Assembly: GCA_003211535.1 (NCBI GenBank)
Contig: QCSJ01000014.1
Span: forward strand, 1 to 32,859
Length of the DNA: 32,859 nt
Direction: 5' to 3'
Source of the DNA: Synechococcus sp. AG-670-A05
GTDB lineage: Bacteria > Cyanobacteriota > Cyanobacteriia > PCC-6307 > Cyanobiaceae
In this document: positions 1 to 32,859 of the stretch, piece by piece
How the letters are laid out: each line of letters begins with the position of its first letter
Position numbering within the stretch: position 1 is the first letter of the stretch
The notes under the pieces: model-generated
Databases searched by the model: none
Seen by the model: only the letters and a program-made list of their open reading frames with translations
What the model was told of the DNA's origin: nothing
Position numbers and translations under genes: made by a program

Positions 1-180
1 TATATATTTATAAGTACTGGTTGTAGCTTATCGAATGGCAGCGAACTAAAGAGATTATTACCAGATTTCACGATCATGTGTAAATAACGTGAAACCTCTT
101 TCAGTCGCTTTATGCAGGGATCTGCGCAAGTTTTATGACGGTGTCGCAGTGCATCAGATTTACAAGTTAATATAAACCCT

Positions 181-189
181 TGCTATGAC
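181..189 (+). promoter_or_regulatory. Putative extended -10 promoter element
   Basis: The bases TGCTATGAC fit an extended -10 box (TG-N-TATNNT-like, last base off). Transcription would start near 196, giving a leader of about 40 nt before the ATG at 237. No good -35 hexamer is visible, as is usual for extended -10 promoters. This is inference from pattern only. Confidence 0.4.
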
Positions 190-210
190 TGGGATCTAGA
201 CCTCTCACCC

Positions 211-227
211 TGTGACGGCCTGTCACA
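211..227. promoter_or_regulatory. 17-bp inverted repeat just upstream of the first gene
   Basis: TGTGAC and GTCACA form perfect 6-bp arms around a 5-nt centre. It ends 9 nt before the ATG at 237 and lies downstream of the predicted start of transcription. It could be an operator or an RNA hairpin over the ribosome entry region. The half-sites resemble CRP-family half-sites, but TGTGA and TCACA are 7 nt apart rather than the usual 6. Confidence 0.4.
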
Positions 228-236
228 GCTGCACTG

Positions 237-602
237 ATGACCGATCGGAGTCCACAGTGGCGTTGCATCTCGCAATGCGGAGCCTGTTGCCGCCTCGCAC
301 CGGAGGAACGCGCCGAAGCTCTTGAGGCCCTCAACGAAGAGGATCAGGCCACCTATCTGTCCATGGTGGGTAGCGACGGCTGGTGCATCCACTTCGACAG
401 CGGTGGTCGACGCTGTCGGATTTATGACGATCGGCCCAAGTTCTGCAGAGTCAGTTGCTTGGATCAGTTGTTCGACATCGAGCCCGATCAGCTGGATGTC
501 TTCGCCATCAGCTGTTGCCAGCAGCAGATCCGCTCGGTCTACGGCGGTCGCAGCAAGGAGCTGCGTAGGTTCAACAAAGTCCAACACCGCGGTGATGGCT
601 GA
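237..602 (+). CDS. YkgJ-family cysteine-cluster protein
   Basis: A 121-residue protein of the YkgJ/UPF0153 zinc- or iron-chelating family. The family signature is visible: an N-terminal CGACCR cluster, then WCIHFD, RRCRIYDDRP and KFCRVSC, and a late CC pair (SCCQQQ), enough cysteines to bind a metal or Fe-S cluster. The ATG at 237 places the first cysteine cluster about 14 residues in, as expected. No signal peptide or membrane segment is seen, so it is probably cytoplasmic. Its stop overlaps the start of the next gene by 8 nt (595-602), suggesting translational coupling to the UPF0016 transporter pair. Substrate and function are unknown for the family. A metal-linked role is inferred from the cysteines and the neighbours. 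Confidence 0.85.
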   Translation: MTDRSPQWRCISQCGACCRLAPEERAEALEALNEEDQATYLSMVGSDGWCIHFDSGGRRCRIYDDRPKFCRVSCLDQLFDIEPDQLDVFAISCCQQQIRSVYGGRSKELRRFNKVQHRGDG

Positions 603-927
603 AATCAAGGAAGCCGCACGCCCTGACTTTGCTGCAGTTGTGTTCAGCACCTTCGGCACAGTGTTCATCGCCGAGCTGGGGGACAAAACCCAGCTGGCAA
701 CACTGCTGCTTTCGGCTCAGTCTGGCTCACCCTGGCTTGTGTTTCTCGGGGCCGCTTTGGCTCTGATCTGTTCGAGTCTGGTGGGTGTACTGCTGGGACA
801 GTGGCTGGCCCGCACGCTTCCCCCCGAGCGTCTGGCAACCGTGGCGGGCATTCTCATGGTGACCCTGGGGCTTTGGCTGGGTGCTCAGGCAGTCCAGGCA
901 CTGCTGGTGGACACAACAAGAGCCTGA
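595..927 (+). CDS. Half-size UPF0016/GDT1 membrane transporter, first copy
   Basis: A 110-residue membrane protein containing a single UPF0016 (GDT1/TMEM165) unit. The family motif E-x-G-D-K-T is present as AELGDKTQLAT, followed by two hydrophobic segments; with the N-terminal helix this gives about three membrane spans. Most family members carry two such units in one chain. This protein has one and would need to pair, probably with the product of the next gene, which starts 3 nt downstream. Known relatives in cyanobacteria and plants move manganese or calcium (for example Mnx of Synechocystis). The start at 595 is chosen because MAEIKEA begins right before the conserved region and the ATG overlaps the upstream stop; a longer reading back to 322 lies inside the YkgJ gene and is not credible. 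Confidence 0.85.
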   Translation: MAEIKEAARPDFAAVVFSTFGTVFIAELGDKTQLATLLLSAQSGSPWLVFLGAALALICSSLVGVLLGQWLARTLPPERLATVAGILMVTLGLWLGAQAVQALLVDTTRA

Positions 928-930
928 ACG

Positions 931-1239
931 ATGGATCTATCCCTTCTGATCTCAACTTTTCTGACCGTGTTTCTGGCGGAACTGGGAGACAAGACCCAAC
1001 TGGCCACGGTGGCGCTCAGCGGCACATCCGACAGGCCTTTGGCGGTGTTTCTGGGATCATCCACGGCCCTAGTTCTGGCCAGTCTGTTGGGAGCGATGGC
1101 CGGTGGGTCGATCGCCAGCCTGATCCCTACCGAATGGCTTCAGCTTCTGGCCGCCGTCGGGTTCCTCATCATCGGATTTCAGCTGCTGCTCCCTAGCGGC
1201 AGCATTGGTAGTGCCGAAGGAGACGAGGTCGACTCATAA
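931..1239 (+). CDS. Half-size UPF0016/GDT1 membrane transporter, second copy
   Basis: A 102-residue membrane protein with one UPF0016 unit, the motif being AELGDKTQLATV, and about three hydrophobic spans. It begins 3 nt after the stop of the first copy with ATG. The two proteins share the pattern F-x-T-V-F-x-AELGDKTQLAT but differ elsewhere, so they look like an old duplication that stayed as two genes rather than fusing. A heterodimer forming one cation/proton antiporter, probably for manganese and in a plasma or thylakoid membrane, is the simplest reading. The substrate is inferred from characterised relatives and is not shown by the sequence. Confidence 0.85.
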   Translation: MDLSLLISTFLTVFLAELGDKTQLATVALSGTSDRPLAVFLGSSTALVLASLLGAMAGGSIASLIPTEWLQLLAAVGFLIIGFQLLLPSGSIGSAEGDEVDS

Positions 1240-1334
1240 AGTGAGTGTGTTCGAAGTTCTCTTCACGGCCCGGTATCTCCTTAGGCCGCTCCGAACATCT
1301 CCCGGTCATGCAGGCCGAATTCGACAACCCCACC

Positions 1335-3659
1335 ATGAAGTTCTCGGTCGCTGACCTGCTGGATCATCTTTCTTTTGACCAGCCAATTCCTAAGGCCACG
1401 CTGGCGAAAATCCTCAAGCTGACCAACAAAGCAGATAAGGACAGGCTGGATTTTGCACTTGATGGCCTTAGCAAGCTAGGGCTCCTCAGCCGTCAGGAGG
1501 ACGATGGATTACAGCGCGACCGCTGTGAGGACCTGTTGGATGCTCGGCTGCGTTGCAGCAGCAAGGGATTCTGTTTCGCCATCCGCGATGACGGTGGTGA
1601 TGACATATACATCCGTGATCACCAGCTGAATCACGCCTGGAATGGCGATCGAGTCCTGGTGCGCGTCACCCGTGAAGGCGGTCGTCGACGATCGCCGGAA
1701 GGAGGTGTTCAGTGCATTCTTGAACGCGGCACTAAGTCTCTGCTGGCCCAGGTGGAGAGGCAGCAGGATCGGTTGGTGGCGGCTCCGTTGGATGACCGCA
1801 TGCTCACCAGCATCGAGCTGCCAGCCGAAGCGGAACAGCACCTGCCGGACGAGTCGGCAACGTCCGTTGTTGAGGTGAAGATCGATCGCTATCCGGTCGC
1901 CCAACATTCAGCCCAGGGTCATGTGGCGCGACCGCTGCCCCTCCATGCCGGTCCAGCCGCGGATCGCGACTTATTGCTGACCAAAGCCGGTCTGCACGAA
2001 CGGCCCTCGGCTCCCCGAGGCTCCGTCAAGTCCCCAGCAAGCAAAGGACGCACCGATCTGACCGAGCAGCCGTCCTTACTGCTGAGCAGTTGGCAGCGAA
2101 GTGATGCTCCACCCTTGCCCGCGGTCCACGTGGAGGCGAGGGATGGCGGTAGTCGCCTGTGGTTGCATGCGCCGTCAGTGGCAGAACGGTTCGGTCAAGG
2201 GAACAGTCTCGATCTCTGGCTCCGAGAACGCGCTGAAGCCATCTGCATGGGTGAGCAATGGCTGCCCCTTCTCACTCCAGCCATTACCAAGGCCTGTCGG
2301 TTCAAGGAGGGGGAATCCAGCGACGCCCTGACGGTGCGTTTGGACATCGATGCCAAAGGCAACCTTACGGATTGGGAGTTCATGCTCAGCACCATTCGCC
2401 CGGTCGTCGGCATCAGCGTCACCCAGCTCCTCGCCCTTGCAGAGCGCAAGCCAAAATCGCGCAGCATCCCGGCAGCGTTGAAATCGATCAAAGAACAACT
2501 GGGCCAGCTGCAGACCCTATTCTTCTGTGCCGACTGTCTGATCGCCCATGAACGTTCCACCGGGTCGGTAGCTCTAGATCTACGGCCACCGCAGATGGAT
2601 GCCCTTGGAGATCTGCGTTGGGCCGATCCCAGTGGCCAGTCCCACCGTTGGGTTGATGTGATCGATCGCACCGATCCCAACTCAATTCTTCAACCACTGC
2701 TGAGGGCAGCCGATCGTGCCTGGGGACAACACTGCGCCGCACTGCATCTGCCCGGCATCTCAAGGGTCAGCAGCGAACCTGAAACTGCGGTGCTGACCGA
2801 AGTGGCAAAAACCGCAGTAGCCCTGGATCTCCCCCTCGAATTAGATGAAGACGGCAGTCCAACAGCCCAAGAGCTCATCACGGTGTTCGCAGAATCAGAC
2901 CAACGCCGAGTGCTGGAGCAGCAGCTGAGCCATGCCCTAGCGCACCCACAGTTTCAGGCCGAAATCAGGCCACAGGATCACACCAACGACAACCACCTTG
3001 AATCGGACACACCGCCAGTCCCCTGGTGCTGCGCGTCCTTGAGCTACGCCCAGCTGGCCAACCAGCAGATTATTCTTTCGCTACTGCGCGACGGCAAAGG
3101 CCGTCCCAATGTCCGCCAGAAAGAAAGCCTCAATCTTGGTCGTCGTGGTTGTGCGGAACAACTTAAGTGGGCGCTGTTCACGGGCGCACAGGAAGAGAAG
3201 CTGACAAGCATCGTGAACCACCGCCAGGTCCAGCGTCTCAACAGCCGGCGGCGTCGGGTGCTCGAGCTGCAACGGGACCTGCTGGCGATGGTCCAGGCCA
3301 GGTCCGCTGAACCGCTGGTGGGTCAGGACGCCGAAGGCCGTGTCAGCGGAGTTCAGAGCTACGGTTTTTTCGTCGAGGTGGGAGAGACCAGGGTGGAGGG
3401 ACTGGTTCATGTGAGCTCCCTCAACGATGACTGGTACGAGTACCGCTCACGCCAGAACCGCCTAGTGGGCCGGAAGAACCGCCGGGTTTATCAGCTCGGA
3501 GACAAGGTTCACGTGCGAGTGATCAAGGTGGATGTCCTGCGCAATCAGATTGACCTCGAGGTCATCCCTGAGCCGTCGGCGGAGGACTACCTCAGCTCAG
3601 ACAACAAGGCCATGGGACGCGGGGACAGGCCGATGGCCGTGTCCCTGAGCGACGATTGA
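1335..3659 (+). CDS. Zam-like RNB-family protein lacking catalytic residues
   Basis: A protein of about 774 residues with the layout of RNase II/R: an N-terminal winged-helix-like region, cold-shock-like modules (around residues 70-150), a central RNB region (about 255-600) and a C-terminal S1 domain (about 665-745, containing GRVSGVQSYGFFVEV). In active enzymes the RNB domain opens with a cluster of aspartates (DxxDxxDFDDA). Here the equivalent stretch reads LPAVHVEARDGGSRLWLHA, so those residues are missing, and the late RYADL-H motif is replaced by SLSYAQLANQQ. This fits the cyanobacterial Zam group rather than a working exoribonuclease; an RNA-binding role is inferred. Several cysteines, including a FFCADC pair, are present. 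The frame is open from GTG 1245, with an ATG also at 1308. I chose ATG 1335 because MKFSVADLLDHL looks like the conserved beginning; the start is uncertain. Confidence 0.85.
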   Translation: MKFSVADLLDHLSFDQPIPKATLAKILKLTNKADKDRLDFALDGLSKLGLLSRQEDDGLQRDRCEDLLDARLRCSSKGFCFAIRDDGGDDIYIRDHQLNHAWNGDRVLVRVTREGGRRRSPEGGVQCILERGTKSLLAQVERQQDRLVAAPLDDRMLTSIELPAEAEQHLPDESATSVVEVKIDRYPVAQHSAQGHVARPLPLHAGPAADRDLLLTKAGLHERPSAPRGSVKSPASKGRTDLTEQPSLLLSSWQRSDAPPLPAVHVEARDGGSRLWLHAPSVAERFGQGNSLDLWLRERAEAICMGEQWLPLLTPAITKACRFKEGESSDALTVRLDIDAKGNLTDWEFMLSTIRPVVGISVTQLLALAERKPKSRSIPAALKSIKEQLGQLQTLFFCADCLIAHERSTGSVALDLRPPQMDALGDLRWADPSGQSHRWVDVIDRTDPNSILQPLLRAADRAWGQHCAALHLPGISRVSSEPETAVLTEVAKTAVALDLPLELDEDGSPTAQELITVFAESDQRRVLEQQLSHALAHPQFQAEIRPQDHTNDNHLESDTPPVPWCCASLSYAQLANQQIILSLLRDGKGRPNVRQKESLNLGRRGCAEQLKWALFTGAQEEKLTSIVNHRQVQRLNSRRRRVLELQRDLLAMVQARSAEPLVGQDAEGRVSGVQSYGFFVEVGETRVEGLVHVSSLNDDWYEYRSRQNRLVGRKNRRVYQLGDKVHVRVIKVDVLRNQIDLEVIPEPSAEDYLSSDNKAMGRGDRPMAVSLSDD

Positions 3660-3661
3660 CC

Positions 3662-4270
3662 ATGCACCCCTACGTGCTGGCCGTCACAGGTGCTTCGGCC
3701 CAGCCGCTGGCCGAACGCACGCTTCAACTGCTGCTACAGGCTGGCCGCAGCGTTCACCTCGTCCTTAGCAAAGGCGCCTATGCCGTGTTCCAGGCGGAAC
3801 AGGGGTTACAGGTGCCAGGGAATCCAGAACGACAAGCGCGCTTCTGGCGTGAGCGTCTGAACTGCAGTTCGGGGGAGCTGTTCTGTCATCGCTGGAACGA
3901 TCAGAGCGTCGGCATCGCCAGTGGCAGCTTCCGAACCAGAGCCATGTTGATCGTCCCCTGCAGCATGGGAACGGTGGGCCGGATCCAGGCCGGTGTTGCG
4001 ATGGATCTAATTGAACGCTGCGCTGACGTCCACCTCAAGGAGGGCCGGCCTCTGCTGATTGCCCCTCGTGAAATGCCCTTCAGCCTCATTCACCTGCGCA
4101 ATCTCACCGCACTGGCGGAAGCCGGCGCACGCATTGCCGCGCCGATTCCCGCTTGGTACACCCAACCCAGAACCCTGGAGGAGATGGTCGATTTCATCGT
4201 GATCCGGCTGCTCGATGGCTTTGAGGATGATCTGGCCCCTCTGCAGCGCTGGACTGGACCGATCGAATGA
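3662..4270 (+). CDS. UbiX-like flavin prenyltransferase
   Basis: A cytoplasmic protein of about 202 residues of the UbiX/Pad1 flavoprotein family, which makes prenylated FMN, the cofactor of UbiD-type decarboxylases. Visible family features are the N-terminal beta strand and loop VTGASA (GASG in most members), VPCSMGTVGRIQAG, the run ADVHLKEGRPLLIAPRE, and MPFSLIHLRNL, followed by PIPAWYTQP. Length and motif order are normal. The frame also opens with a TTG at 3656 overlapping the Zam-like stop; the ATG at 3662 is preferred. The 3' end overlaps the next gene by 4 nt (ATGA). No UbiD partner is in the window. In cyanobacteria it would be expected to serve plastoquinone biosynthesis, which is inference. 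Confidence 0.87.
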   Translation: MHPYVLAVTGASAQPLAERTLQLLLQAGRSVHLVLSKGAYAVFQAEQGLQVPGNPERQARFWRERLNCSSGELFCHRWNDQSVGIASGSFRTRAMLIVPCSMGTVGRIQAGVAMDLIERCADVHLKEGRPLLIAPREMPFSLIHLRNLTALAEAGARIAAPIPAWYTQPRTLEEMVDFIVIRLLDGFEDDLAPLQRWTGPIE

Positions 4271-4737
4271 GCTCCCTTCAGCGCTGGTTGCTCGTCCCCT
4301 CTCTGGCGCCGCTGCTTGGACTACTGCTGACCTCAGCCCTCAACAACGCGGGAAACACAAGGTTGCAATTGCTGGTCTGGCGCTCGCCGTCCTTGCCGAT
4401 CGGTGCCTGGACAGCCCTGGCCGGTCTGAGCGGTGCTGGTCTCAGCGCAATCTCCGTTCTTTTGCTGGTGCCCAGCAATCCACCGCTACGACGTCAACGG
4501 CATCAATCACTGGAGCGTTCACGATCGGAACCCACCATGCCAGAGGTTGCCTCAGCGCCTCCCCAGCGGGACGTGCGCGATACAGCCCCCACCGTGGCAG
4601 TTCCTTACAGGATCGTTCAGAAACCAAGTCCCACTAAGCAATCCACTGTGTCAGACGCCCCCACACCATCTAGAGAAGCTGATCCCACACCGCCAAACTC
4701 TGAAGGCTGGGGAGACGATCCAGATCTGAACTGGTGA
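4267..4737 (+). CDS. Conserved-looking membrane protein of unknown function
   Basis: A 156-residue protein I do not recognise. Residues 1-70 hold two hydrophobic helices (around 7-25 and 45-68) separated by a short loop containing NNAGNTRLQLL. The remaining 85 residues are polar, rich in Pro, Ser and Thr, and probably disordered, ending in an acidic EGWGDDPDLNW tail. The two-helix N-terminus resembles LapA-like small membrane proteins, but the match is too weak to name it. It is coupled to the ubiX-like gene by an ATGA overlap and precedes DUF2996 and acsF on the same strand. Confidence 0.65.
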   Translation: MSSLQRWLLVPSLAPLLGLLLTSALNNAGNTRLQLLVWRSPSLPIGAWTALAGLSGAGLSAISVLLLVPSNPPLRRQRHQSLERSRSEPTMPEVASAPPQRDVRDTAPTVAVPYRIVQKPSPTKQSTVSDAPTPSREADPTPPNSEGWGDDPDLNW

Positions 4738-4782
4738 GATGCTACCAACGCTGACTACAGTTCCTGCAGCAATCAGGACCCG

Positions 4783-5223
4783 GTGAGCGACACTGCCGAT
4801 TCGGCCTCTGCTGCGGCCCCCGAAGAGACGAAAGCGGCTCCAAAGCCCAAGCCGAAACCACCGAAACCGGAAGACAAGCCGTTTCCGGAGTTCATCGACA
4901 CCCAGTTCATCCCTGCGGTGAGCCAAAAGCTCGCCGACAACGGTATCCAGGCCGAACGCATTGAACGGATTGAAGGCGAGCGACCTGTGGTTGGCGGCAC
5001 CTGTCCGATGGTGGTTGGCGAGCTGCCCGGTGGTCGTCGCTTCTGGCTCTGCTTTGGAAAGGCCGACATCACAAGCCCGAAGCTGGTTGCTCTCGCTGAT
5101 GCCGGCAGTGAACCGACCCTGTTGGAGTCGTTCCTGATTGATGAAAAGCGAATGTCGTTGCCCCTGCTGGTGTCACGTCTGCTGCAACGGCTGAATGGTC
5201 AGAAATGGCTTGGACGTAACTGA
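4783..5223 (+). CDS. DUF2996 protein
   Basis: A 146-residue soluble protein. The first 35 residues are low-complexity (Ala, Pro, Lys; [13 protein letters not shown]), then a compact domain of about 105 residues begins with [13 protein letters not shown] and contains [23 protein letters not shown], split here by ordinary loops. This matches DUF2996 as found in cyanobacteria and chloroplasts, where the function is unknown. The start is a GTG at 4783. The gene lies 56 bp upstream of acsF on the same strand, so a photosynthesis-related role is possible but only by association. Confidence 0.75.
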
Positions 5224-5249
5224 TCAGCTCGGATACCGCACTGACAGCC

Positions 5250-5259
5250 TTACATTGGT
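5250..5259 (+). promoter_or_regulatory. Promoter-like element TTACATTGGT upstream of acsF
   Basis: TTACATTGGT ends exactly 20 nt before the acsF ATG. The same 10-mer occurs at 17479-17488, also exactly 20 nt before an ATG. TACATT fits the TANNNT pattern of a bacterial -10 box, which would give acsF its own start with a leader of about 15-20 nt. Confidence 0.4.
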
Positions 5260-5279
5260 TCCCAAGTGAACCGGAGCCG

Positions 5280-6350
5280 ATGGTCCCGCCAACCACCGTC
5301 GCAGAAGCTAGCGCTGTAGCCACAAAGGATCCCGCCAAGGACACGATCCTTACTCCACGGTTTTACACCACGGATTTCGATGCCATGGCTGCCATGGATC
5401 TTCGTCCTAATGAGCCGGAGCTGGAAGCCATCTGCGAGGAATTCCGCAAGGATTACAATCGTCATCACTTCGTCCGCAACGATGACTTTGATGGCGCTGC
5501 AGACAAGTTGGATCCCGAAACCCGCAGGGTCTTCGTAGAGTTTCTTGAACAGAGCTGTACCTCCGAATTCTCGGGTTTCCTCCTCTACAAAGAGCTGAGC
5601 CGTCGCATCAAACAGCAAAACCCTCTACTGGCTGAGTGCTTTGCCCACATGGCTCGCGATGAAGCTCGCCATGCCGGCTTCCTAAACAAGGCCATGAGCG
5701 ACTTCGGCATGCAGCTGGACCTTGGATTCCTGACAGCGAATAAGGACTACACCTTCTTCCAGCCCAAGTTCATCTTCTACGCAACCTATTTATCCGAGAA
5801 AATCGGCTACTGGCGATACATCGCAATTTATCGCCATCTGGAGAAGAATCCTGAGAGCAAGATCTTCCCGATCTTCAATTTCTTCGAGAATTGGTGTCAG
5901 GACGAGAACCGCCACGGCGATTTCTTCGATGCACTAATGAAGTCCCAGCCGGACACAGTGCGTGGCCCGATCGCAAAACTGTGGTGTCGTTTCTTCCTCC
6001 TCGCTGTATTCGCCACCATGTACGTGCGCGATGTGGCACGCAAGGAGTTTTACGAAGCACTAGGTCTCGACGCTCGCACCTATGACAAGATCGTGATCGA
6101 GAAGACCAACGAAACCACGGCTCGTGTTTTTCCTGTTGTTCTTGATGTGAACAATCCCAAGTTCTGGACCCGTCTGGAGCGGCTAGTTGATAACAATGCT
6201 GTTCTGGATGCAGCAGATCGTAGCTCCAGCCCCGCTCCTCTGAAGTTGCTGAAGAAGCTTCCTCACTGGTTCAGCAATGGCGTCGAAATGGCCAAGCTGT
6301 TCCTGATGTCTCCGATCGACAGCGACAAATTTCAGCCTGCCGTTCGTTGA
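5280..6350 (+). CDS. Mg-protoporphyrin IX monomethyl ester oxidative cyclase, AcsF
   Basis: This 356-residue enzyme is the catalytic subunit of the oxygen-dependent cyclase that closes the isocyclic E ring of chlorophyll, converting Mg-protoporphyrin IX monomethyl ester to protochlorophyllide at the thylakoid membrane. Di-iron ligands are visible as an early glutamate in [13 protein letters not shown], the motif DEARH (residues 127-131) and a second DENRH (208-212). The substrate-region sequence [15 protein letters not shown] is also typical. Length matches the family. The ATG at 5280 is preceded by GGAG (ribosome site) and by a promoter-like TTACATTGGT. tldD starts 3 nt after its stop. Confidence 0.96.
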
Positions 6351-6353
6351 CCA

Positions 6354-7763
6354 TTGACTGAATCCTTTTCCCAGGCTTGGAGTTCCACCCTTCAGGCCCT
6401 GTTACGACGTGGAAGCGGCGCTGGTGCCAACCTGGTGGAAGTGTTCCTAGAACACACCGATCACCTCGGCCTTCTTGCCGAGCAGGAACGCATCACCAGC
6501 GTGAATCCCACCTTCGCGCGAGGCGCCGGTATCCGTGTGTTTCACAACGGTCGAGATGGTTTCGTCAGCACCAATGACCTGAGTGTTGAGGGTTTGACCC
6601 GGGCCCTGGATCAGGCCTTGGCTATGCTCGATCTTGAAGCCAACATGCTTGCCGATCATTCCAGATTTGAAGGGCTGGGAGTCTTTAAGGATTACGGCCT
6701 CGAGAAAGCCCAGTGGCTTCAGCAGTGCCCTTCCATGCGTGATGCAAGTTCCCGATTGTTGGAAGGAACATCGCAGCTGGAGCGACTCGGCCACAATCTT
6801 CAGGTGCGTCGTGGCAGCTATTCCAGGGATTGGCAGGAAGTCCTAGTGGCTGCCTCGGATGGAACGTTCGCCCGCGACATTCGTTTGCATCAATCCACAG
6901 GACTTTCCGTACTTGCGGCGGATGGTGAGCACCGCTCCAGCGTGGGTCGTCGTTACGGCAGCACGGACCGTCCGAACGATCTCTTCACCTGGAACGTTGA
7001 AAACAGTGCCGCTGAAGTTTGTGAAAGTGCCGGCACGATGCTCCGCGCCGACTACGTGGAAGCCGGTCAGATGCCCGTCGTGCTCGCCAACCGTTTCGGT
7101 GGTGTGATCTTCCACGAAGCTTGCGGCCACTTGCTTGAAACCACGCAGATTGAACGGGGCACGACTCCTTTCGCTGACCGGGTTGGCGAACTGATCGCCC
7201 ATCCATCGGTCACTGCCATTGATGAAGGCCTGAGCAGCGGTGCCTTCGGGTCTCTGTCAATCGATGACGAAGGGATGGAGCCCCTGCGCACCGTGTTGAT
7301 CAAGGATGGGGTTCTGAAGTGCTTCATCAGTGATCGTGCCGGTGAACTGCGTACAGGCCATCAGCGCACTGGAAGTGGTCGTCGGCAGAGTCACGCCTTC
7401 GCCGCCGCCAGCCGGATGCGAAACACCTATATCGATGCCGGTGAGCACAAACCGGAGGACCTGATCGCCTCCGTTGAACGTGGCCTTTACTGTAAGTCGA
7501 TGGGAGGCGGCAGCGTTGGCCCTACGGGCCAATTCAACTTCTCCGTGGAGGAGGGTTACCTGATTGAAAACGGAAACCTCACCCGCCCAGTGAAGGGAGC
7601 CACACTCATTGGCGATGCCAAGGAAGTGATGCCTCGCATTTCGATGTGCGCCGATGACCTCGACCTCGCCGCTGGCTACTGCGGCTCCGTAAGCGGCAGC
7701 ATTTTCGTCACCGTCGGCCAGCCCCACATCAAGGTGGATTCCATAACTGTTGGAGGACGCTGA
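6354..7763 (+). CDS. TldD metalloprotease subunit
   Basis: A 469-residue TldD/PmbA family protein, the catalytic half of the TldD-TldE heterodimeric zinc protease that degrades unfolded peptides and trims some ribosomally made natural products. The zinc motif HEACGH (residues 254-259) is intact, inside the stretch FGGVIFHEACGHLLET, and the later GSSG-like region and C-terminal SGSIFVTVGQPHIKV are typical. The start is TTG at 6354, 3 nt after acsF; no better start lies nearby. The partner follows 2 nt downstream. No RiPP precursor or modifying enzyme is seen here, so a general peptide-turnover role is more likely. Confidence 0.93.
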   Translation: MTESFSQAWSSTLQALLRRGSGAGANLVEVFLEHTDHLGLLAEQERITSVNPTFARGAGIRVFHNGRDGFVSTNDLSVEGLTRALDQALAMLDLEANMLADHSRFEGLGVFKDYGLEKAQWLQQCPSMRDASSRLLEGTSQLERLGHNLQVRRGSYSRDWQEVLVAASDGTFARDIRLHQSTGLSVLAADGEHRSSVGRRYGSTDRPNDLFTWNVENSAAEVCESAGTMLRADYVEAGQMPVVLANRFGGVIFHEACGHLLETTQIERGTTPFADRVGELIAHPSVTAIDEGLSSGAFGSLSIDDEGMEPLRTVLIKDGVLKCFISDRAGELRTGHQRTGSGRRQSHAFAAASRMRNTYIDAGEHKPEDLIASVERGLYCKSMGGGSVGPTGQFNFSVEEGYLIENGNLTRPVKGATLIGDAKEVMPRISMCADDLDLAAGYCGSVSGSIFVTVGQPHIKVDSITVGGR

Positions 7764-7765
7764 CC

Positions 7766-9130
7766 ATGACCACCAACACCCTTGATGCCAGCGACCTGAG
7801 GGATAGGGTTCAGGCCCTTGCCAGCGGCGCTGGAATCCGCCATTGGGATCTGGGGGCCGCCTGCAGTGATGACTGCTCAGTTCAGGTGGACCGCGGCGAC
7901 GCTAAGCAGATGAAGGCTGCTCAGCGCAGCTCGATCACAGTGCGGGTCTGGAACAGTGACGGTCTGGTGGGCATCACCAGCACCACCGACCTGACGGATG
8001 CCGGCCTGACCAGAGCTTTGGAAGGTGCCTACCAGGCCAGTGCCTTCGGCAATCCCGATGATGTGCCTCAGTTTTCACCCCTTGCGACGGCTCCGTTGCC
8101 GAATCAGGAACGTCCATTAATGCCCCGCCAGGGAATCTTGACTTTGCTCAAGGACCTGCGCTCGGCAGAAGCTGAGCTGCTCAGCCGTCATCCAGCCATC
8201 GAGACCGTTCCCTACAACGGTCTGGCCGAGTCGCTCTCCACCAATCTCTACATCAACAGCGATGGTGCCCTGCGCAGCATTGAGAGGACCCAGGCAAGTC
8301 TGTATCTTTACGCCCGGGCTGAGGAAAGCGGTCGTAAGCCCCGCAGTTCCGGTGCTATCCGCATGGCCCTCGGCAGCCAGGACCTGGACATCCAGGGATG
8401 CATCGATGAAGCGGTCGAGCGAACCGTCAGCCATCTGGCCTATCAACCGATCGAGACCGGCACCTATCGGGTTTGCTTCACCCCGGAAGCCTTTCTCTCT
8501 CTGATCGGTGCTTTTAGCAGCATCTTCAATGCCAGAGCTGTTCTGGATGGGGTCAGCCTCAGCAGCCGTGAAAGCCTGGGTCAGCAGCTGGCGGTTCCGT
8601 TCCTCTCGCTTGAGGACGATGGCCTTCATCCGGATCACATCAGCGCCTCTCCCTTCGATGGCGAGGGCACACCCACCCAGAAACTCTCATTGATCGAATC
8701 CGGCTTTCTCCGCAATTTCCTGCATTCAGAGGCTACGGCGAGAGCCTTTGGCGTCAAACCAACCGGCCATGCCGGACTGGGCGCCAAGGTGTCCGTCGGC
8801 CCCGATTGGTTTGTGGTCGGCACCACCCCCGGCAGGAGTAGCGGTCTTGGCCTGGACCACAACCTTGAAACGGACACCTTCGTGCTGATCGAGGATCTTT
8901 CCGCCCTTCACGCGGGGGTCAAGTCAACCCAAGGGTCGTTCTCTCTTCCTTTCGACGGTTGGTTGGTGAAAGATGGAGAAAGGATCTCGGTGGAGGCGGC
9001 AACGGTTGCCGGTGATATCCGCAGCCTGCTGACATCAATACTTCATCTGGAAGCTACTCAGGAGGTCACCCACCGTGGTGTCTCCCCCCATGTCTGGGTG
9101 GAGGCCCTGTCCATCACAGGGGAAGCCTGA
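7766..9130 (+). CDS. TldE/PmbA-type protease subunit
   Basis: A 454-residue PmbA/TldE-like protein, the non-catalytic partner of TldD. It has the two-domain family layout but lacks an HExxxH motif; the equivalent region reads FTPEAFLSLIGAFSSIFNA. The C-terminal half contains GFLRNFLHSEATARAFG and GTTPGRSSGLGLDHN, characteristic of the family. It starts with ATG 2 nt after tldD, and fmt begins 2 nt after its stop, so the acsF-tldD-tldE-fmt genes are packed as one transcription unit. Confidence 0.92.
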   Translation: MTTNTLDASDLRDRVQALASGAGIRHWDLGAACSDDCSVQVDRGDAKQMKAAQRSSITVRVWNSDGLVGITSTTDLTDAGLTRALEGAYQASAFGNPDDVPQFSPLATAPLPNQERPLMPRQGILTLLKDLRSAEAELLSRHPAIETVPYNGLAESLSTNLYINSDGALRSIERTQASLYLYARAEESGRKPRSSGAIRMALGSQDLDIQGCIDEAVERTVSHLAYQPIETGTYRVCFTPEAFLSLIGAFSSIFNARAVLDGVSLSSRESLGQQLAVPFLSLEDDGLHPDHISASPFDGEGTPTQKLSLIESGFLRNFLHSEATARAFGVKPTGHAGLGAKVSVGPDWFVVGTTPGRSSGLGLDHNLETDTFVLIEDLSALHAGVKSTQGSFSLPFDGWLVKDGERISVEAATVAGDIRSLLTSILHLEATQEVTHRGVSPHVWVEALSITGEA

Positions 9131-9132
9131 CC

Positions 9133-10143
9133 TTGCGCATCCTCTACTGGGGAACTCCGGCCTATGCCGTGCCAACCCTGACAGAGCTGCACCGGGCCGG
9201 TCACACCGTGGTCGGCGTTGTCAGCCAGCCAGATCGTCGCAGGGGACGTGGTCAGCAGCTTGTACCCTCACCAGTGAAACAGGAGGCTTTGAAGCTCAAA
9301 CTGCCGGTGTTCACGCCGGAGCGGATCAACAAGGATCCCGAGAGCCAGCAGCAGTTGGCAGCACTGGACGCGGATCTATCGGTGGTGGTGGCATTCGGCC
9401 AGATTCTGCCTCTGGAGGTGCTGGAGCAACCACCACTGGGATGCTGGAACGGTCACGGATCCCTGCTACCACGCTGGCGTGGGGCAGCCCCGATCCAATG
9501 GTCGATCCTCAGTGGAGACGACGAAACCGGTGTCGGCGTGATGGCGATGGAGGAGGGTCTCGACACCGGTCCAGTGTTGCTGGAACGCAAGTTGACCATC
9601 GGGCTGCAGGACAATGCCCATGCTCTGGGGGAGCGCCTCAGTGGCATGACGGCGAACTTGATGTTGCAAGCGCTGCCGCTGATCGAGGCAGCGGGTGCCG
9701 GATCAATCAACGACCGCTGGCAACGGCTCGGCCTGCAGCCCCAGGCGGAGGGGAGCTGTTATGCCCGGATGTTGAGCAAACAGGATTTCCAGATTGATTG
9801 GTCCGACTCAGCCCTGGCCATCCACCGCAAGGTGATGGGCCTCTTTCCCCGCGCTCAGACCAGCTGGAGTGGCAAACGGCTAAAGCTCACTGAAACAGAA
9901 CCTCTTATCAAGCGCCTGAAGGGTCAATTAAGCCCAGAGGCTCAGGAACTCCTCGGTCGATGGCCCACTGGTGATGATGCCGGTGGGACCGTTCTGGCCT
10001 GTATACAGAATCTAGGAATTGTGGTGAGCAGTTCCGGCTGTCCGGTGCTGATCCGCGAAGCGCAATTAGAGGGCAAAGCCCGCAGTCGGGGACAGGCACT
10101 GGTGCAACAGCTGGCCTCCGCTGAACATCAGCGCTTCGGATAG
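9133..10143 (+). CDS. Methionyl-tRNA formyltransferase
   Basis: A 336-residue enzyme that formylates initiator Met-tRNA using 10-formyl-tetrahydrofolate. The catalytic Asn and His are seen in WNGHGSLLPRWRGAAPIQ (N106, H108), and the catalytic Asp in EEGLDTGPV. The N-terminal formyltransferase domain (about 1-205) is followed by the OB-fold-like tRNA-binding domain (about 210-320). The gene uses a TTG start 2 nt after tldE; MRILYWGTPAYAVPTL is the expected N-terminus. Length is normal. Confidence 0.95.
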   Translation: MRILYWGTPAYAVPTLTELHRAGHTVVGVVSQPDRRRGRGQQLVPSPVKQEALKLKLPVFTPERINKDPESQQQLAALDADLSVVVAFGQILPLEVLEQPPLGCWNGHGSLLPRWRGAAPIQWSILSGDDETGVGVMAMEEGLDTGPVLLERKLTIGLQDNAHALGERLSGMTANLMLQALPLIEAAGAGSINDRWQRLGLQPQAEGSCYARMLSKQDFQIDWSDSALAIHRKVMGLFPRAQTSWSGKRLKLTETEPLIKRLKGQLSPEAQELLGRWPTGDDAGGTVLACIQNLGIVVSSSGCPVLIREAQLEGKARSRGQALVQQLASAEHQRFG

Positions 10144-10154
10144 GCGTTACTGGT

Positions 10155-10319
10155 TCAAGACTGCCGCATGTCCTGGAGGACCAGCTGATTAGTCAACGAG
10201 CGTTGACGTTGCCACAGGTCATAGAGATCTAAAGCAAGAGCCCGCAGACGTGAAGCATCGAATTCATCGTCAAGCTCACGGCGGAACACTTCGCGCTGGA
10301 ATGCGTCTTCAGGAGCCAT
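10155..10319 (-). CDS. 54-residue ORF with NblA-like pattern
   Basis: A short open frame with ATG at 10319 and stop at 10155, giving 54 residues, starting MAPEDAFQREVFRREL. GAGG lies directly before the ATG and an AT-rich stretch (10328-10350) lies upstream, which could be a promoter. The sequence is highly charged and predicted helical. Its spacing E-xx-F-xxxx-F-xxx-L followed by ALDLYDLW and a basic-aliphatic tail recalls NblA, the small adaptor that sends phycobilisomes to Clp protease (EQQF...F...V...LVKLYEQM in typical NblA). The resemblance is by eye and weak, with a one-residue shift at the LY pair. It could equally be an unrelated small conserved protein. It follows the RibK-like gene by 60 nt on the same strand. 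Confidence 0.6.
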   Translation of the reverse strand: MAPEDAFQREVFRRELDDEFDASRLRALALDLYDLWQRQRSLTNQLVLQDMRQS

Positions 10320-10379
10320 CCTCAAACCCTTATTTATTAATAAATATTAAGAAGAATGGCGCTTCTCCGCCGGTGAAAA

Positions 10380-11033
10380 TCACGACTCGATGTAGAGCTT
10401 ATGGGCACGATCCCACACCGACTGCAACGAGGAGTCGTCCAACATCAGGGCCTGGGGGTGGTGATGTCGCAACCAGCTGCGTCGTTCCTCAAAGCTTGCC
10501 CTGACAAAGAAACCATCCTGAGCTGCAAGCACCCGAAACTTGAGAAACTCGAGCAACTGGGCTCTCAGCCGCAGGCCATCCACGCAGCCAATGCGGTTCC
10601 TGGCATCGTGAATCAGAAGCTTGTTTCCTGGCTCAATCCCCCTGAGCTTGGGTGCCAGCACCTCTACAACGGATCGGTGTTGCTGGTGTCGCTCTTTCGT
10701 TTCCGGATGGGGGTGATAAATCCAGGCCTGCACCTCACGATCAGCAGCTGATTGAAGCGTGATGTGCCAGAACGAGAAGGTTTCCGGTGGGTGCAGGTCG
10801 GTCCAGCGGAGAAGGGGAAAGGTGGCGTCAGGATCGCGAAGCTGCAGCTCCAGTGGTGCGACGCTGAGGTTGAGCGTGCCCGGCCAGCAACTGGAAAGAT
10901 CCAGGCCACGTTGAGCAAACAGGGGCCGCTGCATGGCAATCGTGCCCTTTGGATAGGGCGATGTTGTGCTCTTACCGGACGCCACTCCGTATCCATCCAC
11001 CAGCGTGGTGGAGATCCAGCCGTGTGGAGTCAT
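10380..11033 (-). CDS. RibK/DUF120-like protein (CTP-dependent riboflavin kinase fold)
   Basis: A 217-residue protein that I would expect to be annotated as hypothetical. Its first 155 residues follow the order of archaeal CTP-dependent riboflavin kinases (DUF120): a first strand with a glycine-rich turn (VDGYGVASGKS), the conserved CWPGTLNLSV (the T-L-N motif binds Mg-CTP in archaeal RibK), a middle strand, an AWIYHP strand, and SVVEVLAPKLRGIEPGNKLLI, which matches the terminal (I/V)E(I/V)(I/L)AP..LR....GD strand. A C-terminal extension of about 60 residues is added. The gene overlaps the DUF6464 stop by 4 nt, so it is co-translated. Activity is not shown; it may have lost kinase function. 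Confidence 0.75.
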   Translation of the reverse strand: MTPHGWISTTLVDGYGVASGKSTTSPYPKGTIAMQRPLFAQRGLDLSSCWPGTLNLSVAPLELQLRDPDATFPLLRWTDLHPPETFSFWHITLQSAADREVQAWIYHPHPETKERHQQHRSVVEVLAPKLRGIEPGNKLLIHDARNRIGCVDGLRLRAQLLEFLKFRVLAAQDGFFVRASFEERRSWLRHHHPQALMLDDSSLQSVWDRAHKLYIES

Positions 11034-11368
11034 CGCTCCTCACGGTGGGCGCAGGAGTCGCAAGGTCCCTCTGGCCAGACAGCACAGCGCAGCAGAGGAC
11101 TGCGGGCATTGAAGCGACAGTCGGGATCTCCGATCACCCAACCATGGCGCCACCGCTGGGCGTCTGCCGGCCTGACCTGGGATTTGACCAGAAGGGCCAC
11201 CGAAGCGATCTCGTACCGGCCGTTGCGCAAGGTGTAGCGGTGGCGTCGCTGCAACACGAGAAAACTTTGATCGTCCGTTTCCAGCCAGCGTCCCGGCTGG
11301 GGAGCATTCTCAAGGTCTAGTCGGTCCAGCAAGGCCTCGCTGCCGGCCTGGCGCAGCTCAACCAACAT
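11030..11368 (-). CDS. DUF6464-family protein
   Basis: A protein of 112 residues when started at the ATG at 11368; the open frame extends to 11410, but that would run 53 nt into terC. The N-terminus MLVELRQAG, the core RLDLENAPQPGRWLETD and SFLVLQRRHRY, and the cysteine-bearing tail DPDCRFNARSPLLRCAVW ending in PCDSCAH match DUF6464, found in cyanobacteria and of unknown function. Four cysteines in the C-terminal third (RSPLLRC, GPCDSC) could bind a metal. It overlaps terC by 11 nt and the RibK-like gene by 4 nt, so the three genes form one operon. Confidence 0.75.
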   Translation of the reverse strand: MLVELRQAGSEALLDRLDLENAPQPGRWLETDDQSFLVLQRRHRYTLRNGRYEIASVALLVKSQVRPADAQRWRHGWVIGDPDCRFNARSPLLRCAVWPEGPCDSCAHREER

Positions 11369-12086
11369 GATCGGCCTCCATCGGGATACGGACGGAAAAG
11401 CCCCATGCAAACAGGACGAACACCACCAGTAGGGTCAACCAGTCCGGTTGATTCAACTCTGGAATGAGTACATGTATCAGCAGGCGCAGGGCCACAAAGG
11501 CAACCGACAGAAAACCAGCACTTTCCAGTCGTTCGTACTCATCGAGCCAGCGAATGAACAAACCAGACGTGAAGCGCAAAGCAATGATGCCGATGACAGC
11601 ACCCGTGCTGATCAACAGGATCTGATCACTCACCGCCACAGCCGCCGCAACACTGTCGATTGAGAAGGCCAGATCGGTGAACCCGAGCAGCAGGACGGTC
11701 TGCAGCAAATGTCTTGATTGCGACGGACTGGCCAGACCCGACGCGCCATCAGCCGTGTCCTGGGAGGACTGCCGCAGATGATTGATGAACAGCCAGAACA
11801 GATAGGCGGCAGCCAGAAGTTGGACCCAGGCGCTCTGCAGCACCCATTGAGCCAGGGCAATCAAGCCGACGCGAAGCAGCATCGCCAGACCGATGCCGAT
11901 GTTCAGCGCCAGACGCTCCTGTTCGGGACTGCGGCTGGTCCTGGCGATCGCCGCCAGAGCGACGGCGTTGTCCGCTGACAGGATGAGCTCCAGCATTACC
12001 AGCACTGGCAGCAGAGCCAGCACCTCTGCCCATTGGTCTGCACCCTCGTAAATGTCGGAGAGAGAGGGAAGCGCCGTGATGTCCAT
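11358..12086 (-). CDS. TerC-family integral membrane protein
   Basis: A 242-residue membrane protein with about seven hydrophobic helices and both TerC signature motifs: ELILSADNAVALAAI near residue 33 and LAFSIDSVAAAVAVS near 143. The acidic residues in these motifs are thought to bind metal ions. TerC relatives export manganese in other bacteria, and a chloroplast TerC is needed for thylakoid biogenesis. It is the first gene of the three-gene minus-strand operon. The start at 12086 (MDITALPSLSDI) is 36 bp from the divergent gene at 12123. Substrate is inferred. Confidence 0.88.
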   Translation of the reverse strand: MDITALPSLSDIYEGADQWAEVLALLPVLVMLELILSADNAVALAAIARTSRSPEQERLALNIGIGLAMLLRVGLIALAQWVLQSAWVQLLAAAYLFWLFINHLRQSSQDTADGASGLASPSQSRHLLQTVLLLGFTDLAFSIDSVAAAVAVSDQILLISTGAVIGIIALRFTSGLFIRWLDEYERLESAGFLSVAFVALRLLIHVLIPELNQPDWLTLLVVFVLFAWGFSVRIPMEADHVG

Positions 12087-12122
12087 TACGTCAGCCTAGA
12101 AAGAGCGCATTGGGTGAGGCGG

Positions 12123-12833
12123 ATGCAGGTAAGAGCCGAGTTGTGTCACATCGACACCCTTCGCTGCATCGTGCGTGCCGAGGCCTGGAATGGAGAGCGC
12201 TGTGTCGCCAGCTGCCTTGGTGAAGCGGCTAACGCGGAAGAAGCGGAGGACCGAGCCCGGCAGCGGCTGCGGGAGACGCTGACTGAACCTCAGCACAAAC
12301 CAGAGATCGCACCGGAACCAGCACCCACCCCGGCTCCAGGTCCGACTCCGACTCGGGTACCAAAACCGAGTCATCCGTCCGCGCCAGCGGAGAAACAATC
12401 CGTGTCTCCTCCACTGGATCCCCCCTCAGAAACCCCGACGGATCCTGAGGACTGGAGCGAAGAATTGACGGCCATTGATCTGGAGCTGAAACGCATCGGC
12501 TGGGGACGGGACAAGGAACGCACTTATCTGGAACGGGCCTTCGGCCATGCCAGTCGCCATCGGCTGACCCGCTATGCCGACCTGGTGGCTTACCTGCGTC
12601 AACTGCGGAAACTTCAACCCCAGGAGAAACCGGATCAGGCCCACATTCCGATCTGCCGCAGTGATCTGATCACCCAAGGTGATCAGATGTTGAAGCAGCT
12701 GGGCTGGAAGGCCGACCAGGCTCGAGTATTTCTGCAGGATCACCTTCAGGCCAGCAGTCGCCAGCAACTGACCGATGAACAGCTTCTTCAATTCAACATG
12801 CTGCTGGAGGAACAGGCGATAACGAAAGCATGA
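12123..12833 (+). CDS. Uncharacterised protein with two repeated C-terminal modules
   Basis: A protein of 236 residues from ATG 12123; the frame is open back to 12033, but that would overlap terC. I do not recognise the family. Three parts are visible: an N-terminal segment (1-55) with RCIVRAEAWNGERCVASCLG, a Pro-rich linker (about 62-115), and a helical C-terminus in which a module of about 45 residues appears twice. The repeat copies are LELKRIGWGRDKERTYLERA followed by SRHRLTRYADLVAYLRQL, and QMLKQLGWKADQARVFLQDH followed by SRQQLTDEQLLQFNMLL. No signal peptide or membrane helix is present. The module pattern (LGW, FL, SR-LT, L) is of the kind used as a small binding domain. Confidence 0.75.
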   Translation: MQVRAELCHIDTLRCIVRAEAWNGERCVASCLGEAANAEEAEDRARQRLRETLTEPQHKPEIAPEPAPTPAPGPTPTRVPKPSHPSAPAEKQSVSPPLDPPSETPTDPEDWSEELTAIDLELKRIGWGRDKERTYLERAFGHASRHRLTRYADLVAYLRQLRKLQPQEKPDQAHIPICRSDLITQGDQMLKQLGWKADQARVFLQDHLQASSRQQLTDEQLLQFNMLLEEQAITKA

Positions 12834-12875
12834 TCAAACGCCATCACACTCATAAGATTGCTTAATTCACAACCC

Positions 12876-13403
12876 ATGGCTTTAACCAGACTCACCACTT
12901 TGCTCTTAATCGGATTAAGTGCTCTGATCTTCAGCGAAATGGCATCGGCACAGAACTATTTCCGCAGTCCACCGACGGAGGTAAGCATCCACAATCCCTC
13001 TTCAACAGAAGGGCAGCGCAATCGAACCACTATCAGTATTCGAGTTCCTGCAAATGCTGGGGCAAAACTTGAGCATGTGGTTCTCTCACAACTATCCAGT
13101 CTTGACCGGTGGAAATGGGGCCGCAGGAATCCTGAGATCTATCTGGGTGACTACTTACTACGGCATCGCGGCGAGCCTGGCCTTTCAAAAGCCATAGTGA
13201 CGGAGAGTGGAAATGAGTTGAGTATTCGTTTTGATCCACCCATTGGGCAAGGACGGCAGGTCAATATCGTCTTTCGTGGCTTCAACCCGAAAGCAGATAT
13301 TTACCAATGGGCTACGAGCTTGATCCCTGCCGGTAATGATCCCATCACCAGTGATGGCCCAACTCTGAGGCTTTCTGTTTATCCCAATATTGACTATTGG
13401 TAG
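12876..13403 (+). CDS. Secreted DUF2808-family protein
   Basis: A 175-residue protein starting at ATG 12876 (the frame opens at TTG 12858). A clear signal peptide is seen: basic start, hydrophobic stretch LLLIGLSALIFSEMA, and a cleavage site near ASAQ-NYF (about residue 27). The mature part has the pattern of DUF2808: an early TTISIRVPANAG strand, an acidic-linked LSIRFDPPIGQGRQVNIVF region, and the later YQWATSLIPAGNDPI. The family is exported and of unknown function, and is largely cyanobacterial. TTAATT precedes the start; it is flanked downstream by a 19-nt hairpin at 13431. Confidence 0.78.
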   Translation: MALTRLTTLLLIGLSALIFSEMASAQNYFRSPPTEVSIHNPSSTEGQRNRTTISIRVPANAGAKLEHVVLSQLSSLDRWKWGRRNPEIYLGDYLLRHRGEPGLSKAIVTESGNELSIRFDPPIGQGRQVNIVFRGFNPKADIYQWATSLIPAGNDPITSDGPTLRLSVYPNIDYW

Positions 13404-13430
13404 CCCCCTACTACTCCTGTCAACTCAGAA

Positions 13431-13449
13431 GTCGGTTGGCACCACCGAC
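13431..13449 (+). terminator. Weak hairpin after the DUF2808 gene
   Basis: GTCGGT and ACCGAC are perfect 6-bp arms around a 7-nt loop, 27 nt beyond the DUF2808 stop. No run of T follows, so it is at best a weak or Rho-type terminator, or a messenger-stabilising hairpin. It lies between two convergent genes. Confidence 0.25.
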
Positions 13450-13551
13450 CGCATCAAGGGCGAAGATTAAAGTAATAGTAGATAACGAACGCTATTCATA
13501 TAGACGGCAATCAGCAGGACAGGTGATTCGACGGTATGCATTGTCGGTGGA

Positions 13552-13788
13552 TCAAGCTGTTCGCCCGCGATCGATTGGTCGCGGAGGTGTGGGGATCTGA
13601 ATCAAGGGAATAGAGGACAACACCAAAACACTGCCCACGGCCAGAAAGACCATCAGGGGTATGGATCGCACCAGCGGCTGCTGCTCCAACGGCTCACCAC
13701 AGCGATAACAAACTGGAACGACACCCCGAGGTGGCTTCAACACCACAGCCGGTCCACAGCAACAGGATGGACAACGGAAGCGCGGCAA
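13552..13788 (-). CDS. Small zinc-ribbon membrane protein
   Basis: A 78-residue protein with a zinc-ribbon-like N-terminus and one membrane helix. Two cysteine pairs are visible, CPSCCC near residue 6 and CYRCGEPL near 27, about 20 residues apart. A hydrophobic segment IPLMVFLAVGSVLVLSSIPL spans about residues 44-63. A TTG at 13788 is the best start: no ATG lies upstream before an in-frame stop at 13825-13827. It is divergent to mfd, with 62 bp between the two starts. Function unknown; membrane-bound zinc-ribbon proteins of this size are common in picocyanobacteria. Confidence 0.6.
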   Translation of the reverse strand: MPRFRCPSCCCGPAVVLKPPRGVVPVCYRCGEPLEQQPLVRSIPLMVFLAVGSVLVLSSIPLIQIPTPPRPIDRGRTA

Positions 13789-13850
13789 AGTTCTGACTCG
13801 GTCGATTGCACCATATTGCGAAGATCAGCGATTGCCGACTGAACAGAGCC

Positions 13851-16800
13851 ATGTCCCTGCGTTCCCTGGTGACCCAGCTGCGTGATGCAGCCCTCACTGG
13901 CGAACTGCTGCAGCGCAGCGGGCGTGATGAGCGTCTGCTCCTGCGCGGTGCCGGTCGGATCAGCCGTGCACTGCTCGCCAGCGCCCTTGCACAAAGGGAA
14001 AAGAGGCCGTTGCTGGTGGTAGTGCCCACCCTTGAAGAAGCCGGTCGCTGGTCAGCTCTGCTGGAATTGATGGGTTGGAGCAGCGCCAACCTGTATCCCA
14101 CCAGTGAGGGGTCCCCCTACGAACCGTTTGATCCCACCAGCGAGATCATATGGGGACAGCTGCAGGTTCTGAGTGACCTAATCGGCGGCGATGATCCAGC
14201 GGGGAAAGCTATCGTCGCCACAGAGCGTTGCCTTCAGCCTCACCTTCCGCCGCGGACATCGCTTGAGGCCATCTGTCGTACCCTGAAAAAGGGTGATGAG
14301 CTTGACCTGGACGACCTGGCCGACACTTTGGCCCGCCTTGGATATGAACGGGTCTCCACCATCGACCAGGAAGGCACGTGGAGTCGCCGCGGCGACATCG
14401 TCGACATCTACCCGGTGAGCACTGAACTGCCGGTGCGACTTGAGTTCTTCGGGGAAGAGCTGGACAAACTCAGGGAATTTGACCCTGCTACCCAGCGCTC
14501 GCTCGATCCTGTGGAGCGGCTGCAGCTCACCCCGACGGGATTCGGACCGCTGGTGGCCGATCAACTGCGTGACACCATGCCGGAAGGCCTGGATCGACTG
14601 CTAGGGGATGAGGCCACAGAAGAACTTCTTGAGGGAGGCACACCCGAAGGGCTTCGTCGGCTGATGGGTCTGGCCTGGGGGCAACCCGCCTGCCTGCTCG
14701 ACTTCCTCCCGGCCTCCACTGCGGTTGTTATCGATGAGCGCCGTCACGGACTGGCCCATGGCCAGCAGTGGCTGGATCACGCCATCGATCATCACGGCGA
14801 CATGGCCAGCGAGCTCGGACTATCGGAGGAGGAACGTGATGCGCTGTGGCCAGCGGTCCTGCAGCGCAACATCGAGGAGGCCTACGCCTTAGCTGAGGCC
14901 CGCCATGGTTTTGACATGGCAGAGCTGCTCGAGGAAGACGGTCATCCCAACAGCTTCAACCTCGCCAGTCGTCAGATGCCGGCGTACCCGAATCAGTTCG
15001 GCAAACTCGGCGGTCTGATCAAGGGCTTCCAAAAGGAAAAAACCGCGGTCTGGTTGATCTCCGCACAACCCAGTCGGGCGGTGGCTCTGCTGGAGGAGCA
15101 CGACTGCATCGGCCGCTTTGTTCCCAATCCAGCCGATGCGCCGGCCATTGCGCGGTTGATCGAACAGAACACGCCAGTGGCGCTGAAATTCTCAGGCACC
15201 GCTGAGTTGGAGGGGTTGCAACTACCGGCCTGGCGGCTAGCCCTGGTCACGGACCGCGAGTTCTTCGGACAACAGACCCTGGGTTCCAGCGGTTATGTGC
15301 GACGTCGCCGCAAGGCGGCCAGCCGCACGGTGGACCCCAACAAGATGCGGCCAGGGGACTTTGTAGTCCATCGCAACCACGGCATCGGTCGATTCAAAGC
15401 GATAGAAAAGCTGGCGGTGTCCGGCGACGTGCGCGATTACCTCGTGGTGCAGTACGCCGACGGCATCCTTCGGGTTGCTGCAGACCAACTGGGCAGCCTC
15501 GGCCGTTACCGGGCCACCAGCGAGACCCCACCTCAACTCAGCAAGATGGGAGGTGCAACCTGGACCAAAGCCAAGGAACGGGCCAAGAAGGCTGTTCGCA
15601 AGGTGGCGATGGACCTTGTGAAGCTCTATGCGGAGCGGCAGCAGGCCAACGGCTTCGCTTTCCCCAGTGACGGTCCCTGGCAGTGCGAACTGGAGGAGTC
15701 GTTCCCCTATGAGCCGACCCCGGATCAAATCAAGGCCACCGCCGATGTGAAGCGCGATATGGAAAAGGCCGAACCTATGGACCGTTTGGTCTGCGGTGAT
15801 GTCGGTTTCGGCAAGACGGAAGTAGCCATACGCGCCATCTTCAAAGCGATCACGGCGGGGAAACAAGTAGCCATGCTGGCCCCCACCACCGTGCTGGCCC
15901 AGCAGCACTGGCGAACCCTGTCCGAACGGTTTGCCCCATACCCGATCAAGGTGGCGCTGTTGAACCGCTTCCGCACGGCATCAGAACGGAAGACGATTCT
16001 GGAGGGGCTCAAGGGGGGCACGATCGATGCTGTAGTCGGCACCCATCAGCTGCTTGGCAAAGGAGCCTCGTTCAACCAGCTCGGCTTGCTGGTGGTCGAT
16101 GAAGAACAGCGCTTCGGCGTCAATCAGAAAGAGAAGATCAAGGTTCTGCGCAAGGACGTCGACGTTCTCACTCTGTCGGCGACGCCGATCCCCAGAACGC
16201 TTTATATGAGCTTGTCAGGGGTGCGGGAAATGAGCCTGATCACCACCCCACCGCCGCTGCGACGTCCGATCAAAACCCATCTGGCTGCCTTGGATCAGGA
16301 AGCGGTTCGCAGCGCCATCCGCCAGGAACTGGACCGAGGCGGACAGGTGTTCTACGTGGTGCCCCGGGTGGAGGGCATCGAGGACGTGTCTGCGGGATTG
16401 CGAGAGATGCTGCCAGGTCTAAAGCTGCTGGTGGCCCATGGCCAGATGGCCGAGGGCGAACTGGAGAGCGCGATGGTGGCGTTCAATGCCGGTGAGGCCG
16501 ATGTGATGCTATGCACCACCATCGTCGAGAGCGGGCTCGACATCCCTCGGGTGAACACGATTCTGATCGAGGATGCCCACCGCTTCGGACTTGCCCAGCT
16601 CTACCAGCTGCGTGGCCGTGTAGGACGAAGTGGCATTCAGGCTCACGCCTGGTTGTTCTATCCCGGCAATGGTTCCCTTAGTGACAACGCACGCCAACGC
16701 TTGCGAGCCATCCAGGAGTTCGCACAGCTCGGCAGTGGTTATCAGCTGGCCATGCGCGACATGGAGATCCGCGGCGTCGGCAACCTGCTGGGGGTGGAGC

Positions 16801-17429
16801 AGAGCGGCCAGATGGAGACCATCGGCTTCGACCTCTATATGGAGATGCTGCAGGAATCCCTGGCGGAGATTCAGGGCCAGGACATCCCCAGCGTTGACGA
16901 CACCCAGGTGGATCTCCCCGTGACGGCTTTTGTGCCGGCCGACTGGATCACTGATCCGGACGAGAAAATCGCCGCGTATCGCGCTGCGGCCGACTGTCGC
17001 TCCGGCGAGGCCCTTGTGGAATTGGCAGCAGGCTGGGCGGATCGATACGGGGCGCTGCCTGCTGCGGTGCAATCCCTGTTGCAGTTGATGGAGCTGAAAC
17101 TGCTGGCCAAACGATGCGGGATCTCGCGCATCAAACCGGAGAAGCCCAACATCGTTTTGGAAACACCGATGGAGGAACCGGCCTTCCGTCTGCTGCGAAA
17201 GGGATTACCCCAGCACCTGCATGGTCGCTTATTATACCAGAGCGGCAAAGCGCTTCAACACAAAGTGCTGGCACGAGGGCTGGGGGTTCTGCCTATGGAG
17301 AAGCAACTCGAGCAATTGATGGAGTGGCTGCGATTGATGGCGACGCAAATCCCCGAAGCCGACGGAACCACCGAAGCGCAGAAGCAGGAGGAGCTGGCAC
17401 AACGGAACGAGGCGGTGCTGCGGGTGTGA
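13851..17429 (+). CDS. Transcription-repair coupling factor Mfd
   Basis: An 1192-residue ATP-dependent translocase that removes RNA polymerase stalled at DNA lesions and recruits UvrA. Seen in order: the UvrB-like N-terminal region (for example LYPTSEGSPYEPFDP, about 80-100), the polymerase-interacting domain beginning around RPGDFVVHRNHGIGRF (about 500), the helicase core with Walker A GDVGFGKTE (about 649) and DEEQ box (about 750), LSATPIPRTL, the VESGLDIP and QLRGRVGRS motifs, and the C-terminal TRCF domain. Length is normal. The frame opens at 13806; ATG 13851 is preferred because MSLRSLVTQLRD is the natural N-terminus. The C-terminal tail is Gln/Glu-rich. Confidence 0.95.
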   Translation: MSLRSLVTQLRDAALTGELLQRSGRDERLLLRGAGRISRALLASALAQREKRPLLVVVPTLEEAGRWSALLELMGWSSANLYPTSEGSPYEPFDPTSEIIWGQLQVLSDLIGGDDPAGKAIVATERCLQPHLPPRTSLEAICRTLKKGDELDLDDLADTLARLGYERVSTIDQEGTWSRRGDIVDIYPVSTELPVRLEFFGEELDKLREFDPATQRSLDPVERLQLTPTGFGPLVADQLRDTMPEGLDRLLGDEATEELLEGGTPEGLRRLMGLAWGQPACLLDFLPASTAVVIDERRHGLAHGQQWLDHAIDHHGDMASELGLSEEERDALWPAVLQRNIEEAYALAEARHGFDMAELLEEDGHPNSFNLASRQMPAYPNQFGKLGGLIKGFQKEKTAVWLISAQPSRAVALLEEHDCIGRFVPNPADAPAIARLIEQNTPVALKFSGTAELEGLQLPAWRLALVTDREFFGQQTLGSSGYVRRRRKAASRTVDPNKMRPGDFVVHRNHGIGRFKAIEKLAVSGDVRDYLVVQYADGILRVAADQLGSLGRYRATSETPPQLSKMGGATWTKAKERAKKAVRKVAMDLVKLYAERQQANGFAFPSDGPWQCELEESFPYEPTPDQIKATADVKRDMEKAEPMDRLVCGDVGFGKTEVAIRAIFKAITAGKQVAMLAPTTVLAQQHWRTLSERFAPYPIKVALLNRFRTASERKTILEGLKGGTIDAVVGTHQLLGKGASFNQLGLLVVDEEQRFGVNQKEKIKVLRKDVDVLTLSATPIPRTLYMSLSGVREMSLITTPPPLRRPIKTHLAALDQEAVRSAIRQELDRGGQVFYVVPRVEGIEDVSAGLREMLPGLKLLVAHGQMAEGELESAMVAFNAGEADVMLCTTIVESGLDIPRVNTILIEDAHRFGLAQLYQLRGRVGRSGIQAHAWLFYPGNGSLSDNARQRLRAIQEFAQLGSGYQLAMRDMEIRGVGNLLGVEQSGQMETIGFDLYMEMLQESLAEIQGQDIPSVDDTQVDLPVTAFVPADWITDPDEKIAAYRAAADCRSGEALVELAAGWADRYGALPAAVQSLLQLMELKLLAKRCGISRIKPEKPNIVLETPMEEPAFRLLRKGLPQHLHGRLLYQSGKALQHKVLARGLGVLPMEKQLEQLMEWLRLMATQIPEADGTTEAQKQEELAQRNEAVLRV

Positions 17430-17478
17430 GGGCTTACTTGCATTTCTGAAATAACTTCCACAGTCGCGCAATTCTTCG

Positions 17479-17488
17479 TTACATTGGT
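17479..17488 (+). promoter_or_regulatory. Promoter-like element TTACATTGGT upstream of the microprotein
   Basis: Identical 10-mer to that before acsF, again exactly 20 nt before the ATG (17509). TACATT would be the -10 box. It supports the short gene at 17509 having its own promoter. Confidence 0.4.
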
Positions 17489-17508
17489 CGGAACTAAAGG
17501 CGAGTGAA

Positions 17509-17673
17509 ATGGGTGAATTCATTGACCTCAACGCAGGTGCCTTCCCTCTGCAGCTAATCAGTGGCGTGGTGTGCACGGCAGCTCTCGGCCTGTATGCCCT
17601 ATTGCAACCTGCTTCCGATGACGATGATTCCAACGGTGGTGGCGGCGGCGGGTTGATGCAACCTGTAGCGTAA
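17509..17673 (+). CDS. 54-residue single-span membrane microprotein
   Basis: A short frame from ATG 17509 to TAA 17671-17673 encoding 54 residues, beginning MGEFIDLNAGAFPLQLISGV. One hydrophobic helix (about residues 12-32) is followed by QPASDDDD, six glycines in a row and LMQPVA. Coding is supported by a good ribosome site (AAAGGCGAG) 7-15 nt upstream, a promoter-like element at 17479, and a normal codon pattern. Single-span small proteins are common around photosystems and thylakoid proteases; it lies next to the gene for an S41 protease, but on the opposite strand, so a link is only a guess. I do not recognise a named family. Confidence 0.6.
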   Translation: MGEFIDLNAGAFPLQLISGVVCTAALGLYALLQPASDDDDSNGGGGGGLMQPVA

Positions 17674-17757
17674 ATGTCAGTTTTCCTGGGCTAATTGCAG
17701 TCTATAAAGCAGTAATCGAAACTAATCATTTTTCTATTAAATAGTTTGATCTTATTC

Positions 17758-19059
17758 TTACCTCAGTAAGTCAAACTTAGTGATATGTTTAATAAGAATT
17801 TTTTCAGCAATTCGATATTGACTATCTTTTATTGTGCCTAAATGTTCGATTTTCATGTTTTCCATGTCTTTTTCAGACACCTCTGCCTCGATATCCGGCT
17901 TGATGCCATGTTTATGAATATCTGTTCCGTTCGGAGTTAAGTATTTGGCGATCGTCACCGTCATTCCTGATCCATCGGCCAGTCCTCTGACAGCCTGAAC
18001 AAGACCCTTTCCAAAAGTTGTCTGCCCGACGAGTTGAGCACGGTCGTTCTCCTGAAGCGCACCAGAAACAATTTCACTGGCACTGGCGGAGCCCTGATCG
18101 ATCAGCACCACCATTGGTTTATCCGTGATGGCGCTTCCCGTGGCGCGACGTACATCGCGGATCCCCTCCCTAGTCCGTGTGCTGACAATGACTCCCTCGT
18201 TCAACCACTGCCGAGCGATGTCCACACTGGCCTCCAGTAACCCGCCTGGATTGCTGCGTAGATCAAGGACATATCCGGCAGCTCCCTGTTCCTCGAGCTC
18301 TTGAATCGCATTGCGCATCTCACGCGATGCATTGGCATTGAATTGTTTCAGGCGGATGTAACCGATCTTGCTGCCATCCGTTGAAGTGTTCAGAGCGGAT
18401 TTGACGGCATTAATTTCGATGCGGGCACGGGTTAGCGGAATCGTGAGCACATCATCCTTGCGACGCAGTCCAAGAATCACCTTTGTTCCTTCCGGTCCTC
18501 GAATCAACTTGACAGCATCCTCCGTGGTCATGCCCTTAGTGGACTTGCCATCGATGCTGACGATAATGTCCTTCGACTGCACGCCCGCTCGGGACGCTGG
18601 CGTTCCCTCGATCGGGGACACAACGATCAAATTCTTGGTGACTTTGTCGAGACTGATCTGGATGCCGACCCCCATCAACTCACCGGAGGTGTCGATCCGC
18701 ATCTCCTTGAATTCCTTGGGATCAAGAAAACGGGTGTAAGGGTCATCGAGACTGTCCAACATCCCTCTTATGGCCTCGTAGGACTCTTCTTCGCCGCCGT
18801 AGGACTTCCTCAGCAAATCCTTACGAAGCTGCCGCCAACGACCATCGCTATACCTACCTGTTGAATCCAGATAGTCCCGGTAGACGATCTGCCAGACCTG
18901 ATCAATCACCTCCTTAGGACTGTCTGTGATCGCACCACCAGTGGCCCCCCTCAAGCCAAAACTCGGAGCTGCCACTGAAACGGCCATGCTCCCAAGTCCC
19001 AGCATTAGCAGGAGGGGAGTTGAACGGAGGAGGCCGCGCAAACCCTTGGCGCTAGGCAT
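17758..19059 (-). CDS. S41 carboxyl-terminal processing protease (Ctp)
   Basis: A 433-residue serine protease of the CtpA/Ctp family. Cyanobacterial CtpA trims the C-terminus of photosystem II protein D1 in the lumen. A signal peptide is visible (TPLLLMLGLGSMAVSV, cleavage near AAPSFG). A PDZ domain follows (about 120-200, VSPIEGTPASRAGV), then the S41 core with the catalytic Ser in DQGSASASEIVSGA and the Lys in TTFGKGLVQAV. Length is normal. The last 40 residues are Lys/Ile-rich (KILIKHITKFDLLR) and encoded by AT-rich DNA unlike the rest. Which Ctp paralogue it is cannot be decided here. ispG ends 34 nt upstream on the same strand. Confidence 0.88.
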   Translation of the reverse strand: MPSAKGLRGLLRSTPLLLMLGLGSMAVSVAAPSFGLRGATGGAITDSPKEVIDQVWQIVYRDYLDSTGRYSDGRWRQLRKDLLRKSYGGEEESYEAIRGMLDSLDDPYTRFLDPKEFKEMRIDTSGELMGVGIQISLDKVTKNLIVVSPIEGTPASRAGVQSKDIIVSIDGKSTKGMTTEDAVKLIRGPEGTKVILGLRRKDDVLTIPLTRARIEINAVKSALNTSTDGSKIGYIRLKQFNANASREMRNAIQELEEQGAAGYVLDLRSNPGGLLEASVDIARQWLNEGVIVSTRTREGIRDVRRATGSAITDKPMVVLIDQGSASASEIVSGALQENDRAQLVGQTTFGKGLVQAVRGLADGSGMTVTIAKYLTPNGTDIHKHGIKPDIEAEVSEKDMENMKIEHLGTIKDSQYRIAEKILIKHITKFDLLR

Positions 19060-19093
19060 GGCCTGACATCACTGATTCTTCACACTAACGAGA

Positions 19094-20290
19094 TCAGGCT
19101 GGTTCCACCCAACGCCCGTCCTCTTTGATCAGCTGGATCAATGCACTCACACCATCCTCTTCGGGCACCTTGCGGATCTCGTCCCGTCCCCGGTAAAGCG
19201 AAATGACCCCCGGTGTCTTGCCCACGTAACCGTAGTCGGCATCTGCCATCTCGCCTGGACCATTGACAATGCAGCCCATAACGGCGATGTCGAGACCTGT
19301 GAGGTGGGACGTTGCCTCCCGAACCTTGTGCAGCACCTCCTCGAGGTTGAACAGGGTGCGGCCGCAGCTGGGGCAAGCCACATACTCCACCATGGTCTTG
19401 CGCAGACCGAGGGATTGAAGAATCGAGTAGCAGACGGGGATTTCCCGTTCTGGTGACTCGGTTAGGGACACCCTTATGGTGTCGCCAAGACCATCGGCCA
19501 ACAGGGTAGAGATGCCAGCCGCGCTCTTGATGCGGCCGTAATCACCATCACCGGCTTCAGTCACGCCGAGGTGGAGGGGATAGTTGAATCCCTCCTTATC
19601 CATTGTGTCCGCCATCAGGCGGTAGGCAGCTAGCATCACCGGAGCTCTTGACGCCTTCATCGATATCACGATGTTGTGGAAGTCGAGCTCATCGCAAATT
19701 CGAACGAACTCCATGGCTGACTCCACCATCCCCTTGGGGGTGTCGCCGTAGGTAAACAGCACTCGCTCCGCCAGGGAGCCATGGTTCACCCCGATGCGCA
19801 ATGCCTTGTTCTGATCCCTCAAAAGGATGACCAGTGGTTCGAAGGTTTCGCGGATCCGTGCCCCGATGGCCGCGAACTCCTCCTCGGAAAACTCTTCTCG
19901 GTTGGGGTCTGGCTTATCAAAGACAAACAGGCCAGGGTTGATGCGCACCTTGTCAACGTGCTGCGCCACCTCCATCGCGATCTTGACGCCGTTGTGATGG
20001 ACGTCGGCCACCAACGGCACCGAGCAACCGCGGGCTCGAACGGCAGCACGGATCTCCCCCATGGCGCGTGCATGGGCCATCGACGGTGTAGTGACACGCA
20101 CGATTTCACTGCCGGCTTCCGCCAGGCGGACGATGCCGGCGACTGCCGCATCGATGTCGAGGGTGTCCTCATTGATCATCGACTGCACCACCACGGGGTG
20201 ATCGCTGCCGATCGCAACATCACCCACCATCACGGTGCGTGTGATGCGGCGATGGATCTGGGTGTCGTAACGCCGATCCAGGGCTGTCAT
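19094..20290 (-). CDS. 4-hydroxy-3-methylbut-2-enyl diphosphate synthase, IspG
   Basis: A 398-residue enzyme of the MEP isoprenoid pathway that converts MEcPP to HMBPP using a [4Fe-4S] cluster, with ferredoxin as the electron donor in cyanobacteria. Cluster ligands are seen as ACPSCGRT and [12 protein letters not shown]. The N-terminal barrel contains [11 protein letters not shown] and [12 protein letters not shown]. The length is typical of cyanobacterial IspG. Upstream lies a family-4 UDG gene 22 nt away, downstream the Ctp gene; the minus-strand run from 21271 to 17758 could be one operon. Confidence 0.95.
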
Positions 20291-20312
20291 GGCGGGCCAG
20301 GCCGAGAGCGCG

Positions 20313-20870
20313 TCAACGTTCGCACAGTCGCTGCTGCACCACGCGGAGATCGGCCAGGGTCAGCGCTGTTGGCGCATCAGCGGCCCTGGATGGATTGCGC
20401 AACAGATATGACGGATGAAAGATCGGCATCACCACCCGGCCTTCCCAGCTGAGCCACTGCCCTCTGAGCTGGGTCATGCCACCTTTGATCCCCAGCAGGC
20501 TTTCCACAGCAGTCGCCCCCAGGAGAACGATCACCCTGGGATCCACTAAGTCGATCTGACGATCCAGCCAGGGTCTGCAGGCCGTCAATTCCCCTCGTTT
20601 CGGTCGGCGGTTCTGCGGAGGCCGGCACTTCACCGCATTACAGATGTACAGATCCTGCTCGGGATTCAGGCCGGCATCCAGCAACAGGCGATCCAACAGC
20701 TGTCCGGAACGACCGACAAAAGGCTGACCCATGGCATCCTCCTGGGCACCGGGGGCCTCGCCGATCAGCATCAAGGGCGCCATCGCAGCACCCCGACTGA
20801 TCACCACCCGTTGACGCGTCAGAGCCAGATCACACGCGGTGCAATGCTCACAGTCAAGAAGCTCCGACAT
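20313..20870 (-). CDS. Family-4 uracil-DNA glycosylase
   Basis: A 185-residue protein that removes uracil from DNA, of the Fe-S-containing family 4. Cluster cysteines are seen as CEHCTAC near the N-terminus, followed by [11 protein letters not shown] (motif A), then VGRSGQLLD, a [11 protein letters not shown] segment, and the [10 protein letters not shown] motif. The N-terminal start [15 protein letters not shown] fits the family. The stop of the VOC gene is 5 nt upstream, so the two are likely co-transcribed. Family 4 members are thermostable in archaea but common in cyanobacteria too. Confidence 0.9.
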
Positions 20871-20875
20871 CGGTT

Positions 20876-21271
20876 TCAGGTGGAAGCACTGGGGAAGGGT
20901 TGCACCACGAGCACGGGATTGCCCTCGGGATCAGCCAGCCACACCTCGGCACCGAAGGCTTCCTGACGTGCAGGCTCGATCAGCGATGCCCCCAGGGCCA
21001 GCCAAGCGGACAACCGGTGCTGCAAATCCTCCAAAGGGACATCGCTGGAGGCGAGGCGCAGGCAAGGGGCCATCGCGCGACCTCGCAGCGGGAACGGACG
21101 CTGGCGGGAAGGTCTGTAGATCTCTAGACGTCCTCCGCCAGCCAGATCGACGATGCAGTGGGATTGGGAAAACCCCTCCCGTTGAGGACGCTCCATCAAC
21201 GCGGCGTAGAAGCTGGCCAATCGCTGCGGATCTTCAGCCGCCAGCACCCAGCTCAGGTTCGTGGAACTCAT
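20876..21271 (-). CDS. VOC-superfamily (glyoxalase/bleomycin-resistance-like) protein
   Basis: A 131-residue protein of the vicinal oxygen chelate fold. It begins SWVLAAEDPQRLASFYAALM, has one middle LEIYRP strand and ends in EVWLADPEGNPVLVVQPF, where the Asp-Pro-Glu-Gly-Asn turn and terminal Val strand are typical. The usual metal ligands are only partly recognisable, so it may bind a ligand without catalysis. The function is not predictable. It is divergent to aspC with 84 bp between the starts and lies 5 nt upstream of UDG. Confidence 0.78.
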   Translation of the reverse strand: MSSTNLSWVLAAEDPQRLASFYAALMERPQREGFSQSHCIVDLAGGGRLEIYRPSRQRPFPLRGRAMAPCLRLASSDVPLEDLQHRLSAWLALGASLIEPARQEAFGAEVWLADPEGNPVLVVQPFPSAST

Positions 21272-21355
21272 GACGGGAGAACACTCAAGGTTGTGTGGAA
21301 CACCACGTGAGGCAGGATGTGATCTTTACGCGTGCCGCGGGGAGGTGCGTTGCCG

Positions 21356-22534
21356 ATGCCACGCCCTCCAGAACTGTCCGCCCGGGCTGTGGCCCTCAAG
21401 CCCTCGCTGACGCTAGCCATAGCGGCCCAGGCCAAGGCACTGAAAAGCGCCGGTCGTGACATCTGCAGCCTCAGCGCAGGCGAACCTGATTTCGATACGC
21501 CGGAGTTCATCGTTGAGGCCACCCTGAAAGCGCTGCGCGATGGCATCACCCGCTACGGACCAGCGGCGGGTGAGCCTGAGCTCCGGGCAGCCGTCGCCGA
21601 AAAGCTTTCCAGCACCAACGGCATCGCCACCACATCCGAGCAGGTTCTGATCACCAACGGCGGCAAGCAGGCGATCTACAACCTGTTTCAGGTGCTGCTG
21701 AATCCAGGAGATCTGGTGCTTCTGCCGGCTCCATACTGGCTGAGCTATCCGGAGATGGCCGCGCTGGCCGGCGCCGAGGTCAAGCTCATCCCGACCCAGG
21801 CAGAGGAGGGCTTCCGTCTCGACATCAACGCCCTGGAGGCAGCGATCACGCCTCGCAGTCGCCTGCTGGTGCTGAACACACCCGGTAACCCCACCGGTCG
21901 GGTGATGCCACGGCAGGAGCTTGAAGCCGTGGCAGAGCTGGTGCGTCGTCATCCCCAGTTGCTGGTGATGAGCGATGAGATCTACGAATTCCTGCTCGCG
22001 AAGGGAGAGCAGCACCACAGCTTTGCGGCCATCGCACCGGATCTGGCCGATCGCTGTTTCACCGTCAATGGCTTTGCCAAAGGTTGGGCCATGACCGGCT
22101 GGCGGCTGGGTTACCTCGCCGGACATCAGAACGTCATCAAGGCTGCCGCTGCACTGCAGAGCCAGAGCACCAGCAACGTCTGCAGCTTTGCCCAAAAAGG
22201 GGCGCTGGCAGCTATTCAGGGTCCGCGCGATTGCGTCAATGCGATGGCGGAGAGCTACAACCGCCGACGGCTGCTGCTCACCGAGGGGCTGAAGGCCATT
22301 GAAGAGATCACGCTTGTGGAGCCCCGAGGAGCCTTCTATGCGTTTCCGCAGCTACCAGAATCAGCAGATGGATCGATGGACTTCTGCCGTCGTGCCCTCG
22401 AGCAGGCAGGCCTTGCCGTTGTCCCGGGTCTGGCGTTCGGAGACGACCGCTGCATCCGGCTGTCCTGCGCTGTCTCGCGTGAGACGATCAGAGATGGACT
22501 GTCGCGACTGAGGCAACTGCTCGGCGCGATCTGA
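21356..22534 (+). CDS. Class I aspartate aminotransferase
   Basis: A 392-residue PLP enzyme of the aspartate aminotransferase Ib type, transferring the amino group of aspartate to 2-oxoglutarate. Family motifs are seen: SLSAGEPDFDTPEFI, NGGKQAIYNLFQ, NTPGNPTGRV, the pocket SDEIYEFL, and the PLP-lysine region NGFAKGWAMTGWRLGY. The C-terminal arginine region RLSCAVSRETI fits. The frame opens with GTG 21332, but ATG 21356 is preceded at a 10-nt spacing by GGGGAGG (21339-21345), so I start there. A transaminase for another keto acid cannot be excluded. PhnD begins 26 nt after the stop. Confidence 0.9.
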   Translation: MPRPPELSARAVALKPSLTLAIAAQAKALKSAGRDICSLSAGEPDFDTPEFIVEATLKALRDGITRYGPAAGEPELRAAVAEKLSSTNGIATTSEQVLITNGGKQAIYNLFQVLLNPGDLVLLPAPYWLSYPEMAALAGAEVKLIPTQAEEGFRLDINALEAAITPRSRLLVLNTPGNPTGRVMPRQELEAVAELVRRHPQLLVMSDEIYEFLLAKGEQHHSFAAIAPDLADRCFTVNGFAKGWAMTGWRLGYLAGHQNVIKAAAALQSQSTSNVCSFAQKGALAAIQGPRDCVNAMAESYNRRRLLLTEGLKAIEEITLVEPRGAFYAFPQLPESADGSMDFCRRALEQAGLAVVPGLAFGDDRCIRLSCAVSRETIRDGLSRLRQLLGAI

Positions 22535-22560
22535 ACCGCTCTGATTCACCTTTTGACTTG

Positions 22561-23481
22561 ATGCCAAGACGAGTACAACCGGCCGTGATGGTCGCCGGTT
22601 TCATCTCCGCACTTACCTTTGGATCCTCCGTGGTCGGATGCAGCAGCACAACACCTTCGTCCATACAGGTTCTGAAGATTGGTGCCATTCCGGACCAGAA
22701 CCCCGAGAGATTGAACAGGCTTTATGAAGCCCTCTCTGACGAACTGCTTGCATCCCTGGATATTGATGTGCAGTACGTGCCCGTCAGCAACTATGCGGCT
22801 GCCGTCAGCGCATTCCGCAGCGGCAGTCTTGATCTGGTCTGGTTCGGTGGCCTTACGGGTGTTCAGGCCCGTCTGCAGACCCCAGGGGCCACAGTGCTGG
22901 CCCAACGGGACATCGATGCCGAGTTTACGAGTGTGTTCATCGCCAATGGAGCAAGCGGACTGCGGCCCATCACCAGTGCCGACCAATTGGTTCAGCTGAA
23001 GGGACGCCGCATGGCCTTCGGCTCCGAAAGTTCCACCTCCGGTCGACTGATGCCCCAATTCTTCCTAGGGGAGAACGGCATCACCATGACGGATCTAGCG
23101 GGGGGTGGACCCGGTTTCAGTGGAAGCCACGACGCCACGATTGCCGTAGTCCAGAGCGGTGCCTACGAGGTGGGTGCTCTCAACGCACAGGTCTGGCAGA
23201 GCAATGTCGATGAAGGGCGCGTAGATTCCGAAAAGGTAGTGGTGATCTGGAGAACCCCGCCCTACGTGGATTACCACTGGCTGGCTCGGCCGGACCTGGA
23301 TGCCCGTTTCGGAGAGGGATTCACCGGTCGTGTCCAGAACGCCCTGCTGTCGCTGTCACCCACAACGGAACGGGGAGCCGTGGTTCTGGAGCTGTTCGGA
23401 GCGAAACGGTTCATTCCGGCTCAAAACAAGGACTACAGCAAGATCGAGGCGGTGGGACGTCAGCTGGGCAAAATCCGCTGA
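22561..23481 (+). CDS. PhnD-like phosphite/phosphonate-binding lipoprotein
   Basis: A 306-residue periplasmic binding protein of the PhnD/PtxB group. A lipobox ends in VVGC, with the lipidated cysteine at residue 27. The ligand motif SSTSGRLMPQFF (S-T-S loop and helix start, binding phosphonate or phosphite oxygens in studied PhnD proteins) and the YVPVSNYAAAVSAF segment are present. Picocyanobacterial PhnD1 proteins bind phosphite and methylphosphonate, so either could be the substrate; the sequence does not decide. TTG 22558 precedes the ATG at 22561 by one codon. The stop overlaps the start of PhnC by one base. Confidence 0.88.
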   Translation: MPRRVQPAVMVAGFISALTFGSSVVGCSSTTPSSIQVLKIGAIPDQNPERLNRLYEALSDELLASLDIDVQYVPVSNYAAAVSAFRSGSLDLVWFGGLTGVQARLQTPGATVLAQRDIDAEFTSVFIANGASGLRPITSADQLVQLKGRRMAFGSESSTSGRLMPQFFLGENGITMTDLAGGGPGFSGSHDATIAVVQSGAYEVGALNAQVWQSNVDEGRVDSEKVVVIWRTPPYVDYHWLARPDLDARFGEGFTGRVQNALLSLSPTTERGAVVLELFGAKRFIPAQNKDYSKIEAVGRQLGKIR

Positions 23482-24182
23482 TGTCTCTTCTGGAGCTCCG
23501 CCGGGCTGGACTGACCGGCCGGCTCCAACCACTCGATCTCACCATTCATCGCGGCGAGACCACCGTTCTGCTGGGGCGAAGCGGGGCTGGGAAATCCAGC
23601 CTGATCGGCCTCTGCAACGGCAGCCTGCCATCCGATCAAGGCCATGTTCTCTGGCGGGGACAGGACCTGAAGCGCTGTCGACCAGAGCAGCGTCGGCAGA
23701 TAGGAACTCTCTGGCAGGACCTAAGGCTTGTGGAGGAACTGACCGTGCTTCAGAACATCAACACCGGAGCCCTCGGGCGCCATTCAATGGTCTGGGCGTT
23801 GCGCAACCTGCTGCAGCCGCCAGAACCGGAGATTGGCAGCGCCATCCTGCGCCAGGTGGGACTGAGCAGCGATCTCCGCGACCAGCGGGTGTCCGGGCTT
23901 TCAGGGGGTGAACGCCAGCGGGTGGCCATCGCTCGGCTGTTGAGACAGCAACCGATGCTGGTGCTGGTCGATGAACCGTTGTCAGCCCTCGACCCAGGCC
24001 TGGCAAGTGATGTGCTCAACCTCCTGCTCCACCAATCGTCCTGTGTAATCAGCCTGCATCGGCCTGATCTGATGCATCAGTTCCAGCGGGTGCTGGGCCT
24101 GCGTCAGGGTGAACTGGTGGTGGACGCTGCCCCTTCAGCCATCAACGAATCAACCCTGGCATGGCTTTACAGCGAGGACTGA
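23481..24182 (+). CDS. PhnC-like ABC transporter ATPase
   Basis: A 233-residue nucleotide-binding subunit. Walker A is GRSGAGKSS near residue 33, the signature is LSGGERQRVAIARLL, and Walker B is MLVLVDEPLSALDPG. It opens with ATG at 23481 inside the PhnD stop (TGATG), a translational-coupling arrangement. The 3' end runs 22 nt into phnE. It powers the PhnD/PhnE importer. The H-loop histidine is in VISLHRPDL. It is somewhat shorter than a typical PhnC. Confidence 0.92.
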   Translation: MSLLELRRAGLTGRLQPLDLTIHRGETTVLLGRSGAGKSSLIGLCNGSLPSDQGHVLWRGQDLKRCRPEQRRQIGTLWQDLRLVEELTVLQNINTGALGRHSMVWALRNLLQPPEPEIGSAILRQVGLSSDLRDQRVSGLSGGERQRVAIARLLRQQPMLVLVDEPLSALDPGLASDVLNLLLHQSSCVISLHRPDLMHQFQRVLGLRQGELVVDAAPSAINESTLAWLYSED

Positions 24183-25669
24183 AACCGGCACCAGCGCTGA
24201 TGGCCCTGGCTCCTGGGCTGGTGCTGTTGCCACTGGGGTTGGGGCTGTTGCGAGATCTCCATGCTGGAGGTGCCGAACAGATCGGCCGTTTCTGGCTGGC
24301 GGCCTTCCAACCCTCCCTGGAGCGGTCATTGCTGACGCATCAGCTCACTGGACTGCAAGTCACCGCTCTGACAGCTCTCCTGGCCTGGAGCCTGAGCAGC
24401 TGCATCGGGCTTGTGCTCGGCCTGCTCTGTTCGACCACGATCGTGTCAACGCTGACGGGCCTGCGCTGGCCTGCCCTGATGCTGCGTCGCTGCCTGTCAC
24501 CCCTGCGATCGATCCATGAAATGGTATGGGGATTGCTGTTGCTGCAACTGTTCGGCCTCAACGGCTGGGTGGCCGTGCTGGCCATCGTTCTTCCTTACTC
24601 AGCACTGCTGGCCCGCGTCTTGGCAGACCAGCTCGACCGCCACGAACCATTGGCACTCACCGCCCTGCGTTGTGCTGGTGTGCCCGCCGTGGCCAATCTG
24701 TTTACCAGTCTGATACCACCCGTGGCAACGGCGATACGGGACCACATCGGTCACCGACTGGACTGCGCCCTTCGATCCGCCCTGCTGCTGGGGATTTTCG
24801 GCCTTGGGGGATTAGGGACTGAACTGATGTTCAGCATGCAGTCCCTGCGCTTTCGTGAACTCTGGAGCGGTTTGTGGCTAATGGCGCTGCTGCTGGCGTT
24901 GGTGAATCTTTTGATCCGACGACTATCCGCCGGTCATGGCCTGTTGCTGCTGCTCCTTGCACTGCCGTTGGTCACCATGCAGTGGAGCCGAAGTCTCCAC
25001 CACGATCTCTCCTTGCCCAGGTGGGTTGATGGGGCCCCATGGGCTTCATCCGCGCAGTGGATTGAGGGGATGAGCCAGGCGTGGATCGAGACGCCTTGGC
25101 TGGAGCTGGTTGGCGAGACACTGTTGATCACACTGCTTGCCTCCGGGGTGGCCATCGCCCTGCCGCCCTTGCTGCGGTTGATCGCTCCTGCCCCTGGCCC
25201 TGGTCGCATAGTCAAAGCTGGCTGGCTGCTGATGCGATTGTTGCCAGCCCCCCTGACGGCACTGTTACTGATGCTGGCCAGCAAGCCGACCATCACAGTT
25301 GCGGCGCTGGCCCTCGGCCTGCACCACAGCGGTGTGATGGGGCTGGTGCTGGAGGACGGGCTAGCGCGCGTCGACGACCGCGAGCACCAGGCAATGGTTG
25401 CCCTTGGTGCTCGACCGCGCTCGGCATGGTTGTTCGGTGTGCTCTCACCGGCGAGTAAGCGCTACCTCGCCTATGCCGCCTACCGCAGCGACGTGATTCT
25501 GCGCGATACGGCGGTGGTTGGTTTGGTGGGGGGTGCCGGTCTGGGTTGGCAGCTGATGGAGGCCCTCTCCTCCTTCCATTGGCAACAGGTGGGATGGTTA
25601 GTCCTGGTGTACGCCGCTCTGACGCTGCTAGGGGAGCTGCTGTGTGAACGATTGCAGGAGATGACATGA
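24161..25669 (+). CDS. PhnE-like permease, two domains in one chain
   Basis: A 502-residue membrane protein, about twice the length of a usual PhnE. Two homologous halves are visible, each about 240 residues, each with a permease coupling loop: ALTALRCAGVPAVANLF (near 165-181) and AMVALGARPRSAWLFGVL (near 410-427). Both resemble the EAA loop that contacts the ATPase, so one chain may replace the PhnE homodimer. About ten or more hydrophobic spans are seen. It starts inside phnC with 22 nt of overlap (ATG 24161) and ends by overlapping the SGNH gene by 4 nt. The fusion is read directly from the unbroken frame. Confidence 0.87.
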   Translation: MALQRGLKPAPALMALAPGLVLLPLGLGLLRDLHAGGAEQIGRFWLAAFQPSLERSLLTHQLTGLQVTALTALLAWSLSSCIGLVLGLLCSTTIVSTLTGLRWPALMLRRCLSPLRSIHEMVWGLLLLQLFGLNGWVAVLAIVLPYSALLARVLADQLDRHEPLALTALRCAGVPAVANLFTSLIPPVATAIRDHIGHRLDCALRSALLLGIFGLGGLGTELMFSMQSLRFRELWSGLWLMALLLALVNLLIRRLSAGHGLLLLLLALPLVTMQWSRSLHHDLSLPRWVDGAPWASSAQWIEGMSQAWIETPWLELVGETLLITLLASGVAIALPPLLRLIAPAPGPGRIVKAGWLLMRLLPAPLTALLLMLASKPTITVAALALGLHHSGVMGLVLEDGLARVDDREHQAMVALGARPRSAWLFGVLSPASKRYLAYAAYRSDVILRDTAVVGLVGGAGLGWQLMEALSSFHWQQVGWLVLVYAALTLLGELLCERLQEMT

Positions 25670-26337
25670 AACCAAGGCAGCTTCTGGTGATCGGGGACAG
25701 CGGGGTGTACGGCTGGGGCGATCGAGAGGCGGGGGGGTGGTGCGAGCGCCTGCGCCGGGACTGGATGCAGCTGCCGGCGGCACCGGTGATCTATCCGCTG
25801 GGCATCCGGGGAGACGGATTGGAACGGGTGGCCGCTCGCTGGCGTGTCGAGTGGCAGTGCCGCGGCGAACTGAGGCGACAGACGCCGGACGGGGTGCTGT
25901 TGGCGGTGGGCCTGAACGACACGGCACGGGTGGGGCGACCTGACGGGCGCCAGCAACTAAGCAGCGAGGCCTATGGATTCGGCATGGGTCAGCTGCTCAA
26001 TGAGATAAAGCGGCTCACCCAGGTTCTGGTGATCGGCCTGACGCCCGTGGATGAACACGTCATGCCCTTCGCCGATTGCCTCTGGTACAGCAATCAGAAT
26101 GTGGAGCTCCATGAATCCGTGCTGGCCGAGACCTGTCGAGATGCCGACATCCCTTTTCTGCCCCTGCACCAGACCATGTTGGAGGAGCCGGACTGGCTGA
26201 CCTGGATGGAACCCGATGGTCTTCATCTCAATGGAGGGGGGCACCATTTCATCCACCAGCGCCTGCGCAACTGGACACCCCTGCAGACCTGGGCCGCATT
26301 GTTGCCACTAACCACAACAACACCCGTTGGCGGATGA
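25666..26337 (+). CDS. SGNH/GDSL hydrolase
   Basis: A 223-residue SGNH-type hydrolase. Block I is VIGDSGVYGWGD (nucleophile Ser in GDSG), block III-like AVGLNDTAR (GxND with Asn, residues about 85-93) and block V is MEPDGLHLNGGGHHFI (D-x-x-H). It has no signal peptide or lipobox, so it is probably cytoplasmic. The gene begins with ATG inside the phnE stop (ATGA overlap), and so is part of the transporter unit. Families of this type cleave esters or acetyl groups; substrate unknown. The link with phosphonate uptake is inferred from gene order. Confidence 0.85.
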   Translation: MKPRQLLVIGDSGVYGWGDREAGGWCERLRRDWMQLPAAPVIYPLGIRGDGLERVAARWRVEWQCRGELRRQTPDGVLLAVGLNDTARVGRPDGRQQLSSEAYGFGMGQLLNEIKRLTQVLVIGLTPVDEHVMPFADCLWYSNQNVELHESVLAETCRDADIPFLPLHQTMLEEPDWLTWMEPDGLHLNGGGHHFIHQRLRNWTPLQTWAALLPLTTTTPVGG

Positions 26338-26383
26338 TCAGAACCACCTAGATCCTAATATCAGTAAACCCTGACATTCGGAT

Positions 26384-26566
26384 GTGGTGGCCGATCGTTC
26401 TTTCGAGCAGACAGCTGGACAGTCCTCGACGCAACAGCCACCCGCTCAGCGCAAGACCACCCTCAAGTGGGACGAAAACGGTGAGCTCACGTCGATCGAC
26501 ATGGCCCGCACCATCGATCGCCTCACTCAGCCGGGGTTAAATCGCTGCGACCTGCACACTCCCTGA
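26384..26566 (+). CDS. Small 60-residue ORF, uncertain
   Basis: A 60-residue frame starting GTG 26384. It has a Gln/Ser-rich head and a polar middle KWDENGELTSIDMARTIDRL that looks conserved-like, then a tail. I do not recognise a family. The region 3' of it is decayed, so it may itself be a truncated remnant. TAATAT at about 26357 could be a -10. No clear ribosome site. Treat as hypothetical. Confidence 0.45.
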   Translation: MVADRSFEQTAGQSSTQQPPAQRKTTLKWDENGELTSIDMARTIDRLTQPGLNRCDLHTP

Positions 26567-26829
26567 GCCTCAGCTGGTCGCCATGCTCGCTTTCGCCTGC
26601 ATGTATCAGCTGAGGTCAATACTTCTTCGCCTCGCCTCGCCGTCCATCGACTCGACCCGCCGGCGCACGGGAGCTCGCACAAAAAGGGCACATCTTTTTT
26701 CAGGGCGGCCAGGCCGTCAGGTTGCCAATCCATTCAGAGGTTTGCTGAAAAGCGGGCCCCTATCAGGCACCGAGGTGGGCGGTCAGACAACTCGGATGCA
26801 CAAACGCTGAAGACAATTGCTTCAGCACC
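26567..26829. other. Noncoding stretch before the sigma pseudogene
   Basis: No gene is seen on either strand. A 75-residue open frame (26583-26810) and a minus-strand one (26527-26733) have the composition of random shadows, with no hydrophobic, catalytic or cysteine pattern I can name. It may be further relics like the neighbouring pseudogene. Confidence 0.4.
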
Positions 26830-27573
26830 ATGAACACATCCGGATGGCAGCGGCGTCAACAGCGGAGGGATCTCCCCCCGGCCATGGTCAACGCAACATC
26901 ACAGTTCTGAATCATCTCGGGATCGCCGGGATGATTGCTTCGCGTCAAAACCTGCGGGGCCCTAAGGAGAGGGACGACCTGGAGCAGGAGACCCGCATCG
27001 GGGGCATCCGCGGATGCGAGCGGTTTGATCCTCAGCGGGGTGTCAAATCCTTAACCTTCCTGAGCACGGCCGCCAATGGTCAGATGCTCTACTTCCGCCG
27101 GGATCGGACAGCACAATCTAGGTTCCCTGGCGGCTGCGGGACGCTTACGTCAAAGGTCAGAAGTGCAGCAACACCAGTTCCAAGCTGGCGAGACACCCTT
27201 GTCGTTTGCTGAACTGGCCGACGCCCTCAACATCACTTTTTAGCGCTGCCAGGAGGCTTATCGCAGCCAGAAAGCGGAACGGATGGTGCCAACCAGCACC
27301 ATCCATGAACAGGCATCCAGTTCGGGCGACGACGATCCGGAGGAACGCTGGTAGCAGCATTCACTGCAGCTACTCAAGCCGCAGCAACGGCGGCTGTAGC
27401 AGCGGCACTTCATCGAAGGTGACAGTGTGCGGCGCATCGCAGCCGCCACCTGCATGCCCCCGAATTAACAACGCAAAAGCATCCGAGCTGCACTGAAGCT
27501 GCTGCAACGTTGGGGTGAACAGGACGGTCTACTGCCGATCAGATCCAGTCGGACATCAACAGCATTGCAATGA
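26830..27573 (+). pseudogene. Decayed group-3 sigma factor
   Basis: A degraded gene of the small alternative sigma-70 family of picocyanobacteria. Its start is ATG 26830 (MNTSGWQRRQQRR). The sequence continues in another frame as VLNHLGIAGMIASRQ, RDDLEQETRIGGIRGCERFDP and STAANGQML (region 2), then in a third frame as VPWRLRDAYVKGQ, then in a fourth position as TPLSFAELADALNI (region 3) and SLQLLKPQQRRL with FIEGDSVRRIAAAT (region 4). At least three frame changes are needed. In the last frame four stops are seen at 27241, 27352, 27397 and 27466; two of the TAG codons sit where Gln or Leu might stand. The 3' end overlaps the convergent DUF92 gene, and its exact limit is uncertain. Confidence 0.85.
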
Positions 27574-28258
27574 GCGCTGCCAGCAGCGTCTGCAGGGCAT
27601 TGACCAACTCATTGCTCAGCCAGCTGATCCGATCCTGAGCCAGAGCTCCGAGCAGACTCTCCGCCAGAGTCGCCAGCAAACCGATCAGCATCACGAAAAG
27701 GCTGATGCTGATCGATGGAAGCAGCTGCAGTTGCCACATCAGCAGGGTCATCACCACGCTGCCGGCTGCACTGGCCAAGGTCCCCGCCAGGCTGATGGCT
27801 CCCTCCGTTCCTGGCGGCACTGGACGCATGGTCGTGATCAGCAAAGGCCGACGGCCCCAGCGCTTACCGATTTCACTGCCGAAGGTGTCGGCAAGCTTGG
27901 CTGCAAAGCTTGCCGAGAAGCCGACCAACAGCAGAGGTCTGGCTTCGACACCCGCCCCGATAAGCAACGCCAGAAGCGTGCCTGTTGCGGCCGAACCCCA
28001 GACGTTTTCAGGTCCACGGCGGCCGCCTCGGGCCTCGGCTAGGCCACGGTCTTGTTTGTCGCGCAGACCGAGCCGAGTGACCAGGCTTCCCAGCACCAGG
28101 TACGCCACCACGGCCAGCCAACCCCGCCAGCCGAGACAACCCCATAGAATCGTGCCCAATGCTCCGGCATGAAACCAACCGGCGGGAGTTAGCAGAGGGG
28201 CGCGCTGAGCCCCAGCGATCAGAACGGTGTTGAGCAGCAGGGCCTGAATCCAGATCAT
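27539..28258 (-). CDS. DUF92 protein, phytyl-phosphate kinase (VTE6)-like
   Basis: A 239-residue membrane protein of the DUF92/TIGR00297 family. Plant VTE6 and cyanobacterial relatives phosphorylate phytyl phosphate to phytyl diphosphate, recycling phytol from chlorophyll for tocopherol and quinone synthesis. Visible features: about six hydrophobic helices, FAAKLADTFGSEIGKRWGR with acidic residues, and MRPVPPGTEGAISLAGTLA, the conserved GTEGA region. ATG 28258 is chosen because MIWIQALLLNTVLIAG is the natural start; the frame is open to 28471, but that would overlap the divergent gene. The end overlaps the sigma pseudogene remnant. Confidence 0.85.
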   Translation of the reverse strand: MIWIQALLLNTVLIAGAQRAPLLTPAGWFHAGALGTILWGCLGWRGWLAVVAYLVLGSLVTRLGLRDKQDRGLAEARGGRRGPENVWGSAATGTLLALLIGAGVEARPLLLVGFSASFAAKLADTFGSEIGKRWGRRPLLITTMRPVPPGTEGAISLAGTLASAAGSVVMTLLMWQLQLLPSISISLFVMLIGLLATLAESLLGALAQDRISWLSNELVNALQTLLAALIAMLLMSDWI

Positions 28259-28345
28259 TGATGCCGTGTTGCAGTGCCGTAAGCAAACGCCCTGAACAGG
28301 GCCTTGCGTCGCAGAATCATCGCTGTTGTCAGTGGAACCTTCGGC

Positions 28346-28714
28346 ATGCTGTTCAACCAGAACAAGAGCTTCTTCCTGACGCTCGATGAGAGCGCCGAGC
28401 CGGTGAGCCTGGATCTGCCTGATGTCGTCGCACCCGAAGTGCCCTCCGCAGAGGAGTCTTTTGCTGAGCAACCTTCCCCCGTCGTGACAGCCGCGCCCAC
28501 AGAACTCAGGGCTTCTTCAGAAGAGATTCAGACCACAGCTGAAGCAATCGCTGCCGAACTCGCCGCAAGCCAGGCAGCCCGTCCGGCCGTCACCATGAGT
28601 ACCTATGCCCCGGCCAACCTGATGCCGGGATCTGGGCTACGGTCTCTCAAGCGCCGCCCTGGTGCTGGCATGAAGGAGTTCAAGACCATCGCCGGGGATC
28701 TGTTCAAGAGCTGA
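28346..28714 (+). CDS. Small acidic protein of unknown function
   Basis: A protein of 122 residues when started at ATG 28346 (MLFNQNKSFFLTLDESAEPV); the frame opens at TTG 28304. I do not recognise the family. It has a short N-terminal segment, an acidic Ala/Glu-rich central part with predicted helices (SSEEIQTTAEAIAAELAASQ), then a basic conserved-looking tail MPGSGLRSLKRRPGAGMKEF. It is short, probably partly disordered, and without a membrane helix. It is divergent to the DUF92 gene by 87 bp. Confidence 0.6.
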   Translation: MLFNQNKSFFLTLDESAEPVSLDLPDVVAPEVPSAEESFAEQPSPVVTAAPTELRASSEEIQTTAEAIAAELAASQAARPAVTMSTYAPANLMPGSGLRSLKRRPGAGMKEFKTIAGDLFKS

Positions 28715-28726
28715 TCGGCGTCAAGC

Positions 28727-29455
28727 TCATCCATCTCGCCACTGCACCAGCTCCACGCTGCCGCGTACCGCGGCCGTGGAGCTTCGCAGGATCAAGCTCC
28801 CCATATCCACAGCCTGCCATCCTCTGGAACCGATCATCTCGTATTCGGCATCACTCCAGCCGCCCTCCGGACCCACCAGCAACCAGACCATTCCGTCCGA
28901 GGCTGGCGTCCCCAGGAGCCAGTCGCGCAGTGCCGGGGTGTCGGAGCGGCGGGTGACGCCCACGGCCACGGGACCTCCGCTGCCTGGCCACTGATCAAGG
29001 CTGCAGGCAGGATGCAGCGTGGGCAACCAAAGCCGTTCGCACTGCTCCACCGCCTCCTGCAGAATCGTGACCCAGCGCTCGGGTCGCCGCTCCGACTGGG
29101 GGATGGAGCGGTCGGCCAGAAGCGGTTGGATCTCATCCACCCCCAGTTCACAGGCCATGCGCAGTGCGTCCTCAAAACCGCGCCGGATCAGGGCAAGGCC
29201 TAGCCCAAGCCGCGGTGTGGGTGGAGGTTCGACCTGCTCTGGAGGGAAGGAAAGCCGCAGTGCATCGGCACGGCTCAGCTGCGCTTGCCAGAGCGATCCG
29301 CAGCCATCGACCACAGAAATGCTGTCACCCACTCGGCAGCGAAGCACCCGTCGCAGGTAATGCTTTTCCGACCGTTCCAGCGAAACGCAGGGTTCGTTGG
29401 CATCCACTGCGGCCAGTCGCTGGGGTGCAATTAGCAGCCGGCGCCGCTCAGCCAC
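28727..29455 (-). CDS. 16S rRNA (uracil-1498-N3)-methyltransferase, RsmE
   Basis: A 242-residue SPOUT methyltransferase modifying U1498 of 16S rRNA. The N-terminal PUA-like region (about 1-75) contains SEKHYLRRVLRCRVGD; the SPOUT knot has LLVGPEGGWSDAEYE and the loop LILRSSTAAVRG (LRTETA in most members, so slightly divergent). Start GTG 29455 (VAERRRLLIAPQR) overlaps the DUF3531 stop by 8 nt; the frame extends further to 29512 but inside DUF3531. It is co-transcribed with DUF3531. Confidence 0.9.
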   Translation of the reverse strand: MAERRRLLIAPQRLAAVDANEPCVSLERSEKHYLRRVLRCRVGDSISVVDGCGSLWQAQLSRADALRLSFPPEQVEPPPTPRLGLGLALIRRGFEDALRMACELGVDEIQPLLADRSIPQSERRPERWVTILQEAVEQCERLWLPTLHPACSLDQWPGSGGPVAVGVTRRSDTPALRDWLLGTPASDGMVWLLVGPEGGWSDAEYEMIGSRGWQAVDMGSLILRSSTAAVRGSVELVQWRDG

Positions 29456-29897
29456 CCGACGGGAAGAGGCTGTCGGGATGGTCCTCCACAGGCCAGTCTT
29501 CGTTGACACCACCGATCACCAGCTCTTCGATCTGCACCACATCCGTATCCAGCTGACGCAGGGCATTGATCAGCACATCGACCCCAACGCCGTCACTGGT
29601 GCCCATGTCGACCCAGCAACGCCCCCACTCGGCCTGGTACTCAAGCTGCCCCATGTTGTGCATCAGGGCCGGCATCACCGAGTCGGCCTCGTCGTTGTCG
29701 AAGGCCATCCAGCTGAGATCGGCGCCTTCCTCATGAACCTGAAGGTTTTCGGCATTGAAGCCGCCGAGACGCCCGATCACATACCAGCTGTCGAAGATGC
29801 CATCGACGTAATTGCGCTCCCCCTGACTCGGCGGTGAAGCAAAACGCAGCCAAATCCAGCAATTGAACGGATCCACCTCGCGGAAACGAACGTCCAT
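29448..29897 (-). CDS. DUF3531-family protein
   Basis: A 149-residue soluble protein. Conserved pieces visible: VRFREVDPFNCWIWLRF, YVDGIFDSWYVIGRLGGFNA, WMAFDNDEADSVMPALMHNM, and WGRCWVDMGTSDGVGVDVLI. This matches DUF3531, found in cyanobacteria and plant chloroplasts, function unknown. Length is typical. It is the upstream gene of the rsmE pair and is divergent to the ABC ATPase with 45 bp between starts. Confidence 0.75.
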   Translation of the reverse strand: MDVRFREVDPFNCWIWLRFASPPSQGERNYVDGIFDSWYVIGRLGGFNAENLQVHEEGADLSWMAFDNDEADSVMPALMHNMGQLEYQAEWGRCWVDMGTSDGVGVDVLINALRQLDTDVVQIEELVIGGVNEDWPVEDHPDSLFPSGG

Positions 29898-29942
29898 GGA
29901 GGGACCATTGATGTGAGGTCATCATCGGTCAAGCTGAGGTCC

Positions 29943-30587
29943 ATGCTGGAACTTCACGCCCTCGACTATTCGCCGGCCACCGCCACAGGGCCGTTGCTGA
30001 AGGATGTTGCCCTCAAGGCTGATCTTGGCCGACCAGTTCTCGTGGCCGGAGCCAGCGGGAGCGGAAAGACCAGCCTGCTGGAGGTGATCGCAGGGCTGAG
30101 TGGCCATCAACGGGGCAGCATCCGCTGGAAGGGGCATGAGATCAGCCAACGGCAGCGTCGCTGGCTCAGTGGCATGGTGTTTCAGTTCCCGGAACGCCAT
30201 TTCCTCGGGTTGACTATTTCCCAGGAACTCCGTCTTGGTCATCGGCGACTGGGCAGCGACCAACAGCAGGCTGCGCTGCACACCGTTGGGCTAGCGAACG
30301 TCCGACTGAGCGACGCTCCGGAACGCCTCAGTGGCGGCCAGCAACGACGTCTGGCCCTGGCGGTGCAGCTGCTGCGCGGGGCGGAACTACTGCTACTGGA
30401 TGAACCGACGGCCGGGTTGGACTGGTCAGTGCGGGCAGAGGTGCTGAGTCTGCTGAGCCAGCTTTCCAAGCAGCGGGTGCTGATCGTGGTGACCCATGAA
30501 CCGCAGCTTTTCAACTACTGGGCCTGCGAGCGGCATCAGCTGCGAAACGGGCGACTAGAGCCGGTGACTACATTGCCCGCAGCTTGA
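29943..30587 (+). CDS. ABC ATPase, ECF/CbiO-like
   Basis: A 214-residue ATP-binding subunit. Walker A is GASGSGKTS near residue 36, the Q-loop reads FQFPERHFLG (typical of ECF/CbiO-type ATPases), the signature is LSGGQQRRLAL and Walker B LLLLDEPTAGLD. The start ATG 29943 gives MLELHALDYS; the frame is open back to 29913. No permease or substrate-capture subunit is adjacent, so the partner must be elsewhere. Plant NAP14/ABCI11 is a similar chloroplast protein. hslO follows after 9 nt. Confidence 0.87.
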   Translation: MLELHALDYSPATATGPLLKDVALKADLGRPVLVAGASGSGKTSLLEVIAGLSGHQRGSIRWKGHEISQRQRRWLSGMVFQFPERHFLGLTISQELRLGHRRLGSDQQQAALHTVGLANVRLSDAPERLSGGQQRRLALAVQLLRGAELLLLDEPTAGLDWSVRAEVLSLLSQLSKQRVLIVVTHEPQLFNYWACERHQLRNGRLEPVTTLPAA

Positions 30588-30596
30588 AAAGAAGCC

Positions 30597-31514
30597 ATGG
30601 CCGACCGCCTGGTGAGAGCGACGGCTGCAGGGGGTGGGATCCGGCTGGTGGCCGTTTCCACGACGAATACAGTTCGGGAGGCGAGACGCCGACACGATCT
30701 CTCGTACCTCTCCACAGTGATGCTTGGCCGCGCCATGACCGCTGGCCTGATGCTGGCGAGTTCGATGAAAGTGCGGCACGGACGCGTCAACCTCAGGCTC
30801 GGCTCCGATGGCCCCCTGCGGGGGTTGATGGTGGATGCGGGCCGTGATGGAACGGTGCGGGGGTACGTGGGTGACAACACGTTGGAGCTAGATCCGCTCA
30901 TCGATGCCGACGGAAACCACAGCTTTGACTTCAAGGCAGCTGCCGGGACCGGTTATCTGCACGTAATGCGCGATGACGGCAAGGGGGAACCGTTCAACAG
31001 CACCGTCGAACTGGTGAGCGGTGCGATCGGCGATGACGTCGCCTCCTACCTGCTGCACTCGGAGCAGACACCATCAGCGGTGTTTGTCGGTGAGCGAATC
31101 AGCAGCCAGAAACTGCACAGCAGCGGCGGACTCCTTGTGCAGATTCTGCCCAAAGCAGTCGAAGAGCCTGCTCTGGTGAAACTGCTGGAACAACGCTGCC
31201 GCGAAATCGAGGATTTCAGCGGACACCTGGACCGTTACGGCGACCAGCTGGAGGATCTGCTGATGGATGTATTCCCTGACCTCGATCCGACACCCTTCGA
31301 AGACACGGAAGCCAGTCATCCCATTCAATTCCGCTGCCCTTGCACACGTGAACGCAGTGTGTCCGCTCTGATGCTGGTTGGACGGGAAGAACTGATGGAC
31401 ATGCTCGAGAAGGACGGAGGAGCTGAACTCACTTGTCACTTCTGCAACACGCGCTATCTGGTGAGCGGTGATGAATTGAAAGCGCTGATCGCAGAACTGG
31501 CCCCTGCGTCCTAA
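30597..31514 (+). CDS. Redox-regulated chaperone Hsp33
   Basis: A 305-residue chaperone activated by oxidative disulfide formation. The four zinc cysteines at the C-terminus are visible: CPC (residues 247 and 249) and CHFC (280 and 283). The N-terminal domain begins [20 protein letters not shown], and [11 protein letters not shown] is also typical. The length is normal. ATG 30597 is a good start. It ends convergent with the CPP1-like gene, overlapping by 4 nt. It would protect proteins during oxidative and heat stress. Confidence 0.93.
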
Positions 31515-32197
31515 GCCAGCAGAAGCGCCGCGAGCCAGAGCAGAAGAGCAGCGGGAATCGCCTGGATCTGCTCAAGACTGAGGTTGAGCTGACTAAAGGC
31601 TGTTGAAGAAAGCGATGCCGTCAGGACACTTCCTACCATCAATCCGAGGCCCAGCACCAGCAGGGACCAGCCAAGGGAGGGAAGCGGACGGCGGCCCCTT
31701 CGCACCTGACTGAGGAAACAGCCGATTAGGCCCAGGGCCAGGACCAACTGACCGGCACCGGGAGAGAACAGCAACAACAGGAGTGCTGCTGCACCAGTCA
31801 AGAGGCGAACCACCAGACCCTGACCCTCCACAAGTGACCAGGAGGGGGCCATCCCCGACATGGATGGCGTCACCTGCGGAAGGCGAGGCCGCAACCGTTG
31901 CAGAACACTGACACCGGGCACCGATGGGCTTGCGGACGATGCTGATTCCTCCTTCTGGGACGCCGTGGCGGCAGCAGCACTGACCTCACCCTGCTGTCGG
32001 TCCCTCAGGCGGGCCATCAGGACTGCGTCGTAGGCCGCTTCTACCCGAGCTTTGGCCTGGGGGTCGTCGTCGGTCTCGGCAAGACAACGGTTTCGGGCTG
32101 CCTGAACCTCATCGAAGGTGGCCCCGGGGACTAATCCAAGCCGGGCATAGGGATCTTCCGAGCCGGACGAAGGACCGGATTCACCGACGGCAGACAT
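31511..32197 (-). CDS. CPP1-like (DUF3353) membrane protein with J-like domain
   Basis: A 228-residue protein with a J-domain-like N-terminus (about 15-65: [23 protein letters not shown] in two pieces, without the HPD motif), a Ser/Ala-rich linker, and three to four C-terminal hydrophobic helices (about 130-228). This is the layout of the CPP1/DUF3353 family. The plant member (CPP1) is a thylakoid or envelope chaperone helping protochlorophyllide oxidoreductase and protein import. Start ATG 32197. It lies convergent with hslO. Confidence 0.8.
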
Positions 32198-32239
32198 GCC
32201 CTTAAAGCAACAACATGAACAGAGCGTATCTAGACAGAC

Positions 32240-32545
32240 TCAGAACAGAGCGCTGCCGTGACGGAAACCCTCGGAACGTTCAAGATTCTGGCGGCAACTC
32301 AGGGCTTCGGAACGGTTCAACCAGCGCCGTTTCTTGATGAAAGGCATTTGAGGGGGCAGGTGGAACCCCTCCAACATTTCCACGGATTCACTGGCACCAC
32401 GGAAGCAGACGTACTCGGTGCCGCCGTCCGCCGTGCTTCGCACAAGCCAGAGACTCTCCAAGTGATCGTCACGGTAAAGTCCGAGTAGTCTGGCGATTAG
32501 AAGCCGACCCCGCGAGCAGGTGAGGGCATGCAAACCGGCTGTCAA
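32240..32545 (-). CDS. Small hypothetical protein
   Basis: A frame of up to 101 residues from TTG 32545. The stretch LLGLYRDDHLESLWLVRS and the later MPFIKKRRWLNRSEALSCRQ suggest a real protein; the Trp/Arg pattern slightly recalls DUF1651, a picocyanobacterial family of unknown function. The start is uncertain, and no ribosome site is clear. A 76-residue plus-strand frame over the same bases looks like a shadow. Confidence 0.45.
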   Translation of the reverse strand: MTAGLHALTCSRGRLLIARLLGLYRDDHLESLWLVRSTADGGTEYVCFRGASESVEMLEGFHLPPQMPFIKKRRWLNRSEALSCRQNLERSEGFRHGSALF

Positions 32546-32580
32546 GCAACACCGACTTGCTGTTGGTTAAGCAATGGTTG

Positions 32581-32691
32581 ATGGTGAACAACGACCATGA
32601 CCGCTTGAGCACCCTGAATTTGCTGCTGGCCTTGAAAGCTGTTGAGGAACAGGCCAGAACCTCTCAATTCCGTGCTGAAGCACAACGCTGA
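32581..32691 (+). pseudogene. Short coiled-coil ORF, possibly interrupted
   Basis: ATG 32581 begins a 36-residue frame MVNNDHDRLSTLNLLLALKA with heptad-like Leu and Ala spacing, stopped by TGA at 32689. Reading on in the same frame gives IHEAEQRRRNL, then TAG, then GTEQPCAS. The continued helix-like pattern suggests a longer protein cut by one or two stops. The evidence is thin. Confidence 0.3.
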
Positions 32692-32770
32692 ATCCACGAG
32701 GCCGAACAGCGGCGTCGCAATCTCTAGGGCACCGAACAGCCGTGCGCCTCAGCTCCAAATAAGTGAGGTC

Positions 32771-32859
32771 TTAGAGGCTGATCGGCTCCACCCCGCTCAC
32801 CACCGGAGCGACATTGCTCAGCTCAAAGTCTGGGTGGTCCTCCTTCAGCTGATTGAGGT
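32771..32859 (-). CDS. 3' end of an unidentified gene (partial)
   Basis: The last 28 codons of a minus-strand frame run off the window edge and end at TAA (32771-32773). The piece ends with DFELSNVAPVVSGVEPISL. It is too short to assign; no domain is recognisable. Confidence 0.5.
   Translation of the reverse strand, partial: LNQLKEDHPDFELSNVAPVVSGVEPISL

Follow-up and report, generated by a model that had tools for sequence, protein, structure and literature searches.

To our knowledge, the archaeal enzyme RibK is the one characterised kinase built on a cradle-loop barrel, and we know of no other riboflavin kinase that uses CTP. In MJ0056, we take T43 and N45 to bind the metal and E107 to be the base, and the LR loop of RibK presumably helps to hold the cytidine. 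RibF also has a metal-binding motif of the T-x-N type and a catalytic Glu. The enzyme assignments of MJ0056 and TA1064 have been confirmed (PMC8305020). Here we describe a 217-residue protein encoded in the window (the whole analysed stretch of 32,859 nucleotides from Synechococcus sp. AG-670-A05, contig QCSJ01000014.1), whose N-terminal domain is a true distant relative of archaeal riboflavin kinase with the same cradle-loop barrel. It belongs to a bacterial sister family of RibK/DUF120, which we call RibK-like.

The gene occupies positions 10380 to 11033 of the minus strand (from the open reading frame list, stop codon included) and 35 of 59 related genomes contain a match to it. It begins with ATG and shares a 4-bp ATGA overlap with the end of the upstream DUF6464 frame (11030 to 11410, minus strand; PF20065, E 1.8e-31), which in turn follows a TerC-family membrane protein similar to YkoY (11358 to 12086, minus strand; PF03741, E 4.8e-40; TIGR03716). 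The order on the minus strand is therefore TerC, DUF6464 and RibK-like, and the overlap coupling described in the earlier note is confirmed, with both families matched upstream on the same strand. Judging from homologues that begin MLVELRQ, the true start of DUF6464 is likely the ATG at 11368. The C-terminal end of DUF6464 carries a conserved four-cysteine pattern, C...C...C..C-x-H, which is metal-binding in appearance; a literature search for DUF6464 returned no paper. The three-gene order is kept in picocyanobacteria and is absent from the other cyanobacterial neighbourhoods that were read, where the neighbours of the RibK-like gene are variable, so this context is local to picocyanobacteria. 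At L140 (genome G021), TerC and DUF6464 are kept, the RibK-like domain is not detected in the genome and the helical domain described below is a gene of its own nearby. At L024 (G032:C1:1066317-1066956) the gene lies in two frames with a break near codon 108, which is either a frameshift or a sequencing error, and L108:7526-7708 is what is left of a second RibK-like copy, a short fragment that follows an intact one downstream.

The RibK-fold domain covers residues 1-147 (10593 to 11033, minus strand), as delimited with AlphaFold2, VIA-align and hhalign. An AlphaFold2 model built with an alignment of 34 relatives has a pLDDT of 93.6. Foldseek's own candidates, and only these, were realigned with VIA-align, and the best match was MJ0056 with CDP and FMN (2vbv; Z 14.3, rmsd 2.4 over 125 residues), aligned over model residues 3-147. 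The top seven entries were all riboflavin kinases, and the next entry had a Z of 6.1. By Foldseek alone, RibK was absent from the top 50. Searches of the PDB by sequence gave no RibK match, whether with the single protein (for which nothing was found) or with the family profile; thus the likeness is reachable only by profile-profile and fold comparison. When 62 family members were compared with nine RibK/DUF120 sequences by hhalign, the probability was 96.5, the E value 9e-10 and the score 61.4 over 130 columns, with GTLN paired with GTLN and E-x-x-A-P with E-x-x-A-P; the MJ0056 reference sequence is identical to the PDB chain over 136 residues. Control scores were at most 21.5 over 150 column shuffles, 13.6 for the reversed alignment and at most 24 over 14 unrelated neighbour families. 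Block-shuffled RibK alignments in which the GTLN block stays intact still score 44, so the profile score is due in part to this motif. The RibK cradle-loop barrel, for which the earlier note had proposed a profile comparison with DUF120 and a structural overlay on MJ0056, is borne out by both. Among Pfam models, PF01982 is the commonest match of the family members at a weak level (10 of 34, always below the gathering cut-off; best E 0.0069, the window protein itself being unlisted). A PF01982 search of the protein's own genome returned none at E 10, and hmmscan against Pfam and NCBIfam with the single protein gave nothing significant.

The motifs GYGVASG, CWPGTLNL, AWIYHP and VEVLAPKLRGIEPGN are all present in the protein. 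They are more than chance, since homologues at 50-76% identity occur through the genus and G14, A18, S19, Q35, G43, N55, W77, F86 and Y106 are invariant in 62 sequences from several phyla. The glycine loop GYGVASG (residues 14-20; 10974 to 10994, minus strand), conserved in the same 62 sequences, is aligned by hhalign with the G-x-G loop of RibK. Within GTLN (residues 52-55; 10869 to 10880, minus strand), T53 and N55 align with T43 and N45 of MJ0056, and E124 (10662 to 10664, minus strand) aligns with E107. T53 is kept in 61 of the 62 sequences, N55 in all of them and E124 in 60, and the conservation scan suggested for the TLN motif came out positive for its T and N. The corresponding Glu, T-x-N and glycine loop are present in all nine RibKs, and from its alignment E124 is presumably the catalytic base. 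The family's own invariant or near-invariant set consists of W77, E84-F86-S87-F88, Y106, P108-H-P-E-T-K113, H116 and Q118. Two conserved family-specific motifs include most of these residues, namely ETFSF (residues 84-88; 10770 to 10784, minus strand) and Y-x-P-H-P-E-T-K-x-x-H-x-Q (residues 106-118; 10680 to 10718, minus strand), the latter being the presumed acceptor or donor pocket.

The family differs from RibK in the LR loop. In 61 of 62 members, 11 residues separate E124 from G136, compared with 15 at this place in all nine RibKs, and Arg115, invariant in the nine RibKs, has no conserved Arg counterpart. A 'KLRG' stretch resembles the LR(E) loop of RibK in this protein alone, and the likeness does not extend to the rest of the family. 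Moreover, RibF (PF01687) is present in 59 of 59 genomes, including the protein's own, where it is a separate gene (G000:C5), so the RibK-like protein does not take the place of RibF as the FMN source. Because the family stays below the Pfam cut-off, lacks the LR loop and always occurs with RibF, we would not classify it under CTP-dependent riboflavin kinases, and that name, in its strict sense, is not supported. From the loss of the loop and the constant presence of RibF it also follows that the protein probably phosphorylates something other than riboflavin and may use a donor other than CTP.

What we favour by a small measure is a kinase that depends on a metal, uses a nucleotide and acts on a small polar molecule, probably other than riboflavin. 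The fold, the homology, the domain modularity, the loss of the loop and the conservation of the metal and Glu positions are observed; the phosphotransfer, donor and acceptor are what we infer from them. In such an enzyme the GxGVASG loop would hold the nucleotide phosphates, T53 and N55 would bind the metal (Mg), E124 would act as the base, and a small polar acceptor, bound by the YxPHPETKxxHxQ and ETFSF strands, would receive the phosphate on a hydroxyl group; the C-terminal helical domain would be a separate partner. The earlier suggestion that the protein acts on another small molecule may be right, while its other half, a sensor, is taken up below as a rival.

An accessory kinase of riboflavin or a flavin analogue, which makes FMN alongside RibF, perhaps conditionally, with CTP or another NTP, is unlikely in our view. 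In its favour, the fold and the metal and base positions are those of RibK. There is also an ordinary bacterial DUF120 protein on a plasmid of Azoarcus sp. KH32C (L146:3974-4411, plus strand), where its gene lies in a phenylphosphate carboxylase/UbiD/UbiX operon, adjoining a NUDIX hydrolase. This protein may supply FMN for prenyl-FMN, and its place in a UbiX/UbiD (prenyl-FMN) operon suggests that bacteria may have auxiliary enzymes of the RibK type. Nevertheless, the universal RibF, the lost LR loop and the many new invariant residues speak against a flavin substrate, and no flavin-biosynthesis genes were recognised among the neighbours examined.

The second part of the protein, residues 148-217 (10383 to 10592, minus strand), is helical in the models and has standalone copies in relatives. 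Among related genomes, the full-length protein is found through the genus, and elsewhere there is only the part equivalent to residues 1-145 or only that equivalent to 148-216. In one picocyanobacterial genus the C-terminal part is a small gene of its own just downstream of the first part, and in six genomes (G308, G192, G329, G313, G045 and G021) it occurs in the absence of the first part. Both parts occur in 14 of the 36 genomes of the host's bacterial family that are listed in the phylum sample, only the second in 4, only the first in 0 and neither in 18 (Fisher 8e-7 for co-occurrence, with shared descent ignored). No Pfam or NCBIfam family matches this domain with consistent support, and in a fold search its best Z was 4.5, with none above background. 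It is a separate picocyanobacterial domain, fused only in picocyanobacteria; the C-terminal extension recorded in the earlier note is thus real, comprising 70 residues.

With such an attached domain, the protein could be a non-catalytic sensor of a small molecule or nucleotide on the RibK fold, in which the helical domain relays the signal to a partner. Fusions to other domains and the coupling to a transporter-family gene and DUF6464 would suit this role. We regard it as quite improbable, as almost all sequences, from several phyla, retain the residues at the three catalytic-type positions, and most members outside picocyanobacteria are about 150 residues long without any added domain.

The kinase reading is also informed by the genomic company elsewhere. 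In two cyanobacteria of one genus, a cpYpsA SLOG domain precedes the RibK-like domain in one protein (L122:5951-6868 and L115:6006-6869). In two Acidobacteria metagenome bins the RibK-like part is C-terminal in an AroD-AroE-RibK-like fusion (L190:2489-4429 and L192:2-1351, the latter cut at its 5' end). Replacement of shikimate kinase, an idea raised by this fusion, was rejected because the two Acidobacteria still have a normal gene for shikimate kinase. A metallophosphatase follows the gene in four Anaerolineae-type loci. In three Burkholderiales, the RibK-like gene is the last of an operon that also encodes a sugar ABC transporter, a glycosidase similar to MGH1 (E 2e-92) and a ROK kinase, and in Variovorax it overlaps the ROK gene by 4 bp. 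To judge from these gene families, the operon would serve glycoside uptake with a mannosylglycerate-hydrolase-like enzyme. Related glycosidases adjoin an annotated glycerate kinase in Catenovulum and a sugar phosphorylase in Meiothermus. A role as the sole glycerate kinase of the Burkholderiales was rejected, as the three genomes carry class II enzymes elsewhere. Class III glycerate kinase is present in most cyanobacteria (PMC2063504), and none of the glycerate-kinase families (classes I-III) is among the Pfam matches of the 34 members. A kinase of glycerate, or of the matching aglycone, released from glycosyl-glycerate or glycosyl-glycerol solutes would fit these operons, the Variovorax overlap and the neighbours of the related glycosidases, but it is very doubtful given the class II enzymes, the lack of such neighbours in the cyanobacterial neighbourhoods read and the AroD-AroE and cpYpsA fusions, which do not fit. 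Taken together, the neighbours point away from flavins and towards the metabolism of carbohydrates or hydroxy acids, with no single substrate agreed between phyla.

A scan of about 85,000 species genomes gave about 320 RibK-like loci, some of them in metagenome bins. The best 80 of these 320 loci include Anaerolineae, Acidobacteria, Polaromonas, Variovorax, Brachymonas, Janibacter, Endozoicomonas and others. In phylum samples, the N-terminal part was found in 48 of 386 cyanobacterial genomes, or about one in eight. Within other groups the family is rare (2 of 250 genomes in the order to which Polaromonas belongs, 1 of 149 Acidobacteria and 5 of 120 Anaerolineae), and this rarity suggests spread by horizontal transfer. 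A phage or viral origin was rejected, since phage records and viral contigs contained no match to the protein; a viral structure library gave nothing significant. Neither Pfam nor NCBIfam has a family model for this branch. The earlier note's expectation of new territory therefore holds for the branch and does not hold for DUF120 in bacteria as such, as ordinary members already occur in a cyanobacterium and on the Azoarcus plasmid.

We tentatively extend the kinase reading, at somewhat less than even confidence, to a new family of bacterial kinases that share the RibK barrel, have spread horizontally through several phyla and have changed both donor and acceptor; they would phosphorylate a small sugar-like or acid-like metabolite and not a flavin, and in picocyanobacteria they would have a dedicated small helical partner. 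If this is true, the branch of about 320 loci, with its catalytic frame kept and the rest rebuilt, would show that kinases with other substrates have evolved from the RibK barrel. With the invariant residues, operons and fusions at hand, the identity of the substrate can be put to the test.

When compared with known systems, RibF (PF01687) is a different family with a weak fold likeness (Z about 5-6). The ordinary bacterial DUF120 proteins, namely L046 and that of Azoarcus (WP_015451796.1), are closer, as members of the RibK family with GTLN or GTFN and the Glu. L046 (2954-3364, minus strand; genome G176) is the sole DUF120 protein over the PF01982 cut-off in 292 cyanobacterial genomes sampled. 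It passes with 54 bits, which the window branch does not, and unlike that branch the ordinary proteins keep the RibK LR loop. RbkR (Ta1064, PDB 5TRD) differs in having an N-terminal winged helix-turn-helix, while in the window protein the barrel starts from residue 3 and the extra domain is C-terminal. Compared with archaeal RibK (PF01982; MJ0056, PDB 2VBV/2VBU) and RbkR together, the protein falls below the Pfam cut-off, its LR loop is four residues shorter, the Arg is not conserved, it coexists with RibF and its fused domains are different; W77, ETFSF and YxPHPETKxxHxQ, invariant or nearly so, are found instead. What it shares with them is the common fold over residues 3-147 with the same strand order, the glycine loop, the T-x-N motif and, towards the C-terminal end of the barrel, the Glu.
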